Part shown: positions 1 to 64,000 of the stretch, in pieces
Position numbering within the stretch: the first letter of the stretch is position 1
Layout: every line of letters begins with the position of its first letter
Notes under the pieces: model-generated
Database searches by the model: none
What the model saw: the letters and a program-made list of their open reading frames with translations, nothing else
What the model was told of the DNA's origin: nothing
Program-made: the position numbers and the translations under genes
Source: Chthonomonas calidirosea
GTDB taxonomy: Bacteria; Armatimonadota; Fimbriimonadia; Fimbriimonadales; Fimbriimonadaceae
Assembly (NCBI GenBank): GCA_945882415.1
Contig: CAMCWC010000002.1
Coordinates: forward strand, 62,001 to 126,000
Direction: 5' to 3'
Length of the DNA: 64,000 nt

Positions 1-648
1 CGAAACGTGAGCGAAAAGAAGCGGCAGCAAGACTCGGTCGTGCGGCAATACGAGAAGCTTCGGGCGTTCGAAGACAGAAAGGAAGCTGAGCTAAGCGACG
101 TCCGCGAAGAGAAGAGTATTGCGCTGAAGCAGCTGCGGAGCCGACAAGCCGAGCTCAAAAAGCTCCTGCAGCAGTTCCAAGCGGACGAGCGAAACATCGC
201 CGCGGAAATTGCCGCTTATAACCGCCGGATCAAGAAGAACCCGAAAACCGCTCGAAAGCCGTTCAAAGGACGATTCATGCGCCCGGTGAACGCGCCGGTG
301 ACCAGCGGGTTCGGCAACCGATTCCATCCGATCCTGCGTATCAGTCGGCTCCACGCAGGAACGGATTTTGGTGCGCGAAGCGGCTCCCCCATCTTCGCCG
401 TTGCGGATGGAACGGTGATCTCCGCCTCGTACAGCGGCGGTTATGGCAACCGAATCATCCTTGACCACGGCGGTGGGCTCACGACGGTCTATGCCCACTG
501 CAGCAGCCTCGCCGTCCGCGCCGGGCAAACCGTCCGCCAGGGCCAACGCATCGGTGCCGTCGGTTCAACCGGCCTCAGCACCGGTCCGCACCTGCACTTC
601 GAGATGAGAATCAACGGTCGTCCGGTGAACCCAATGTCCCGACTGTAA
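1..648 (+). CDS. M23 family murein endopeptidase, C-terminal part (cut by window start)
   Basis: The reading frame is open to the first base, so the N-terminus lies outside the window. What remains is a charged coiled-coil stretch of about 75 residues followed by an M23 (LytM/EnvC-like) peptidase domain. Numbering from the GTG at 7, the zinc ligands are H116 and D120 (LHAGTDFG) and H197 (HLHFE), with the catalytic H164 in YAH. All key residues are present, so it should be an active peptidoglycan cross-link hydrolase rather than a degenerate EnvC-type activator. The coiled coil suggests an exported septal or cell-wall enzyme; the signal peptide is not visible. Confidence 0.88.
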   Translation, partial: RNVSEKKRQQDSVVRQYEKLRAFEDRKEAELSDVREEKSIALKQLRSRQAELKKLLQQFQADERNIAAEIAAYNRRIKKNPKTARKPFKGRFMRPVNAPVTSGFGNRFHPILRISRLHAGTDFGARSGSPIFAVADGTVISASYSGGYGNRIILDHGGGLTTVYAHCSSLAVRAGQTVRQGQRIGAVGSTGLSTGPHLHFEMRINGRPVNPMSRL

Positions 649-660
649 ATGTGTGGCGTG

Positions 661-666
661 TAACAT
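661..666 (+). promoter_or_regulatory. -10 element, leaderless promoter of the flavoprotein at 673
   Basis: TAACAT lies exactly six bases before the ATG at 673, so transcription would start at the ATG. There is no Shine-Dalgarno sequence. I see no clear -35 box. Confidence 0.55.
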
Positions 667-672
667 GGCGTC

Positions 673-2280
673 ATGTCTGACATGCGCGACTCAGTTGCAT
701 TTCCGGTTCTTACAGAAACCCAGATAGACCTTCTCCGGCCACGAGCGAAGCAGATTGAACTACAGCCCGGCGAGTGGCTCTGGAAGACTGGGGACACCGA
801 CTTTTGCTGCTTCGTCGTGCTTGAAGGAACCGTTGAAATCCGGGACGAAGCAGGAAGCGGACAATTGATTGCCACCCACGAGGCAGGTGCCTTTACCGGC
901 GATATCGACCTCCTATCCGGACGAAGCGCGCCCGTCGGCGGAGTTGCCGCAGCCCCGGTCACGCTCCTTCAACTGGGCGCCGAAGACATTCGGGAACTCG
1001 TGCGCGTCGATCAAGACTTAGGCGCAACGTTCATCCTCGCCTTCATGCGCCGCCGAGAGTTGTTGCTCCAAGAGAACACGTACGGCATGCTTCTGATCGG
1101 CAGCCGATTTGATCCGGATACACAAGCCATCCGCACCTTCCTAGCCCGAAATCGGATTTTGCACCGCTGGCAAACACTGGAAGACGGCGAGTCCGCACAG
1201 ATTCTTCGCACTCTTGGCCTTGGTCCAGAGTCAACGCCGCTTCTATCATCTGCATCCGACGTGTATGTTCGACCATCGGTCGAAGACATCGCAAACTGCC
1301 TCGGCATTCGCCGGTCAGTCGACAAGAATCAGTACGACCTCGTCATCATCGGCGCTGGCCCGGCCGGGCTCGCTGCTGCGGTTTACGGTGCCAGTGAAGG
1401 ACTCAGAACGCTCATGGTCGACCGAGCGGCTCCAGGTGGCCAGGCAAGCTGGTCAAGCCGGATCGAGAACTACATGGGCTTTCCTGAGGGCCTCACCGGA
1501 AGCGAACTCGCTGCGCGCGGCTACCTGCAAGCCCAAAAGTTCGGCGCAGAGATCAGCATTCCGGCCGACGTTGTTGCGATGACGTGCAGCGACACGGGGC
1601 ATGAACTGACCCTACGCAGCGGCGAGGTCTTCAACGCCCGCGCCGTCCTCATTGCCACCGGAGCGACGTACCAAAAATTGAACGTCCCGGGCTTCTCTGA
1701 CTTTGAAACGCGTGGAATTTACTACAGCGCCACGCGAATGGAAGCGGACTTCTGCCGGGACCAAGAAGTCGTTGTGGTCGGAGCCGGAAACTCCGCCGGT
1801 CAAGCCGCGGTCTACCTTTCGACCCAATGCAAAACCGTTCGTCTGATTGTCCGAGGAGATCGGCTGAACAAAGCCATGAGCGACTACCTCAGCTATCGAA
1901 TCGAACAGATTCCAAACGTTGAGGTGCATCTTGAAACCAACGTGACTGCCTGCGAAGGCACCGATTCAATCGAGCGGGTCTATCTCGATGGGAAAACGAA
2001 CGGCTGCGTTCCGTGTGCCGGCCTCTTCATTTTCATTGGGGCCGAACCCAATACGGGCTTCCTTAGCGAACACGTGAAGCGAGACGAAAAGGGCTTCATC
2101 CTGACGGGTGAAGCGGTCCGCGACGGCTGGACACTTGACCGACCTCCGTTCTATCTCGAGACCAGTTGTCCGACCGTATTCGCGGCCGGAGATTGCCGGG
2201 TTGGAAGCGTCAAGCGGGTGGCGGCTTCGGTCGGCGAAGGCAGCATGGCGGTCACGTTTACGCACCGCGTATTAGAATAA
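673..2280 (+). CDS. cNMP-binding domain fused to thioredoxin-reductase-like FAD oxidoreductase
   Basis: Residues about 15-130 form a cyclic-nucleotide-binding (CRP-like) beta-roll; 138-215 look like a thioredoxin/glutaredoxin-fold module; 220-535 are a thioredoxin-reductase-type flavoprotein with the FAD site GAGPAG at 227-232, GGQASW near 255-260 and the NAD(P) site GAGNSAG at 370-376. In true thioredoxin reductases a CxxC redox pair sits just before the NADPH Rossmann fold. Here that place reads YYSATRMEA (350-358) with no cysteine pair. It is therefore unlikely to reduce thioredoxin in the classical way and may be a ligand-regulated NAD(P)H-dependent oxidoreductase. Fusions of this kind are known in several phyla, but their substrate is not settled. 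Confidence 0.85.
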   Translation: MSDMRDSVAFPVLTETQIDLLRPRAKQIELQPGEWLWKTGDTDFCCFVVLEGTVEIRDEAGSGQLIATHEAGAFTGDIDLLSGRSAPVGGVAAAPVTLLQLGAEDIRELVRVDQDLGATFILAFMRRRELLLQENTYGMLLIGSRFDPDTQAIRTFLARNRILHRWQTLEDGESAQILRTLGLGPESTPLLSSASDVYVRPSVEDIANCLGIRRSVDKNQYDLVIIGAGPAGLAAAVYGASEGLRTLMVDRAAPGGQASWSSRIENYMGFPEGLTGSELAARGYLQAQKFGAEISIPADVVAMTCSDTGHELTLRSGEVFNARAVLIATGATYQKLNVPGFSDFETRGIYYSATRMEADFCRDQEVVVVGAGNSAGQAAVYLSTQCKTVRLIVRGDRLNKAMSDYLSYRIEQIPNVEVHLETNVTACEGTDSIERVYLDGKTNGCVPCAGLFIFIGAEPNTGFLSEHVKRDEKGFILTGEAVRDGWTLDRPPFYLETSCPTVFAAGDCRVGSVKRVAASVGEGSMAVTFTHRVLE

Positions 2281-2287
2281 CCGTGGT

Positions 2288-3505
2288 TTGAAGCAGCGCT
2301 ATCTCCTCGTCCTATTCCTCGCCTGGCTAGGGTGGGTGTTCGACATCATGGACACGGCGCTGTTCAACTTTGCCAAGATCCCGATGCTCACCCAGATGCT
2401 GGGCGAAGCTCGCTACAAGGAAATCGGCACCGCCCTGGAAGGGCAGATCCAGACCGTCTTTCTGGTGGGTTGGTCCCTTGGCGGACTTATTTTCGGCATT
2501 CTTGCTGACCGCTGGGGCCGAACCCAGGTGTTGATCACCACGATCCTGATGTACTCCCTGTTCACGGGACTTACCGGCTTTTGCCAAACGCCGGAGCAAG
2601 TGATGATCGCGAGGTTTATCACCGCGCTCGGGATCGGGGGCGAATGGGCGGCGGGGGCGGCACTGGTGGCGGAGAGCGTGCCGCCGCACTTCCGCGCTCG
2701 CGCAAGCGGGTTCCTTCAATCTGCCGCCGCCTTCGGCCCTTGGTTTGCGGCTCTGGCGAACCTGAGTGTTCCTGCTGGTCAGTGGCAGGCACTGTTCTTT
2801 GTCGGGGCCATTCCCGCGCTGCTTTGCTTCTTCTTCCGCTTCAAGTCCCAGAACGAAGAAGCGGCACCAAAGCCGGACAGCGGTAAGTTCTCCGACCTTT
2901 TCGCCTCTGCCGATCAGCGGCGGCGCACAATTTCTGCCGTGCTGCTCGGGGTTGTTGGCGTCACCGGAGCAGGAATTCTGCCGTTCTGGCTGCCTAACCT
3001 CATCAAGCAAGCCGGGGCTGGTTTGGCTCCGGAGGCATCAAAGCAGTTCCTCAGCCTCAACACCTTTACGATTCACATCGGAACCTTGATTGGCGTTCTT
3101 CTTTTTCCGCTGATTGCCGACCGAATTGGACGACGCCCGGCGTTTGCGGTTTTCTTCATCGGCGCACCCGTTTCGGCGTACCTCGCGCTTTCCGGCACTC
3201 CTGACCTCAATCGGCTTCTTTGGCTGCTGCCGGTCGCCACTTTCTTCAGCATCGGCCTGTCGTCTGGGTTCGTTTTGTACTTCCCGGAGCTGTTTCCGTC
3301 TCGCCTCCGAGCGACCGGATCGGGGCTGGCGTACAACGTCGGCCGCGTTGTGAGCGCTCCCGTGCCGGCGCTCATGGGCGCGCTGATGTCGAGCAACCAA
3401 GGCAACGTTGCCTTGGTCGTCGTCGTGGCCGGCGGGATTTACGTGATCGGTCTGCTTGCGCTGGTCTGGGCACCGGAGACCAAAGGTCTTCCGCTGCCCA
3501 GTTAA
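2288..3505 (+). CDS. MFS transporter
   Basis: A polytopic protein of about 12 predicted helices in the major facilitator superfamily, nearest in style to sugar or organic-acid proton symporters. The loop 2-3 signature reads GILADRWGRTQV and its echo in the second half reads LIADRIGRRPA. The proposed start is a TTG eight bases after the flavoprotein stop codon, so co-transcription with it is likely. The substrate cannot be told from sequence. Confidence 0.88.
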   Translation: MKQRYLLVLFLAWLGWVFDIMDTALFNFAKIPMLTQMLGEARYKEIGTALEGQIQTVFLVGWSLGGLIFGILADRWGRTQVLITTILMYSLFTGLTGFCQTPEQVMIARFITALGIGGEWAAGAALVAESVPPHFRARASGFLQSAAAFGPWFAALANLSVPAGQWQALFFVGAIPALLCFFFRFKSQNEEAAPKPDSGKFSDLFASADQRRRTISAVLLGVVGVTGAGILPFWLPNLIKQAGAGLAPEASKQFLSLNTFTIHIGTLIGVLLFPLIADRIGRRPAFAVFFIGAPVSAYLALSGTPDLNRLLWLLPVATFFSIGLSSGFVLYFPELFPSRLRATGSGLAYNVGRVVSAPVPALMGALMSSNQGNVALVVVVAGGIYVIGLLALVWAPETKGLPLPS

Positions 3506-3510
3506 TCAGC

Positions 3511-4047
3511 TCAGAACATGCAGCCGCTGATCGTCGACTTCGAGATCGAAGCGAGTTTCAGCGCTGGCAGAGCTGCGCCGTGCTTTCGCATGGCAGCCAC
3601 CGCTTTCTCAAGGTGAGCGCGGGAGACTCCGGTCCAGATCTCCGGGTATCTCGGCTTTCCGGTCTTGGTCGCGACGAAGGTGAAATCCGCCCCGCGTTCG
3701 ACCTTGAAGCCCCGAATCACGACACCCTTAGTATCGGCAAGGACCGGAACCGAGAGGCCCACTTTCACGGCGTTCGCCCGGACCTCGGCCAGTGTCCCAT
3801 CCATCACCACAAGAACTTGCGCCTTTCCGGCGAGCTCTTTTGCAAGGCTGTTGATCCCCGGAGTTGCCTTCGGATCTGCCGGACAGTTCTTCTTCAGAAA
3901 GAAAATGAACGTCGGCTTACCAACGAGGCTCTTCTCCGTGTAAGTCTTCCCGTCGGATGCAGAAAGGCGAAACGCCGGTGCTTCGTACTTACAAGCCACC
4001 CCGGAAGCCGCGAGAACCAATGCGCCAAGACTCAGCAAGCTTCGCAT
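3511..4047 (-). CDS. Redoxin/thioredoxin-fold exported protein
   Basis: A 178-residue protein with an N-terminal hydrophobic segment ending in GVAC, a weak lipobox, then an AhpC/TSA-Redoxin-like fold. One cysteine follows the first core strand (FFLKKNCPAD), where peroxiredoxins carry the peroxidatic cysteine, but the usual PxxxTxxC context is missing. A further cysteine lies at the extreme C-terminus (SGCMF). It probably sits outside the cytoplasmic membrane and acts in thiol or peroxide chemistry. Its ATG overlaps the stop of the upstream prepilin gene by one base (TGATG), so the two are translated from one message. Confidence 0.7.
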   Translation of the reverse strand: MRSLLSLGALVLAASGVACKYEAPAFRLSASDGKTYTEKSLVGKPTFIFFLKKNCPADPKATPGINSLAKELAGKAQVLVVMDGTLAEVRANAVKVGLSVPVLADTKGVVIRGFKVERGADFTFVATKTGKPRYPEIWTGVSRAHLEKAVAAMRKHGAALPALKLASISKSTISGCMF

Positions 4048-4766
4048 CAGTTTCGCCCCTCGTTTCGCGGATCGTAGTTACCGGCAAAGATGCCTCGATC
4101 AAGGTCTCGCCACCACGTTTGTGACCACTTGCCAAACTTGGCGTGGCCATCCACATACGTGTAGTTCTGACCGCCTGAGAACGCCGTTAGCTTCAGCTCC
4201 TTAGTCAGACCAGTTGCCGGATCGAACGTCAGGTTCTGCATGAAGCCGTTCGTTTCCTCGCTCGGGGTACCCCAATAGAACGGGTGGAAGTGGTCGCGCA
4301 CGATGTTGTCATTCGCCTGCGCGATGTAGATCGTGCTTGCCGGCCCCACGATTGAGCTCGTGTTCGCGAACTTGCCCGACTGATAGCCTCCGCTCATGAA
4401 GGCATTCAGGAAGTAGCTCGACATCCGGTAGTTCAAGAAGGTCGGATCGGTCACCGGCAAACTCGCCGGCGGCCAATTGTTGGATGCGTCAGAAGGCGAT
4501 CGGTAGATCGCCCGGTTCTTGATGTACGGCTGCACCTGAGTCGTCCAGGTGTTCTCCTTCACCGGAAAACTCGACAGCGGGAAGTAGTCGTCGAAGTCGT
4601 TGGCGTACATGAGGAACGCGACCCCGAGCTGACGACAGTTGCTCAGATCCTGAGTCTTCTTCGCGGCTTCCTTTGCCTGGGCAAAAACCGGGAACAGGAT
4701 GGCGGCAAGAATCGCAATGATTGCGATGACGACGAGAAGTTCGATAAGCGTGAATGCCTTTTTCAT
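4047..4766 (-). CDS. Prepilin-type N-terminal cleavage/methylation protein (DG-H-tail type)
   Basis: The N-terminus FTLIELLVVIAIIAIL is a class III signal cut by prepilin peptidase, with the conserved Glu5. The rest is a short globular domain ending in a YVDGHAKFG motif, typical of the large DUF1559-like pseudopilin families of Armatimonadota and Planctomycetota. Such proteins are expanded in these phyla, mostly with unknown roles in secretion or surface structures. No pilus assembly gene is adjacent. It leads a two-gene unit with the redoxin-like gene. Confidence 0.88.
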   Translation of the reverse strand: MKKAFTLIELLVVIAIIAILAAILFPVFAQAKEAAKKTQDLSNCRQLGVAFLMYANDFDDYFPLSSFPVKENTWTTQVQPYIKNRAIYRSPSDASNNWPPASLPVTDPTFLNYRMSSYFLNAFMSGGYQSGKFANTSSIVGPASTIYIAQANDNIVRDHFHPFYWGTPSEETNGFMQNLTFDPATGLTKELKLTAFSGGQNYTYVDGHAKFGKWSQTWWRDLDRGIFAGNYDPRNEGRN

Positions 4767-4827
4767 TTTCGTAACGCGTAGCGTCGGGCCAAGTGATTTG
4801 GCGGACCGGCGAGATATGGGATGGGCG

Positions 4828-5253
4828 TTACGAATGCCGGGGAGGGGGAGAAATCGGCGCGGCGCTCGTTACAATGGCCGCCGGAGCAGCCGACAGAATG
4901 GGCATGAACACGACCGGTGAGGAAACGATGACAACCACAAACGGTGGAGCTTCCACCGCGTAGTCCGCCATCAATCCGCTCTTCGTTACTTCCTCTTCCT
5001 GGGGCGCGACTTTTTTCTGGTTGCACAAGCAAGGCAGAAACTCGGCGTCTCCCGGTTTTGGAGCAACGATTTTGGGGCCGTTTGCCGTGTCATTCGCTAC
5101 TGCCTGAACCTTAGCGGTCGGACAATGTCGGCTCAGCGTTACCGAACGAAGGGTAACTCCCGACGATGCGACGGCGATGACGAGCGCGAATCCAAAGCAC
5201 AACATTTGCCGCCAGCGCTTCTTCAGCGCCCAGCGTATTGCTTGGATATCCAC
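4828..5253 (-). CDS. Small membrane-anchored protein of unknown function
   Basis: 141 residues: a basic N-terminus, one transmembrane segment (about residues 18-36), a polar domain with four cysteines (one in RHCP, two in CLC, one near the membrane) and a hydrophobic, Ala/Pro-rich C-terminal third. I do not recognise a family. The call is supported by a TATCTT element six bases before the GTG start at 5253, the same arrangement seen before several firm genes here. It ends 61 bases before the prepilin gene on the same strand and could be co-transcribed with it. Confidence 0.6.
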   Translation of the reverse strand: MDIQAIRWALKKRWRQMLCFGFALVIAVASSGVTLRSVTLSRHCPTAKVQAVANDTANGPKIVAPKPGDAEFLPCLCNQKKVAPQEEEVTKSGLMADYAVEAPPFVVVIVSSPVVFMPILSAAPAAIVTSAAPISPPPRHS

Positions 5254-5259
5254 ACAATG

Positions 5260-5265
5260 AAGATA
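5260..5265 (-). promoter_or_regulatory. -10 element, leaderless promoter of the gene at 5253
   Basis: On the minus strand TATCTT is followed by six bases and then the GTG start. This supports both the gene and its non-ATG start. Confidence 0.5.
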
Positions 5266-5278
5266 CCTGGCAGAGTTT

Positions 5279-5911
5279 CTATGCCAGGCGGAACTTAGCT
5301 TCGGTTTTCGCCGCGATCTCTTGCTCCGTCACGTCCGGAGCCAGCTCGAGCAGGACCAGTCCATCTTCTGAAACTTCGAAAACGCAGAGGTCCGTAACGA
5401 TGAGGTCCACGCAGCCTTTGCCCGTGAGCGGCAAGCGGCACTCGCGCAGAACCTTCGATTCGCCCGCCTTGTTGGTGTGCTCCATCACTACGACGACGCG
5501 CTTGACTCCGGCCACCAGGTCCATGGCACCGCCCATGCCCTTGACCATCTTTCCGGGAATCATCCAGTTCGCTAGATCTCCGTTCTCGCTCACTTCCATC
5601 GCGCCCAAGATGCTGAGGTCGATGTGCCCACCTCGGATCATCGCGAAAGAGTCAGCCGAGGAGAAGTACGACGTGCCAGGAATTTCGGTCACCGTCTGCT
5701 TTCCAGCGTTGATCAGGTCCGGGTCAACTTCGCTTTCCAGCGGAAACGGGCCAAGGCCGAGCATGCCGTTTTCGCTCTGCAGGACCACATCCATCCCGTC
5801 CGGAATGTAGTTCGCTACCAGGGTCGGAATCCCGATTCCGAGATTCACATAGAAGCCGTCGCGAAGCTCCTTCGCGGCACGTTGAGCAAGCTGATCTCGG
5901 TTCCAAGGCAT
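5279..5911 (-). CDS. scoB: 3-oxoacid CoA-transferase subunit B
   Basis: 210 residues of the class I CoA-transferase beta subunit. The catalytic glutamate is E47 in the ENGMLG motif, which forms the glutamyl-CoA thioester intermediate. With subunit A it moves CoA between succinyl-CoA and acetoacetate or a related 3-oxoacid, linking ketone-body or branched-chain catabolism to the TCA cycle. The frame is open further upstream, but family alignment begins at MPWNRDQ, and an AAGGAG Shine-Dalgarno lies about seven bases before this ATG. Its partner scoA is on the same strand but about 4.3 kb upstream, which is unusual. Confidence 0.93.
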
Positions 5912-6012
5912 GGTGTTGAACTCCTTCGTTCTTTCACATATTCTGACACCGACACTTCTGTAGTTATTTTCTATGAAAAACTCGACTGATGACATTCTAG
6001 ACTTGACAAACA

Positions 6013-6024
6013 GGGGGGGGGGGG
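6013..6024. repeat. Poly-G homopolymer tract (12 G)
   Basis: Twelve consecutive G lie five bases after a perfect TTGACA (6003-6008) and 19 bases before the ATG at 6044, in the gap between divergent scoB and the Cys-rich peptide gene. Length change by slipped-strand pairing would alter promoter or leader spacing. It is also a classic place for sequencing error. Confidence 0.8.
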
Positions 6025-6043
6025 ATGGGAAGATGCAGTTGTT

Positions 6044-6289
6044 ATGAAACGCCTTTTTCAAACAACGCTTGTCGCTGCTATCATCGTCGTTGTCGCTGCC
6101 AACAGCATTGCAAACCCGCCCACAGCATTCCCATCATGTGCAGAAAATGTGAGCCCGGCTAACCCAGGATGGGGTTGTGGCAGCGTGAGCACGTGGGCAG
6201 CTTGCCGAGGTTGCTGTGAGAATTTCTGTGGTTCTATCGGTAGTGCAACTTACAATTCTTACGTCCAGGCGTGTGATAGAAAGTTTTAA
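6044..6289 (+). CDS. Small secreted cysteine-rich protein
   Basis: 81 residues with a clear Sec signal peptide (MKR followed by a hydrophobic core, cleavage probable near residue 24). The short mature part has seven cysteines, including a CC pair, within about 50 residues. I recognise no family; disulfide-stabilised small toxins, bacteriocins and envelope proteins are all possible. Its stop overlaps the ATG of the next gene (TAATG), so the two are coupled. Base composition of this gene and the next two is visibly AT-richer than their neighbours, consistent with recent gain. Confidence 0.65.
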
Positions 6290-6795
6290 TGAAGTCTAGC
6301 GACAAATTGTATGCACTTGCAACGGCGGCGATCATCATCGTTGCCGCCGTTGCGTGGGTGAAACCGTGGAAGCCATACCGAGGACCAGTCTGGGACCATC
6401 TGATTCAGGAAAAGGGACCAGACTATGAAGTTCTTTATCGCGTTCTGACAATTGGCGAACCAAGCAAAGTTCAGCAAGTTAGCCGCGAAGACTTCATGTT
6501 TGTGGTTAACTCAACGTCACACAAGAACGAGAGAGTCCAAGCTGGAGCTTACGATGCGCTTGCGTTTCTTTCACGCAATCCAAAATATCAATCAGAGGCA
6601 TGGCAAAAGATTCGGAGCTTAAAAAACGCCAAGAACCAAAATCTTGCCAAAAAGTACTGGTGGGCTGCCATGAAGGCAAGATTGCCGGAGATCAAAGGAG
6701 AGCTAACAGCTTCCCAGTCGAGTCAAGATCCGCAGATTGCTGCAGAAGCCTCTCGACTAATTGCAATCGGCAAAGAGGCCAAATGGATGGAGTAA
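6289..6795 (+). CDS. Single-pass membrane protein of unknown function
   Basis: 168 residues: short N-terminus, one transmembrane helix (about residues 9-25) and an alpha-helical, lysine- and alanine-rich domain outside the membrane. The helices (NERVQAGAYDALAFL, later AAEASRLIAIG) have a HEAT/ARM-like flavour, but I cannot assign a family. It is translationally coupled to the cysteine-rich protein before it and overlaps the pseudopilin after it by 13 bases, so the three form one unit. Confidence 0.65.
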   Translation: MKSSDKLYALATAAIIIVAAVAWVKPWKPYRGPVWDHLIQEKGPDYEVLYRVLTIGEPSKVQQVSREDFMFVVNSTSHKNERVQAGAYDALAFLSRNPKYQSEAWQKIRSLKNAKNQNLAKKYWWAAMKARLPEIKGELTASQSSQDPQIAAEASRLIAIGKEAKWME

Positions 6796-7403
6796 TACGA
6801 AAGCGAGCACAAATCGCCGCCACGTTGGTTGAGATTTTGACCGTAGTAGCCATCATCATTGTTTTGGCCGGAATCTCGTTTCCAGTTTACGCCCACGTCA
6901 CTACGACAGCGCGACATTCAACAACGCTTAATGCGCTTCACCAGAACTACCTCGCGATTCAGCTATACCAGGAACGGGAAACCATCCAAGTTTTGCCATA
7001 CGCCCTTTCTGATACTTCAATTTATACCATTCGAACGCGTAACGAACTCTGGGGCTCAAAATTTGAACTTGATCAAGAACCACCGCGACTAGCCGACCTT
7101 CTCTATCCTTTCCTCAAGGATCGAAGCGCGCTCCGATCACATCGAGCACCAGTCGTTCCTCCGCTTGCCGAGATGTTTGGCAAGGACTATTTTGGCTGGC
7201 GCTATGATGAGCAGCGTGCGATATTAGGAGTCGGCCCGACATACAGCCCCGAAACTGCCGTCTGGATGAACGAATATGTGGATTACGACGACCCGATGAA
7301 TGGCAACGGTCGCATTGGATGCCTGTACGAGAGCGGCAGCACCAAAATGGTTCCAAGACTGGAGTGTCTCAGCGGTGTCCGTGACCTCGCTCTGGAGCAA
7401 TAA
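6783..7403 (+). CDS. Pseudopilin-like protein with prepilin N-terminal signal
   Basis: 206 residues. The start used is the ATG at 6783, overlapping the previous gene by 13 bases. The resulting N-terminus, basic leader then ATLVEILTVVAIIIVLAG, is a prepilin peptidase signal with the conserved glutamate. Longer forms from 6600 would bury this signal behind a run of shadow-frame residues. The globular domain is unlike the prepilin at 4047-4766. Its place in a three-gene unit with a cysteine-rich secreted peptide hints at delivery or display of that peptide, but this is speculation. Confidence 0.72.
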   Translation: MDGVIRKRAQIAATLVEILTVVAIIIVLAGISFPVYAHVTTTARHSTTLNALHQNYLAIQLYQERETIQVLPYALSDTSIYTIRTRNELWGSKFELDQEPPRLADLLYPFLKDRSALRSHRAPVVPPLAEMFGKDYFGWRYDEQRAILGVGPTYSPETAVWMNEYVDYDDPMNGNGRIGCLYESGSTKMVPRLECLSGVRDLALEQ

Positions 7404-7408
7404 CAGAA

Positions 7409-8419
7409 CTAGGTGGATCGATCTCCGCTAAATGCGAGCAGCAACTCGGGACGAACGCCGCTTTCCGCGAACTCAATCGCCAAGTCAGCAATCGCCGGCG
7501 CAAACTTGAAGCCGTGCCCGCTGCAGGCGCTGATGCCGAGCGCGTTGGCCCGAACCCAGTCGATGATGAAGTCGCCATCGACCGTATTGGTGTACCGGCA
7601 GGCCGCTTTCTGAACCACTCGCGCTTCCGGGCCGAGGAACCGAGCGACGTTCGATGCGATGCCAGGCAATTGGGCGAAAGGATCCGCTAGCCCAAGCCCA
7701 GCCACCGGCCCGGGCAAGTGCTCGCCGACCTTGACTAAGGTGCAATCGGCGTGCGCCGGAATGCCATACAGAAAGCTGCCTTGCCCGCCATCGAACCCGA
7801 ATACCGGCAACGTAGCGGAAACGCCCTCCAGCCAAGCGATGGTTTGCATGGTCACCGTTAGGTTCCACTTCGGGCAAAGCGCCTTCATTCCCGGCCCGAG
7901 GGCAAAAAAGCTCAATCCAGAATCGGCGACCGCGGGAACGCCGAATTCAAACTGCACGCCGAGCCCCTGCAGACGCTCGAACAAGCCAAGGCAAATCCGA
8001 TCCGAGTAAAGAAACCCGGCATCCGGCTCAAAAACGGTCTCATATCCATCGGGCAGCGGTTCCGGAACTGGGTGTCCAGACTCAATTCGGAGTCCGTACT
8101 GCTCGGCGGAGCCACGAACTCCCCGGAGTAGGTCGCCGTCGCCCGGCCCAGCATAAACCACCCCACGCGCTTCGTGGACCGTCGTTCCTAAATCTGACGC
8201 CAGTTCGCCCCAAAGCCCAAACGCTCGCTGCATCAGCGGCACGTACGCCGCCGACTCGAAGTAGGCAAAGCGGTAAATGCGAGAGCCGCCGATTGACGAT
8301 GTACCCGGTCCTAACGGTGGTTCCAAGGACCGGACCCGCACGTTGTAGCCGCGCTGGACGAGTCGCCAAGCTAGGCAGAGTCCGTAGACCCCCGCGCCGT
8401 ACACCGTTGCCGTTTTCAT
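7409..8419 (-). CDS. Monomeric sarcosine oxidase-like FAD-dependent amine oxidase
   Basis: 336 residues of the DAO/glycine oxidase superfamily. The FAD-binding GAGVYG is at residues 8-13. The C-terminal motif CRYTNTVDGDFIIDW (from C274) followed by CSGHGFKFAPA matches monomeric sarcosine oxidase and N-methyltryptophan oxidase, where this cysteine holds FAD covalently. It likely oxidises an N-methyl amino acid with release of hydrogen peroxide. It is slightly shorter than the family's roughly 380 residues. It is divergent from the L,D-transpeptidase gene with only 29 bases between starts and convergent with the pseudopilin gene. Confidence 0.85.
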   Translation of the reverse strand: MKTATVYGAGVYGLCLAWRLVQRGYNVRVRSLEPPLGPGTSSIGGSRIYRFAYFESAAYVPLMQRAFGLWGELASDLGTTVHEARGVVYAGPGDGDLLRGVRGSAEQYGLRIESGHPVPEPLPDGYETVFEPDAGFLYSDRICLGLFERLQGLGVQFEFGVPAVADSGLSFFALGPGMKALCPKWNLTVTMQTIAWLEGVSATLPVFGFDGGQGSFLYGIPAHADCTLVKVGEHLPGPVAGLGLADPFAQLPGIASNVARFLGPEARVVQKAACRYTNTVDGDFIIDWVRANALGISACSGHGFKFAPAIADLAIEFAESGVRPELLLAFSGDRST

Positions 8420-8425
8420 TTCCTT

Positions 8426-8431
8426 AGATTA
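8426..8431 (-). promoter_or_regulatory. -10 element, leaderless promoter of the sarcosine-oxidase-like gene
   Basis: On the minus strand TAATCT is followed by six bases (AAGGAA) and the ATG at 8419. AAGGAA could also serve as a Shine-Dalgarno, but it abuts the ATG too closely. Confidence 0.5.
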
Positions 8432-8436
8432 TTCGG

Positions 8437-8442
8437 TAACGT
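8437..8442 (+). promoter_or_regulatory. -10 element, leaderless promoter of the L,D-transpeptidase gene
   Basis: TAACGT is followed by six bases and the GTG at 8449. It is back to back with the minus-strand element at 8426-8431, only five bases away. Confidence 0.55.
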
Positions 8443-8448
8443 TCCATC

Positions 8449-9138
8449 GTGGATTTCCGCGTGGTGCTTGCCTTGATCCTGGCAAACGTGCTGGTCGCTT
8501 GCTCTGGCCAAGCTGAGCCTGATCGGGCCGCCGTTGCCGCCGCCCGAGTTAAACCGCAATTGGACAAGGAGTTGAAGGCGATCGGCGTTACGTATCCGCC
8601 GAAACGGTTGCTCTTCCGCGCATTCAAAACGGAGAAGCGCCTTGATGTTTGGGTTGGAAACGCGTCCGGAAAACTCAAGAGATTCAAGTCGTATCCGATC
8701 TTGGCGATGTCTGGCAAAACCGGTCCGAAACGTAAAGAAGGCGACCGGCAGGTGCCGGAAGGCATCTACCAAATCGACCGGTTCAACCCAAAGAGCCAAT
8801 TCCACTTGTCGCTTGGCATCAACTATCCGAACGCCGCCGACAAAGTATTCGCCGACCGAGAAGCTCCCGGAAGCGACATCTTCATCCACGGCAGCAATAA
8901 GAGCATTGGTTGCCTCGCCATGGGCGATCCGGCCATTGAGGAGATTTACACTCTCGCGCGGTCGGTCAAGGGCCCCATTCCCGTCCACATTTTCCCGTGG
9001 CAATTCACCAGCAACGAGACGGTCGACACGCCGCTTTGGCAACAGCTGCGCACGATTGACCTCGACTTCCAATTGAAACCGAGGGTCCAAAAAATCCAAG
9101 TGAGCAAGCTCGGGGCCTACGAGCTAGTTTCACGCTAG
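8449..9138 (+). CDS. L,D-transpeptidase (YkuD/YafK type) lipoprotein
   Basis: 229 residues. A short signal peptide ends in a lipobox (LVAC, C18). The catalytic domain carries the YkuD signature HGSNKSIGC with H147 and nucleophile C155. The sequence style (WVGNASGKLKRFKSYPI, then PEGIYQID) is closest to YafK/ErfK-like enzymes that act on peptidoglycan or anchor lipoproteins to it. The GTG start is supported by a -10 element six bases upstream. Its last four bases overlap the convergent gene at 9135. Confidence 0.87.
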   Translation: MDFRVVLALILANVLVACSGQAEPDRAAVAAARVKPQLDKELKAIGVTYPPKRLLFRAFKTEKRLDVWVGNASGKLKRFKSYPILAMSGKTGPKRKEGDRQVPEGIYQIDRFNPKSQFHLSLGINYPNAADKVFADREAPGSDIFIHGSNKSIGCLAMGDPAIEEIYTLARSVKGPIPVHIFPWQFTSNETVDTPLWQQLRTIDLDFQLKPRVQKIQVSKLGAYELVSR

Positions 9139-10208
9139 AAGTTTCGCAGTTCGTCGCGATGCTTCACAAGCGCCAAGTAACTCGTCGGATAGTCGACCAT
9201 CTTTTCCTGGACGGAGAACATGTCGCGCATCGGCGTCCAGGCTCCGTGAAGGCTCTTCCAAAGCCGGTTGTATTCGGCAAAGTCGCTGGTCGATCTCGGG
9301 TTGGCAGGCACCGATTCTGCCGCTTTGCGCATGGAGCGCAGGATGCTTAAATCCGTTGCCTTTTGCACAAATCCACGTCGGTAGAGCCAGTCTTGAACGG
9401 GCTCATTCTGGAGGTCATCCTTTCGAAGTCCAAGGTCGGTCTGCACCTGCGCCCAGTCCGATTCGCTCGCGACTGTGCTCATCGTGTAGCGATAACAAGC
9501 AAGGTTTGAGCCGATGTCCTTTCGGGCGTCGGGTAGTTCACCGAGTCCCTCAAGAACGGCCGCAGCCTCATCAGAACTCGGCTTAAGATCGCGGACAACC
9601 TTCATCAAGTCCTCCTCCACCCAGGCTCGAACTGCGGTTGCGATCTCGTTCGTGTCCGATCCGCAATGCCTCGCCACATTCGCTGCGAGGGTCAGCTCTT
9701 TGAGGGCTTCGGTTCGTTTGCCTTCGGCCAGCGCCAGTTTCGCCTGGGAGAGCTTGATGCGGGCGACCTGCCGCATCGTCGCATATTCCGGCATAAGGAC
9801 GGCATAACCGAGTCGGTAGTCGCGCTTGAAGCGGCAGTTCGTTGCCGTTGCAGCTCGATCGATTTCCGGCATCAAATACGCCACCTGGGCCAGGCCCTGT
9901 CGAATTTCCTCAGGCGAAGGATTGCGCTTGGGATCGTACAAGCCCGAGTAGATCTTTTTGGCATGTTGATCCATGCTCAGCAACCCGTCGGAAACGATTT
10001 GGTAATACGGGGCAGCGTTTGGATACAGCGTCGCCAAGGTATTTGGCCCGGCTAGATCGCTTGCGGTAATCGGGAGTCCAGACGCGCGGGCAAGCTCAAA
10101 TTCAGCTTGGATCTGCGACTCAAGCACCGCTTGGTACGTGAGCCAGCCCAGGGCTAATCCAATGGTTCCGGCAACAAGCGTGAGAGATTTACGGCGTCGA
10201 GATTCCAA
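9135..10208 (-). CDS. Membrane-anchored helical protein of unknown function
   Basis: 357 residues. A basic N-terminus and one transmembrane segment (about 9-27) are followed by a long alpha-helical domain. A region near residues 150-200 (KLSQAKLALAEGKRTEALKELTLAANVAR) resembles a TPR-like helix pair. I do not recognise the family. The start is a TTG with AGGAG about seven bases before it. The gene follows scoA on the same strand after 43 bases and may be expressed with it. Confidence 0.72.
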   Translation of the reverse strand: MESRRRKSLTLVAGTIGLALGWLTYQAVLESQIQAEFELARASGLPITASDLAGPNTLATLYPNAAPYYQIVSDGLLSMDQHAKKIYSGLYDPKRNPSPEEIRQGLAQVAYLMPEIDRAATATNCRFKRDYRLGYAVLMPEYATMRQVARIKLSQAKLALAEGKRTEALKELTLAANVARHCGSDTNEIATAVRAWVEEDLMKVVRDLKPSSDEAAAVLEGLGELPDARKDIGSNLACYRYTMSTVASESDWAQVQTDLGLRKDDLQNEPVQDWLYRRGFVQKATDLSILRSMRKAAESVPANPRSTSDFAEYNRLWKSLHGAWTPMRDMFSVQEKMVDYPTSYLALVKHRDELRNF

Positions 10209-10251
10209 TTTTCGCTCCTACTGGGAAGACGCAAAATGCTGGCAACTTCGT

Positions 10252-10953
10252 TCAGGCCGCTTCGCGGACGGTTCGACGCTCGATTCGCTTCTCAAAGTGC
10301 GTGCCCAGCAGCATCCGGTTCACATAGATTCCTGGCGTGTGGATGTGGTCAGCATCGAGGCTTCCCGTCGGTACCAATTCTTCCACTTCGGCAACGCAAA
10401 CGCGCCCGGCCGTGGCCATCATCGGGTTGAAGTTTCGCGCCGTGCGGCGGTAGACCAAATTGCCCGACTCATCGCCTTTCCACGCCTTAACGATGCTGAG
10501 GTCCGCCACAAGCCCGGTCTCCATCACGTACATTTCGCCATTGAACTCGCGAGTTTCTTTGCCTTCCGCGACCAAGGTGCCATATCCGGTCTTCGTGTAA
10601 AACGCCGGAATCCCCGCCCCGCCGGCGCGGATGCGCTCGGCCAAAGTTCCCTGCGGATTGAACTCAAGCTCGAGCTCGCCCGAAAGGTACTGCCGCTCAA
10701 ACTCGCCGTTCTCGCCGACGTAGCTACTCACCATCTTCTTGATCTGGCGCGTCTGCAAAAGAATCCCGAGGCCAAAGTCATCGACGCCGCAGTTGTTACT
10801 GACGACCGTAATGTCCTTCACTCCCGAATCGCGCAAAGCCAGAATCAGGTGCTCTGGGATGCCGCAGAGTCCAAACCCTCCGGCCATGATCGTCATGCCG
10901 TCAAATAGCAAACCGCTCAGCGCGCTGGTGGAATCGGCGTAAACCTTGTTCAT
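10252..10953 (-). CDS. scoA: 3-oxoacid CoA-transferase subunit A
   Basis: 233 residues of the class I CoA-transferase alpha subunit, with the [10 protein letters not shown] loop near residues 25-34 and the later [15 protein letters not shown] and RRTARNFNP motifs of succinyl-CoA:3-ketoacid transferases. It forms the active enzyme with ScoB. A GAGG Shine-Dalgarno lies about six bases before the ATG. In most genomes scoA is followed at once by scoB; here scoB is 4.3 kb away on the same strand. Confidence 0.93.
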
Positions 10954-10998
10954 CGTGTCCTCTTCGACATTGATAGATTACTTGGAAGCGGGGCAGGC

Positions 10999-11027
10999 AA
11001 AAAAAATTGGGCGAAGCCAGTCGCCCA
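10999..11027 (-). terminator. Rho-independent terminator after the receiver-like gene
   Basis: Read on the minus strand, a 7-bp perfect stem (TGGGCGA / TCGCCCA, 11008-11027) with a 6-base loop is followed by two A and a run of eight T (10999-11006). It lies 79 bases downstream of the stop of the gene at 11106-11432 and also insulates scoA. Confidence 0.75.
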
Positions 11028-11105
11028 GCTCCGCCCTTCATGCGAGGTCCGTTGCCTCTGCATTCACCCAATAAGCGAAACGCTGGCCGACCGAAATAAG
11101 TTCAC

Positions 11106-11432
11106 TCAAATCGCAAAAGTTTCTAAAATTTGTGGCAGCTTGTGGGTGATTTCGGAATTCGTAGCCAAGTAATCGCAGCCAAGGTCGCGCCCTGCCTCGT
11201 GCAATTCCGTCTCCTTGTGCCCGGCGTGGGCGATTACTTTGATGCCCGCCGCCTTTAGTTTTGGCACCAGTTCAGCCACGGGAAAGCCGGAGGAACTGAG
11301 ATTGACTATCGCGACGTCGGCCGGAATCACGTCGGCGGTCCGCGCCATCAAGGCTTCGTGACCAAAGGCGGTCACCGTCTTCGCCAACCGTGGCCCCCAA
11401 AGCAAGTTGTCCTCGTAGATTGCGACTGTCAT
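11106..11432 (-). CDS. Degenerate response-regulator receiver protein
   Basis: 108 residues with the alternating strand/helix pattern of a CheY-like receiver (TVAIYEDNLLWGPRLAKTV, then VAIVNLSSSGFP, VIAHAGHK, GCDYLATNSEI). The first acidic pair is reduced to ED, and the strand-3 position that should hold the phosphorylated aspartate reads N-L-S-S. It is therefore probably an unphosphorylatable pseudo-receiver acting by protein contact. It stands alone, has its own terminator, and has a CAGAAT element five bases before its ATG. Confidence 0.65.
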   Translation of the reverse strand: MTVAIYEDNLLWGPRLAKTVTAFGHEALMARTADVIPADVAIVNLSSSGFPVAELVPKLKAAGIKVIAHAGHKETELHEAGRDLGCDYLATNSEITHKLPQILETFAI

Positions 11433-11496
11433 AGTTCATTCTGGACAGGTCACTAAGCGTTCCTGCAGTTAGGCCCAAGACGCTCAACGCCAGCGG

Positions 11497-11502
11497 TACC
11501 CT
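11497..11502 (+). promoter_or_regulatory. -10 element, leaderless promoter of mtnA
   Basis: TACCCT is followed by exactly six bases and the mtnA ATG at 11509. Confidence 0.5.
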
Positions 11503-11508
11503 GACACC

Positions 11509-12477
11509 ATGTCTCTTCGTCCGCTCAAGTGGGAAAACGATGCGCTTACCATGCTGGATCAGCGCCAGATTCCGCTCCGCACCGAGTACTTGCATCTGAC
11601 GTCCAGCGCCGATGTGGCGGCGGCGATTCGGGACATGGCGGTGCGCGGCGCACCCGCCATCGGGATCGCGGCGGCCTACGGTATGGCGCTCGCCGTGCTG
11701 CATCACGAGGAACTTCACATCGCCGACAAGCGGCTCCGTGCCTCTCGTCCGACCGCGGTGAACCTCTTCTGGGCGCTCGACCGCATCCAGGGTGTTCTGA
11801 AAGACGGCTTTGCTGCCGTGCTCCGCGAAGCCCAGGCGATCGAAGCCGAAGACCTTGCAATGAACTTGGCGATTGGCGAACACGGTAACACCCTTGTGCC
11901 CCAAGGTGCCCGAATTCTGACGATCTGCAACACCGGCGCCCTTGCCACCGCTGGGCACGGAACTGCGCTCGGCATCATTCGCACCGCCCACGCTGCCGGC
12001 AAGGACATCTTCGTCACCAGCTGCGAAACCCGACCCCGACAGCAGGGACTTCGCCTGACCGCCTACGAGCTCACGTTCGAGAACATCCCGTTCCGAAGCA
12101 TCGCCGACAGCGTCGCGGCATCGTTGATGCGCGCTGGTGAGATCGACTTGGTCGTTGCCGGTGCAGACCGGATTGCCGCCAATGGCGATTCGGCTAACAA
12201 AATCGGAACCTACAGCCTCGCCGTCCTGGCGAAGCATCATGGCGTTCCGTTCTACATCGCCGCCCCGACCTCCACCTTCGACCCAACGCTCGCGAACGGC
12301 GACCTGATCCCGATCGAAGAGCGCGATCCGCGCGAGTTAACGGAGTCGGAAGGCGTGAGAATCGCCCCGGAGAACACCCCGGTCTACAATCCCGGCTTCG
12401 ACGTCACCCCCGGCGAGTTGATTACCGCGATCGTCTCGGAGAAAGGCGTGTTCTACCCACCGTACAACTTCGCCTAA
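11509..12477 (+). CDS. mtnA: S-methyl-5-thioribose-1-phosphate isomerase
   Basis: 322 residues of the eIF2B-like MtnA family, which turns 5-methylthioribose-1-phosphate into methylthioribulose-1-phosphate in methionine salvage. The catalytic cysteine is C140 (TICNTGALATAGHGTALG) and the catalytic aspartate D220 (GADRIAANGDSANKIGT). The RGAPAIG motif near residue 46 is also intact. Other salvage genes are not adjacent, although the sugar aldolase at 43256 belongs to the same superfamily as MtnB. The last four bases overlap the convergent DUF167 gene. Confidence 0.95.
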   Translation: MSLRPLKWENDALTMLDQRQIPLRTEYLHLTSSADVAAAIRDMAVRGAPAIGIAAAYGMALAVLHHEELHIADKRLRASRPTAVNLFWALDRIQGVLKDGFAAVLREAQAIEAEDLAMNLAIGEHGNTLVPQGARILTICNTGALATAGHGTALGIIRTAHAAGKDIFVTSCETRPRQQGLRLTAYELTFENIPFRSIADSVAASLMRAGEIDLVVAGADRIAANGDSANKIGTYSLAVLAKHHGVPFYIAAPTSTFDPTLANGDLIPIEERDPRELTESEGVRIAPENTPVYNPGFDVTPGELITAIVSEKGVFYPPYNFA

Positions 12478-12728
12478 CCCAGCTTGGCGGCGATCTCGGT
12501 GTCAGATAGCCCTTCGACATCGATCAGCTTTTCCCGCGATGTCTCGCCTCGCACGATGGTCAGGTGAGACTTCGCGATTCCGAGCTTTTTCGCCAACAGC
12601 TCAATGACGGCCGCGTTCGCCCGACCATCGGTTGGCGCGGTTGTAACATAGACCCGCACTACCGCCTCGCGCATCTCCACGAGGTTGCGTGATGCCCGCG
12701 GCGAAACGCGAATGAGTAGCTTTCCCAT
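12474..12728 (-). CDS. DUF167 (YggU/UPF0235) family protein
   Basis: 84 residues matching the small DUF167 family: RVSPRASRN near the start, then DGRANAAVIELLAKKLG and KSHLTIVRGETSREKLI. The fold is known from structures but the function is not established. It is divergent from xylA with a 38-base gap. Confidence 0.9.
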   Translation of the reverse strand: MGKLLIRVSPRASRNLVEMREAVVRVYVTTAPTDGRANAAVIELLAKKLGIAKSHLTIVRGETSREKLIDVEGLSDTEIAAKLG

Positions 12729-12766
12729 GGTGTTACATGTACATTCTGAGTTAGACTATCGTCGAA

Positions 12767-14077
12767 ATGGCGTACTTCCCCGAAGTCTCGGAACCGATTC
12801 GCTTCGAAGGCCCCCAAAGCAAGAACCCGCTTGCTTTCAAGCACTACAACCCCGAGCAAGTTGTCGCTGGCAAGTCCATGAAGGACTGGTTCCGCTTCGC
12901 CGTAGCTTATTGGCACACCTTTAAGGGCACGGGCGTTGACCCGTTTGGTTCCGGCACCGCAAACCGACCATGGGACGTCGCCGCCGACCCCATGCAGCGC
13001 GCCCACGACACCATGGACGCCGCGTTTGAGTTCTTCACCAAGCTTGGTGTCGAGTACTGGTGCTTCCACGACCGCGACATCGCACCCGAAGGCGCAAACT
13101 TCCAGGAAAGCTGCGACAACCTTGCGACCATCGTGGACTACGCCGCGAAGAAGCAGGAAGAAACCGGCGTTAAGCTCCTTTGGGGCACCGCTTGCCTCTT
13201 CACGCACCCACGATTCCAGGCCGGCGCCAGCACCAACCCAGACCCACACGTCTTCGCTTACGCAGCCGCGCAGGTTAAGCACGCAATGGACGCCACCAAG
13301 AAGCTCGGCGGCGTTGGCTTCACGTTCTGGGGTGGACGAGAAGGCTACGACACCCTCCTCAACACCAGGATGCAGCAGGAGCGCGAGCAGTTCGCCAAGC
13401 TCCTCCACATGGCAGTGAAGTACAAGCAGGAAATCGGATTCGACGTGCAGTTCTACATCGAACCGAAGCCAAAGGAACCGACGAAGCACCAGTACGATAG
13501 CGATGTCGCCGCGTGCATGAACTTTCTCCGCGAGTTCGATCTGACCGATCACCTGAAGCTGAACATCGAGACCAACCACGCCACTCTGGCCGCTCACTCG
13601 ATGCTCCACGAACTCCGCGCCGCGCGCGAAGCCGGTGCCCTCGGCTCCATCGACGCTAATGCCGGCGACGAGTTGCTTGGCTGGGATACCGACCAGTTCC
13701 CGACCAGCGTCTACCTGACCACCGAAATCATGCTTGAGCTGATCGCGATGGGCGGATTCACCACGGGTGGCCTCAACTTCGACGCCAAGGTCCGACGCCA
13801 GAGCCACGACGAACTCGACCTCTTCTATGCCCACATCGGAGGCATGGACGCCTTCGCCCGAGGCCTCATCTCGGCCGATAAGATCATTCAGGACGGACGA
13901 CTGCAGAACTTCGTCGACGAGCGATATGCCGGTTGGAGCACCGAGTTCGGCCAGGGCATCCTCGCCGGAAATGGATCGTTTGCGGACTGCGAAGCGTTTG
14001 TTCTCGCGAATGGCGAACCGGCGCGAAAGTCCGGCCGCCAAGAGTATCTCGAGAACCTGATCAACGAGTTCATCTGA
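12767..14077 (+). CDS. xylA: Xylose isomerase
   Basis: 436 residues, the usual length of class II D-xylose isomerases. The catalytic His101 and Asp104 are in FHDRDIAPEG; further motifs are WGGREGYDTLLNT, the metal-binding EPKPKEPTKHQYD and the ETNHATLAGH-like ETNHATLAAH. It interconverts D-xylose and D-xylulose (and glucose and fructose) using two divalent metals. No xylulokinase is adjacent. A TAGACT hexamer sits nine bases before the ATG. A small membrane protein follows. Confidence 0.95.
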   Translation: MAYFPEVSEPIRFEGPQSKNPLAFKHYNPEQVVAGKSMKDWFRFAVAYWHTFKGTGVDPFGSGTANRPWDVAADPMQRAHDTMDAAFEFFTKLGVEYWCFHDRDIAPEGANFQESCDNLATIVDYAAKKQEETGVKLLWGTACLFTHPRFQAGASTNPDPHVFAYAAAQVKHAMDATKKLGGVGFTFWGGREGYDTLLNTRMQQEREQFAKLLHMAVKYKQEIGFDVQFYIEPKPKEPTKHQYDSDVAACMNFLREFDLTDHLKLNIETNHATLAAHSMLHELRAAREAGALGSIDANAGDELLGWDTDQFPTSVYLTTEIMLELIAMGGFTTGGLNFDAKVRRQSHDELDLFYAHIGGMDAFARGLISADKIIQDGRLQNFVDERYAGWSTEFGQGILAGNGSFADCEAFVLANGEPARKSGRQEYLENLINEFI

Positions 14078-14118
14078 TCGGCCCGAGCAAACAGCGTCGT
14101 TTGCTCCACAATCACTCT

Positions 14119-14289
14119 ATGGCCCAAGTTCCCGGTAACCGAGATTCGATCGACGGCAAGAAAATGCTGCCCCGATTGGCGATCGGTTGCCTTCTTTTCT
14201 CCCTCATCATGAGCGCCGGCGTGTACCTGTTTGCGCAGGCAACCACGCCGTTCTTCCAGCAGCAAGCAAAGTCGAAAGCTGGAAAGTAA
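14119..14289 (+). CDS. Small single-pass membrane protein
   Basis: 56 residues with one hydrophobic helix (about residues 19-39) between a basic N-terminus and a lysine-ending tail. It follows xylA by 41 bases. A CACAAT element six bases before the ATG supports this start over a longer open frame that begins inside xylA. I do not recognise the family. Confidence 0.5.
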   Translation: MAQVPGNRDSIDGKKMLPRLAIGCLLFSLIMSAGVYLFAQATTPFFQQQAKSKAGK

Positions 14290-14290
14290 T

Positions 14291-16573
14291 TCAGTTCACG
14301 GTTATCGGCAAGTTGACCGACGCATCTCCAAACTGACCGAGGCCGCTCTTTCGCATTTGCCACTGGAAGTTGTAGGTGCCTGGGGTTGAAGGTGCCTTCA
14401 CGTTAAACGTGAACGAGTGGCTGCTTCCAACCGGAACCGTGCTCGTGACGGGAGCGGAAACCGTGCCCCAGCGATTTGTCCCGACCGGATTCGCCGCGTA
14501 CAACACGTATCCCGAGGATGTCCACGCTTCGCTGCCGGTGTTCTTCATGGCCACCGTCACCGTATAGTTTGCCCCGGCCGTCATGCTGGAAGGCACCGTC
14601 TGCCATCGGAACTGAGCCCGATTAACCGCTCGCACCACAACATTGACGAGGGGAGTGGAGGGACCAAAGTTTGCGATCCCAAGCCGCCGCATTTGCCATT
14701 GGAAGGCATAGGTGCCAGGAGTTAGCGGAGGCGAGATTCGGAAGTTGAAGGTTTTGTATTGTCCAGGAGCAATGGCGTCCGTCTCGCTCAAGAGTGCGCT
14801 ATCGGCCCCCCAAACATTACTGGGTACGGATAAAGAAACAAGTCGGTGAGTAGCGCGAGTCCAGGTTGTGCTTCCGACGTTGCGCATCACAACCTGAACA
14901 TCCACTTTGCGGTCTGGCTCAACCAGACTGGGCACATATTGAGAGGTGAAGGTGGAGGCATCCCCTTCGATGACGCGGATCGTTCGGTACTCGGAATAGT
15001 GTCCAAAGGTTAGCGATGGGTTTCCGTTGCGCAGCATTTGCCATACAAAGCTGTATTCACCCTTTGTCGCCGGTGCCTTGATCTTAAAATTAAAGGTGTA
15101 CGTTTCACCCGGGAAAATGGTCACCCCGGCGGGAATGGCAGCGTGTGCCCGGCCCCAGGTTGAGTTCGACAGGGGATCCACCGCGCACAGCCGATTGCTG
15201 ACCGCTGCCCATGACAGGCTCCCCGTGTTTTTCACGGTTACCGAGACATTCGCTTCGGCCCCGGCATACATTTCACTCGGCGCGCTCACCGCCGTGATGA
15301 TTGCATCGTCGATTACGTCTGCTCGGCGATAAAGATACGTCGCCGGAGGTAAGGCGGGATCGTTGATGGGCACGGTGGAAACCGCCGCGATGTTGTTGAA
15401 CAGCGCCGTCCGCATCCCGAACTGCGGAGAACCAACGGATGGAATGGGGTCTACGTACTCCCGCTGCGAGTAGAAATCGGCGCTCTTAAGCCCAAAGATC
15501 GCTATACCGCCTTTTCCATTGAAGGTCAATGGAGCTCCAGCAATAAGGTTCTCTCCATTGAAGTCCATCGATGTGCCGAAATCCGCATTCTCGTTTGCAC
15601 CAGGCCCTCGTAGAACAAAGCCGTTTCCACCCCAATGGAAGGGGTAATAGGTAAGAAAACCGCGCCGGGAGGCCCAATAGGGGGCGCTCACGACAAGCAT
15701 GTTGTTAAGCAACTTGACTTCGTATCCGAACTTGTCTGTGTAGCCGGGCGCACCATCGTATTGCGGGACAAAGGTGGTTTTATACGACCAAGAACCGGTT
15801 TCTTTACTGTACAGAATGCATTGGCCATAGGTCCCTGCTCCAGGCGAACTTATGACTCCCGGACGCGAGATGGCGAGAAGGCCCTGGCTGGCCGAAATTG
15901 CCGTTCCGAAGAACTCGCCTGAATTCGGCTGCGGAGCGAAGATCCGCTGCTTGTATAACCAAGCCCCCGATCCATCTCGCTCGAAAACGTAAACCACGCC
16001 CGTGTCATTCCCGTAGTTAGGTGCCGATACAAATAGGTGCCGGCCTAGCAGTTCCACCTTCTTTCCAAAGCCCGTGTTGATGACCGGATTGCCAGTTGGC
16101 TCCCGCAAAATTGCTTGGCGCACCCATTGAGCGCCAGTTTTTTCAAAGATGTAAACCTCGGGATTCACGCTCCGTTCCGAGCCGAGCACGATCGTATTGT
16201 CTTGTACGGCAGAACTTATCCCTAAATTCAGTGCATCGCCCGCAGGGTCTTGCGGGTCTGCCGCCAAGTCTTGCTCCAGTACCCAGACTCCGTTGATCCG
16301 CCGGAAGACGGAGACCGTACCATCGAAACCACCGCGACCGATAACCAGCAGGTCGTTGTACATCCTCAGCGATTTCGACGCGCCCGGAATTGAACCGGTT
16401 GGTTGCCAATTCGTGAAGCTGGCCTGTGCGATGGCGGGAGCCGCCGTGCGGAGCCCTGGGACCACGAATGCGGGCTCACTGGCAACACCGATTGAGCTGA
16501 TTCCAAGCGCCGCCAATGCGCAAAGCAAAGATCCGGATCGAGTTCGAAATCGCTTTACGAATGTGCGCAACAT
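14291..16573 (-). CDS. Secreted FG-GAP/beta-propeller protein with three NBR1-type Ig domains
   Basis: 760 residues with a Sec signal peptide (cleaved near VASEP). Residues about 45-430 carry repeated FG-GAP-like units (for example GKKVELLGRHLFVSAPNYGNDTG split over the blades), suggesting an integrin-alpha-like propeller. The C-terminal 320 residues hold three tandem beta-sandwich repeats with the pattern VKNTGS.W near the start, WG in the middle and GTY.FQWQM near the end. That is the four-tryptophan (NBR1/Nbr1-Ig) domain pattern. It probably acts at the cell surface in adhesion or binding. The ATG at 16573 is preferred over an upstream GTG (16588) because TACACT lies five bases before it. 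Confidence 0.75.
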   Translation of the reverse strand: MLRTFVKRFRTRSGSLLCALAALGISSIGVASEPAFVVPGLRTAAPAIAQASFTNWQPTGSIPGASKSLRMYNDLLVIGRGGFDGTVSVFRRINGVWVLEQDLAADPQDPAGDALNLGISSAVQDNTIVLGSERSVNPEVYIFEKTGAQWVRQAILREPTGNPVINTGFGKKVELLGRHLFVSAPNYGNDTGVVYVFERDGSGAWLYKQRIFAPQPNSGEFFGTAISASQGLLAISRPGVISSPGAGTYGQCILYSKETGSWSYKTTFVPQYDGAPGYTDKFGYEVKLLNNMLVVSAPYWASRRGFLTYYPFHWGGNGFVLRGPGANENADFGTSMDFNGENLIAGAPLTFNGKGGIAIFGLKSADFYSQREYVDPIPSVGSPQFGMRTALFNNIAAVSTVPINDPALPPATYLYRRADVIDDAIITAVSAPSEMYAGAEANVSVTVKNTGSLSWAAVSNRLCAVDPLSNSTWGRAHAAIPAGVTIFPGETYTFNFKIKAPATKGEYSFVWQMLRNGNPSLTFGHYSEYRTIRVIEGDASTFTSQYVPSLVEPDRKVDVQVVMRNVGSTTWTRATHRLVSLSVPSNVWGADSALLSETDAIAPGQYKTFNFRISPPLTPGTYAFQWQMRRLGIANFGPSTPLVNVVVRAVNRAQFRWQTVPSSMTAGANYTVTVAMKNTGSEAWTSSGYVLYAANPVGTNRWGTVSAPVTSTVPVGSSHSFTFNVKAPSTPGTYNFQWQMRKSGLGQFGDASVNLPITVN

Positions 16574-16578
16574 GACGT

Positions 16579-16584
16579 AGTGTA
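16579..16584 (-). promoter_or_regulatory. -10 element before the FG-GAP protein gene
   Basis: On the minus strand TACACT is followed by five bases and the ATG at 16573. No Shine-Dalgarno is present before either candidate start. Confidence 0.4.
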
Positions 16585-16708
16585 ACACTCTTACTCTGAA
16601 ACGCCACTAGTTATTGATGTACATTTTTCAGACGTCAGCTTTGAACGGATCTCAGGCTCGACGGGTACCGTAAACTTCAGTTCGCGCAGCGTTGCGCGGG
16701 GAACGACG

Positions 16709-18727
16709 TTGAACCCAACCCGAGAAGAATATCTTTTCTTTTCCCTTCCGGAAAAGTTGTTGCTGTACGGGCTCACTCTCCTGAGCCTGGGCATCATGGC
16801 TGCCCAAATCTGGCAGCGCGTGAAGGTTTGGCAACAAGGCAAGCCGATCGCCGAACTTCGAACCGGCTGGCGGTATTGGCTACCCACTCGAGAGGCTCTC
16901 GGCACGTGGTGGAAGAACCTGGCCACCTACGTTCTCGCCCAAAAGAAAGTCCGGGGCTCCCGGCCTAAGTCTGGTGCGCCGATGCACCTGATGATTTTCT
17001 ATGGGTTCCTCGCGCTCACTATCGCGACGACCTTGCTTGGGATCAACACCTACAGCCCGATCAAGTTCCACCAGGGCAACTACTACTTGATCTACGAAGC
17101 GACTTTTGACACGCTCGGATTGCTCCTTCTGTTCGGCCTTCTATGGGCGATCGGACGCCGCGCCATCGCGATGCGCGAAGGCAAGAAGCTCGCCCTAGAA
17201 ACGCCCTACGAAGCACAAAAGACCGACCAGCGCCGGTATCCGATCAGCGGAAACGCTTCCGACATGGCGGTTTTGTTCTTGCTTCTGGCTCTGACCTTGA
17301 ACGGCTACTGGCTCGAAGCCGCCCGAATATCCGCAGATCCGAAGCCTTGGGACAACTGGTCTTGGGTCGGCTACGCGATCAGTCAGCTCCAAGGGCCGTT
17401 TTCGCCAATCCAGTACAAGGGCGTTTACTGGTTCCACGTTGGCCTTGTGCTCACCTTCTTCGCCATCCTGCCGCAACTCCGAATCCGCCACGTGCTGTTG
17501 GCGATCTTCACCACTGCCGCGACCGACGACAAGCCGATGGGCAAGCTGGTGCCGATCTCGATGGAAGAAGTTGAGCAGACAGAGCAGATCGGGGCGAAGC
17601 TACCGAAGGACCTGAGCCGCTGGCACCTGATGTCGCTCGATGCCTGCATGGAGTGCGGCCGCTGCACCGAAGTCTGTCCCGCGTGGAACGTCGGAAAGGT
17701 GCTCAACCCGAAGCAGGTCGTCCAAGACCTACGCCAGGCGGCGACCGGCGGACTCGCCCTTGCGGAAACCATCAGCGAAGAAGCCCTTTGGCAGTGCACC
17801 ACCTGTAACGCCTGCGTTGAGGCTTGCCCCGTAAACATCCGCCACGTTGACCTCATTGTCGACGTGCGCCGAAACCTCGTCAGCGAAGGCGCGCTCAGCG
17901 GCTCGGCGGCGGTCATGCTTCGCCAAACCGCCTCCACCGGCAACGCCTGGGGCACGAATGTTTCGGAACGCGAAAAATGGATGGAAGGCTTGGACATTCC
18001 GCTTTGCCGAAACGGCGAAGAGTTTGAGTTCCTGTTTTGGGTTGGCTGTGCAGGTGCCACTGACCCTGGCGCGGTGAAGACCACCAAGGCGGTTGCGGCA
18101 CTGCTCAAGAAGGCGGGCGTCAAGTTCGCTTGCCTCGGCAAAGAGGAAGCCTGCACCGGCGATCCCGCCCGACGCGTAGGCGAGGAGTTCCTCTTCCAAG
18201 ACCAAGCCAGCAAAAACGTCGGCGTGTTCCAGCGGTATGGGGTGAAGAAGGTCGTCACCGCCTGCCCGCACTGTTTTAACTCGCTTAAGCACGAATACGG
18301 CGATTTCGGCAGCACGATGGAGGTGTTCCACCACACTCAGCTGCTTCAATCGCTGGTCCGGAAGGGCGATCTCCTCGCCGTGCCCGCGTCCTCGCGGGTG
18401 GTCTATCACGACCCTTGCTATCTAGCCCGGGTGAATGACGAAACCGAGGCCCCTCGCGAGATTGCGCCGGGAATGGCTGATCCGCAACCGTCCGGCAAAA
18501 AGACCCGCTGCTGCGGAGCCGGCGGCGGACGCATGTGGATGGACGAGCCGAACGAGCAGCGCCCCGCCAACGCCCGCGCCGATCAGCTCCTGGCCACCGG
18601 CGCCGAAACCGTCGCCCTCGGCTGCCCCTTCTGCCGAATCATGCTGGAACCCGCGGTCAAAGCCAAAGGCGGCGACCACATCCGCCTGCTCGACCTTGCG
18701 GAAATGCTGCAAGAAGCGAACGGCTAA
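16709..18727 (+). CDS. Membrane-bound heterodisulfide-reductase-like Fe-S oxidoreductase
   Basis: 672 residues. The first 270 residues hold about five transmembrane helices of the NarI/b-type cytochrome style. Two 4Fe-4S ferredoxin clusters follow: CMECGRCTEVCP from C313 and CTTCNACVEACP from C363. The last 220 residues contain two CCG (HdrB/GlpC-like) domains, including TACPHCFNSLKHEYG, YHDPCYLARVN and KTRCCGAGGGRMW. Such proteins pass electrons between a quinone pool and a soluble oxidoreductase, often in fatty-acid or lactate oxidation. The start is a TTG; no ATG or GTG is available in frame. Confidence 0.87.
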   Translation: MNPTREEYLFFSLPEKLLLYGLTLLSLGIMAAQIWQRVKVWQQGKPIAELRTGWRYWLPTREALGTWWKNLATYVLAQKKVRGSRPKSGAPMHLMIFYGFLALTIATTLLGINTYSPIKFHQGNYYLIYEATFDTLGLLLLFGLLWAIGRRAIAMREGKKLALETPYEAQKTDQRRYPISGNASDMAVLFLLLALTLNGYWLEAARISADPKPWDNWSWVGYAISQLQGPFSPIQYKGVYWFHVGLVLTFFAILPQLRIRHVLLAIFTTAATDDKPMGKLVPISMEEVEQTEQIGAKLPKDLSRWHLMSLDACMECGRCTEVCPAWNVGKVLNPKQVVQDLRQAATGGLALAETISEEALWQCTTCNACVEACPVNIRHVDLIVDVRRNLVSEGALSGSAAVMLRQTASTGNAWGTNVSEREKWMEGLDIPLCRNGEEFEFLFWVGCAGATDPGAVKTTKAVAALLKKAGVKFACLGKEEACTGDPARRVGEEFLFQDQASKNVGVFQRYGVKKVVTACPHCFNSLKHEYGDFGSTMEVFHHTQLLQSLVRKGDLLAVPASSRVVYHDPCYLARVNDETEAPREIAPGMADPQPSGKKTRCCGAGGGRMWMDEPNEQRPANARADQLLATGAETVALGCPFCRIMLEPAVKAKGGDHIRLLDLAEMLQEANG

Positions 18728-18738
18728 ACTAACCTCTC

Positions 18739-19101
18739 ATGGTCATTGGCGTCGGCATCGACTTGGTGGAAATCGCGCGCATCAAGCGAGCAATGGAGCG
18801 AAATCCGCGCTTCATTTACCGAATCCTAACCGACGCCGAGCGCGCCTACTGCCGCACCGCCTACCAAGTGGCCGGGCGTTGGGCAGCGAAAGAAGCCGTG
18901 GCTAAGGCCGTAGGGCTCAACCTTTCCTGGCAACAGGTGGAAGTTCTGCCCGACGAACTCGGCGTACCTACCGCCCGAGTGCACAGCGCTGAATTCGACC
19001 CCGCCCGACTTCGGCTAAAAATCTCCATCACCCACGAACGCACTCACGCCGCCGCCGTAGCGATCCTTGAGCGGGTTGTTCTGCACAAACCGATCTACTG
19101 A
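18739..19101 (+). CDS. acpS: Holo-[acyl-carrier-protein] synthase
   Basis: 120 residues of the AcpS phosphopantetheinyl transferase family. The Mg-binding GIDLVEIARI (D8) and the RWAAKEAVAKA motif are intact. It moves 4'-phosphopantetheine from CoA onto apo-ACP for fatty acid synthesis. It starts 11 bases after the Fe-S oxidoreductase stop, with a TAAACT hexamer eight bases before the ATG. Confidence 0.95.
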   Translation: MVIGVGIDLVEIARIKRAMERNPRFIYRILTDAERAYCRTAYQVAGRWAAKEAVAKAVGLNLSWQQVEVLPDELGVPTARVHSAEFDPARLRLKISITHERTHAAAVAILERVVLHKPIY

Positions 19102-19103
19102 AC

Positions 19104-19874
19104 CTAAGCCCAGCGACGCTTGAGTTCGTCTCGCATCCAGACGCAGACTTCGAACAGGTCGGCGACCGGCTTGCCGTCGGAGACATTGGTCCACAGGTAG
19201 TTGGGTGGGCCGAACTCGGGGTCCACGGTCAACACGGTGTCTCCGCGTTTCTCCGCCGCTTCTTTCATTCCCGACCAGATCGTCACAAACCGATCAACCG
19301 CCCACTTCCACTGCGCTACTCGCGGATCGGGAACCTGTGGACCTTCGGTGTGGCCTACTCGGGCGTGGATATGTCTTGTCCGGGAGGCGACAAGCTTTAA
19401 GCCCTCTTCGTACGACTCCAGCATGTTTCCGCAAACGCAGGTCCAGTGGCTCACGTCGGCGCAAACGTGAAGCGTCGGGAAGGCTTCCAGGAACTTGACC
19501 GTGCTGGTTGGGTCGAACAGCAAGCGTCCGCGGTGGGTCTCGATGTTGACTTCAAGACCGGAGTCGGCAGCTGCTGGCAGGAACTCTTTGAAGAACGCCG
19601 AACCTTGCTGAAAGTCCCAAAACTCCTTCCCGGCGTGAACGGTGACCTTCGTCGCCCGAACAGCCGCGCACTTGGGCAAGTCCTCTGCCAGTGTCTTCGC
19701 GTCTTCGCCGAACAGCATCGCGATGGCCGGACCGGTGTAGCCCGCTGCCCGCGCTTCCTGAATCTGACCCAGCGGGGCCTCAACGCCATCAAATCCGGCG
19801 GCTAAAACGAGAGGAATCGCCTCCTTCACCGGCATATCCATGCCCCAAAGCGCCTTGAAGTAGCTCACTTGCAT
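19104..19874 (-). CDS. Sugar phosphate isomerase/epimerase (xylose isomerase-like TIM barrel)
   Basis: 256 residues of the AP-endonuclease-2 superfamily. Barrel motifs include GFDGVEAPLG, VTVHAGKEFWDF, EVNIETHRGRLLFDP and HIHARVGHTEGPQ, which give the Glu/Asp/His metal ligands. Members of this family isomerise or epimerise sugars and inositols; the substrate cannot be told. I use the ATG at 19874 (MQVSYF) because it avoids overlap with the neighbouring kinase and has TAAACT seven bases upstream. Confidence 0.82.
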   Translation of the reverse strand: MQVSYFKALWGMDMPVKEAIPLVLAAGFDGVEAPLGQIQEARAAGYTGPAIAMLFGEDAKTLAEDLPKCAAVRATKVTVHAGKEFWDFQQGSAFFKEFLPAAADSGLEVNIETHRGRLLFDPTSTVKFLEAFPTLHVCADVSHWTCVCGNMLESYEEGLKLVASRTRHIHARVGHTEGPQVPDPRVAQWKWAVDRFVTIWSGMKEAAEKRGDTVLTVDPEFGPPNYLWTNVSDGKPVADLFEVCVWMRDELKRRWA

Positions 19875-19881
19875 GGCACGG

Positions 19882-19887
19882 AGTTTA
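19882..19887 (-). promoter_or_regulatory. -10 element, leaderless promoter of the sugar isomerase at 19874
   Basis: On the minus strand TAAACT is followed by seven bases and the ATG. The hexamer touches the stop codon of the upstream hybrid kinase gene. Confidence 0.45.
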
Positions 19888-22800
19888 GCCGAGGACAAAG
19901 TTCACGAACGGCCGCATCGCCTTCTCAAGTTCCACGTACAGAACAGGCTTCGGTACGAAGCCATCGAAGCCGGCCCCAAGGCATCGCTCTCGATCTTCGC
20001 TACTGGCCGCCGCGGTGACCGCGATAACCGGAGTCCACCGCAATTTGTCCGCATCCAGCTTTCGTAGTCGCTCCAACGCGACAAAGCCGTCCATCCCCGG
20101 CATGTGTAGATCCATGAGCACAATATCGTACTTAGACTGCTCCATCATTTCGAGCGCCTTAAAGGCGTTCGGAGCAATCTCCGTCAAAAAGCCCTTTTGA
20201 TCAAGCCACAACCGAAGAACGTCCACATTCAGAGGTTCGTCTTCTACGACTAGTACGACTGGTCGCACTAGGCTGCCATGCGCTCGAAAAGAGTCAATAT
20301 CTGAGGTTTCACTCAGGATCACGGGTAGCGAGATCCAGAACGTTGTGCCGACTCCAATCTCAGTCTCGAATCCAATTTCACCCCCCATCGCCTCAACGAG
20401 CGATTTTGAAATTGCGAGTCCAAGCCCCGTACCGCCATAGGAACGCGTCGTGGACATGTCCGCTTGGAAGAACGGCTGGAAAACCGCATCTTGAGCGTTT
20501 TCAGGAATTCCGATTCCGGTGTCCTTCACCTCAATTCGGAGCAACCCGTTGCCACTCTCGCGCGTTAGGTTCACCGTCACCCGCACGTATCCCTCCTTCG
20601 TAAACTTGACCGCATTACCAACGAGATTCGACAGCACTTGCTTGAGTCGAAAGGCGTCGCCGGTCACCGTCGCCCACGAACCAGGCGCGAGGTCCAAGTC
20701 CACGATCAGGCCTTTGCGTCGGGCGGCCCCTCGGAATAGTTCAACAGTGCTCCGCGCAACTTCTACAGGTACGAAAGGTTCTCTACGGATATCAATTCGG
20801 CCGGTCTCAATGGCACTCAAATCCAAGATTTCGTTAAGAATCACCAACAGCGACTCTCCAGACTGAATGATGATATCGGCAAATTGCTTCTGCTCCGAGT
20901 TTAATCGTGTCATTTGCAAGAGCTGACCAATTCCGAGAATGCCGTTCATGGGCGTTCGAAGCTCGTGGCTCATGTTCTGCATAAACTGCTTCTGAGCCCG
21001 TTGACCTGCTTCGGCGCGTTGCACAAGTTCTTGGGCCTGGACTAGCGATCTTTCAAGTTCACGACGTGTCTTGTTGATTTCGGTCACGTCGCGGCCAACG
21101 CAAACGGCGAGTCCAAGCTCTTTATCCAGGCGGACCGACCACATCATTTCAATCACGTCTTGCGAGGCGGTGACAATGCGGTTTTCAAAGTTTCGAACAT
21201 CAAGCCCGCGTCTTAGGGTAGCGATGGCACGTAACGTCTTCGCCCGGTCTTCGTGGACGACAAGCTGAAATGCCTCTCTTCCGATGAGCATTTCCTCGGT
21301 GTAACCCCACAGCGCAATGCTGGCCCGGCTCACCGAAAGGAATCGTCCGGCGAGATCGGTGGAGCAGATGACATCGAGCGATTGATCGCTTACCGCGTTC
21401 AAGTGTCGAATCATCTGCCGCAACTCGGCGGTCATTCGAGAGCGCTCGCGTTCCGTCTTTCGACGGTCATCGATATCTGTAAAGTAGATACTCACGCCAT
21501 CGTCGTGAGGATAAATCCGTAGCTCGAACCAGCGATCAACACTGGGCAAGAGCACCTCGAACGTCGCGAATTTACCGTTAGACACGGCATCCTCAATCCA
21601 CTTTAAGACTGGCGTTTCTGCCAATGTAGGGAGGACGTCCAGAACGTGACGTCCAATGGGATCAGCCGCACCTGCACCAAGCAAGTCCAGCGCGATATTG
21701 TTGACGTAAGTAAAGCGCCAATCGAGGTCTAAAGAGACGAGAGCATCCCGCAGGCTGTTAATCACCCGCGTCATCGTCTCTCGTGACTTCAAAAGCTCGG
21801 CTTCTTGCCGCTTCCGTTCCGTTACGTCGCGCTCGATACTGATCCAATGCGTGTACCGACCATTTGAATCTGAGACCGGCTCGATCGAAAGGTCCAGCCA
21901 AATTTCTTGCCCAGACTTGGTGTAGTTCAAAAGCTCTTGCCGAACCGGGCGCCAGTTTCTCAAGCCATCCTTGATCCGCGCAAGTGCAGCTCGATCCGTT
22001 TTAGGTCCCTGTAAGCGGCGAGGATTGTCTCCGAGAGCCTCTGCTTCCGTGTACTCGGTGATTTTTGTAAAGGCCGGGTTCACATAAATAATCCTCGGAC
22101 CAGGAGGGTCAATCGGTTCGGCCTCCGTGATGATCACGATATCAGACGTATTCTCCGAGACAAGCTGGAGCAGATGCATCTGCGCCTCGCTGGCTCGCCG
22201 CCACGTAACGTCCCTCGCGACGCAAAAGGATTGGCCGCTGATTTCATCGAAAGACGTTGCCCATTGCAGCCAGACTTCCGCGCCACTTTTGCTAACGTAA
22301 CGGTTCTCAAAAGATTGAACGATGCTTCCGTCGAGCACTCGCCCCCACTCCTGGACCGTTCGTTCTCGATCCTCTTCGAGAACGAACTCCATGAATTCTT
22401 TGCCTAACAACTCAGACCTTTGGTAGCCGAGAACGCGTTCACAAGAATCACTCACGGCCGTGAAACATCCTTGGGAGTCCACCACGAGCATTAGGTCGGG
22501 TGTGACCGCAAACATGCGATTTCCAAGACGTTCTGCCTGACGACGGGACGAAATATCTTGGATGGCACCTACCATCCGCGTTGGGTTCCCTTCGGCGTCT
22601 CGCACTACACGACCGCGGTCCTGGACCTCTAAGATTGTTCCATCGCCCCGAACCCACCGATATTCAGCATGAAAAAGGGTTTCAGAACTCTGCAAGAATC
22701 GATCCAGCTCTCGACACACACTTTCCCGGTCTTCCGGATAAATGTTCGATTTCCACCATTCTAAATTCGCCGGCAACGTTTGTCCTTCAGTTCCGAGAAC

Positions 22801-23274
22801 ACTCGATGAGTTTCCCGTCCAGTGCAAAACGCCGGTATTGATGTTCCAGTCCCAATGTGCATCGCCCGTTGCCTCGGACAGCAAAAGGCTCCGTTCGTTC
22901 AAGGCTTGCGCGAGTTCAAGTGCCCGTACTCGCTCGGTGATGTCAACTGCCATTACCAAGCGAGCCTTTCGACCGTCAAACGTCATGCCACAAGACGTGA
23001 TATGCACGTGCCGCAATTCCCCCGACTTGAGTATGTGCCTCCAGTTGCCTGTATCGGCAAATCCTCGCGGTAAATCTGCAATCGATAAATGCAATTTATA
23101 AACATCTTCTGCCGGACGAATGTCCATCAAGGTCAAGTTTAGAAACTCACTCTCCGAGTAGCCATATTGTTCGATCGCGGCTGAATTGACTTTCAAAAAT
23201 CGGAGAGTGTCAAGTGCATACACCCACATCGGCACACTGCTGTACTCAAAAAACTGAACGAACGAATTCTGCAT
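19885..23274 (-). CDS. Hybrid sensor histidine kinase with six PAS domains and a receiver
   Basis: 1129 residues with no transmembrane segment, so a soluble sensor. I count six PAS/PAC units over residues about 5-745 (the second is of the PAS_3 type with HWDWNINTG). Next come HisKA with the phospho-acceptor H770 (SHELRTPMNG), and HATPase with the N box NAVKFTKEGY, G1 DTGIGIPENAQ and G2 GGTGLGLAISKS. A receiver domain at the C-terminus has phospho-acceptor D1055 (LMDLHMPGMDG) and the K of VPKP. All catalytic residues are present. There is no adjacent response regulator, so the internal receiver or a distant phosphotransfer protein must carry the output. Confidence 0.93.
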   Translation of the reverse strand: MQNSFVQFFEYSSVPMWVYALDTLRFLKVNSAAIEQYGYSESEFLNLTLMDIRPAEDVYKLHLSIADLPRGFADTGNWRHILKSGELRHVHITSCGMTFDGRKARLVMAVDITERVRALELAQALNERSLLLSEATGDAHWDWNINTGVLHWTGNSSSVLGTEGQTLPANLEWWKSNIYPEDRESVCRELDRFLQSSETLFHAEYRWVRGDGTILEVQDRGRVVRDAEGNPTRMVGAIQDISSRRQAERLGNRMFAVTPDLMLVVDSQGCFTAVSDSCERVLGYQRSELLGKEFMEFVLEEDRERTVQEWGRVLDGSIVQSFENRYVSKSGAEVWLQWATSFDEISGQSFCVARDVTWRRASEAQMHLLQLVSENTSDIVIITEAEPIDPPGPRIIYVNPAFTKITEYTEAEALGDNPRRLQGPKTDRAALARIKDGLRNWRPVRQELLNYTKSGQEIWLDLSIEPVSDSNGRYTHWISIERDVTERKRQEAELLKSRETMTRVINSLRDALVSLDLDWRFTYVNNIALDLLGAGAADPIGRHVLDVLPTLAETPVLKWIEDAVSNGKFATFEVLLPSVDRWFELRIYPHDDGVSIYFTDIDDRRKTERERSRMTAELRQMIRHLNAVSDQSLDVICSTDLAGRFLSVSRASIALWGYTEEMLIGREAFQLVVHEDRAKTLRAIATLRRGLDVRNFENRIVTASQDVIEMMWSVRLDKELGLAVCVGRDVTEINKTRRELERSLVQAQELVQRAEAGQRAQKQFMQNMSHELRTPMNGILGIGQLLQMTRLNSEQKQFADIIIQSGESLLVILNEILDLSAIETGRIDIRREPFVPVEVARSTVELFRGAARRKGLIVDLDLAPGSWATVTGDAFRLKQVLSNLVGNAVKFTKEGYVRVTVNLTRESGNGLLRIEVKDTGIGIPENAQDAVFQPFFQADMSTTRSYGGTGLGLAISKSLVEAMGGEIGFETEIGVGTTFWISLPVILSETSDIDSFRAHGSLVRPVVLVVEDEPLNVDVLRLWLDQKGFLTEIAPNAFKALEMMEQSKYDIVLMDLHMPGMDGFVALERLRKLDADKLRWTPVIAVTAAASSEDRERCLGAGFDGFVPKPVLYVELEKAMRPFVNFVLG

Positions 23275-23424
23275 TTAGACGTGACCTCATCGGATAAAAG
23301 GTTAATGCACTACAAACCGTGCCCCTAACACCGAATATATCACGGTTCAGATTTTCGTGAATTACTATTCTGCAATCGTAATTTCCAAACGAAAAAATGA
23401 CAGAATTCGCTCTTACTGCTTGAA

Positions 23425-25635
23425 CTAAAGCAACTTTAACGTTCCAAGTTTATCGAGCGGCTCGTTGCCACTCTCGCACCGGGAACTGAGCAAACAACTT
23501 GGACAGCCGTTCTCGCAAGGGCAGAGCTGAACAAGCTGGCGCGCCATCGCACGCCAAACGTCAACGCTTTCAAACAACTTCTCCGCCAACCCGACGCCAC
23601 CCGGAACTTCGTCGTAAATGAACACCGCCGGACGGAACGAGTCATGCATCATGCTCGACCAGCTGGAGCCCAGATCTCCCCGGTCGCAGCCGGCGAGCAA
23701 AGGCGCAATTGCGAGTAGGGCATGCTCGACGCCATGGACCCCTCCGATAAACATCATGGGATCACCGTCCTCTTCCGGCGATGGTAAATCGCGGCGAACG
23801 GCAACCGTCTCAAAGGTCTGAGATGGCAAATCCAGATCGATCACATCCAAGAATTGATCACCGTCCAACATCTTTCGCCGGTAGCCGGTGACGGTCGTGG
23901 TTACCTGAACCGCGCAAAGACTCCAGGGTCCGCTTTGCTTAAAGGTCTGTTGCGGCATCACGATGCTGCTCACCACGGCCTGGGTGTAGTACGGCACCGT
24001 CGTTGGCTCTAGCCGGGCGATCTTGGCGTCGAGATCGAGCTCAGCAACTTCGAACGTCGCGCCTCGGTGGAGATAGATCGCGCCTACGTGCGCCGAGCGC
24101 AGGGCTCGCCACTCTTCCATGCTTCCCAGCTCTTCCCCACCCACCATGAGCAAAATTGTCTCTCCGCCCGCTGAACGGATGTTAACATCGAGTGCCGGAG
24201 ACTCCTCGCGGGGATAGACAAACGCTCCTTGCCGAAACTCCAACTCACCGCTTCGATCCATGCTTTCGGCAAGGTCCAATGCCTCGCCGCCAAAATGCTG
24301 CAACTCACTCATCGTGAGAGGCTTCTCGTGAGCAGCACACTTTAGGTGCGCGCTCAGGATTTTCGGATTTTCCGGATTCGCAACCGCGCTCTCGGATAGA
24401 CCCTCAATGATTCGCCCGGGATCGCGAATTAGGAATTGCTCTAGCGGCTCATCATGCGCAATGTAAATCGCCAGTCCGTCTCGAGAACCGCGCCCGGCCC
24501 GGCCGGCTTGCTGCCAAAAGCTACTGATCGAACCCGGATAGCCATTTATCAACACCGCGTCCAGCTGACCGACGTCCACGCCAAGCTCCATCGCGTTTGT
24601 GGCGCTGAGTCCGATCAGCTTGCCAGAATGGAGCCGCTTCTCGATGTCTCGCCGCTCCTTGGCGGTGTAGCCCGCCCGGTACGTTTCGATTTTGTTGGGC
24701 TTCACGCGTTCCGCGGCATAGCGCCCGACCAGCTCCGCCGAAACGCGGGTTCGGCAAAACGCCAAGGTGCGAACTTCCCGGTTCACTAAGTCGCGGAGAA
24801 TCTGAGACGTCGCGACGTTCGGGCTGAGGCGCTTCTCTGGGTTCACGTGGGGTGGATTGAAGAACACCACCGTCCGCTTTCCGCGCGGGCTGCCGTCATC
24901 ATCCACCACATCGGCCGACTGGCCGGTCAAGTTCCGAAAGTGCTCGCCTGGGTTCGCAATCGTGGCGCTTCCGGCAAGAATCTGCGGTGCACGGCGATAC
25001 CACTCGGCCAGCCGAATCGCCCTTCGCAACACATTTCCGACGTGCGAACCGAAGACGCCGCGATAGACGTGCATCTCGTCCAGCACGATAAAGCTCAGCG
25101 TTCGAAACCACTTCGACCAGTTCTCATGCGATGGCAAAATACCGAGGTGGAGCATGTCGGGGTTCGTCAGCAGAATCCGGCCGTTCTGCCGTAACCGTGC
25201 CCGGGCCGCTTTCGGCGTGTCACCGTCATAAACTCCGGCTTCTTCCGGAAAGGCGAGCAGCTCCCTAATCCGGGACAACTGGTCTTGCGCTAAGGCTTTC
25301 GTGGGATAGATCAAGATCGTCCGAGAAGCAGGCTCGGCATAGTAGCGATGCAAGACCGGCAGGAGAAACCCCAGCGTTTTGCCCGAGTTCGTCCCAGTTG
25401 CCAGCACCACGTTCCGGCCGGCCATGGCGGCGTCATAGGCTTGCGCTTGGTGAGTGTAAAGCTGGGCTTGCTGATCAACGGGAAGTTGAGCGAGGAGGGC
25501 CGCCGGCGGACGGGTTTTCGGAACCGCATACCGCGCCTCGCGCGGTAGCTTTTCGTCAACGTGGACAATCTGACCTCGAAGGTCAGGATCACTCAGAACG
25601 AAGCTCAGTAGGTCCCTCGTTATCCATATCGGCAA
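23425..25635 (-). CDS. DEAD/DEAH-box helicase with DUF1998 domain (MrfA/YprA-like)
   Basis: 736 residues. SF2 helicase motifs: ATGTNSGKTLG (80-90), IYPTKALAQDQL, DEMH with VYRGVFGSHVGN after it, GSATIANP, the helicase C motifs SATNAMELGVDVG and QQAGRAGRGSRDG. The C-terminal DUF1998 region ends in a four-cysteine zinc site (CPCENGCPSCLLSSRC). This layout is that of Bacillus MrfA/YprA, a helicase of excision repair of mitomycin damage. The start is a TTG that overlaps the tatC 3' end by 47 bases; a start further in is possible. Confidence 0.87.
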   Translation of the reverse strand: MPIWITRDLLSFVLSDPDLRGQIVHVDEKLPREARYAVPKTRPPAALLAQLPVDQQAQLYTHQAQAYDAAMAGRNVVLATGTNSGKTLGFLLPVLHRYYAEPASRTILIYPTKALAQDQLSRIRELLAFPEEAGVYDGDTPKAARARLRQNGRILLTNPDMLHLGILPSHENWSKWFRTLSFIVLDEMHVYRGVFGSHVGNVLRRAIRLAEWYRRAPQILAGSATIANPGEHFRNLTGQSADVVDDDGSPRGKRTVVFFNPPHVNPEKRLSPNVATSQILRDLVNREVRTLAFCRTRVSAELVGRYAAERVKPNKIETYRAGYTAKERRDIEKRLHSGKLIGLSATNAMELGVDVGQLDAVLINGYPGSISSFWQQAGRAGRGSRDGLAIYIAHDEPLEQFLIRDPGRIIEGLSESAVANPENPKILSAHLKCAAHEKPLTMSELQHFGGEALDLAESMDRSGELEFRQGAFVYPREESPALDVNIRSAGGETILLMVGGEELGSMEEWRALRSAHVGAIYLHRGATFEVAELDLDAKIARLEPTTVPYYTQAVVSSIVMPQQTFKQSGPWSLCAVQVTTTVTGYRRKMLDGDQFLDVIDLDLPSQTFETVAVRRDLPSPEEDGDPMMFIGGVHGVEHALLAIAPLLAGCDRGDLGSSWSSMMHDSFRPAVFIYDEVPGGVGLAEKLFESVDVWRAMARQLVQLCPCENGCPSCLLSSRCESGNEPLDKLGTLKLL

Positions 25636-26524
25636 CCTCTTCTTCGTTCAACCGATCAAGTTCGGCATCGCGCTCGCGACGCTCGCGATTCTCGAGTTCC
25701 TCTCGCTCGGCGGCCTCTTCCTCTCGCTCCTTCCGGCGCTTCTTCTGCGTGAGATTCACGAAGTAGACGCTGATGAGGAAAAGGATGACCATCGGCACGG
25801 CCATCATCGCCATGCTGAACGCGTCGCCGCTTGGTGTAATCACGGCCGAAGCGATGAAGATGAACGTCGCCGCTTGCCGCCAATACTTGATCAGAGTCTC
25901 GGCGGTAAGCAGTTCCAACATTCCGAGGGCGTAGACCACGAGCGGAAGCTGGAAGCTGATGCCAAAGGCCAGCAACATCTTAAGGACAAAGAAGACCATC
26001 TTCCCCGCTTCTTGCTTGATTTCCACATTTTGGAAATCCGCGCTGAAGCTGATGAAGAATGAGATCGCGCTCGGCAAAATCACCCAGCAGAACGCAGCAC
26101 CCATGATAAAGAGGATCAAGCTGATCGGGCCAAGCTTCTTGAACGGAACTTGCTCGCTTGGTTTCAACGCCGGCGCGATGAATCCCCACAGCTCTAGGAC
26201 TAAGAATGGGAAACTGAGTACAACGCCAAGCTGGAAACTCAATTTAACTTTGAGCAAAAACGCATCTGCGCTGTTGAAGAACGCTTCGCTATAGGTAACA
26301 CCCTTGGGTAACGACGCGCGAACCGCGCCATTGACCATATCGTTCAAAAACGTGTAGACCGATGGGAACGCAAACCAACCGATCACGGATCCGATGACAA
26401 CTAGCGTAAGCGCTCGGATGATTCGGTCTCGGAGCTCTTCTAGGTGCTCAACGAGAGTGAGACGGTATTCGTCTGGATCGCCTAGGTAAGGCTTTGGCGA
26501 CCGAGTTTTCTTGAGGAATGCCAT
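25589..26524 (-). CDS. tatC: Twin-arginine translocase subunit TatC
   Basis: 311 residues with six predicted helices and the N-terminal HLEELRDRIIRAL motif of TatC, the receptor for twin-arginine signal peptides. The C-terminal 55 residues after the last helix are extremely charged (KKRRKEREEEAAEREELEN and on), longer than in typical TatC proteins of about 250 residues. TatA/B genes are not in the window. An AGAGG Shine-Dalgarno is present before the ATG, and a strong hairpin sits just upstream of it. Confidence 0.93.
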   Translation of the reverse strand: MAFLKKTRSPKPYLGDPDEYRLTLVEHLEELRDRIIRALTLVVIGSVIGWFAFPSVYTFLNDMVNGAVRASLPKGVTYSEAFFNSADAFLLKVKLSFQLGVVLSFPFLVLELWGFIAPALKPSEQVPFKKLGPISLILFIMGAAFCWVILPSAISFFISFSADFQNVEIKQEAGKMVFFVLKMLLAFGISFQLPLVVYALGMLELLTAETLIKYWRQAATFIFIASAVITPSGDAFSMAMMAVPMVILFLISVYFVNLTQKKRRKEREEEAAEREELENRERRERDAELDRLNEEEVADMDNEGPTELRSE

Positions 26525-26538
26525 AAAGCCGTTCCTCT

Positions 26539-26566
26539 ATTGTGGCCCGGAATGCCGGGCCACAAT
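26539..26566 (-). promoter_or_regulatory. 12-bp perfect inverted repeat upstream of the tatC ribosome binding site
   Basis: ATTGTGGCCCGG (26539-26550) and its exact reverse complement (26555-26566) are separated by four bases. In the message running toward tatC the stem ends a base or two before AGAGG. No T-run follows, so it is a poor rho-independent terminator and may instead affect tatC translation, RNA stability or factor binding. Confidence 0.6.
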
Positions 26567-26580
26567 GTGGGACCTTCGAT

Positions 26581-28191
26581 TTATTCGAGGGTGAAGATTC
26601 GCTGGAGTCGAACTCGCGTGAGGACCTTGTCCTGCGCGTTGAGCTGACCGATTCGACCTTGGCCGCCACCGAATCCGCCTGGAGCACCTGGTGCACTTGG
26701 GAAACCGCCCTGACCAAATCCGCCAGGACCGGTCTGACCGCCGCCCCGTCCGCCTCGGCCACCGCCGCCGGGTCGAACCTGGCGAAGAATGTCCGAAAGG
26801 CTGCCTGGGTTTACAAACTTGTTGTCATCGCCCTGACCGCCGCCACCGGGGCCGCCGAAGCCTGGAGGAGGACCACCAGCACCGGGAGCACCAACGCCGG
26901 GACCGCCCGCAGCAGGACCAGCCGATCCCGATGCGCCGCCCGAGCCGAAGCCGGTTACGCGTCCGATATCCTGCGTCGTATCAATCGTCTGTTCACGAAT
27001 GATCTTGACGATCACCTTTCGGTCAAGGTCAAACCAAATCGTTTCGTTCAGCGATCGTCGCTCGTCTTCCTGAACGCCTGCTCGGGCAAGACCGCGAGAT
27101 TCCAGCGATGCCGTTCCGACTTCGATGATGTTTCGAATAACGGCGCATCGTCGTCCGCGCTCCCATTCGACGCCGACGAATTCTCCGCGGCCAGGTGTCG
27201 TTCGAACAACCGAGGTCACGTCGTACAGCTTATCAAGGTCAATCACTCCGTCCTGGAATCGAGCCTGCCAAGAGTCACCTGGTCGAACTCGCTTCTCGGG
27301 AAGCGTTGGAAGCGGCAAAGAAGCAAAGAGGTCGAGTCGCGAGCCTTCGCCAGTCGTTCCCTCAAAGGCGATGTATGGCGGAATGGAGCCCCAAACTTGC
27401 AGACCGGTTCCGGTCATCTGCATGTAAATCGGCGCCATCTCGTAGTCCATGTAGCGCTTCACTTCGTTATCCGAAGCGACCTGGAGGTCGGCATAGTTCT
27501 TGCCTTTCTCCGAAAGTGCCTGCATTCGCACGATGTACTGCAGTCCGTTTGGCGTGCTGACCACGTTGTCGAAAGCGTAAAGCATTCGAAGCGAGCGGCC
27601 CTCGATTGGAAGTTCTGCTGGCTTTCCACCGAGCTTTGCCTGGCTCTCCGTGATCTGGCTGATCGCGGCTCGCTCTTGAACCTTGTAAGAAATTTCAGTT
27701 CCGGGCTTGAATCCGTACCGAAGCAAAAGACCGTTGTTCGGAACGGTGATGCCGGCGGACTTATCAACCGTGATTCGGACCGAAGATTGGTCTACGATTC
27801 GCGGCTCGTCGTTCACTTCGGTGAAGAGAACGGCTTTGAGTTCGATCGGCTCGCCCTTGGTGTCGGCAATGCCTCGGCCCTTAACGTCAAGAACGTACTG
27901 GTAGTAAGGTCGGCCAGCGGGCTTGCCTTTGGCATTCTTTGGAACCACGTACGTTGGCTTGGTTGCCTCAATGAGCTTGCCGTTCAAGAAGATGCCAACG
28001 TAGCTGTTGGGCGGCATGCTGTTGTTAGGGAACCGGACGTTCAGCTTCTCTCTGACCTTGGTGCCATCTGGTGGGTAAACAATCGTAAAGGGTGCCTGAG
28101 CAAATGCTGCTCCGCCCACGATCATCAACGCTAAAGTACCGATACATCGATTCATGAATTGCCGTAACCTCAATTTGGACAAACCGGCCAT
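26581..28191 (-). CDS. Secreted protein with Gly/Pro-rich low-complexity tail, unknown function
   Basis: 536 residues. A signal peptide is seen from either the ATG at 28191 or the internal one at 28155 (MNRCIGTLALMIVGGAAFAQA). Residues to about 390 form a mainly beta domain I cannot name. The stretch from about 395 to 515 is dominated by Gly, Pro and Gln (GGPPPGFGGPGGGG-like runs). The last 20 residues return to ordinary sequence (DKVLTRVRLQRIFTLE). The protein may be a surface or matrix component. It is followed on the same strand by the hairpin and tatC. Confidence 0.72.
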   Translation of the reverse strand: MAGLSKLRLRQFMNRCIGTLALMIVGGAAFAQAPFTIVYPPDGTKVREKLNVRFPNNSMPPNSYVGIFLNGKLIEATKPTYVVPKNAKGKPAGRPYYQYVLDVKGRGIADTKGEPIELKAVLFTEVNDEPRIVDQSSVRITVDKSAGITVPNNGLLLRYGFKPGTEISYKVQERAAISQITESQAKLGGKPAELPIEGRSLRMLYAFDNVVSTPNGLQYIVRMQALSEKGKNYADLQVASDNEVKRYMDYEMAPIYMQMTGTGLQVWGSIPPYIAFEGTTGEGSRLDLFASLPLPTLPEKRVRPGDSWQARFQDGVIDLDKLYDVTSVVRTTPGRGEFVGVEWERGRRCAVIRNIIEVGTASLESRGLARAGVQEDERRSLNETIWFDLDRKVIVKIIREQTIDTTQDIGRVTGFGSGGASGSAGPAAGGPGVGAPGAGGPPPGFGGPGGGGQGDDNKFVNPGSLSDILRQVRPGGGGRGGRGGGQTGPGGFGQGGFPSAPGAPGGFGGGQGRIGQLNAQDKVLTRVRLQRIFTLE

Positions 28192-28275
28192 CGCCGATCA
28201 GCCGCAAGCTGTACTTATAAGGACGTCATTTTCCTCTCGAAATGTCACAAACCCCTCGGGGATGTGAGCAAAACG

Positions 28276-28281
28276 TATACT
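28276..28281 (+). promoter_or_regulatory. -10 element, leaderless promoter of pcrA
   Basis: TATACT lies seven bases before the ATG at 28289. The earlier ATG at 28283 would be only one base from the hexamer and is unlikely to be transcribed. Confidence 0.5.
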
Positions 28282-28288
28282 AATGTCT

Positions 28289-30508
28289 ATGCAAGCGGCG
28301 ATTGATCTCGATTCTTTAAATCCAGAACAACGAGCGGCAGTTTTGCATACAACCGGCCCCCTGCTCATTTTTGCTGGAGCTGGCTCGGGCAAGACGAGGG
28401 TCATCACCCACCGAATCGCTCGCCTGGTTCAAGACGGCGTTCGACCATCGCGAATCCTTGCCGTAACGTTCACCAACAAAGCGGCAAGAGAGCTGAAAGA
28501 GCGGGTCATCCACCTCGGCGTGGACTCGACCAAGTCCATGTGGGTGGGCACCTTCCACTCCCTTTGCGCCCGCATGCTTCGCATCGACGGCAGTGCCATC
28601 GGCATTGACCCGAACTTTGTGATTTACGATGACGGCGACCAGATGGCGCTCATCCGCGACATCCTGAAGCAGAAGAACATCGACGATAAGGCCATCCAAC
28701 CCCGCGCCGTCCTCGCCGAAATCTCCCGCGCCAAGGAAAAGCTTCAGACGCCGGAAAAGTACAAGGAGCGCACTGCCGGCTACTTTGAAGGCGTTGTCGC
28801 CGACATCTATCCTGCTTACAACAAACTTCTGACCAAGTCGAACGCGCTCGACTTCGACGACATCATCTTTTACGCCAACCGGCTCCTGGAGCAGCGTGAC
28901 GATGTTCGCGAGAAGTACCAAGAACGGTTCCTCCATGTGATGGTCGACGAGTATCAGGACGTCAACTTTTCCCAATACAACCTTGTCCACCTCCTCGGTG
29001 CGAAGCACCGCAACGTGATGGTCGTGGGCGACGACGACCAGAGCATCTATGCTTGGCGTGGCGCCGACGTGAGCCTCATCCTGAAGTTCGGCTCTGACTA
29101 TCCCGACGCCACCATCGTCAAGCTCGAACGAAACTACCGCTCCACTAAGACGATCCTTGCCGCTGCCAACGCAGTCATCCAGAAAAATCAGAGCCGAGCG
29201 CGAAAGGAGCTTTGGACCGAGAACGACCAGGGTGCCCAAATCAAGCTGTCGCAAGCCGGAACCGAGCAAGACGAGGGCATGATCGTCGCGGACCGAATCC
29301 AGCAAGCCGTCCGCACCGGCCGCCGACCATACAAGGACTTTGCCGTTCTCTACCGAACCAACGCGCAAAGCCGAACAATGGAAGAAGCCTTCCTGACAAG
29401 CCGGATCCCGCACATTCTCGTCGGGGGTCAGCGATTCTATGATCGAAAGGAAATCAAAGACATGCTGGCGTACCTGCGCCTCGTGTTCAACCCGCGCGAC
29501 GACGTGAGCTTTAAGCGGATCGTCAACGTTCCGACCCGTGGTGTCGGAGCCGGAGCCCTCACGAAGCTCGAAGAGCGCGCCACCGTCATGGGCGGAAGCC
29601 TCTACGATGCGGTTCAAGATCAGGAACTGCAAGCCAGCCTGCCCAACAAAACCGCCTCCAGCCTTCGCGGCTTTATCGGCGTCATCCAAGAGGCCCAAGA
29701 TCAAGCCAGCGGAACAATCACCGCCCTCATGCTGAACCTGATCAATGGCAGTGGGTACCTCGACATGTTGCGAGAGGACCGAAGCCAAGATTCGGTCAGC
29801 CGCCAAGAGAACCTTCAGGAATTCCTAAACGTCGCGAGCGAATTTGACGCGACCGCCGACGAGCCAACCCTCGGGGCATTCCTTGAAAGCGTTTCCCTCG
29901 TCGCCGACGTGGATGCGCTGAAGATCGAAGGTGGAGACGCCGTCACCCTCATGACCCTGCACTCGGCAAAGGGGCTCGAATTTCCAGTCGTCTTCATTAC
30001 TGGCATGGAAGAAGGCGTCTTCCCGCACTCCCGGTCGCTCGGATCAGACTCCGAACTTGAAGAAGAACGACGCTTGGCCTACGTTGGAATGACTCGCGCG
30101 AAAGAGGAGTTGAACCTTCTCCATGCGCATCGGCGATCCGTTTTCGGCACGCCCAACTTCAACCGCCGATCCCGGTTCCTCGACGAAATCCCAACCGAAC
30201 TCCTCGACGCAGTCGGTGAATACAACTTTGGCCACGGCGGAAGGACCGGAAATGTCCTCACCGAACGCGGCGGATCATATCGAAGCGCCGGAGCGACCGT
30301 GACCCCAACTCCACCGGTTGAAAGCACCGCTCCAACTTGGATTGCGCCGTTCCAAACCGGTCAACGCGTGCAGCATCCAAAATTCGGCATGGGCGTCGTT
30401 GTCGCCTGCAATCCCGTCCGAGATGATGTGGAAGTCACCGTGGCATTTCCCGGAGTGGTCGGCGTTAAGAAGCTTGTCCAGAAGCTTGCAAAGTTGGAGG
30501 CGGTTTAA
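28289..30508 (+). CDS. pcrA: ATP-dependent DNA helicase PcrA/UvrD
   Basis: 739 residues of the SF1A helicase family. Q motif LNPEQRAAV, Walker A GAGSGKT, motif Ia TFTNKAARELKERV, Walker B VDEYQDVNFSQY, GDDDQSIYAWRGAD, and the C-terminal TLHSAKGLEFPVVFITGMEE and RRLAYVGMTRA are all intact. It unwinds DNA 3'-5' in nucleotide excision and mismatch repair and in clearing stalled forks. The C-terminal 60 residues (VQHPKFGMGVVV) form the tudor-like RNA polymerase binding domain of PcrA. I prefer the second ATG (28289) over 28283 on promoter spacing. Confidence 0.95.
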   Translation: MQAAIDLDSLNPEQRAAVLHTTGPLLIFAGAGSGKTRVITHRIARLVQDGVRPSRILAVTFTNKAARELKERVIHLGVDSTKSMWVGTFHSLCARMLRIDGSAIGIDPNFVIYDDGDQMALIRDILKQKNIDDKAIQPRAVLAEISRAKEKLQTPEKYKERTAGYFEGVVADIYPAYNKLLTKSNALDFDDIIFYANRLLEQRDDVREKYQERFLHVMVDEYQDVNFSQYNLVHLLGAKHRNVMVVGDDDQSIYAWRGADVSLILKFGSDYPDATIVKLERNYRSTKTILAAANAVIQKNQSRARKELWTENDQGAQIKLSQAGTEQDEGMIVADRIQQAVRTGRRPYKDFAVLYRTNAQSRTMEEAFLTSRIPHILVGGQRFYDRKEIKDMLAYLRLVFNPRDDVSFKRIVNVPTRGVGAGALTKLEERATVMGGSLYDAVQDQELQASLPNKTASSLRGFIGVIQEAQDQASGTITALMLNLINGSGYLDMLREDRSQDSVSRQENLQEFLNVASEFDATADEPTLGAFLESVSLVADVDALKIEGGDAVTLMTLHSAKGLEFPVVFITGMEEGVFPHSRSLGSDSELEEERRLAYVGMTRAKEELNLLHAHRRSVFGTPNFNRRSRFLDEIPTELLDAVGEYNFGHGGRTGNVLTERGGSYRSAGATVTPTPPVESTAPTWIAPFQTGQRVQHPKFGMGVVVACNPVRDDVEVTVAFPGVVGVKKLVQKLAKLEAV

Positions 30509-30509
30509 C

Positions 30510-31124
30510 TTGCGCGTCGCGTTTCTCCTGGGCGGTGCAGCTTGCCTTGCGCTCACGGGCTGTCGTGGCCAAGACTTGGGCCGCACGCTCCAGCCGGGAC
30601 AAACGTGGACCTACCGTGTCCTCGCCCCACCCATGCGCTACGTCGAGACCGTCCGCGCGACTCGCAATGTCCCGGTCGCCGGAGCAAATGGCGTCGAGCT
30701 CGTTAGCGGCCTCGGCACATCCCGTTTGGCCTGGAAAAACAACGTACTGTACGCATCAAAGCTAGGCACCACCTTTTACGAACCGGCCATCCCCCTGTGG
30801 TCTCGCGCCGCGATGAAGCACCACGGCCGCGCCGTCGCGTTTGGCAAAACCACGCCGGTCGCCGGCAATCTAACCCCACCGCCAGACAAGTCGGTGGAGC
30901 TGACGATCAACGGACAAAAGCTCAAGCTGGACGAAGCCGTGATCGTCCTCTCCGGTGGTGGACCCACGCGGGAGATTCGAACGTGGATTCACCCAACCCG
31001 CGGCCTGGTGCAACAAGAGGAGCGTGTGAACGGGCGTTTACGGCTCCAAACGCAGATGCTCACCACCGAAAGTCTTGCCCAGCTCGAAGCTAGCCCGAAA
31101 GTTGAACCTAAAAGTCCAGAATGA
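30510..31124 (+). CDS. Lipoprotein of unknown function
   Basis: 204 residues from a TTG at 30510. The signal peptide ends in a good lipobox (LTGC, cysteine at residue 18). The frame is open further upstream inside pcrA, but this start is preceded by GGAGG about ten bases away and gives the lipobox at the right place. The mature part is beta-rich and unrecognised (QTWTYRVLAPPMRYVETV, later TREIRTWIHPTRGLVQQEE). It starts two bases after pcrA and ends one base before the HD gene, so the three look co-transcribed. Confidence 0.72.
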   Translation: MRVAFLLGGAACLALTGCRGQDLGRTLQPGQTWTYRVLAPPMRYVETVRATRNVPVAGANGVELVSGLGTSRLAWKNNVLYASKLGTTFYEPAIPLWSRAAMKHHGRAVAFGKTTPVAGNLTPPPDKSVELTINGQKLKLDEAVIVLSGGGPTREIRTWIHPTRGLVQQEERVNGRLRLQTQMLTTESLAQLEASPKVEPKSPE

Positions 31125-31125
31125 A

Positions 31126-31824
31126 ATGATGCAGTCCGAATTCTTATCGGTTTCGCCGCAGAACCCGATCACCTTCGAGCAGATTCGAAGCAACAACAAG
31201 ATCAATCAGCTCATCATCGGAGCGAACGAAGTGATGCTCTCGATGGGATTCACCGAGCACGGTCACCGGCACGTTGCCGCCGTTGCGGAAACCACGCGCC
31301 GCATTCTCACCTCCATGCGTGTTCCCGAGCGTGAGATCGAACTTGGCATGATCGCCGCGCACATGCACGACATCGGCAACGCCATCGCCCGACTCAACCA
31401 CCCCATGCACGGCGCCGCTATGGCTTTCACGCTTCTGAACGAGTTGAACATGGAAATGTCCGAGATCGTTGCCGTCCTTGGCGCGATCGGAAATCACGAA
31501 GAACTGACTGGTGGCCCAGTCTCAACGATCTCTGCGGCGGTCATCATCGCCGACAAGAGTGACGTTCACTTCAGCCGAGTTCAGAACCCGATCTTTGAGA
31601 GCTTCGACATTCACAACCGCGTGAACTACGCAGTGCAAGCGAATGAAGTCGTTATCCGAGAACCCGAGAAGCGCATCGAGCTTGCCCTGACCATTGATAG
31701 CACGCAGGCCTCGGTCATGGAGTACTTCGAAATCTTCCTTCACCGCATGGTGATGTGCCGCACCGCTTCGGAGAGGCTCGGTTACCGGTTTGCCCTGAAC
31801 ATCAACGGTACGTTCCTCGAATAG
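31126..31824 (+). CDS. HD-domain phosphohydrolase
   Basis: 232 residues with the HD metal site HGHRHV, then HMHDIGNAIARLNHP, and D in IIADKSDVHF. HD proteins hydrolyse phosphate bonds in nucleotides or signalling molecules; the substrate is unknown. The tandem ATG codons at 31126/31129 are the likely start, directly after the lipoprotein stop. Earlier in-frame starts lie within the lipoprotein gene. Confidence 0.82.
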   Translation: MMQSEFLSVSPQNPITFEQIRSNNKINQLIIGANEVMLSMGFTEHGHRHVAAVAETTRRILTSMRVPEREIELGMIAAHMHDIGNAIARLNHPMHGAAMAFTLLNELNMEMSEIVAVLGAIGNHEELTGGPVSTISAAVIIADKSDVHFSRVQNPIFESFDIHNRVNYAVQANEVVIREPEKRIELALTIDSTQASVMEYFEIFLHRMVMCRTASERLGYRFALNINGTFLE

Positions 31825-31827
31825 GAA

Positions 31828-32604
31828 TCAAGCCCGGATGTTGTCTTCGGAGGGGCCATCGACCACCGAAATCGTTTTCGGATAGTGAGACAGGTCGAGC
31901 TCGTCCAGAGCGGTGTCGATGGACTGAAGTTGTGCCCGAGCTTCGGCCATCGCTTCTAAAAAGTCCTGACTAGAGAGCGCCGGCGACTTGTTCACAAGTC
32001 GGTATCCAATCATCTTCATCCGCAGCGTATCGACCGTGGTCATAAACACCGCAGCCTGAGCCTCCGTACGCCGAACACCGGACATCACCGCCTGAAACTG
32101 CTGGCGATACTCCGCGATGTTCTTGTCGGCGATCCGATACAGCTCTTTGCTCTGCGGATCGTGGCCATGATTTGCCGTGACCGGCGGCGAATCGTAGAGT
32201 CCCTTCTCAGATTCAGCGACCTCCACGGAAATCTGGTCTGCTCGTCGAAGCGCAAAGTACAGCCCTTTTGACACCCCGCGGATGGTCTGCGGCATTTCCT
32301 GCAAGTCTGCGACTTGGTCCTTTCGCATGCGCTTCAGCGCCTCTTCGAAACGAGCGAGTCGCTCTTCGCAACCCTTCCAAAGTGCCCGCATTCGACGGTC
32401 TTTGAATCGGCGCTCAACGCTAGCCGAGAGGGCCATCATGCTGAGGACGAAGAGGAGTACCCCCCAAGTGAGCCCGAGCGAGATCAGGTTTTGATGGAAG
32501 ATCGGATAAACGCCGATTCCGATAATGATGCCAATAAACAGACGGCTTGGCGCAAAAAACTCCTCGGCCCAGAGTTTTAGATCCTGCTTGCGCAACTCGT
32601 CCAT
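31828..32604 (-). CDS. Two-helix membrane protein with coiled coil, unknown function
   Basis: 258 residues with two adjacent transmembrane helices (about residues 21-40 and 42-60), then a long helical cytoplasmic part including a basic coiled coil (RFKDRRMRALWKGCEERLAR). I recognise no family. It follows gatA by nine bases on the same strand, yet has its own -10 element whose hexamer overlaps the gatA stop. Confidence 0.72.
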   Translation of the reverse strand: MDELRKQDLKLWAEEFFAPSRLFIGIIIGIGVYPIFHQNLISLGLTWGVLLFVLSMMALSASVERRFKDRRMRALWKGCEERLARFEEALKRMRKDQVADLQEMPQTIRGVSKGLYFALRRADQISVEVAESEKGLYDSPPVTANHGHDPQSKELYRIADKNIAEYRQQFQAVMSGVRRTEAQAAVFMTTVDTLRMKMIGYRLVNKSPALSSQDFLEAMAEARAQLQSIDTALDELDLSHYPKTISVVDGPSEDNIRA

Positions 32605-32610
32605 ACCGAC

Positions 32611-32616
32611 ATGCTA
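32611..32616 (-). promoter_or_regulatory. -10 element, leaderless promoter of the gene at 32604
   Basis: On the minus strand TAGCAT is followed by exactly six bases and the ATG. The sequence around it, ATGCCGTAGCAT, closely matches the promoters at 38971 and 61560. Confidence 0.5.
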
Positions 32617-34065
32617 CGGCATAGGGGGACGACCGGATGCACCTGGCAGGGCTTTTTCTATGGCGTATGCCGCCTGCAAAACGCTTTCGTCCTCAAGCGG
32701 CGCCGCCAACAGCTGCAATCCAACTGGTAATCCACCCGCAAATCCCGCGTTGATCGAAATTCCCGGCATTCCACCCATGTTGGCGGGAATCGTGCAGTAA
32801 TCCAGAAGCTTTAGCGCTAGCGGGTCCTGGTTCAACTCGCCAATCTTGAACGCGGTGATCGGGCTCGTAGGCGACAGCACAAAGTCGTAGTCCTGATAAA
32901 CCTGAGCGAACTCTTGCTGCATGATGGCTCGCACTTGCTGGGCGCGCACGTAGTAAGCGTCGTAATAGCCCGCGGAGAGGGCGTAGGTTCCGATCATGAT
33001 TCGGGTTTTGACTTCCTTTCCGAATCCGGCGCTTCGAGTCTTTTCGACCAAATCGATGTGCCCCTTACCTTCAGCTCGAAGACCGTAGCGGATGCCATCG
33101 AATCGTCCGAGGTTGCTGCTGGCTTCTGCCGGAGCGATGATGTAGTAGGTCGTAACGCCGAGTTTGATACTCGGGATGGAAACGCGAGTGAAGACCACGC
33201 CTTCCGCTTCCAGCGTCTTCATTGCTTCTTCGATGACGGCCTGCACCTCGGGTGAAGTGGCATCGCCGAACATTTCATCCGGGACTGCAACCTTCATGCC
33301 CTTCAAAGAACGACTCTTCAGGGAAGAAATATCGATTGGAGGGTTCGGTAGCGATGTGCCGTCGCGGGGATCCTTTCCGCTAGTGACGCTAGCAAGCAGA
33401 GCGGCATCTTCGACGTTTCGGGCAAGCGGCCCAATCTGGTCCAGCGACGAGCCAAAAGCAATCAAGCCGTACCTAGAAGTTCTTCCGTAGGTCGGCTTAA
33501 ACCCGACAATTCCGCACAAGCTCGCGGGTTGCCGGATCGATCCGCCCGTATCCGAACCTAACGCAACCGGAGCAAGCTCTGCCGCGACGGCTGCGGCCGA
33601 GCCACCGGAAGATCCGCCTGGCGAGCGAGTGGTATCCCAAGGGTTCTTTGTGAGTTGGTACGCCGAGGTCTCCGTCGAAGCACCCATGGCGAACTCGTCC
33701 AGATTGGTCTTTCCGAGCACAACACCGTCTGCCGCGAGAATCTGTTCGACTACCGTCGCATTGAATGGCGGAACGTACCCTTCAAGAATCTTTGAGGCAC
33801 AAGTCGTTTCGATGCCAAGCGTGCTGATGTTGTCCTTTAGCGCGATCGGAACGCCGGCGAGTAATCCGGCTTCTCCACGATCAACCCGTTCCTGAACTGC
33901 GGCCGCTTGCTCAAGGGTGACTTCGGGGGCAAGCCGCAGGAAGGCGCCGTATTGACCGTCTAGTTCCCCAACGCGATCAATGAAGGCTTGGGCGACCTCG
34001 ACGCAGGAAACTTCTTTGGCGCGAACTTTCGCCGCAATTTCAAATGCAGATAAACCGGTCAACAT
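32614..34065 (-). CDS. gatA: Asp-tRNA(Asn)/Glu-tRNA(Gln) amidotransferase subunit A
   Basis: 483 residues of the amidase signature family. The catalytic triad is in VPIALKDNI (Lys), PGGSSGGSAAAVAAE (cis-Ser) and GSDTGGSIRQPAS (Ser). GatA releases ammonia from glutamine for GatB to amidate mischarged tRNA. The start MLTGLSAFEIAAKV fits the family, lies four bases after gatC and has GAGG in front. gatB is not in the window. Confidence 0.95.
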   Translation of the reverse strand: MLTGLSAFEIAAKVRAKEVSCVEVAQAFIDRVGELDGQYGAFLRLAPEVTLEQAAAVQERVDRGEAGLLAGVPIALKDNISTLGIETTCASKILEGYVPPFNATVVEQILAADGVVLGKTNLDEFAMGASTETSAYQLTKNPWDTTRSPGGSSGGSAAAVAAELAPVALGSDTGGSIRQPASLCGIVGFKPTYGRTSRYGLIAFGSSLDQIGPLARNVEDAALLASVTSGKDPRDGTSLPNPPIDISSLKSRSLKGMKVAVPDEMFGDATSPEVQAVIEEAMKTLEAEGVVFTRVSIPSIKLGVTTYYIIAPAEASSNLGRFDGIRYGLRAEGKGHIDLVEKTRSAGFGKEVKTRIMIGTYALSAGYYDAYYVRAQQVRAIMQQEFAQVYQDYDFVLSPTSPITAFKIGELNQDPLALKLLDYCTIPANMGGMPGISINAGFAGGLPVGLQLLAAPLEDESVLQAAYAIEKALPGASGRPPMP

Positions 34066-34069
34066 CGGA

Positions 34070-34360
34070 TTAATCCTCGATGATTTGGGGAACAACAAAG
34101 AGCCCGGCACGATGCAGAGCTGCGTTTCGTAGCGCGGTCACTCGAGGGAGGCCTTCTTCGGCAATATCCTCGGCCCAGACGTTTTGCATTACAACGGCGT
34201 GCGAAGTTGGAACAATGCCGCTGACATCGACCTTCTGGATGTCGCTAAAGTGCCCGATCAGCGCGTTGAGTTCGCTCTGAAAGTACACAATTTCGCCTTC
34301 GTCAAGATCAAGTCGGGCGAGCTTGGCGACGTGGCGAACCTCTTCCAAGGTAATTGCCAT
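34070..34360 (-). CDS. gatC: Asp-tRNA(Asn)/Glu-tRNA(Gln) amidotransferase subunit C
   Basis: 96 residues: EEVRHVAKLARLDLDEGE and ELNALIGHFSDIQKVDVSG are the classic GatC features; it clamps GatA to GatB. The frame stays open upstream through the divergent gene, but the family start is MAITLEEV, with TACATT eight bases before it. gatA follows directly. Confidence 0.95.
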   Translation of the reverse strand: MAITLEEVRHVAKLARLDLDEGEIVYFQSELNALIGHFSDIQKVDVSGIVPTSHAVVMQNVWAEDIAEEGLPRVTALRNAALHRAGLFVVPQIIED

Positions 34361-34445
34361 GGGCGTTAAATGTACCTGAGCTTCCCTAATAACGCTCCGA
34401 CAATTTCTCCGGCCGTGGCAAACCGGCTGCGGACCCATAATACTA

Positions 34446-36434
34446 ATGATGCAACGACCGGCGTTCAACGTGGTGACCTTCATCTTGGTCACTTTGTGCA
34501 GCGCGGGAGCCATTGTTGCGATGACGAAGCGGTTCATTCCCCCGCCTCCCGCAAATTCGCTCAAAGATTCTTCGGATGCGTTCCTGACTCAAGCGATGTA
34601 CCAGCCGATCCAGTGGCAACTGATCGGCGATGCCCCGCTCGCGCAGGCCCGAAGAGAAAACAAACCGATCATGCTGGTGATCGGGACTCCTTGGAGCAAC
34701 CCCGCCCGCGCCTTTGACCGCGAGGTCTTCCGCGATCCCGAGATTGCAAATTACGTTGGCCGCTACTTTGTCTGCATGCGGGTCGACGGCAATGAGTACC
34801 CAGAATGGCTGAACGCCATGCTTCCGCTCAGCCGCATTTCTGCGGGGATGCAGCCGGGATATCAAATCTGGACGCTCGATTCCCAGGCCCGAGTGATTCG
34901 ATTTATCGGCAGAAGCGAAGATTCACCCACCCTGAACGCAACGACTTTCTATGCAAATCTCCGCCAGTCGGTCGCCGAGTTTGCCGAGTTGGCGGGCGAA
35001 GAGCCTTCCCTGTATCGCGCCCAAACCCAGGACTTTGTCCAGCTGACTCTGAATGCGAACGGGGGCAATCGCCTCGATCGGCGTCGGGAGCTTCCGTTGT
35101 CGGTTTATACCAACGGACCGTCGATGCTCATTCAATCGGCGGAACGTGCATCCGTGGAGCCCGGGGTCATCCGATACATGCTCGCAGCAGGTCGATTTGA
35201 GGAAGCCGAGGTCGTGCTCATGGAGTGGATCACCTCTGCACTGTTCGACCCGGTGAACGGTGGATGGTGGAACTCGGTGCGCGGTGCGCAATTAGACCGC
35301 CTGAGCTATGACAAGCTCACCATCCAAAACGCCGAGATGGCGAGTGTGCTTGCGGCCGTTGCGGCCGCTCGTAAGAACCCGCACCTCGCCGAAGCTGCAC
35401 GGCTTACCTTTGACTACATTTACACCGTAGCAAAAAATGGTGACGGAATCGCCTCCTGCCAGATTGGCGACGAAGAGCAAAACGGCCGCAGCAAGTCCGC
35501 CAGTGTCGGCCGCGCTCGTCTCGGAACCTTAACACCGGAGCTCCAACGCTGGGCCGGCGAAAACTTAAACCTCGTCCTCGGCCAAAACTCCACCATGGTG
35601 CCGCGGCTAAACAACGCGCCGGCACTCCTTGCCCCGGAAATGGTTGCCATTCGACGGGAACTGCGCAAAGATCGGCCCGAGTCTGCGGAAATGGTCACGG
35701 AGCGGTACCTATACGTTGAAGGCACGGTGGCCGCGCGAACCATCGAAGCGGCAAACCTACTGGGAGATGCATCTCGGTTGGATACCGCGCTACTCGCCAA
35801 CGACCGACTTCGGGAGTTCATCGTGAACGATGTTTGGCAACGGCGCCTCTCGCCCGAGCCCAGCGCGGAGGTCACGTTCAAATGCCAGTTGGCTTATGCC
35901 GACTCGGAATTGCAAGCATTCATCGCGACCGGGCGAGTGGTGAGTTTAAGCAACGGGCTGGAAATCCTCAAAACGGCGATGAAGTCTCATGCCTCCGGCG
36001 TGAAGGGGGTCTATCTCAACGCGCCGAAGTTCATCGGCAAGCTTCAGATTCCACAAGTCGCCGTGCCAGAAGTCGCAGACAACATTGGTCAGTCGACCAC
36101 CGCGACGGCGGTTCGTCTTTGCGCGGCGTACGGGCTCGCGCTTGGCGAGAGACCGTTGTACGAAGTTTCGAGACAGATTGTCGAGCACAACGCGAACATT
36201 CTCCCGACCCACCCTTTGGCCGCATCGATGATGGCAGTGGCCATCACTTCCACCTCCGATTCGATCCTCGTTGCGGGCGGTTCGGACGCCGTCGAGCGAT
36301 GTGCTCAACTCATGCGAGAAGATCCGAGTCGAATGGTTTTTCCCGGAATTGGGAAAGTTGCGGGCACAAAAGGCACCGTGCCCCAGGGACTATTCCGAAA
36401 GAGTTCAACCGGCGTGCTCACGCCCGTTCGATAA
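34446..36434 (+). CDS. Membrane-anchored DUF255/YyaL-like thioredoxin-fold protein lacking CxxC
   Basis: 662 residues. An N-terminal helix (8-27) anchors the protein. Residues 50-140 match the thioredoxin-like DUF255 module of the YyaL/SSP411 family (W-x-x-x-x-x-D-A-x-x-x-A-R-x-E-N-K-P-I pattern, then FVCMRVDGNEYPEW). Where the family has CHWCH, this protein reads TPWSNPARAFDREVF (81-95), so no redox cysteines. The remainder (about 200-640) fits the family's alpha/alpha toroid (glycosidase-like) domain (DPVNGGWWNSV, MASVLAAVAAARK). A catalytically altered family member is the best reading. Start may be 34446 or the next ATG, 34449, seven bases after CATAAT. Confidence 0.7.
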   Translation: MMQRPAFNVVTFILVTLCSAGAIVAMTKRFIPPPPANSLKDSSDAFLTQAMYQPIQWQLIGDAPLAQARRENKPIMLVIGTPWSNPARAFDREVFRDPEIANYVGRYFVCMRVDGNEYPEWLNAMLPLSRISAGMQPGYQIWTLDSQARVIRFIGRSEDSPTLNATTFYANLRQSVAEFAELAGEEPSLYRAQTQDFVQLTLNANGGNRLDRRRELPLSVYTNGPSMLIQSAERASVEPGVIRYMLAAGRFEEAEVVLMEWITSALFDPVNGGWWNSVRGAQLDRLSYDKLTIQNAEMASVLAAVAAARKNPHLAEAARLTFDYIYTVAKNGDGIASCQIGDEEQNGRSKSASVGRARLGTLTPELQRWAGENLNLVLGQNSTMVPRLNNAPALLAPEMVAIRRELRKDRPESAEMVTERYLYVEGTVAARTIEAANLLGDASRLDTALLANDRLREFIVNDVWQRRLSPEPSAEVTFKCQLAYADSELQAFIATGRVVSLSNGLEILKTAMKSHASGVKGVYLNAPKFIGKLQIPQVAVPEVADNIGQSTTATAVRLCAAYGLALGERPLYEVSRQIVEHNANILPTHPLAASMMAVAITSTSDSILVAGGSDAVERCAQLMREDPSRMVFPGIGKVAGTKGTVPQGLFRKSSTGVLTPVR

Positions 36435-36441
36435 CCGCAAG

Positions 36442-36447
36442 TACAAT
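36442..36447 (+). promoter_or_regulatory. -10 element, leaderless promoter of queD
   Basis: TACAAT is followed by exactly six bases and the GTG at 36454. It begins seven bases after the stop of the upstream gene. Confidence 0.55.
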
Positions 36448-36453
36448 TTTCAC

Positions 36454-36912
36454 GTGGCCACCTACCGAATCTGTCGAACCTTTACGGTGGAAAGCGGGCA
36501 CATGCTAAGCCGACACCCGGAGCGCTGCCGGTTCCCGCACGGACACACCCGGACCATCGAAGTCGTGGTTTCTGGAACGCAGTTGGACGAGAACGACATG
36601 CTCTTGGACTTCAAGGCTCTGAAACTCGCGCTCACCGAGTACTTCGATCGCTACGACCATGCGATGGCAATCAACTCCACTGATCCGCTGTTGCCGACAC
36701 TCATGGCGATGTATCCCGAAAACGCGGTTGTGGTTTTTGACAACGCCGAACCAACCACCGAAAAAATGGCGGAAGACCTCTATCGGTTTACCGAGCATGT
36801 TTTGGCACAAGGTTTCACTTCCGGCCCGTACGTCATCCGGCCCGGGCAAGTCCAACTCGACCGAGTTCGCGTTTGGGAAACCCCGCAGTCTTGGGCGGAA
36901 TACAGCGCATGA
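36454..36912 (+). CDS. queD: 6-carboxytetrahydropterin synthase / PTPS family protein
   Basis: 152 residues of the 6-pyruvoyl-tetrahydropterin synthase fold. Zinc ligands appear as SGH near residue 15 and HGH near 29-31, with the CRFPHGHT signature between strands. The family's C-terminal glutamate is likely in VRVWETPQSW. QueD makes 6-carboxy-tetrahydropterin for queuosine synthesis, while relatives make other pterins; queC/E/F are not adjacent. The GTG start is fixed by the -10 element six bases upstream and by the family N-terminus. The next gene overlaps by four bases (ATGA). Confidence 0.82.
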   Translation: MATYRICRTFTVESGHMLSRHPERCRFPHGHTRTIEVVVSGTQLDENDMLLDFKALKLALTEYFDRYDHAMAINSTDPLLPTLMAMYPENAVVVFDNAEPTTEKMAEDLYRFTEHVLAQGFTSGPYVIRPGQVQLDRVRVWETPQSWAEYSA

Positions 36913-37361
36913 AACGAGTGCTGCTCTGGATCGGCGGAATCGTGTTGCTGGTCTGTACCGGCGTCGTCTGGCTGAACATTGCAGCAGTCGCGCGCAGCAA
37001 ACAACGGGTGCAACGCATCGGCGAACCAAAACCGGAGCTTTTACGAGCTATTTCAGAAGCACGATCCCGATTAGCCGAGTTTGACGAGTACCTCAGCAAG
37101 CCAAAACCGACCGACCGTTTTGCCATCCGGTCCACGTTCAAGTCGGAATTCGGGAACGAATACCTCTGGGTAAAAGACCCGATCCCGTCGCCCAAGGGTT
37201 ATCTCGGCCTGCTTGACCAGAAGCCGATGGCCTACAAAGCGGACAAGGGCGAGCTCGTGGCCATAAAGCGAGCCGACATTGTGGATTGGATGGTTCGCCG
37301 AGACGGAAAAGTGATCGGTGGCTTCACCGAAGAGGCATTGAAAGGCAGAACGGTACAATAG
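36909..37361 (+). CDS. DUF2314 domain membrane-anchored protein
   Basis: 150 residues. One N-terminal transmembrane helix (4-26) is followed by a DUF2314-type domain: EYLWVKDPIPSPKGYLGLLD, then ADIVDWMVRRDGKVIGGFT and the short ending GRTVQ. The family function is not known. It overlaps queD by four bases (ATGA), so translational coupling is likely. Confidence 0.72.
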   Translation: MKRVLLWIGGIVLLVCTGVVWLNIAAVARSKQRVQRIGEPKPELLRAISEARSRLAEFDEYLSKPKPTDRFAIRSTFKSEFGNEYLWVKDPIPSPKGYLGLLDQKPMAYKADKGELVAIKRADIVDWMVRRDGKVIGGFTEEALKGRTVQ

Positions 37362-37389
37362 GAGGGCGGAAACGCACCGAGTTGCGCCA

Positions 37390-38925
37390 ATGAAGTCGTC
37401 CCCTCGAGCCGTGATTTCTATGCTGTCCCTAGCTACCGTTGCCGACGTCCGGTTCAACCCATCGGTTGAGTCCCTGATCCAAGATTGCGTCGAAACCGAC
37501 GGCTGTCGCCTCACTACCGAGGGTGCCGTGGTGGCCTATAGCGGCAAATACACCGGTCGCGTACCAAAGTTCAAGTTCACCGTCGACGATGAGAGCACTC
37601 ACGATCTCGTTTGGTGGGACAACAACCACGCGATGTCTCCGGACACGTTCGACTCACTGAAGGAGAAGCTCGTTGACTACGCCAAGGGTCACCGACTCTA
37701 TGTCATCGACACTTTCGCAGGAGCGGATCCGGCATATCGAATTGCGGTCCGATTCATTGTCGAGCGACCGTACCATGCCCTCTTTATTCGGCAGCTTCTG
37801 ATCCGGCCAACCGCGGAAGAACTCGCAACTTATGAGCCCGATTGGACGGCGCTAAACGTCGGCAAGCATGAACTGAGCCCCGAGGACGGAAGCGGTGGCG
37901 ACGCCGCCGTGGCGATCGACTTCACCCGAAAAGAGATCCTCATTGCCGGCACCCAATACGCCGGCGAAATGAAGAAGTCGGTCTTCAGCATCATGAACTT
38001 GCTGCTGCCAGAAGCCGGAGTTTTGAGCATGCACTGCTCCGCAAACGTCGGTCCGAAAGGCGACACGGCCCTCTTCTTTGGCCTCAGCGGCACCGGCAAA
38101 ACGACCCTCTCTGCCGATCCCGAGCGCAATCTTATTGGCGACGACGAGCACGGCTGGAGCGACACGAGCGTGTTCAACGTCGAGGGTGGGTGCTATGCCA
38201 AGTGCATTCGTCTTTCCGCTGAGGGCGAACCCGAAATTTATGGTGCGATTCGGACCGGCGCGATTCTAGAGAATGTCGTGCTTGACGATGCCGGAACGCC
38301 GAACTACGACGACGCGAGCATCACCGAAAACACTCGCGCCGCGTATCCGCTGGAGTCGATTCCGAACGCGCTTCACCCGAGCGTCGGCGGGCACCCAGAG
38401 AATATTGTCTTCCTCACGTGTGATGCGCAAGGAGTCTTGCCCCCGATTTCAAAGCTCACTCCAGAGCAGGCCATGCAGCACTTCTTGAACGGCTACACCT
38501 CAAAGCTCGCTGGAACAGAAGTCGGTGTCACCGAACCCGAGCTCGTGTTCTCCACTTGCTTTGGCCAGCCATTCTTGCCTTTGCACCCAAGCCGCTACGC
38601 AACCTTGCTCGCCGAGAAAATCCGCAAGCACGGCGCAAGGGTTTGGCTTGTTAACACCGGCTGGACTGGCGGGAAATACGGGGCAGGATCTCGAATCAAG
38701 CTGAAATACACCCGTGCCATGCTTCGAGCTGCTTTCCACGGCGATCTGGACACGGTCTCGTACGAGACAGAGCCAGTCTTTGGACTAGCTGTCCCGACAT
38801 CATGCCCGGATGTACCATCCGAGGTACTGATGCCGCGAGGAACTTGGAGCGACCCGGCCGAGTACGATCGAACAGCCTTAGCTCTTAAGGCCAAGTTCGA
38901 CGCCCAGACGGCGAAATTCGCCTAA
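37390..38925 (+). CDS. pckA: Phosphoenolpyruvate carboxykinase (ATP)
   Basis: 511 residues of ATP-type PEPCK. The kinase-1 motif GLSGTGKT is at 231-238, with DDEHGW following and the substrate motif RVPKFKF near residue 58. It turns oxaloacetate and ATP into PEP and carbon dioxide, the first step of gluconeogenesis, which suits the CoA-transferase and xylose genes nearby. The start is uncertain: ATG 37390 or ATG 37423. A TACAAT followed by AGGAGGG lies 24-30 bases before 37390. Confidence 0.95.
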   Translation: MKSSPRAVISMLSLATVADVRFNPSVESLIQDCVETDGCRLTTEGAVVAYSGKYTGRVPKFKFTVDDESTHDLVWWDNNHAMSPDTFDSLKEKLVDYAKGHRLYVIDTFAGADPAYRIAVRFIVERPYHALFIRQLLIRPTAEELATYEPDWTALNVGKHELSPEDGSGGDAAVAIDFTRKEILIAGTQYAGEMKKSVFSIMNLLLPEAGVLSMHCSANVGPKGDTALFFGLSGTGKTTLSADPERNLIGDDEHGWSDTSVFNVEGGCYAKCIRLSAEGEPEIYGAIRTGAILENVVLDDAGTPNYDDASITENTRAAYPLESIPNALHPSVGGHPENIVFLTCDAQGVLPPISKLTPEQAMQHFLNGYTSKLAGTEVGVTEPELVFSTCFGQPFLPLHPSRYATLLAEKIRKHGARVWLVNTGWTGGKYGAGSRIKLKYTRAMLRAAFHGDLDTVSYETEPVFGLAVPTSCPDVPSEVLMPRGTWSDPAEYDRTALALKAKFDAQTAKFA

Positions 38926-38977
38926 GGACTTCCGACGCTTTCAACGCATTCTGACCATTCCAAGAACCCTAATGCCG

Positions 38978-38983
38978 TAGAAT
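38978..38983 (+). promoter_or_regulatory. -10 element, leaderless promoter of the GYF protein gene
   Basis: TAGAAT is followed by seven bases and the ATG at 38991. The 13-mer AATGCCGTAGAAT (38971-38983) recurs before the TIR-WD40 gene at 61560. Confidence 0.55.
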
Positions 38984-38990
38984 AGGCGCG

Positions 38991-39521
38991 ATGGGTTTCT
39001 TCGTAATTGCAGATGATGGCAACAAGTACGGTCCGGCAGACCTCGCCACCCTGAATGCATGGATCGCGGAAGGGCGACTTCAGCCCAACACCATCCTAGA
39101 AGAAGTTCAGACCATGGAGCGACGCCCGGCGTCTACCGTGCCCGGACTCAACTTCCCCGGCGCCCCCGGTCCCCAAGCCGCGCGAACGTACGCCAATCCG
39201 ACCGCCGGACCCAACATTGGCCAGCCAAACGTCGGCCAGCCGGGAGGCTACAGCTATCAGCCTGGTAACTACGGAATGTCCGGTATGGGCGGTGGAATCA
39301 GCGCCGAAGCGACAAGCGAGCTCAACAAGGCTTGGATGTGCGCCGTGGTTGGTTTCCTTTGCTGCGGATTCCTTCCAATTTACGGAATCATTTGCGCAAA
39401 CAAAGCCGAGAGCCTCGGCCATCCCCAAGGCAAGACGGCGAAGATCGTGAACATCGTGATCCTTGTTCTGATCTGCGGTGGCGCAGTGGCTGGTGGGCTC
39501 CTCCAGAGCGTGATTCGCTAA
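38991..39521 (+). CDS. GYF-domain membrane protein (paralogue of 59810-60316)
   Basis: 176 residues in three parts. A GYF_2-like domain (1-50: FFVIADDGNKYGPADLATL) is a probable proline-rich-peptide reader. A Pro/Gly/Asn linker follows (52-100), then two transmembrane helices joined by a short loop (KAESLGHPQGKTAK) in the style of DUF4190/CD225-like proteins. The cysteine cluster FLCCGF lies in the first helix. Its role is unknown. A second copy of the same architecture is at 59810-60316. Confidence 0.8.
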   Translation: MGFFVIADDGNKYGPADLATLNAWIAEGRLQPNTILEEVQTMERRPASTVPGLNFPGAPGPQAARTYANPTAGPNIGQPNVGQPGGYSYQPGNYGMSGMGGGISAEATSELNKAWMCAVVGFLCCGFLPIYGIICANKAESLGHPQGKTAKIVNIVILVLICGGAVAGGLLQSVIR

Positions 39522-39526
39522 CGTTT

Positions 39527-39943
39527 CTACTTAGTCGGAGACTTAACAAGCACCACATCCAACTCGCCAAACGGCAATCGCTGGCGGTAGGTGCAGGAGT
39601 TGTCCTTCGGGTCCAACTTAAGTTCGATCAGCGGGCCATTCGTGACGGTCAAGGTAATTTTTTCCGCATCCGCGGTCCAGTTTCCGGAGACGGTGGAAGG
39701 TCCAAGGCCCTCCGGCTGCTTCAGGACGAAGGTCGTATCCTTTGAAAGCTCAAGACCGTAGGCGCCAACGGCCTTCTGTACCCGCTCTTCAACGCCTGGA
39801 AACGGCCGTTCAGAAACCAGCCGCGACCGCTTTGCATCCACTTTCCAAGTTCCGGCGAGCGGAGATTCTTGGGTGTTTGAACAACCCGCAAGTACAAAAA
39901 GCACTGCGAACATCAACATAAACCGCAAAAAATACTTGTCCAT
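39527..39943 (-). CDS. Small lipoprotein, lipocalin-like
   Basis: 138 residues with a lipobox LAGC (cysteine at residue 21). The mature part opens with SPLAGTWKVD and has alternating strands (SGNWTADAEKITLTVTNG), which recalls small lipocalin-like lipoproteins. No specific function can be given. An AAGGA Shine-Dalgarno lies about seven bases before the ATG. It is convergent with the GYF gene and divergent from the peptidase gene. Confidence 0.75.
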   Translation of the reverse strand: MDKYFLRFMLMFAVLFVLAGCSNTQESPLAGTWKVDAKRSRLVSERPFPGVEERVQKAVGAYGLELSKDTTFVLKQPEGLGPSTVSGNWTADAEKITLTVTNGPLIELKLDPKDNSCTYRQRLPFGELDVVLVKSPTK

Positions 39944-39975
39944 CGGAATTCCTTATCGTACTCTGAGGATGTCTT

Positions 39976-41553
39976 ATGAAGCGCACCTTATCCGCCCTCC
40001 TACTCATGGGAGGAGCCGCCGCCGTTTGGGCTGGCAACGGCCCTTCCCCTGCCGACGTTCAAGCCATCGTTAAAGAAGGCAAAGAGCGCAATCAAGTCAT
40101 GAAGCGATTGCGCGAACTGACCAATATCGGCCCCCGCCTTACCGGGTCGCCAAACCTCTCCAAAGCCCAGACTTGGGCGGTCGGCCAGTTCAAAAAGTTT
40201 GGTCTGAGCAACGTAGCACTCGACAAGTGGGGCGAGGTTCCCGTTGGCTTCGAACGTGGCGAGCGACAGATCGGCAAGATGGTCGCCCCGTTTGAGTCCG
40301 AGTTCGTCTTCACGACCCCGTGCTGGACTCCAGGAACGAAGGGACTCGTCAGAGGCAACGCGTACCGCATGCCAAAGACCGTCGCGGAAGTTGAAGCGAT
40401 GAAGCCGAAATTTAAGGGCGCGTTCATTATCATGCCCGAACCTGTAGCGATGCGCGGTGCGCCGGTCGCGGAGACCGATGTGAGCAAAGCCCTTGACGAA
40501 GCCGGCATTGCGGCCCGAATCAGCGGTTCTCGCAACGAGCTCGTCACCTCGTTCGGGAACTGGCGCGACAAGACTTTTGAAAAGCGCCCAACCCGGACCG
40601 AGATCGTTGTCCGAAAGTCGGATCACGAACGAATTCTGCGAAACATCGACCTCGGCCGAGACCCGGTTCTTGAATTTGATATTGAGAACAAGTGGATCAA
40701 GGGTCCTGTACCGCAGTACAACGTGGTTGCAGAACTCCCTGGAACCGACCTGAAAGACGAAGTCGTGATCGTTTGCGGCCACCTGGACTCTTGGAACACC
40801 CCCGGATCGCAAGGCGCTTGTGACAACGGAACCGGATCGGTAGCGACCATCGAAGCCGCTCGAATTCTTGCTGCTTCCGGCGTCAAGCCACGCCGAACCA
40901 TTCGATTCATCCTTTGGAGTGGCGAAGAGCAGGGCCTCCTTGGCTCTCGAAGCTACGTCGATCGAAACAAGGCGAGCATGGACAACATCGTCGCCGTTCT
41001 GAACGACGATGGCGGCACCAACTACCAGGGTGGCTACGTCGGCCTTGCATCGCAGAAGTCGATTCTCGAAGCTGCGTTTGCCCCAACCGTTGCGGCGTTC
41101 CCAGAGCTACCGATGGCATTTGACACCGTGGCCGCTCCGTCGGGCGGTGGTTCCAGTGACCACGCTTCTTTCGCTCAGGTTGGCGTTCCTGCGTACTTCA
41201 CCAAAGAGTCTGGCCGCGCAAACTATAGCTTCGTTTGGCACACCCAGAACGACCGCTACGAGCAAGCCATTCCGGAGTACATGGTCCAGAGCTCCACAAA
41301 CCACGCGGTTGTGGCGTACCACCTCGCGACTATCGACGAGAAGCTCGCGCGATTCCCGGTCCGCCAGCCTGGTTCCGGCACGGTAGCCCTCAACCACGCG
41401 CTCGCTATGGGTTCCGACCGAATGTACGGCGACCCGCACTTCTGGAATGAAGATCATGGCCACGATCATGATCACGAGGACGACTACATCCTCGAGATTC
41501 TGGATCGCCTGAAACGAGCCGGAAGCGCCGCCCTCCGACTCGCTCATCGCTAA
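39976..41553 (+). CDS. M28 family metallopeptidase (aminopeptidase/carboxypeptidase Q-like)
   Basis: 525 residues with a signal peptide (cut near VWAGNG). The di-zinc site of M28 peptidases is visible: GHLDSW (His, Asp), GACDNGTGS (Asp), WSGEEQGLLGS (Glu-Glu), LNDDGG (Asp) and the late VWHTQND (His). A PA-type insertion fits residues about 120-200. The C-terminus ends in a His/Asp-rich stretch (NEDHGHDHDHEDDY) that could load metal. It is likely a secreted exopeptidase. Confidence 0.88.
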   Translation: MKRTLSALLLMGGAAAVWAGNGPSPADVQAIVKEGKERNQVMKRLRELTNIGPRLTGSPNLSKAQTWAVGQFKKFGLSNVALDKWGEVPVGFERGERQIGKMVAPFESEFVFTTPCWTPGTKGLVRGNAYRMPKTVAEVEAMKPKFKGAFIIMPEPVAMRGAPVAETDVSKALDEAGIAARISGSRNELVTSFGNWRDKTFEKRPTRTEIVVRKSDHERILRNIDLGRDPVLEFDIENKWIKGPVPQYNVVAELPGTDLKDEVVIVCGHLDSWNTPGSQGACDNGTGSVATIEAARILAASGVKPRRTIRFILWSGEEQGLLGSRSYVDRNKASMDNIVAVLNDDGGTNYQGGYVGLASQKSILEAAFAPTVAAFPELPMAFDTVAAPSGGGSSDHASFAQVGVPAYFTKESGRANYSFVWHTQNDRYEQAIPEYMVQSSTNHAVVAYHLATIDEKLARFPVRQPGSGTVALNHALAMGSDRMYGDPHFWNEDHGHDHDHEDDYILEILDRLKRAGSAALRLAHR

Positions 41554-41565
41554 GCTGACGACCCC

Positions 41566-43209
41566 TTAGAGGGTCGGTCGCTTTCGGTGGAAATCTGTCG
41601 CCTCTTGCGCCAATTTGGCAATCTGCAAGAGGCGATCTTCTTTGAACAGCCGCCCGATAATGCACTTGCCAAGGCTGTTCCCCTTCCCGTCGTCTCCCTG
41701 CGGGATCATGATCTGTGGGTGCCCGGTCAGGTTGACGTGCACAATCGTCTGCCCGATGCCGTTCCCTACAAACGCATCCAGATCGCCAAACTCCGCTTCA
41801 AACGTTCGCATGAGGTTCGCCCGAATCCGCTGGGCCTGCAGATACTCCACCGCCGGAACGTATCGCGCGGCGCGGAATGTGGCGGGCCAAGGTGAGTTCT
41901 TCAGATCGTTCAGCCGCGGACTTCGCGTCAACTCGTCAAACGCCGAGCCGCATTCGACATCCAAAATCGTCAGAAGCCCCGGATCGTAAGCCGCAAATTT
42001 CACCGGTCGAATCGTCGCCCCCAACTCAGCTAAGTTCATGAGGAAAGGATCCTCTGGCTTCAGATCGCTCGTATATCCAATCTTGATGCCCTTCAGGTCC
42101 TTTATTGGCCGATAGTTGAACGGCCGATCAACCGTCGCCGGATCGCCGGCATCCGCCCCGCTGATCGAAGCAAACACGAGCGCACAGTCCTCCACCTCGC
42201 GGCAGATTGGACCGACCTTGTCCATCGTGTAAGCCAGTTCCATCGCCCCGGTACGACTGACGCGACCGAACGTTGGCCTCAGTCCGGTGGTCCGACAACG
42301 AAGACTCGGCGAACAGATGCTGCCAAGCGTTTCCGTTCCTATGGCAAAGCTCACCAGTCCTGCCGCCGTCGCCGCGCAGCTTCCGGCGCTCGACCCGCTG
42401 GAGCCCTGCTTGAGGTTCCAAGGGTTCTTGGTGACCCCGCCGTACCAAACATCGCCTAGCGCCAGCGCGCCGAGGGTCAGTTTTGCGCACAGAACAGCAC
42501 CAGCTTCGCGGAGCTTCTGTACGACCACGGCGTCGTAGTCGAGCACCTGGTTCTGGTACGGGGCCGCCCCCCAGCTCGTTTTGATGCCTTTGGTCGCAAA
42601 CAAGTCTTTGATTCCATACGGAATGCCGTGCAGTGGACCGCGGTACTTACCCTTTGCGATCTCGTCATCTGCCTGCTTCGCTTGGGTGAGCGCCAGCTCC
42701 TCCGTGAGCGTCACCACGCACTCCAGTTTTGGCCCGTAGAGCTTGAGCCGATTGAGATAAATCCTCGTCAGTTCGACCGAAGTGATCTTGCGATCTCGAA
42801 TCAGCTTGCCCTGTTCCCGGGTGCTCAGGAACGCGATATCTTCCTCGGTCAGCGAACTCAGCGCCGGAGTCTTGCTTGCCGAAGTCTGCACGCGAGCCTT
42901 ACTTCCAGGAATCGTGCCACCCGCAATCGTCGCAAAGTGAATGCCTGGTGTGACTTGGGCTGCCCCAAGCTGCGCTCGCACCCCTTCAAACAGCTTGACT
43001 TGCTGTTTAACGTCGTTTAGGAGAGCCTTTCGCTCCTCGTCCGTGAACGAGATTCCGGCAATCTTTTCTGCAGCCTTAAGATCGTCAAGCGTGATCTCCG
43101 CGGCTTGGGCGCCATCGCCGAGCCCAAGGGCACCTGCGCTAGCAGCAGGGATTACCGAACCGAGAGAGGCGAAGAGAGAAGCGCGGAACAGGTCTTTGCG
43201 CGAGAGCAT
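41566..43209 (-). CDS. Exported amidase (amidase signature family)
   Basis: 547 residues. The N-terminus SRKDLFRASLFASLG followed by a hydrophobic stretch looks like a signal peptide and has an RK pair that could suit Tat export. The amidase signature residues are present: GIPYGIKDLF (Lys), KQGSSGSSAGS (cis-Ser) and GTETLGSICSPS (nucleophile region). The Ser-rich loop departs from the usual GGSSGGSA and SIRxPA. It hydrolyses an unknown amide. It converges with the M28 peptidase 12 bases away, so both could serve peptide use. Confidence 0.85.
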   Translation of the reverse strand: MLSRKDLFRASLFASLGSVIPAASAGALGLGDGAQAAEITLDDLKAAEKIAGISFTDEERKALLNDVKQQVKLFEGVRAQLGAAQVTPGIHFATIAGGTIPGSKARVQTSASKTPALSSLTEEDIAFLSTREQGKLIRDRKITSVELTRIYLNRLKLYGPKLECVVTLTEELALTQAKQADDEIAKGKYRGPLHGIPYGIKDLFATKGIKTSWGAAPYQNQVLDYDAVVVQKLREAGAVLCAKLTLGALALGDVWYGGVTKNPWNLKQGSSGSSAGSCAATAAGLVSFAIGTETLGSICSPSLRCRTTGLRPTFGRVSRTGAMELAYTMDKVGPICREVEDCALVFASISGADAGDPATVDRPFNYRPIKDLKGIKIGYTSDLKPEDPFLMNLAELGATIRPVKFAAYDPGLLTILDVECGSAFDELTRSPRLNDLKNSPWPATFRAARYVPAVEYLQAQRIRANLMRTFEAEFGDLDAFVGNGIGQTIVHVNLTGHPQIMIPQGDDGKGNSLGKCIIGRLFKEDRLLQIAKLAQEATDFHRKRPTL

Positions 43210-43255
43210 AAAGCATTTTGCGCCAAGCCCCGAAATTTAGCGGCCAAAATATCAC

Positions 43256-44053
43256 GTGCACCCTCCGCAGGACTTCGTATCACTTTCCCAGCAAGTAGGT
43301 CGTCCCGAGGCAGACCTCGTGATTCTTGCAGAAGGCAACACCAGCATCCGAGCCGATGCCGCCAGTTTTTGGGTCAAAGCAAGTGGCCAATCCCTTCATG
43401 AGATCTCCGAGCAAGGATTCGTTCAAGTTGCCTTTGAACCGATCCTGCGGGCACTTGACCAAAGGCTCCAGGACTCCGAGGTCAAGGCCCTCTTAGAAGA
43501 GGCTAGCCTGGCAAGAAATGGGTCAAGACCATCGGTCGAAACTTTTATGCACGCGTGGCTGCTACAGCTTGCGAACGTGAATGTCGTCATTCACACGCAC
43601 CCGACGGATTGCCTGGGCGACCTCTGCCAGACAACTGCTCCGGCATGGATCGAAGAACGCATCTTTCCGGACGAAATAGTTTGCTGCGGGCGAAAAGCCG
43701 TGTGGGTGCCCTATGAAGATCCGGGCCTGATCCTCGCAAAACGGATTGCGGAACGAGTGACGGCCTTTATCGAAACGGAAGGGGAAGTTCCGAAAGTCAT
43801 CGCACTCCAGAATCACGGAATCATCACGCTCGGCGAAACGGGAGCGCAAGCCATGGCTGCTACGCGAATGACAGTAAAGGCAGTGAGAGCGAGGCACCTG
43901 AGCACCGCGATTTCTAAGCCCTTGTCAAGAACAGAGATCGACCGGATTCATGTCCGGCCGGACGAGCACTACCGTCAACGAATGCTTTGGGGAGCTTCAG
44001 GCTTTCTTTCGTCGCCGAATGAAGGCAGCCGCTCCGGCCAAGACCAACAATGA
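43256..44053 (+). CDS. Class II aldolase/adducin family protein
   Basis: 265 residues. LAEGNTSIR is the phosphate-binding loop and VIHTHPTD gives the zinc ligands of class II aldolases, with a third His in LQNHGIIT. The sequence resembles the aldolase halves linked to rhamnulose-type sugar breakdown. The start is a GTG 46 bases from the divergent amidase. The last 57 bases overlap the convergent PEP-CTERM gene, so the C-terminal residues (SSPNEGSRSGQDQQ) are antisense to that gene's sorting signal. Confidence 0.82.
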   Translation: MHPPQDFVSLSQQVGRPEADLVILAEGNTSIRADAASFWVKASGQSLHEISEQGFVQVAFEPILRALDQRLQDSEVKALLEEASLARNGSRPSVETFMHAWLLQLANVNVVIHTHPTDCLGDLCQTTAPAWIEERIFPDEIVCCGRKAVWVPYEDPGLILAKRIAERVTAFIETEGEVPKVIALQNHGIITLGETGAQAMAATRMTVKAVRARHLSTAISKPLSRTEIDRIHVRPDEHYRQRMLWGASGFLSSPNEGSRSGQDQQ

Positions 44054-44767
44054 TGATGGTTCTGGAACCGGTGGTCGGTTTCCACCGCCGCCACCTGGGC
44101 GGATGATCAACGGCGGAATCGCCAAGATTCCGAGCCATGGAGAAAGTCCTGCGGCGGCGGCAACCGGAATGATGGGTGCTGCTGCTGGTTCGATCATCGA
44201 TTCGGTGACGCTTGTCACTTCCTCCGCGGTCTCAATCGCCGGGAGGTCCGGCGTGATCGCCGTATCGATGATGCTCATTTCTGGCTCAGTTGCCGATGCG
44301 TAAACTTCTTCTGGTGCGACCGTCGCAAGCTCAACAGGCTTAATTTCCGTCGTGATTCCGGCAGTAAGACCGACGGGAGGAACAACCGCCATCGGGTTGC
44401 CGCATGAACGCTTCAAGATGGGCTTGCCGGTTCGATCGACAAAGGCTAGGGTCCCTTTCTTGAAGAGGAGCTTTTTCTTCCCAACCTTCAGCTTCGAGTC
44501 AACGTTATAGACCTCGTAGCGACGGGTGACCGGAAGGGGCTTGAGGGTAAGGCCGCTGAAGACTCGCTTCAACTGGTTCTTATCCATCATGAAGTGCTTT
44601 GAGAATCGCTTCGCGACCAAGGGATCTTGGTCGACCTGCTTCAGCAACTCTTTAGTGGAGAAAACGGGCTTGTTAAGAAAAGCACCCTGTTCCATTTTCT
44701 GGGCGCTTGCCACTGTCGTCAAACCTACGACAAGTATCCCAGCGATAAAAATATTGACCGTCTTCAA
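43997..44767 (-). CDS. PEP-CTERM sorting-signal surface protein
   Basis: 256 residues: signal peptide (cut near VASAQ), an unrecognised domain, a Pro/Gly-rich stretch (PGGGGGNRPP) and a C-terminal tripartite PEP-CTERM signal, VPEPSSLLVLAGAAAF followed by IRRRKK. Such proteins are cut by an exosortase and often end up in exopolysaccharide matrices. The exosortase gene is not in the window. The start is a TTG. A TATAGT -10 and a 10-bp direct repeat lie upstream, directly after the LuxR-type gene. Confidence 0.8.
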   Translation of the reverse strand: MKTVNIFIAGILVVGLTTVASAQKMEQGAFLNKPVFSTKELLKQVDQDPLVAKRFSKHFMMDKNQLKRVFSGLTLKPLPVTRRYEVYNVDSKLKVGKKKLLFKKGTLAFVDRTGKPILKRSCGNPMAVVPPVGLTAGITTEIKPVELATVAPEEVYASATEPEMSIIDTAITPDLPAIETAEEVTSVTESMIEPAAAPIIPVAAAAGLSPWLGILAIPPLIIRPGGGGGNRPPVPEPSSLLVLAGAAAFIRRRKKA

Positions 44768-44789
44768 GCTAAAGCACCCACAACCAAGT

Positions 44790-44830
44790 TTCTCAACCCG
44801 TTGTGGAAACTATAGACCTGTTCTCAACCC
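44790..44830 (-). promoter_or_regulatory. Promoter with paired 10-bp direct repeat (candidate operator) before the PEP-CTERM gene
   Basis: The 10-mer TTCTCAACCC occurs at 44790-44799 and 44821-44830, a period of 31 bases or about three helical turns. Between them on the minus strand is a TATAGT -10 (44810-44815). One copy would lie just upstream of the -10 and the other just after the transcription start. The LuxR-family gene upstream is an obvious candidate regulator. Confidence 0.5.
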
Positions 44831-44847
44831 CTTTCCGGTCGCACGTT

Positions 44848-45480
44848 TCAGGTACGACGTGTTTCCGGGACAAGCTCGAGCATCACGAACTGCTCTTCTT
44901 CAACCTCGATTGGGCGCACAAGCACATCCCAACCTTCCTCGGGAACGGCGCTAAATCTTAACGAAATCTTCGAAGACTGATGCTGGCTGAGTGCACCCGA
45001 CATGGCTTCTCGCAAGGCATCCTGGTCGGTCGCGGCAACTTGCCACTCAAATGGATCGGTGAAAACAATTCCGGATTCCCGGTTTGTATATCGCGGGAAA
45101 CCTTCCGCATCGAGAACGACCACTCGGGTTTGCAGGTGCTGGAGCGCAATCAAGGCAAAGCGCAACGTCTCTGATTCGCTTGGGTGCTGACGTCCGCTCA
45201 GCTCCAAAAGCAGGTGGTCTGTGACTTCCCGAAGACACTCATTCAGTTCAGAAATCTCATCAATTGAGGCTTCAGCCTGCAACCGAACAACCTTGGCCAC
45301 AACTTCGGTTCGGCTGGCCGCAGAATATTTGCTCAAAATGCGGCGCCAGTAGGTACCAACCGTTTCGGGGCTCAGATTCAATCTGGCGGCGATTTCCTTG
45401 TCGGTCATGCCTTCGGCCGCAAGCAACAAGATTTGGTCTTGTCGGCTCTTACCTTGTTCTTGGATTGATTCCGGGTTCAT
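44848..45480 (-). CDS. LuxR-type HTH regulator with C-terminal PAS-like domain
   Basis: 210 residues. The GerE/LuxR helix-turn-helix is at the N-terminus (residues 14-65: LAAEGMTDKEIAARLNLSPE, then TVGTYWRRILSKY), the reverse of the usual order. The C-terminal 110 residues (ALQHLQTRVVVLDAEGFPRY on) look like a PAS fold. It is likely a DNA-binding regulator responding to a small ligand or partner. It lies 80 bases upstream of the PEP-CTERM gene on the same strand. Confidence 0.8.
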   Translation of the reverse strand: MNPESIQEQGKSRQDQILLLAAEGMTDKEIAARLNLSPETVGTYWRRILSKYSAASRTEVVAKVVRLQAEASIDEISELNECLREVTDHLLLELSGRQHPSESETLRFALIALQHLQTRVVVLDAEGFPRYTNRESGIVFTDPFEWQVAATDQDALREAMSGALSQHQSSKISLRFSAVPEEGWDVLVRPIEVEEEQFVMLELVPETRRT

Positions 45481-45592
45481 AGCGCAGTCTCATTATGGAC
45501 CTAATAGGAATTTTCTTTAAGCCAGCAATTTAGGCAAAAATCCGTCAATACCCAACAGTTCTGGCGCTTCGTGCCCTACAATTGAGTCTAGG

Positions 45593-45940
45593 ATGAATAG
45601 CGTACAAATTACGAGCCACAAGGACGGTGGAATTGTCACGGTGTATTTGAGCGGCCAGGCTCTGGATGCTTCGAACGTGCAGCGGTTCCGACACGACACG
45701 GCCACGATGTTTGACAGCGAGAAGTTCTTTGTCTTTGTTCTCAAAGATCTGAAGTTTGTTGACTCGTCCGGTATCGGCGCCCTTCTCTCCTGCTTGCGAA
45801 AAGCTCACGCCAACGGCGGAGACGTAAAACTGGCAGAAGTGCCAGACAACGTTAAGAGCCTGTTTGAGCTTGTTCGAATGGACCGCTTGTTCGAGATCTT
45901 TCCAACCAAGGAAGATGCAGCCGTAACATTCCGCTCGTAA
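45593..45940 (+). CDS. STAS-domain anti-sigma factor antagonist
   Basis: 115 residues, the SpoIIAA/RsbV fold. The phosphorylatable serine is S58 in FVDSSGIGALL. The unphosphorylated form would bind a sigma-binding kinase and release the sigma factor. It lies seven bases before the gene for a fused phosphatase/kinase-like protein, its evident partner. TACAAT lies ten bases before the ATG. Confidence 0.92.
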   Translation: MNSVQITSHKDGGIVTVYLSGQALDASNVQRFRHDTATMFDSEKFFVFVLKDLKFVDSSGIGALLSCLRKAHANGGDVKLAEVPDNVKSLFELVRMDRLFEIFPTKEDAAVTFRS

Positions 45941-45947
45941 CGCCCGC

Positions 45948-47534
45948 ATGAAAATTCTCATTGCGGACGATGAGCAAGTCTCCCGCATGGTTCTGGACCG
46001 CACCTTGCGGGCCCTGGACTATGACGTCGACGTAGCCGTCGATGGGCGCCAAGCTTGGGAGATGCTCGAGGCCCGGCATTACTCAATCGTCATTGCCGAC
46101 TGGGTCATGCCAGAAGTTGACGGAATTGAACTCTGCCAGCGTATTCGCCGTGCGAATGTCGAGGCGTACACCTACGTCATCCTCCTCACCTCAAAATTCG
46201 AGAAAACCGATCGGCTTACCGGCCTCACCGCCGGTGCGGACGACTTCATCACGAAGCCATTTGATCGCGCCGAGCTCAGCGCGCGCCTTGGCGTTGCGCG
46301 CCGAATCTTGCGAATGGAAACCGAGCTTCGGGATGCTAAACAGCGCATCGAGGAAAAGCGCCGGCAAGAAATTGAAATTGGTGCGAATATTCAGCGCTCG
46401 TTGCTGATGGCGCGTCCGCCCGAAGGCGCGACGGCTTTTGAGTTTGCCGCGATGAACTTGCCTTCAACCGCGATTGATGGCGACTTCTTCGACTTCTTTG
46501 TTCACCGCTCGACGGTCGTCGATGTCTTCGTTGGCGACGCAATGGGCAAAGGGATTCCTGCGGCCCTCATCGGCGCTGGAACCAAGAACACTCTCCTACG
46601 CAGCATCAGCCGACTCCTTTCAGACACGGGTGACGGCCGGTTGCCATCCCCTCGCGATGTTGTTCAGACCGCACACAGCACCCTTGCTCGGGAACTTATT
46701 CGGCTAAACGCGTTTGTAACGCTCGAATACGCTCGGCTTGATAGCGAAAAGAAGATCGCAACCTTCGTCGACTGCGGACACACCAAAGTCCTGCACTGGG
46801 TTGCTAAGGACCAGAAAACCCACGAGCTAAGCGGCGGCAACTTCCCCATCGGCTTTGTTCCCGAGGAAACCTACGGGCAGTTCGAAGTTCCCTTTGAAGA
46901 TGGAGACGTCTTCTGCTTCTATTCCGATGGCGTGACGGACGCTCGCGCGAGCGACGGCGATTTCTTCGGCTCCGACAGACTCGTAGAATTGCTTGGCAAG
47001 CACGCTCATGAAAGCCCCAGCGAGCTTATGTATCGACTTCGCGAAGCCATTCGAAGTCACACATCTGACCTCGACTTGGACGACGACTTCACCGTCGTGA
47101 TTGTTCGCGTTGGTTCACCCGCCGAGCCGTGGGAATCCACCCAGCGAGGCTTCCGTAGCGACCTCAGTTCGCTCACAGAAATGCGGCAGTTTGTTGGCTT
47201 CGTCGGACTCGACTGCAACTTGGACGCAAAGGAGATCGATGAGCTTCAGCTTGCGACGCACGAGGCGCTTACGAACGTCATCATGCACGCGCACGAAAAT
47301 TCGGGCCACGAAGTGATCGACATCGAAGCTGAGCGTCTTAACAACGGCATCCGGGTTCGAATCGTTTACACCGGAGAAGGTTTCGCCCCGGGCGAAGTGG
47401 ACGAACCGTCCATGAACATCTATCGAGAAGGTGGTTGGGGACTCTTCATCATCCAGCGCTGCGTAGATAAGGTGAGCTACGGAACCTCTCGGCCCGGCGT
47501 CAACTACATCGAGCTTGTCAAGCTCACTCCGTAG
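45948..47534 (+). CDS. Receiver - SpoIIE/PP2C phosphatase - HATPase (RsbW-like) fusion
   Basis: 528 residues. Residues 1-120 are a receiver with phospho-acceptor D51 (IADWVMPEVDG). A short coiled coil (125-150) leads to a PP2C/SpoIIE phosphatase (about 155-385; AIDGDFFDF, VGDAMGKGIPAAL, FYSDGVTDA, LDDDFTVV). Residues about 395-528 are an RsbW-type HATPase with N box HEALTNVIMHA and G2 GGWGLFIIQRCVD. In the G1 box the usual D-x-G-x-G-F reads YTGEGF, so the adenine-contacting aspartate is replaced by Y474. The protein joins input, phosphatase and kinase-like modules of a partner switch acting on the STAS protein upstream. Confidence 0.9.
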   Translation: MKILIADDEQVSRMVLDRTLRALDYDVDVAVDGRQAWEMLEARHYSIVIADWVMPEVDGIELCQRIRRANVEAYTYVILLTSKFEKTDRLTGLTAGADDFITKPFDRAELSARLGVARRILRMETELRDAKQRIEEKRRQEIEIGANIQRSLLMARPPEGATAFEFAAMNLPSTAIDGDFFDFFVHRSTVVDVFVGDAMGKGIPAALIGAGTKNTLLRSISRLLSDTGDGRLPSPRDVVQTAHSTLARELIRLNAFVTLEYARLDSEKKIATFVDCGHTKVLHWVAKDQKTHELSGGNFPIGFVPEETYGQFEVPFEDGDVFCFYSDGVTDARASDGDFFGSDRLVELLGKHAHESPSELMYRLREAIRSHTSDLDLDDDFTVVIVRVGSPAEPWESTQRGFRSDLSSLTEMRQFVGFVGLDCNLDAKEIDELQLATHEALTNVIMHAHENSGHEVIDIEAERLNNGIRVRIVYTGEGFAPGEVDEPSMNIYREGGWGLFIIQRCVDKVSYGTSRPGVNYIELVKLTP

Positions 47535-47578
47535 TTCTTCGGCGTTAGGATACGCACCCGGACGCGCTAAACTATAAA

Positions 47579-47601
47579 GGTCGGTTGGCTCTCAACTGAC
47601 C
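47579..47601 (+). promoter_or_regulatory. Hairpin in the leader of the helicase gene
   Basis: GGTCGGTTG and CAACTGACC form a nine-position stem with one mismatch and a five-base loop. It lies just after an A/T-rich TAAACTATAAA (47568-47578) that may hold the -10, and 13 bases before the ATG at 47615. No Shine-Dalgarno is seen. Confidence 0.35.
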
Positions 47602-47614
47602 TTCCACTGCTCCG

Positions 47615-49468
47615 ATGGGTTATCACCTTTTTGACGGCGACGACATGGTCGTGCCGGGTCAAGCCGCCCCCATCGTCCTACGGGACTATCAAGAAAAAGC
47701 CCGTGCTGCGGTGCTCGCCGCTCGAGATCGTGGACTGCACCGAATCATGGTCGTCATGCCCACCGGTACTGGCAAGACGACCCTGTTTGCCTCTTTGATC
47801 GACGAGTTCGACCGAACGTACAAACAGACTTCCCTTGTGGTTGCGCACCGCCAAGAGCTTCTACAACAAGCCGCCAAGCGAATCATCGCGATGGCCCCAC
47901 GCCTACCCGTGGGTATCGAGGGCGGAGATGCAAAAGCGCCTTTCGAAAGTCGAGTAGTTGTTGCCGGCGTACAAACGGTGGGTCGCCCCCTTACTGACCG
48001 CCTCAACTGGTTCAAGCCCGGATTGCTGATCATGGACGAAGGGCACCACGCCCCGGCTGATACCTGGCAAAACGTCATGCGTCGGTTTGGCTCCTACTCG
48101 GGGGACTGTTTCACCCTTGCCGTAACCGCAACCGACCACCGAATGGACAACCGCCCGCTTCACGGCAGCGAGTCGGCCATTTTTGAGGACGTCGTGTTTC
48201 GCTATCCGCTGCGTCAGGCGGTGGCGGACGGGTGGCTCGTTGATCTTCGTGGCTTCCGGGTTGCGACCGGCGTTGACCTCAGCGGAGTGAAAACCCAATT
48301 GGGCGACTATAACACCGCCCAGCTCGCCCGCGCGGTTAATGTTGAAAAGCGAAACTGGATCGCCTTTCAACACTGGGCAGAGATCGCAAGTGACCGACGG
48401 ACCATCGTCTTCTGTGTAGACGTTGCGCATGCTACTGATGTTGCTGAACTGTTCCGCAGCCAGGGCTTTGCCGCGGAAAGTGTTGACGGCACGATGAAGC
48501 CTGAGCATCGCGAGGCGATCATGCATCGCTTCCAAACCGGCAAAACTCAGGTTCTGGTGAACGTAGAAGTTGCAACCGAAGGCTACGACGCACCGGAAGC
48601 CAGCTGCGTATTGATGCTGCGCCCAACGCAGAGTTGGGCCCTTTACACTCAAATGGCCGGTCGCGGCGTGCGAACGCTCGCCCGTACTGTCGATGGCTTA
48701 TCCACGCCATTTGAACGTCTTGAAGCCATTCGTCAATCTGGCAAGCCCGACTGCTATGTCATTGATGTCGTTGACGTCAGTACCCAGTTCAGCCTCACTG
48801 GCCCGCCGGAGGATGAAGACATGCCGAAGAAGGCACCTGCCCCGGCAAGTGCAGCCGGGCTTGTCGGCTTGCCGCCCGACTTTGACCTGCAAGGGCACAG
48901 CCTGTTTGAAGCCGCCGAGTGGGTGGATGAACTTGAACCTAGACAGCGCGCCGAAATGTTCCGGCGACCAATGTCCTTTGATGATCTCAGCACCGTCCTC
49001 AGCGAAGTTGACCTTCTTCGGGAACTCAGCATCCCCGAAGAAATCCTTGGCGTCAGTCGACTGGCTTGGATGAAGACCGGCGAGAACGAGTACTTCCTCC
49101 CTTGCGGACCTAGTCGGCTTGACGGCGATCGCCGCGCCCGAATCTTGATCGACGAACTTGGCCGCTATAACCTGAGCCTCGAATCAGACCAAATGGGCTA
49201 TGGCCAAATGCCACTCGGTGACGACCTTCAGGCGGCCTTTGATGAAGCTGACCGACTGATTCACATGACTTTCCCCGATTGCGGAGAGATCGTAAAGGCG
49301 AATGCCGCCTGGAGAGATGAGCCACCGACCGCAAGCCAGCGAGAAACCCTCCGTCGCCTTGGCGCTGACCCTGAGATAATCGGGAGCGTCCAAACGCGTG
49401 GACAAGCCAGAGCTTTGATCGAATCGTTTAAACTTGGACGCGTCAGGCGACGACGAACGGGAAGATAG
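47615..49468 (+). CDS. SF2 DEAD/DEAH helicase (type III restriction subunit-like)
   Basis: 617 residues. The motifs are LRDYQEKA (Q-like), MPTGTGKTTLF (Walker A), MDEGHHAP (DEGH box), VTATDHRMD, NVEVATEGYDAPEA and QMAGRGVRT. The helicase core ends near residue 375. The remaining 240 residues contain no domain I know and might bind DNA. Proteins of this core occur in restriction and repair, but there is no methyltransferase here. It ends two bases before the phosphotransferase gene. Confidence 0.82.
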   Translation: MGYHLFDGDDMVVPGQAAPIVLRDYQEKARAAVLAARDRGLHRIMVVMPTGTGKTTLFASLIDEFDRTYKQTSLVVAHRQELLQQAAKRIIAMAPRLPVGIEGGDAKAPFESRVVVAGVQTVGRPLTDRLNWFKPGLLIMDEGHHAPADTWQNVMRRFGSYSGDCFTLAVTATDHRMDNRPLHGSESAIFEDVVFRYPLRQAVADGWLVDLRGFRVATGVDLSGVKTQLGDYNTAQLARAVNVEKRNWIAFQHWAEIASDRRTIVFCVDVAHATDVAELFRSQGFAAESVDGTMKPEHREAIMHRFQTGKTQVLVNVEVATEGYDAPEASCVLMLRPTQSWALYTQMAGRGVRTLARTVDGLSTPFERLEAIRQSGKPDCYVIDVVDVSTQFSLTGPPEDEDMPKKAPAPASAAGLVGLPPDFDLQGHSLFEAAEWVDELEPRQRAEMFRRPMSFDDLSTVLSEVDLLRELSIPEEILGVSRLAWMKTGENEYFLPCGPSRLDGDRRARILIDELGRYNLSLESDQMGYGQMPLGDDLQAAFDEADRLIHMTFPDCGEIVKANAAWRDEPPTASQRETLRRLGADPEIIGSVQTRGQARALIESFKLGRVRRRRTGR

Positions 49469-49470
49469 CC

Positions 49471-50370
49471 ATGAACGCACCTTGGCTCGGCGACTTTCCC
49501 ATCGATCTCGAAACCGCTCGCGCTGTCATACAGAACCAGTTCCCGCAACTTGCCCACCAGTCGATTCGGTTTCTTGGCTCCGGCTGGGACAATCAGGCTT
49601 TTCTAGTTGACGAGATTTGGGTGTTTCGTTTTCCTCACCGCCAGTTGGCCGTCGAACTCATCATTAAGGAATGTCGATGGCTGCCGGCGTTGGCGAAGCA
49701 ACTGCCCTTGCCAACCAGCGCGCCAACATGGATTGGTGAGCCAAGCGAACTGTTTCCATTTCCGTTTGCAGGTTCACCATTTATTCCAGGCGAATCTCTC
49801 GATCGGGCTTTGCACGCAGATGAGCGGCTTACCCACCGCATTGCTGACTTTTTGCGGAAGCTTCACGATGTTCCGATCCATGGCGAGACACCAGCGGATG
49901 ATCTCCGGAGAGCCGACATTCCGTTTCGTGTCGAGCTACTATGTAAACAGGTTTCCTTAGGTGAGTTCTTTTCCGAAGATGAACTCGCAATAGAACGCGC
50001 TTTTGAGGCGGCTCAAAATGCACGATTCGCCATGCACCGTACTTGGGTTCACGGTGACCTGTACCCTCGACATGTGATTGTTCAGTCGGATGGGGAGGTA
50101 TCGGGAATCATCGACTGGGGCGATTTGCACGTCGGCGATCCGGCCCTTGATGTGTCAGTCGTTTTTGCCTTGCTTGAGCCAATCGATCAAGAGCCCTTCT
50201 GGAGTGCGTACGGAAGCGCTGATCCGGACCTCAGAATTCGGGCCGCCTTTCGCGCGTTACATTACGGAGTCGTCCTTCGATCTTTCGGCCGGGAAGCATC
50301 CGACGAAGCCATCGCTCGAACGGCGGACCGTTATCTACGGTCCGCCCTTAAGTTCTTCGAAAGGTCTTAG
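49471..50370 (+). CDS. Aminoglycoside/macrolide phosphotransferase-family protein
   Basis: 299 residues with an APH kinase fold: SGWDNQAFLVDEIWVFRFP at the nucleotide site, the catalytic HGDLYPRHVIV and the metal-binding IIDWGDLHVGDPA. The Brenner motif has His where most APH enzymes have Asn, as I recall for macrolide 2'-phosphotransferases. It may phosphorylate a small hydroxylated compound; resistance should not be assumed. It follows the helicase gene by two bases and overlaps the convergent PhyH gene by four. Confidence 0.82.
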   Translation: MNAPWLGDFPIDLETARAVIQNQFPQLAHQSIRFLGSGWDNQAFLVDEIWVFRFPHRQLAVELIIKECRWLPALAKQLPLPTSAPTWIGEPSELFPFPFAGSPFIPGESLDRALHADERLTHRIADFLRKLHDVPIHGETPADDLRRADIPFRVELLCKQVSLGEFFSEDELAIERAFEAAQNARFAMHRTWVHGDLYPRHVIVQSDGEVSGIIDWGDLHVGDPALDVSVVFALLEPIDQEPFWSAYGSADPDLRIRAAFRALHYGVVLRSFGREASDEAIARTADRYLRSALKFFERS

Positions 50371-51098
50371 GCGTTTTCGAATCGGTTGTCTGCCTGATCC
50401 GTTCCACGCGCCAGCCAGATTTTGTGACCCGCGTTTCTCGGCGAATCGTGATAGACCTGCGACGTGAGCGGGAAATACCGCATGGTGTAGCCCGCGCGGC
50501 GATGAGGCGAAGTGTTCGCCTTCGCACCGTGGATAATCCGCCCTTCGTGCAAACTGCACTCATTCGGTTCGAGGCTGAAGTAGACCGCCTTATCCTCATC
50601 CACGTTCACGATCTCGGTATCGAAGATATTCGCGGTCGCATCGACTGGCTTGTACTCGCTAAAGCCGTTGGAGTGCGATCCTGGGATCACCGCCATGCTG
50701 CCGTTCTCGGGAGTGGCGCGATCGATCGCTAACCACACGGTGCAGATGCGCGCCATCGTCGAAACGCGGCCTTCCCAGTAGCTGCTGTCTTCATGCCACG
50801 GCGTCGCCTTTCCGACCAGCGGTGCCTTCGAAATCAGGTGCGAAGCCCACAAGCCGATGTTGGGCCCGATAAGGCTCTCGACGATGTCCAGCACTTCATC
50901 GGCCATCAGGAACTTAAGCAACCGCTCGTCGCGGGTGTGGATCATATCCAGTTGTCCTTCCGTGAACCGCACTAAGTCCTCTTCGAAGATTCCCTTCAAC
51001 TCGGCGAACTTTTCATCCGAAAATACTGGTTGCTTGAACAAGTAGTAACCCTGTTCCGCATACTGCGCCGCCGCTTCGCTACCAAGCCTCATTGCCAT
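50367..51098 (-). CDS. Phytanoyl-CoA dioxygenase (PhyH) family protein
   Basis: 243 residues of the Fe(II)/2-oxoglutarate oxygenases. The iron ligands are in TPWHEDSSYW (His, Asp) and GRIIHGAKAN (His); the 2-oxoglutarate-binding arginine is in PHRRAGYTMR. The substrate is unknown; family members hydroxylate lipids, sugars and secondary metabolites. CATACT lies six bases before the ATG. Confidence 0.85.
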   Translation of the reverse strand: MAMRLGSEAAAQYAEQGYYLFKQPVFSDEKFAELKGIFEEDLVRFTEGQLDMIHTRDERLLKFLMADEVLDIVESLIGPNIGLWASHLISKAPLVGKATPWHEDSSYWEGRVSTMARICTVWLAIDRATPENGSMAVIPGSHSNGFSEYKPVDATANIFDTEIVNVDEDKAVYFSLEPNECSLHEGRIIHGAKANTSPHRRAGYTMRYFPLTSQVYHDSPRNAGHKIWLARGTDQADNRFENA

Positions 51099-51140
51099 GA
51101 CCCTAGTATGCCAAGGTCGCCCAACTCTCGCAAGCGATCT

Positions 51141-52037
51141 TCAGGCAAATACCAACGCGGTTTGTCCCCAGCGCCAGGTGACCTCGTTGAGCGATGCAAG
51201 CTCAAAGGGCGCAGTCGGCAATTCTGGCAAAACGGTTGCGCCTAAGCTGGCCCAGCAATAGCCGCTGAATCCACCGAACGAAGGCACCACGGCTTGGTAC
51301 CAGCCGGTGAGCGGAAACACGGCGTCGAATTGGCCGCGAATCTCTTCGAGCGAATATGGGCAGAAGACCAAGTTATCCGCCTGAGTGACCACGAATCCCT
51401 CGGGAGAAAGCAATCGCTTCACATCGGCATAGAAAGTCGAAGTGAACAGCATCTCGCTCAGGTTCCCTTCTTCGCCCTCATACACGTCGGTAGAGTCCGA
51501 AACGATCAGTTGATACGGCTCAATATCTTGCTTAACGAACTCAAAGGCATCGCCAACGTGGAGGTGAACGCGCGGATCGTCGAAGGCTCCCGCGCTAACG
51601 GTAGGCAAATGCTCTCGGCAAGCATTCACGACGCCCGCGTCGATCTCGACCATGTCAATTCGCTCGATGCCGGGATATCGGCAAAGTTCGCGAATGACCC
51701 CGCCATCCCCACCGCCAATGACCAGTGCCCGCTTCAGCGACGGAACAGAAAGACCGCACACGTGAACGAGCGACTCATGGTATGCCCGCTCATCCATCTC
51801 CGTCAGCTGAATATGCCCGTCTAGCAACAGAGCCCGGCCAAAGACTTCGGTGTCGTAAATGTCGATGGTTTGGAACTCGGTCACCGAATGGTGAAGGTGC
51901 TCGTTCACCCGAACATTCATCGACAACTTGTCACCGCGAATCGGCATCGTAAAGTGGGTCACCGCCATAGTGAACCCAACCGGATCGCATTTCTCGAAAC
52001 AAATCGAAAAAATCGGAACCCAAACTGCTTCACTCAT
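51141..52037 (-). CDS. speE: Spermidine synthase-family aminopropyltransferase
   Basis: 298 residues. The nucleotide-binding GGGDGGVIRELCRYPG and the catalytic/substrate motif SDSTDVYEGEEGNL identify the spermidine synthase family, which joins an aminopropyl group from decarboxylated SAM to putrescine. The usual catalytic DSxDP is altered to DSTDVY, so product specificity is open. The family-like sequence starts near MAVTHF or MNVRVNEHLHHS; the ATG at 52037 adds an N-terminal tail. It is divergent from the yceI gene. Confidence 0.85.
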   Translation of the reverse strand: MSEAVWVPIFSICFEKCDPVGFTMAVTHFTMPIRGDKLSMNVRVNEHLHHSVTEFQTIDIYDTEVFGRALLLDGHIQLTEMDERAYHESLVHVCGLSVPSLKRALVIGGGDGGVIRELCRYPGIERIDMVEIDAGVVNACREHLPTVSAGAFDDPRVHLHVGDAFEFVKQDIEPYQLIVSDSTDVYEGEEGNLSEMLFTSTFYADVKRLLSPEGFVVTQADNLVFCPYSLEEIRGQFDAVFPLTGWYQAVVPSFGGFSGYCWASLGATVLPELPTAPFELASLNEVTWRWGQTALVFA

Positions 52038-52039
52038 GT

Positions 52040-52059
52040 ATAGTTGTTATGTCAACTAT
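52040..52059. promoter_or_regulatory. Palindrome in the speE-yceI divergent promoter region
   Basis: ATAGTTG and CAACTAT form a 7-bp perfect inverted repeat spaced by six bases. The left arm overlaps a TATAGT that could be the yceI -10, so it is a candidate operator. It begins three bases from the speE start codon. Confidence 0.4.
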
Positions 52060-52102
52060 CTCAGGCATGTCCAGCGCGACGTGACCCTGGGGGAGAGAGA
52101 AT

Positions 52103-52705
52103 ATGAACAACCGACTAACCCTCGCCGCATCTTTGCTCGCATTGTCTGCTTTCGGCTTTGCTGCCGAAAAGACCTTCACCGTCGTTGGCGATCGACTCGA
52201 ATATCGAAACCTCGCAACCGTCGTGAGCGAATCCGAATTCGAAGCCTTTACCGGAAAGACCACCAAGGTCTCGGGCAGCCTGACCTTTGATATGGCCAAG
52301 AAGACCGGCAGCGGAACCATCATGGTCGACGTCGCCAGCATTCAAACCGGCATCCCAACTCGAGACGAGCACATGCGAAGCGCACAGTGGCTCGACGCGG
52401 AGAAGTTTCCATCCATCAAGTTCGAAACCAAGTCGGTCAAGTCGGCTGGTGGAGACAAGTACCGCGTAACCGGCAACCTGACCCTCCACGGCGTCACCAA
52501 GACCATCACTGTCAACGCGACCGTTAAGTACCGAGCCGCTAGCCCAGCCGTGAAAGCTGCCGGATTCGACGGCGACGTTGTGCAGATCGCAACGAAGTTC
52601 GACATTAAGCTCAGCGACTACGGCGTGACCATTCCTGCACCTGCGCAGGGCAAGGTCTCGAACGAAGTCACGCTGGGTATCAGCGCCTATGCAACGGCCA
52701 AGTAA
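52103..52705 (+). CDS. YceI-family periplasmic lipid-binding protein
   Basis: 200 residues with a signal peptide (cut near GFAAEK) and the YceI beta-barrel: EFEAFTGKTTKVSGSLTFD, then RDEHMRSAQWLDAEKFPSI and VTGNLTLHGVTKTITV. The barrel binds polyisoprenoid-like amphiphiles; the role is often stress-linked. A strong GGGGGAGAG Shine-Dalgarno precedes the ATG, so it has a leader of about 50 bases. The next gene overlaps by 17 bases. Confidence 0.93.
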   Translation: MNNRLTLAASLLALSAFGFAAEKTFTVVGDRLEYRNLATVVSESEFEAFTGKTTKVSGSLTFDMAKKTGSGTIMVDVASIQTGIPTRDEHMRSAQWLDAEKFPSIKFETKSVKSAGGDKYRVTGNLTLHGVTKTITVNATVKYRAASPAVKAAGFDGDVVQIATKFDIKLSDYGVTIPAPAQGKVSNEVTLGISAYATAK

Positions 52706-53105
52706 GTTCCTGCGTCCGGTTGCCATCTTTCTGCTTGTCGTCGGGGCCCTCGGCCTCGGCGCAAGCATTCCGGTGATGAGCAGCTACGAAGGAAAGGCTG
52801 CCTTGGCTCAGCGGGTTGAGAAGGACACCGCAGGCGACCTCTTTGGCGATGCTTACCGCAACGTCGGCGAGCCGCAGGAGTACGTCATCGAAGATCAGAA
52901 GGCTTACATTGAGCCTGCCGAAGACGGCACGAAGCGCATCAGCGAGGACTACCTGAAGGAAAAGGGAATCTATCCCACCCAACTTCGATCCATTCGAGCA
53001 GTAGTAAATTACGCCCGAATCAGCTTCGGAATTGCGTTTCTTCTCGGACTTGCCGTGTTTGCATTCGCCGCAAAACGGTCCATTCCGCCGCAAAGCGCCG
53101 CCTAG
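52689..53105 (+). CDS. Two-helix membrane protein of unknown function
   Basis: 138 residues: one transmembrane helix near each end (about residues 11-30 and 106-128) flanking an extracytoplasmic acidic domain (YVIEDQKAYIEPAEDG). I know no family. It overlaps yceI by 17 bases and ends just before a strong hairpin, so the two genes form a unit. Confidence 0.7.
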   Translation: MQRPSKFLRPVAIFLLVVGALGLGASIPVMSSYEGKAALAQRVEKDTAGDLFGDAYRNVGEPQEYVIEDQKAYIEPAEDGTKRISEDYLKEKGIYPTQLRSIRAVVNYARISFGIAFLLGLAVFAFAAKRSIPPQSAA

Positions 53106-53113
53106 AAACCCAG

Positions 53114-53147
53114 ATCGCGAACAATCGAAAAGATTGTTCGCGATTTT
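53114..53147 (+). terminator. Hairpin terminator after the yceI unit
   Basis: A 13-bp perfect stem (53114-53126 with 53132-53144) and a five-base loop are followed by TTT. The T-run is short but the stem is strong, and it lies nine bases after the stop codon. Confidence 0.7.
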
Positions 53148-53202
53148 CACTAGGACCCTTGACGTGAGCGCGAAAATACCGCCATAGTTTCAAAAAGATA
53201 CT

Positions 53203-54279
53203 ATGCAACTTTCCGAAACTGCACCGTTGTTCTCCACCGTTAAGCTTGGATCCATCGAGCTAAAGAATCGCCTTGTGATGGCTCCGATGACGCGAAGCCG
53301 TGCCGACGCGGACGGAATTCAAATTCCTCTTGCGGCCACCTACTACTCTCAACGTGCCGACGCCGGTCTCATCATCACCGAAGCGACCGCCGTCACCAAG
53401 CAGGGCTCGGGCTACCCGGTCATTCCAGGCATTTGGAACGATGCGCAAGTTGAAGCCTGGAAGCCAGTTGCCGATGCCATTCACGCCAAGGGTGGGCTGG
53501 CCTTCCTCCAGATCTTCCACACCGGTCGTATCGCCCATAGCACCCTCGTAGGCGAGACTCCCGTCGCCCCAAGCGCCATCGCCCCAAATGGCGAAACGAT
53601 GACCGCTACGTTCGCTCAGGAATCCTTCGAGCTTCCACGAGCCCTTTCCACCGAGGAGATTCCTGGAATTGCCGCTGCTTTCGGCGTTGCCGCCAAGAAC
53701 GCCATCGCCGCCGGTTTTGACGGCGTCGAAATCCATGGCGCCAACGGTTACCTCATCGACCAATTTCTGCGAGACGGGTCGAACCAGCGAACGGACGCCT
53801 ACGGAGAAGATCGCACCTTATTCCTTAAGCAGGTTCTGGACTCGGTCATCGGCGCAATCGGCGCCGAAAAAGTTGGCGTTCGGCTTTCCCCTTGGACTCC
53901 GTTTAACTCGATGACCGACTCGGACCTGGAAGCAACGTTCCGCAAAGCCGCTACAGCCCTTGCAGGCCGCCGCCTTGCGTATCTCCATATCCTAAACGGC
54001 GGCAATGACAACCGACCTGCGGCCGAGAGTTTCTCACTTGAGCTCGCCGAAATTGCCGGCCTCCCGCTGATCATAAATGGCGGCTACGACGGAGCAGCGG
54101 CAAACGCCGCCATCGAGAAGGGCATTGCGGCTGTCGCCTTCGGCATCCCGTTCCTCGCCAACCCTGACCTAGTCAAGCGCATCGAAAAAGGCGCCGAGCT
54201 AAACGCACCCGACTTCGCCACGTTCTACGTCGGCGGAGAAAAAGGCTACACCGACTACCCCGAACTGGCAACGGCCTGA
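53203..54279 (+). CDS. Old yellow enzyme-family alkene reductase
   Basis: 358 residues of the FMN-dependent NemA/OYE family: LKNRLVMAPMTRSRAD at the start, LQIFHTGRIAH and GFDGVEIHGANGYLIDQFL at the FMN/substrate site, and NQRTDAYGED near residue 190. It reduces activated C=C bonds (enals, nitro compounds) with NADPH. It stands alone and is insulated by hairpins on both sides. Confidence 0.92.
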   Translation: MQLSETAPLFSTVKLGSIELKNRLVMAPMTRSRADADGIQIPLAATYYSQRADAGLIITEATAVTKQGSGYPVIPGIWNDAQVEAWKPVADAIHAKGGLAFLQIFHTGRIAHSTLVGETPVAPSAIAPNGETMTATFAQESFELPRALSTEEIPGIAAAFGVAAKNAIAAGFDGVEIHGANGYLIDQFLRDGSNQRTDAYGEDRTLFLKQVLDSVIGAIGAEKVGVRLSPWTPFNSMTDSDLEATFRKAATALAGRRLAYLHILNGGNDNRPAAESFSLELAEIAGLPLIINGGYDGAAANAAIEKGIAAVAFGIPFLANPDLVKRIEKGAELNAPDFATFYVGGEKGYTDYPELATA

Positions 54280-54288
54280 CCGAACAAC

Positions 54289-54313
54289 GGCCGACTGGGC
54301 GCACCAGTCGGCC
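54289..54313. terminator. Bidirectional hairpin between convergent genes
   Basis: GGCCGACTGG and its exact reverse complement are separated by five bases, ten bases after the alkene reductase stop and three before the DUF2971 stop. There is no real T-run on either strand, so the terminator reading rests on position. Confidence 0.55.
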
Positions 54314-54316
54314 AGA

Positions 54317-55168
54317 TCACTCTGGATCGTAAGGAACCGAACTAGGCATCAGCAGCGCCGACTCTTGCCGTGCCGCATTTAGCAGCCTCCGAATTGGCTG
54401 AACCACATGATGGTTCTCGAACTCAGTTGCCGTCAGGGTGGACAATTGCCAAGCCGGACCGATGAGTATCTGGCGGACTGAGAGAGGATGGTCAGTGAGC
54501 AATTCTACGTACTGGGTGATACGGTCACCAACTGCACGGTACTGAACTGTTGACACATCCGGAAACACAATGACTCGATACTCATTATCCTGCTGAAAGC
54601 CCGGATGCTTAATGAAGCTGGCGGCGGCAGAAAGATATTGCTGAATGAGTAACGGATCGTCTAACTCGGCAATACCTTCAACTACGGACTTCGCAAACCG
54701 ATCTTGGTCGACGGGCTCATAAATTACGCAACCAGAAATCGCGTTTATGCTGTGGAGACTACTTACGTCAGTCTGGATCGAGCAGCCATAACCGTTTTTT
54801 CCGTACCCGCGCCACTGCCCTAACTCGTCAGGACTGCCACTAAAACTCATTTGAAAAGGGTCAGATCGTTGGTCACCGTTTGACGTCGATAATTCTTGCA
54901 AAATGCCTTTCACTGCGGTCGAAACCCCGACGCCAGTTGCAGCCCTTGAGAGCGTAGCAAGTCCCAAGCGCAGCTCCTGCCGGTCATTCAAAAACTGAAT
55001 TGGCGAGGCAAATGCCGACGTCCATCCTTCCCGGGCACCATTCGAATCGAGAACGGGCTTTAGAAAGTGAACGAGCGTATTGATGCTTGTGTAATGTGCA
55101 ACGAACGGAGTCCCGGGAGCAACGAGATTTCGTTCGATGAGCGAGCGATCAAACAAATTACTTCTCAT
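54317..55168 (-). CDS. DUF2971 family protein
   Basis: 283 residues. The start HYTSINTLVHFL and the later PIQFLNDRQEL and MSFSGSPDELGQWRGYG fit the DUF2971 pattern (YTS near the start, NDPxE-like turn, then FS.. D.L.QWRGYG). The function is not established; such genes often occur in accessory and defence-rich regions. Its start overlaps the small gene upstream by 11 bases. Confidence 0.72.
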   Translation of the reverse strand: MRSNLFDRSLIERNLVAPGTPFVAHYTSINTLVHFLKPVLDSNGAREGWTSAFASPIQFLNDRQELRLGLATLSRAATGVGVSTAVKGILQELSTSNGDQRSDPFQMSFSGSPDELGQWRGYGKNGYGCSIQTDVSSLHSINAISGCVIYEPVDQDRFAKSVVEGIAELDDPLLIQQYLSAAASFIKHPGFQQDNEYRVIVFPDVSTVQYRAVGDRITQYVELLTDHPLSVRQILIGPAWQLSTLTATEFENHHVVQPIRRLLNAARQESALLMPSSVPYDPE

Positions 55169-55388
55169 TTAGCGCAAGCGCAATAATGATTCCGACGTTG
55201 TGCGCTTCGTAGCCCATGGCGTTTCTGACCTTGTCGCGGAAGTCTCGCTGCCGGTCCGAGATTGGCATGTTAGCAAATCCACCCCAACGGATCACGCCGC
55301 CAATGCGATCTCCCTTGTCCGAGATGTCAATAACGACACCCGGATAGACACTCGCAATGCGTTCCTTAACTTGCTCGACCGTAACCAT
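55158..55388 (-). CDS. Small protein paired with the DUF2971 gene
   Basis: 76 residues: VEQVKERIASVYPGVVIDI, then IGGVIRWGGFANMPISDRQ. No family is recognised. It is cytoplasmic and overlaps the DUF2971 gene by 11 bases, so the two are very likely translated together. A partner or antidote role is possible but unsupported. Confidence 0.6.
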   Translation of the reverse strand: MVTVEQVKERIASVYPGVVIDISDKGDRIGGVIRWGGFANMPISDRQRDFRDKVRNAMGYEAHNVGIIIALALNEK

Positions 55389-55473
55389 TGACTGTTAGAC
55401 ATCATTTTACGATCAATCGCGAAGGAAACCAAGTATTTTTGACCCACCGCAGACTAGCCCCAACGGCAGAGCG

Positions 55474-55479
55474 TAGACT
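55474..55479 (+). promoter_or_regulatory. -10 element, leaderless promoter of the SDR gene
   Basis: TAGACT is followed by exactly six bases and the ATG at 55486. Confidence 0.55.
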
Positions 55480-55485
55480 CAACCC

Positions 55486-56301
55486 ATGAAGACATGGTTC
55501 ATCACCGGGGCATCAACGGGCTTCGGCCGAGTCCTCGCCGAGCAGCTCATCGAATCGGGTGCGAAAGTCGTCGCCACCGCCCGAAAGCCAGAAGTTCTGG
55601 CCGAGTTCAAAGACAAAGCCCTTATCCTCCCACTTGACGTCACTCAAGAAGGCGATGTCTCAAGCGCCGTACAAGCCGCAGTCCAAGAATTCGGCGGCAT
55701 CGACGTCCTCGTTAACAACGCTGGATTCGGCATCGGCGGAGCGATTGAAGAAATCTCCGACGCCGACTTCCACGAGCAGTACGACACCAACGTCCTCGGC
55801 CAAATTCGTGTCCTTCGCCACGTTGTCCCCGTGATGCGAGCCCAGAACTCCGGCACGATCCTCAACATTACAAGCGTCGTCGGACACCGATCCCCGGCCG
55901 GTCTCGGTCTGTACGCTAGCAGCAAGTACGCCTTCGAAGGCATCACCGAGTCTCTCCGCAGCGAACTGAAGCCTTTCGGCATCAACGTCATCGCCGTCGC
56001 TCCGGGAGCCTTCCGAACCGACTTCGGTGGCCGCTCCTTCAAACGCGTCGCAAACATCATCCCCGGCTACGAAGCCACCGCCGAAGGCACCCTCGAGTGG
56101 ATCAAAACCAACGCCCCAATCATGGACGGCAACCCGGTTAAGGCGGCCAAGATCATGATTCAAATGGCCGAAATGGAGAACCCACCTCAGTTCTTCCCAC
56201 TCGGAAAAGACTCCGTCGCCGGCATTCTCGACAAGCTTGACCGCGTCCGCGCCGACATCGAGCAAATCCGCGCCCTCGCTGAATCCACCGACTTCGACTG
56301 A
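55486..56301 (+). CDS. Short-chain dehydrogenase/reductase
   Basis: 271 residues of the classical SDR family. The cofactor motif TGASTGFG is at residues 7-14, NNAG is in VLVNNAGFGIGG, the catalytic Ser lies in NITSVVGHR, and YASSKYAFEG gives the catalytic Tyr and Lys. ATARKPE after strand 2 suggests NADP preference. The substrate is unknown. Confidence 0.92.
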   Translation: MKTWFITGASTGFGRVLAEQLIESGAKVVATARKPEVLAEFKDKALILPLDVTQEGDVSSAVQAAVQEFGGIDVLVNNAGFGIGGAIEEISDADFHEQYDTNVLGQIRVLRHVVPVMRAQNSGTILNITSVVGHRSPAGLGLYASSKYAFEGITESLRSELKPFGINVIAVAPGAFRTDFGGRSFKRVANIIPGYEATAEGTLEWIKTNAPIMDGNPVKAAKIMIQMAEMENPPQFFPLGKDSVAGILDKLDRVRADIEQIRALAESTDFD

Positions 56302-56306
56302 GCCCC

Positions 56307-58307
56307 TCAGTAAGGAAGCTTCGCCACGGCCTTGCCGATCAATGCAATTGAGATTGACAGCAGGGCCACCAGGCCCGTCCCGCAGAAGAAACCCGCAAGC
56401 AGAACCGGCGCGTACCGCGACCAGGTCTCCGCGCCGAACCGCTTGGCCAAAAACTTCTTCCCGTACCAAGCGCCCAAAAGCTGCGGCAACGTGTTCGCCG
56501 GATATAACCCAAGCCCGCCGGCAAACCCATAAAACGCCAGCAACGGGATCTTTAAGAACTGGCAAGCCATGAACGCTGCAACACCAAAAATCGTCCCGCC
56601 CGCGATGTACATCGGCTTAATCGCGTTCATGAAGTGATTCCCCGTTCCGTCACCGCGCGGAACGTTTGTTTGCTGAATCACTGCCGCCAGCTGAGCCTGA
56701 ATCGGCCAGAACTGCTGAGCGTACGGGAACGCCGCGTTTGGCAAGGCATTGCTGTTCCAGAAGAAGCCCCAGAACACGAAGCTACTCACCATAAAGAGCG
56801 GGAACATGACCGCCTCCGCCTTCAGGATGCTGCTCATCTTGGTCCCCGTCAGCTCAACCTCGCGGAACCGCTGCGCTACCCAACCATGGTCCACCAAGGG
56901 CACCGGGGCGTACCAAATATCCACTTGCTGATAGCCCGAGGCCACAATGCTCCCCTCCTTCAGATAAGGGAATGAAACGCCGCGGCCCGTAAGGCCAATC
57001 ATTCGCGCCGAGATATAGGAGTTGAACGGACTCCAAACCAAACCGAAGAACACGAGAATCCAGATCGGGAAGTTCGGCACCAAGACTTTGCAAAGGACAA
57101 TCTGCACTAGGGTCGATACCGCCCACGCCGCAAGCGCCGTCCAAACCGGAACGTCGCCGCGACCCGCCGGCGGAGCCAGACTAAACCGCGATTCCGCCCG
57201 ATGCTTGCGCGCCGTCCGAACCGCACCGGCGATCAAATAAATGCCAATCAGCGCGATCGCGAAGTTGATCCCGATTCCCACCGAAAGCCAAAAGTCCATG
57301 TCCACCGACAACTTGGTGGTCAAGGCATCAGACCCGCGGCGATAGCTCGGCAACATCCCCATCTTATGAAGGATCGGATTGGCCAGAATCATCCCGATCA
57401 CGCTCGCCACCGCCGCCCCGGCGACAATTTCAAACGGCAAAACGAACCCAACCAACAGATTCCCGAGGCTAAAGCTAATCCCCACAATCGCGGCGGGAGC
57501 AAAGTTCTCAACGCTCGTCGTAAAGTCCGCAAACGGTATCGGGAAAAGTGTAATGCTTTCGCCCAGCAACGTTCCGCTCAGCACCGGAATGCCGATGTAG
57601 AGCACGCCAAATAGCAGCCCAACCACCGTGCCCGTGCTGAAAATTCCCCAGCGCCAACTCTCTGTCCCGGCCTCCGAAAGCGCCGTCGCGCCGCTTGCGG
57701 CGACTGGTGCATAAGGGAATGGCAACTTCTCCACGTCGCTGGTCAAGCGGAAGAGCGCATAGCCCATTCCCATCCAGCTCAAGCGTCCGCAAAGCTCACT
57801 GACGACGAGCAAAGCAATCGGCTTAAACCAATCGGGATGCCACAGCTCGCGGCGAACCACAGCTGGACTCGTGATCGCAGGAGTAGCCCAGTCCGGAATC
57901 TGCCCCTGAATTGGGGCGGCGGCCGGACTGTTACTAAAATACGCGTTCCAAATCAGCTGAGAAAACGGCCCGCCCGCAAGCCCACGCTCGACGCTGACCA
58001 CCGCCGTAAGCGAAGCCGCGATGTAGAACAGGATATAGATTTCCTGCTTGCGAAGGGGAGAATAAGATCGTCGAGCAACCTCGGCGAAGAGCACAATCGT
58101 GACCCATTCCGCGGCGTCTCCAATGCCTTGCCCGGCAACCAAGCCCAGGTACATCCCGCCCGGCAACATGAACAGCGCGATGAAAATCGCACCCAGAAGC
58201 GTCTTGAGCGTGAAGCCTTCCTCGAACTGTGGCTCGGCCTTGCGGGTCTCTTCTGCCGTAGCTTCCGAGGCCTCATCGGGCGGCAATTGGACATCGTTGT
58301 CTGCCAT
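56307..58307 (-). CDS. Polytopic membrane protein, OPT-like transporter
   Basis: 666 residues with roughly 13-15 hydrophobic helices after a 35-residue acidic N-terminal tail. Size and helix pattern, with paired Gly-rich helices (GGMYLGLVAGQGIGDAAEW, later GYALFRLTSD), resemble the oligopeptide/metal transporter superfamily, though I cannot match its signature with certainty. It is divergent from the MATE exporter gene with a 66-base gap. Confidence 0.65.
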   Translation of the reverse strand: MADNDVQLPPDEASEATAEETRKAEPQFEEGFTLKTLLGAIFIALFMLPGGMYLGLVAGQGIGDAAEWVTIVLFAEVARRSYSPLRKQEIYILFYIAASLTAVVSVERGLAGGPFSQLIWNAYFSNSPAAAPIQGQIPDWATPAITSPAVVRRELWHPDWFKPIALLVVSELCGRLSWMGMGYALFRLTSDVEKLPFPYAPVAASGATALSEAGTESWRWGIFSTGTVVGLLFGVLYIGIPVLSGTLLGESITLFPIPFADFTTSVENFAPAAIVGISFSLGNLLVGFVLPFEIVAGAAVASVIGMILANPILHKMGMLPSYRRGSDALTTKLSVDMDFWLSVGIGINFAIALIGIYLIAGAVRTARKHRAESRFSLAPPAGRGDVPVWTALAAWAVSTLVQIVLCKVLVPNFPIWILVFFGLVWSPFNSYISARMIGLTGRGVSFPYLKEGSIVASGYQQVDIWYAPVPLVDHGWVAQRFREVELTGTKMSSILKAEAVMFPLFMVSSFVFWGFFWNSNALPNAAFPYAQQFWPIQAQLAAVIQQTNVPRGDGTGNHFMNAIKPMYIAGGTIFGVAAFMACQFLKIPLLAFYGFAGGLGLYPANTLPQLLGAWYGKKFLAKRFGAETWSRYAPVLLAGFFCGTGLVALLSISIALIGKAVAKLPY

Positions 58308-58361
58308 CGACGGCCTATTATCACCTACTCCATCACCGTTGAGCAGACCCTATCCGGCTGG

Positions 58362-58367
58362 TACCCT
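58362..58367 (+). promoter_or_regulatory. -10 element, leaderless promoter of the MATE exporter
   Basis: TACCCT is followed by exactly six bases and the GTG at 58374. This decides the start in a frame that is open for another 500 bases upstream. Confidence 0.55.
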
Positions 58368-58373
58368 CAGAAA

Positions 58374-59813
58374 GTGAGCTTATTGGCCGAAAACGCAGAA
58401 AACTCGTCGGTCAAAAGCGATAGTTACACGAAAATCGTTTGGACCTTGGCATGGCCCGTTGTGGCCGTCAACAGTCTCCAAGTCGTCAACATCCTCTTCG
58501 ATCGCCTGTTCATCGGCTCGCTCCCGGCGTCTGCTTTAACCGGGCACGGAGGCGCTACCACGGTGATGTTCCTGATGTTCTCGCTGGCCGTCGCCCTTGG
58601 AACCGGAACCACCGCCATCGTTAGCCGCGCGTTCGGGGCTGGAACCCGTACCGAGTTCCGCCGCGCCAACCGCCAAGGCTTTCGGCTCTCCGTCGTCAGC
58701 GGCTTTCTCTTTGCCATCCTCACCTGGTTCGGCGCTGCGCCCGTCGCCGCCGCCGTGCTGCCCGCAACCGACCTCGATGCCCAACTTCAGATGGTGCGGT
58801 TCATCCAGACCTACTCCATCGGATTGCCTGCGATCTTCGTGATCCAGTGTTTAGCGGGTTCGCTGCGAGGCGTTGGCGACACAAAGAGCCCAATGGTCAT
58901 CACGAGTATGCAAATCGTGTTGCACCTGATCTTCAACTACCTGCTCATTTTCCCGCCGCGCCAGATGGGCTTCTTCACTTTGCCTGGCGCAAACATGGGC
59001 CTCTCCGGTGCGGGTCTCGCGCTCTCGCTTAGCGCCTGGGTTGCCGCGCTGGTCTACACGCCTTTCGTCGGAAGAACCCCACTCGGGCCGGTCTCAAAGT
59101 TTAAATTGCCAGATCACGACTGGGTCGTGCGCATCCTGAAGGTGGCCTTGCCTGCCTGCGTCATGTCGGTTTTGCGTGTGCTCTCGCTGACTGCCTTCAC
59201 CCTCGCGCTCAAGCAAGTCCCGGACGGCTCTACTGCCATCGCCGCCATGAGCATTGGCTTCGCCATCGAGAGCGTGATGTTCATGCCTAGCTTCGGCTTA
59301 TCGGTCGCGGCCGGTGCCCTTGTCGGGCAGAGCCTTGGCATGAAGGACCCCATCCGCGCCGAGAAGATTGGTTGGACCGCCGCGCACTGGGCCGGGGCCG
59401 TTACTCTCGCCCTTTGCGGTCCCATCTACTTCTTCTCCTTCCAAATTGCGGACCTCCTCGTCGATGGCAAGCTCGGCATTATCACCGAAGCCGCCGCCCT
59501 GCTCCGCTGGCTCTGCCTCACCGAGGTGTTCTTTGCCTACGCCATGGTCTTGCTCGGCGCAATGCAAGGCGCGGGAGACACCGTCCGCCCACTCTGGATT
59601 ACCGTCTTCGCGCTTTGGTTCTTGCGCGTGCCGCTAGCGTTCTTCCTAGCCCTTCCGGCTGGGTTCGTCATCCTTGGACCGATCGTTTCACCCTTCGGCG
59701 CTGGAATGGGTGCCGCCGGCGCCTGGATAGCGATGTCCTCCACCCAGCTCGTCCAAGGAGTCCTCTCCGCCATCGCGTGGCAGTTCGGAAAGTGGAAGAC
59801 CACGAAGGTTTAA
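58374..59813 (+). CDS. MATE family efflux transporter
   Basis: 479 residues, the normal MATE length, with 12 helices: LAWPVVAVNSLQVVNILFDR at the start, GTGTTAIVSRAFGAGTRTEF, then the mirrored VAAGALVGQSLGMKDP in the second half. It exports cationic or other compounds by Na+ or H+ antiport. The frame is open far upstream, but that part is antisense to the OPT-like gene; the GTG at 58374 has a -10 six bases before it. Confidence 0.9.
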   Translation: MSLLAENAENSSVKSDSYTKIVWTLAWPVVAVNSLQVVNILFDRLFIGSLPASALTGHGGATTVMFLMFSLAVALGTGTTAIVSRAFGAGTRTEFRRANRQGFRLSVVSGFLFAILTWFGAAPVAAAVLPATDLDAQLQMVRFIQTYSIGLPAIFVIQCLAGSLRGVGDTKSPMVITSMQIVLHLIFNYLLIFPPRQMGFFTLPGANMGLSGAGLALSLSAWVAALVYTPFVGRTPLGPVSKFKLPDHDWVVRILKVALPACVMSVLRVLSLTAFTLALKQVPDGSTAIAAMSIGFAIESVMFMPSFGLSVAAGALVGQSLGMKDPIRAEKIGWTAAHWAGAVTLALCGPIYFFSFQIADLLVDGKLGIITEAAALLRWLCLTEVFFAYAMVLLGAMQGAGDTVRPLWITVFALWFLRVPLAFFLALPAGFVILGPIVSPFGAGMGAAGAWIAMSSTQLVQGVLSAIAWQFGKWKTTKV

Positions 59814-60316
59814 CGCTGCGTAAAGGAATAGATGCGCCAGATCAAGGCGATTGAGCCGAGCAGAATCCCCGGCAAAGCCTTGTACTTATCGCCCTGCTTC
59901 CAAGAGCCCCAACCCTGCTGAATCGCTGTGATGCCCAAGAAGATGCCGCCGATGCCGATAAAGTAGCCAACGACGCAAGCGCCAAGGCCGCAAAGCAAGC
60001 TCCACCACCACAAGTTCGGATTGCCCGACGTGTCGGGCACATAAACCGGGTTATGCTGCCCGGTCTGCCACGGAGCCGAAGCTGTCGGCGCGGCGCCATA
60101 AGCCGGTCCACCACCGTACGTCGGGGCAGCCGGTGCGACCGGCAACCCAAGTTCCGGCACCTGCGAAGCCGGAATCTGCTCGTTCGTCAGCGCATCCTCC
60201 AACATCGTCTGGGGACCAACGCGGTTTTCCGCAATCCAAAGTTTCAGGGTCGCGATATCCGCCGGACCAAACTTGGTCCCATCGGTATGGATGACAAAAA
60301 ATGCGCGTGGATTCAT
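59810..60316 (-). CDS. GYF-domain membrane protein (paralogue of 38991-39521)
   Basis: 168 residues from MNPRAFFVIHTDGTKFGPAD: a GYF_2-like domain (1-55), an Ala/Pro/Gly/Tyr linker (60-100), and a C-terminal membrane part with two helices (WWSLLCGLGACVVGYFIG and ALPGILLGSIALIWRIY). The frame is open upstream, but the GYF domain sets the start. It overlaps the MATE gene end by four bases. Its function is unknown. Confidence 0.78.
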   Translation of the reverse strand: MNPRAFFVIHTDGTKFGPADIATLKLWIAENRVGPQTMLEDALTNEQIPASQVPELGLPVAPAAPTYGGGPAYGAAPTASAPWQTGQHNPVYVPDTSGNPNLWWWSLLCGLGACVVGYFIGIGGIFLGITAIQQGWGSWKQGDKYKALPGILLGSIALIWRIYSFTQR

Positions 60317-60379
60317 AGTCGCTCGGCAAACGCCACTGGCATTATCGCCTAAGGTTCTTCGGTAACATCCAAAAATCGC

Positions 60380-61561
60380 ATGCCTGCAAACTCGGGCATA
60401 AACATTGCAAAACAAAAGTCGAAGAAGACCATGGAATACACCGCCGAACTCCTCAACAAACTGGAATCAGATTTTTCGGGCTACCTCGAAGGAGACCGCG
60501 TGTCGGACTTCCTCAACACCTACGGCATCCGCTTTGCCGCCGGGCACTGGTGCGCCGGAATGTTCGCCGACCGGTTTGCCCCAGCCGGATACAACGCCGA
60601 CGATCCGACTTTCGACGACTCCGTCGTCGCCCAAATCGCCCGCGTCCGCCAAGCCGGAATCGACGGTGTCGAATTCCACGAAGTCGTTTTCCTCGATGAT
60701 CACGGCGCGCGTGATTCCGCCAAAATCGCCGCCATCACCGCCGCCCTCGCCCAGCACAAGGTCGCCCCGACCAACATGAACTTCAACACTTGGACCCATC
60801 CCAAGTTCAAGTTTGGCGCCGTCACCCACCCCGATCCCGCCATCCGAAAAGTTGCCCTGGAACAAATCCTCCTCGGCGTCGAAATTGCGAAAGAAATCGG
60901 CTGCGTCAGCTGCGGCTACTGGCCCGGCTCCGATGGCTGGGACTACCATTTCGAAGTCGATTACGGCCAGCGGCTGCGCTGGTTCATCGATGCCTGCACC
61001 GAAATCGCCGCCAAGTGCGATAGCCTCGGCCTCCAGTTCGGCACCGAGCCCAAGCAGAAGGAACCGCGGGAGATGAACATGATCACCAACACCGTGGCCA
61101 AGGCCGCCCTTGTGTGTCTGGAAGTCAACCGAACCCTCGGCAAAACCGTCATGGGCGTCGCCATCGACTACGGCCACGAGCAAATGGTCGGCAACACCCC
61201 CGCCGATTCGCTCTACACCCTCAAAACCTTCGGCCTGCCGATCGCCAACTTCCACATCAACGGCGCGAAATACAACTCGAACGACGAAGACCGCATTGCC
61301 GGCACCGACGACATCTGGCGCCTCGTCGAGTTCTGCTACGCCGCCATCGACACCGGCTACTCCGGCTGGTACGGCGAAGACCAGTTCACCTACCGCACCG
61401 AACAAGTCGAATCCATGGCCCTCTCCCGCGAGTTCTTCGCCAACTGCATGAAGAAGGCGCTGATGATCTACGCGCAAAAGCCGGAGTTGCAGGCGGCGCA
61501 AGCGACAGGCAACGCCGCACGGACGATCAACCTGGTAAAGCGGGTGATCTATAACGGCTAA
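60380..61561 (+). CDS. Xylose isomerase-like TIM-barrel sugar isomerase
   Basis: 393 residues of the AP-endonuclease-2/xylose-isomerase-like superfamily. Barrel motifs: GIDGVEFHEVVFLDDHGA, FGTEPKQKEPREMN (metal Glu), GVAIDYGHEQM and ANFHINGAKYNSNDEDR. The length and the EPKQKEPR motif are close to bacterial xylose isomerase relatives, but it is not XylA. It is the third such barrel here, after 12767 and 19104. The start is uncertain: ATG 60380 (TAACAT 11 bases before) or ATG 60431 (MEYTAEL). Confidence 0.85.
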   Translation: MPANSGINIAKQKSKKTMEYTAELLNKLESDFSGYLEGDRVSDFLNTYGIRFAAGHWCAGMFADRFAPAGYNADDPTFDDSVVAQIARVRQAGIDGVEFHEVVFLDDHGARDSAKIAAITAALAQHKVAPTNMNFNTWTHPKFKFGAVTHPDPAIRKVALEQILLGVEIAKEIGCVSCGYWPGSDGWDYHFEVDYGQRLRWFIDACTEIAAKCDSLGLQFGTEPKQKEPREMNMITNTVAKAALVCLEVNRTLGKTVMGVAIDYGHEQMVGNTPADSLYTLKTFGLPIANFHINGAKYNSNDEDRIAGTDDIWRLVEFCYAAIDTGYSGWYGEDQFTYRTEQVESMALSREFFANCMKKALMIYAQKPELQAAQATGNAARTINLVKRVIYNG

Positions 61562-61572
61562 TGCCGTAGAAT
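61560..61572 (+). promoter_or_regulatory. Promoter -10 region of the TIR-WD40-GTPase gene
   Basis: The 13-mer AATGCCGTAGAAT is identical to the promoter region at 38971-38983. Its TAGAAT ends 12 bases before the ATG at 61585, so a leader of about six bases is predicted. It overlaps the stop codon of the upstream isomerase. Confidence 0.45.
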
Positions 61573-61584
61573 GACCCTTACGCT

Positions 61585-64000
61585 ATGGCCGAAACCTTTG
61601 CTTTCGACGTCTTCCTGAGCCATAGCTCAAAAGACAAGGACGTCGTGCGCGCCTTGGCGGAGCGGCTCCGCGATGACGGGGTGAGGGTCTGGTTCGACGA
61701 GTGGGAGATTCAGCCGGGCGATAGCATTCCGGCGAAAGTCAACGAGGGCCTCGCGAAATCGCGAGTGCTGTTCTTGTTCCTGTCCGGGAACGCGACGGGG
61801 TCGGACTATGTGCAGATGGAGCACGGCAGCTTTCTCTTCCGCGACCCGCTAAATCGTAACCGCCGTTTCATCCCGGTTCGGCTCGATGATGCCGACATAC
61901 CCGTGGCGCTTGCCCAATTCCTTTACGTTGATTGGCAGAACCGACAGGAACAGGCATATGAGCAGCTCCTGAAAACGTGCCTTCCCGTGTCCTTTGCATC
62001 GGACGACGACTCGGCCAAAGGGGTTGAGGCTCCGCCACCAAATCTGCAGCGAATTATCAGTTTGGGCCATACCGACTCCGCCCGCTGCGTTGCCATTAGC
62101 CCCGATGGGAACTTTGCGATCTCCGGATCAGACGACCGAACCCTTCGCAAGTGGGACCTGAAAAACGGACGATGTCTCAGCGTCATGGAAGGGCACTCTG
62201 GAGGAATAAACTCAGTCGCTATCAGCCAAGACGGTAGATTTGCTCTTTCCGGAGCCGGTGACAAGACCATCAGAAAGTGGGATATCGAGACCGGAAGCTG
62301 TCTCGGAGTTCTCTCGGGACACACGGACATCGTCTGGTCTGTTGCAATCAGCCAAGATGGGAAATTTGCGGTAACTGGCTCCGAGGACAATACCATTCGA
62401 AAGTGGGACGTCGAAACTGGACAATGTCTCAAGGTCATCAAAGGCCACACGAGCGCCGTTTACTGCGCTGCCATTAGCCCCGATGGAAAATACGCTCTAT
62501 CGGGATCAAAAGACATTTCCATACGTAAGTGGGACCTTGAAACAGGCACATGTCTCAAGGTCCTTACAGGCCACACAGATAGCGTGCGGTCCGTTGCCAT
62601 CAGCCAAGACGGAAGATCTGCGCTCTCCGCCTCGGTAGACGACACCGTCCGAAAGTGGGACCTCGGAACCGGAAAGTGTCGGAAAGTACTGGATGCACAC
62701 AAGGGCTCCGTTTGGTCCGTCGCCATCAGCCCAAATGGGAGAATGGCCTTTTCAGCGTCATTCGACAATACTGTCCGAAAGTGGGACACCGAAACTGGGC
62801 AGTGCTCATTGGTCCTAAAGGGACACAAGGCCTCTGTCAACTGTGTTGCCATCAGCCAGGACGCAAAGTTTGCCATCTCTGCCTCAAAGGACAATACCCT
62901 TCGGCAATGGGATACCGGTACCGGAGACTGCGTCAAAATATTAAAGGGACACACGGAGAGCGTGTGGTCGCTCGCCGTTAGCCAGGACGCACAATTCGCC
63001 GTCTCCGGATCATCCGACGGAAGCCTCATCAAGTGGGACCTGGAAACCGGTCAACTTATTAAGGTCCTAGAGGGTCATGCCTATCATGCTCTCTCCGTCG
63101 CAATAAGCCAGGACGACACTTTCGCAATCTCCGGTTCAGGAGACCGTACTCTTCGTAAGTGGGACCTCTCGACTGGTCGTTGTTCAATGGTGCTAGAGGG
63201 AAACAGAAGTTACGTCCACTCCGTTGCTATCAGTCAAGACGGCAAATTTGCAATCTCGGGAGGACACGATAATACCGTCCGAAAGTGGGACCTCCAAACC
63301 GGAAAATGTCTCCATGTACTTGAGGGACATGCCGATACCGTCGAAACCGTGGCAATCAGCCAAGACGGGAAAATAGCACTTTCCGGATCGATCGACAACA
63401 CTATACGAAAGTGGGATATTGAAACCGGAAAATGCTTGAAAGTCCTGCAAGGACACAACGGCACGGTCCGCTCCGTCGCTATCAGTCAAGATTCGAAATT
63501 TGCCATCACTGGAGGAAATGACAACACCCTCCGGAAATGGGACCTCGAAACCGGAAAATGCCTGCACGTACTCGAGGGACATACGGGTAACGTTTTGTCC
63601 GTTTGCACCACCCGGGACGGCAGATTCGCACTCTCGTGTGGAGCGGACAACACAATCCGAAAGTGGGATATCGAATTCGGAAAATGTCTCTTCTCCGTGA
63701 AAGGCCATGCTGGCTGGGTTCGCTCCATCGTTTTAAGCCAAGATGGAGAATCCGCCTATTCAGCTAGTAGTCACGGTGTCCTGCGGATTTGGCGTTTGCA
63801 ATCAACAACCCGTGTGGCTCCCGAGCAATTAGCCTATAAAAACGCCAAGGTGCTATTTGTCGGTGATTCTGGGGTAGGCAAATCAGGTCTAGCGCGTCGC
63901 ATCCGGTTCAAAAAGTTTCAAGACACTGCTTCGACCGACGGAGTTTGGGCTACTCAATGGGAGTTGCCTGCCGAATCAAGCGATGGTACGAAACAAGAAA
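61585..64000 (+). CDS. TIR - WD40 (14 repeats) - Ras/ROC-like GTPase protein (cut by window end)
   Basis: 805 codons are visible and the frame runs off the window. Residues 1-140 are a TIR domain: FDVFLSHSSKDKDV at the start, then WFDEWEIQPGDSI, and YVQMEHGSF, where E79 fits the catalytic NAD-glycohydrolase Glu of SARM1-type TIRs. Residues 161-748 are fourteen WD40 repeats, each exactly 42 residues (GH...VAIS.DG...SGS.DNT.RKWD.ETG.CL.VL). At least 12 keep the WD pair, enough for two seven-bladed propellers. Residues 756 on start a GTPase with P-loop GDSGVGKS at 760-767, preceded by KVLFV as in ROC/Rab-like domains. Effector, sensor and NTP switch in one chain suggest an immune-like conflict protein. 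The rest of the GTPase and any COR or further domain lie outside. Confidence 0.88.
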   Translation, partial: MAETFAFDVFLSHSSKDKDVVRALAERLRDDGVRVWFDEWEIQPGDSIPAKVNEGLAKSRVLFLFLSGNATGSDYVQMEHGSFLFRDPLNRNRRFIPVRLDDADIPVALAQFLYVDWQNRQEQAYEQLLKTCLPVSFASDDDSAKGVEAPPPNLQRIISLGHTDSARCVAISPDGNFAISGSDDRTLRKWDLKNGRCLSVMEGHSGGINSVAISQDGRFALSGAGDKTIRKWDIETGSCLGVLSGHTDIVWSVAISQDGKFAVTGSEDNTIRKWDVETGQCLKVIKGHTSAVYCAAISPDGKYALSGSKDISIRKWDLETGTCLKVLTGHTDSVRSVAISQDGRSALSASVDDTVRKWDLGTGKCRKVLDAHKGSVWSVAISPNGRMAFSASFDNTVRKWDTETGQCSLVLKGHKASVNCVAISQDAKFAISASKDNTLRQWDTGTGDCVKILKGHTESVWSLAVSQDAQFAVSGSSDGSLIKWDLETGQLIKVLEGHAYHALSVAISQDDTFAISGSGDRTLRKWDLSTGRCSMVLEGNRSYVHSVAISQDGKFAISGGHDNTVRKWDLQTGKCLHVLEGHADTVETVAISQDGKIALSGSIDNTIRKWDIETGKCLKVLQGHNGTVRSVAISQDSKFAITGGNDNTLRKWDLETGKCLHVLEGHTGNVLSVCTTRDGRFALSCGADNTIRKWDIEFGKCLFSVKGHAGWVRSIVLSQDGESAYSASSHGVLRIWRLQSTTRVAPEQLAYKNAKVLFVGDSGVGKSGLARRIRFKKFQDTASTDGVWATQWELPAESSDGTKQE
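62065..63828 (+). repeat. Fourteen in-frame 126-bp WD40-coding repeats
   Basis: Repeats begin at 62065 and then every 126 bases to 63703 with no insertion or deletion. Shared DNA words such as CGAAAGTGGGA and ATCAGCCAAGA recur in most units. Variation gathers at the three to five codons after the GH pair and at the codon before the structural Asp, both on the propeller's ligand-facing surface. Confidence 0.9.

Follow-up and report, generated by a model that had tools for sequence, protein, structure and literature searches.

In this study, three overlapping forward-strand genes were analyzed in a 64-kb stretch of DNA (hereafter the window), on contig 2 of genome G000 (99% complete, 3.36 Mb). 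The first gene, g1 (6044..6289), encodes P, a peptide of 81 residues with seven cysteines, predicted from its Sec-type signal peptide to be exported. The second, g2 (6289..6795), encodes H, a protein of 168 residues with a hydrophobic segment at its N-terminus, predicted to be membrane-anchored and built of HEAT-type helical repeats. The third, g3 (6783..7403, with its ATG at 6783), encodes a diverged putative prepilin or pseudopilin of 206 residues. g1 and g2 overlap by 1 base, g2 and g3 by 13 bases. A preliminary description of the locus had given the same coordinates, lengths and overlaps, and its 81-residue, putatively secreted protein with seven cysteines is confirmed. It had also reported a composition unlike that of the neighbours, and this holds: GC is 0.501 for the trio against a window mean of 0.572 (equally low in only 0.7% of 1360-bp stretches), and GC3 is 0.45, 0.50 and 0.52 in g1, g2 and g3, against 0.63-0.78 in 13 neighbouring genes.

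Upstream of g1, at a distance of 19 nt from its start, lies a homopolymer of 12 G (6013..6024, + strand), for which a first-order model gives an expected number of 0.0012 in the window. No other G or C run within the 64 kb reaches 7 nt. The tract is preceded by a perfect -35-like hexamer, TTGACA (6003..6008, +), and followed, at a spacing of 20 nt from that hexamer, by GAAGAT (6029..6034, +), a weak -10-like hexamer proposed from its match to the consensus only. TTGACA is also found in genomes G014, G170 and G172, where it precedes the tract or a tract remnant. Neither the tract nor the oxidoreductase gene found in related cassettes (see below) had been part of the preliminary description.

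The trio had been placed between split scoA and scoB genes. These flanks are indeed scoB (CoA-transferase beta; 5279..5911, -) and scoA (10252..10953, -), but the trio is not alone between them: an FAD oxidoreductase, a YkuD-domain gene and an unknown ORF are also present. Among 15 other genus members having scoB, scoA and scoB are at most 30 bp apart in six (G002, G004, G005, G013, G016, G017); in the remaining ones, different genes separate them or no scoA is nearby. A YkuD gene is the insert in four members of the genus. Orthologous scoA-scoB regions do not, therefore, all contain the trio, and the segment from scoB to scoA (5279-10953) is, as judged from these comparisons, an insertion hotspot. 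Strong matches to both g1 and g2 were restricted to G000 and its sister G014 among 101 genomes searched, and a strong g2 match was found in 2 of 20 genomes within the genus. Because close matches are limited to these two genomes and the filling of the scoA-scoB gap varies across the genus, we consider the trio to be a lineage-specific insert at a variable site, in keeping with the gained cassette that had been suggested from its composition: it is AT-rich, and the site is empty or otherwise filled in genus relatives. On the other side of scoB, ORF 4828-5253 (-) is fast-changing, with 80% identity in G014; it has a CLC motif and a membrane segment, and no Pfam family was found for it.

The sister genome G014 is a pond MAG (C4_MAG_00035). 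It carries syntenic orthologues of g1, g2 and g3 that are 90, 86 and 96% identical, respectively, and its P has eight cysteines, one more than in the window. The dN/dS ratios of the pair, about 0.22 for g1, 0.21 for g2 and 0.11 for g3, indicate that all three genes evolve under purifying selection. dS of the trio (0.21-0.35) is far below that of the next genes rightward (7409-10208, dS 0.87-3.4), which may be explained by a later exchange of the cassette or by codon bias.

Searches in other genomes showed that the trio is not confined to this pair. Most of the weak P matches of the first genome search were chance frames, with one real exception: in G048, the match was a cysteine-rich peptide with an export signal, and next to it in order came genes for a membrane protein and a prepilin. 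A profile built from three rows then matched G030, G055, G027 and G117, all with the order P, H, prepilin, and profiles of H and P widened the family to the whole phylum Armatimonadota. Of 291 genomes, 25 were matched by the final P profile at E ≤ 0.003; the weakest of these matches do not represent cassettes. The H profile matched 118 genomes, in most cases weakly and probably through general HEAT proteins. An out-of-frame match inside an apparent aldo/keto reductase (G000, C2:260486) was rejected as a second P of that genome, and cysteine-rich ORFs called by the script in G186 and G080 were dropped as chance frames.

We examined 37 loci (34 plus 3), a subset of the 118 genomes with an H match. 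P was found in 26 of them: 21 were called by script, including two with an in-frame stop (G027, G117), and to these were added two more with an in-frame stop (G014C1, G167a), and G120, G003 and G005C12. This count leaves aside the P of G182, read by eye, and the split P genes of G069 and G067. A prepilin gene directly follows H in 28 of the 37 loci, 26 of the 34 and two of the three, and a gene for a DsbA-like protein comes next in 12, nine of the 34 and all three of the others. One more has a VKOR-domain protein, in the pilin position (G038). P and H occur without pilin in G038, G103 and G005C12, and H is alone in G017, G156, G158 and G141; in G000C7, G165C120 and G165C28, no P was found upstream of H. 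Genera differ in the surroundings and sites of their cassettes; compared with the flanking DNA, 23 of 24 cassettes have a higher AT content. A second cassette of G000 itself lies on contig 7 (G000:C7:69150-70291; L259 4150-5291), with overlapping H and pilin genes and a GC of 0.488 against 0.572 in the flanks. The tree of H sequences, from which those of G120 and G005C12 were left out, was not resolved and did not decide between horizontal and vertical descent.

Many Armatimonadota genomes carry diverged genes in this order, and g1, g2 and g3 therefore belong together, as had been proposed; conservation of the trio is borne out by both the G014 orthologues and the diverged cassettes. The cassette is thus almost certainly real, the window trio being an outlying member of a wider family hereafter named P-H-pilin(-DsbA). 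A literature search found no description of such a cassette, and the family is apparently undescribed so far.

P proteins share a signal peptide and 6-12 cysteines; four of these are common to all 18 aligned copies and a fifth to nearly all. The homology search that had been advised for the peptide thus yielded the G014 orthologue and the distant cassette P proteins, but no known family. Neither P nor H reached the cut-off for any Pfam, NCBIfam, PADLOC or PHROGs family, so that the statement that g1 and g2 belong to no recognised family stands, except that a fold can be proposed for H. Three NCBIfam toxin B-subunit models aligned with the G048 P (E 0.05-0.36) over its signal peptide only and were dismissed, and PDB matches to the P profile were not significant (E 0.18-0.31, the best being a vicilin peptide). 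The spacing CxxxC...CxxxC recalls alpha-hairpinins, presumably no more than a lead. For H, Pfam HEAT_2 was hit by six homologues (3.9e-5 to 0.05), all below the gathering score; the window H had no Pfam HEAT match. The family profile matched designed HEAT proteins at 2e-16, and a structure model from two sequences was all-helical (pLDDT 67), with weak fold matches. This suggests a HEAT-repeat fold.

The fourth gene, where present, is by its domain matches of the thioredoxin-fold DsbA type: a thioredoxin-fold model was above cut-off in the eight DsbA-like genes scanned, and the VKOR domain of the G038 gene scored 5.4e-15. An oxidoreductase adjoining a peptide with 6-12 cysteines implies disulfides in P. 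No DsbA or VKOR gene adjoins the window trio.

Identification of the last gene as a prepilin can be kept with a reservation. The motif is visible (AATLVEIL) but degenerate (AATLVEILTVV), and Pfam N_methyl stays under its cut-off (E 0.33), as it does for the pilins of G048 and G045; those of G030, G055, G004a and G000C7 are above it. A structure model of g3 was too poor for use (pLDDT 41). As a control, a motif filter was applied to the pilin ORFs of 18 loci and the window; it retained 18 ORFs outside cassettes, and a locus contributed no row if its pilin was filtered out. None of the 18 was preceded by an H-type gene or followed by a DsbA motif. Five had upstream a cysteine-rich frame by a lax criterion, judged to be chance. 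In a pilin tree including 25 of the 26 cassette pilins (G167a is missing), 21 of the 25 fell into one cluster (support 96/89) with a single control row. The pilins of the window and G014 form a very long branch outside this cluster, and those of G069 and G080 are outside too; the window pilin also lacks the usual pair of cysteines. The cassette thus appears mostly to have its own pilin subfamily, of which the window pilin is an outlier.

We then looked at G/C runs around the other cassettes. Of 25 cassettes, eight have a run of at least 8 nt in the 200 bp preceding P and 17 have none there (the P start being approximate in four, G014C1, G165C119, G164 and G120); the remaining 250,173 bp of the same 25 loci contain no such run. 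The tracts are G12 in the window, C13 in G030, C11 in G055, C10 in G027, G10 in G170, C9 in G048 and G117, and C8 in G120, with lengths as read in assemblies of mostly draft genomes. As G055, G027 and G117 are close relatives, the eight tracts represent six lineages. The near-identical cassettes of these three differ in their tract (C11, C10 and C9), a difference between species. Over all fetched loci (1.65 Mb, duplicates included), 11 of the 15 distinct contexts of runs of at least 8 nt were at cassettes. In G170, the tract fills the 16-nt spacer of TTGACA-N16-GATAAT; no good promoter pair was found around the remaining tracts beyond those of G170 and the window. In G069 and G067, a G10 and a G9 tract (L273 about 3950-4240 and L241 about position 1670, respectively) separate a signal-peptide frame from a cysteine-rich frame, the two being out of register at the assembled length, which makes a translational switch possible.

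These homopolymers lie where control of expression is possible, as expected of a phase-variable locus. Two placements on the same gene argue that P is switched, and from the position and enrichment of the tracts we consider P likely to be phase-variable; the wider cassette family, too, is probably so. A literature search found no report of phase variation in Armatimonadota.

We propose that the family is a phase-variable cassette which oxidises the disulfide-rich P and exports or displays it via a dedicated pseudopilin, with a probability of about 0.5 for this full chain. P would be exported by Sec, and its disulfides made by the DsbA or VKOR of the cassette or else by host enzymes. The dedicated pseudopilin would join a host assembly of the type II secretion or type IV pilus type; a host of this type possesses T2SS genes along with dozens of pseudopilins, according to a genome report (PMC4072686). 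The pseudopilin would then carry P outside the cell or display it, a step for which we see even chances. H, by its predicted inner-membrane anchor and HEAT solenoid, might hold P or shield the cell from it. Slippage in the G/C homopolymer would switch P; the observed tracts lie in the promoter region for the window and G170, and within the P frame for G069 and G067. At any one time, the cassette would be active in a fraction of the cells. The observations behind this chain are the co-occurrence of the genes, their order and overlaps, the export signal, the linkage with oxidoreductases and the enrichment in tracts. Several observations count against it. The window cassette has no adjoining DsbA, and its pilin is outside the cluster and has lost the usual cysteine pair; three loci have P and H without pilin, and most P genes (17 of the 25) are without a run of at least 8 nt. 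Against a promoter switch in the window, the -10 match is weak and the spacing is 20 nt. A more precise version appears doubtful to us: the cassette's own DsbA would oxidise a disulfide-stapled P, which the cassette's own pseudopilin would then expel through the type II/type IV filament machine of the host, with H as cognate immunity or docking partner and poly-G/C switching. If true, this would amount to a class of peptide secretion tied to filaments and serving antagonism or kin recognition among free-living Armatimonadota.

Which of P and H is broken or absent bears on a tentative alternative, namely a toxin-immunity cassette in which P is a bacteriocin-like disulfide-rich peptide, H a membrane-tethered immunity protein and the pilin an export aid. 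P is most often the broken or missing part while H persists, as in the four loci with an in-frame stop, the three with no P before H and the four with H alone, and this leans to H protecting the cell; copies are also patchy, AT-rich and diverging. However, G120 has an intact P with an interrupted H frame, so a strict toxin-immunity pair is disfavoured; G167a keeps its pilin and DsbA though its P is broken, and there is neither an ABC/C39 exporter nor a double-glycine leader. P could instead not be released at all, and be a minor adhesin of the pilus tip or a structural accessory, varied against phages or for attachment. The dedicated pilin would fit, as would phase-variable tracts, which are typical of surface structures, but the cleavable Sec signal of P, its lack of a prepilin motif and the three loci with P without adjoining pilin (G038, G103, G005C12) make this unlikely. 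A small secreted peptide with a membrane partner could also be a pheromone that H helps to sense; with no recognised signalling domain in H and no regulator in the cassette, this appears improbable.

Finally, an insertion hotspot could have brought the genes together by chance, and the G tract could be an assembly artefact, given the varied scoA-scoB inserts in the genus and the mostly draft genomes. We find this very improbable: the order is common to two distant families with overlapping frames and is found around 0 of 18 control pilins, runs of at least 8 nt occur only upstream of P within the loci of the 25 cassettes, and the trio is under purifying selection.

The proposed cassette of peptide, membrane partner and pseudopilin can be compared to known systems. 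Some bacteriocin operons carry thiol-disulfide oxidoreductases, and the cassette likewise joins a small disulfide-rich exported peptide to an adjoining membrane protein and an oxidoreductase. It differs in that a Sec signal and a pseudopilin replace the dedicated ABC exporter; the double-glycine leader and ABC/C39 exporter of class II type bacteriocins were not found in the trio. As in poly-G/C contingency loci, the tract lies between -35 and -10 or just past the signal-peptide frame, but here the hosts belong to a free-living phylum. The tracts suggest contingency switching and mark P as a trait under changing selection. Secretion of TcpF through the type IVb pilus, where operon-encoded cargo leaves via the minor pilin TcpB, is similar in pairing the gene of a small secreted protein with that of a pilin, possibly its specific carrier (PMC9565799); in the window, cargo and pilin candidates also share one putative operon. 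In the TcpF-TcpB system, the N-terminus of the cargo binds a trimeric minor pilin (PMC9565799). Unlike TcpF-TcpB, the cassette has no local pilus operon, and it combines a cysteine-rich P with a predicted HEAT membrane partner and often DsbA. g3 and its relatives appear to be of the general type of the orphan DUF1559 / H-X9-DG prepilins of Armatimonadota and Planctomycetota, but most cassette pilins cluster separately, and their partner genes are fixed. Phylum genomes hold dozens of prepilin-like genes of unknown purpose, 79 PulG-type genes being given for Fimbriimonas ginsengisoli in PMC4072686. For one pilin sub-cluster, the partners are now defined as a candidate cargo peptide, a membrane protein and an enzyme of disulfide formation, so the role of lone pseudopilins becomes directly testable.

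No relative of the window P was found in plasmids or viral contigs, nor of the G103 P in phages or viral contigs. In G103 (L214), which has the peptide and H and no pilin, an ORF about 2.5 kb away resembles a phage-type lysozyme. The second cassette of G014 (contig 1, L191 1971-4456), the one whose P has an in-frame stop, lies beside genes that presumably encode a PIN-domain toxin and its antitoxin.
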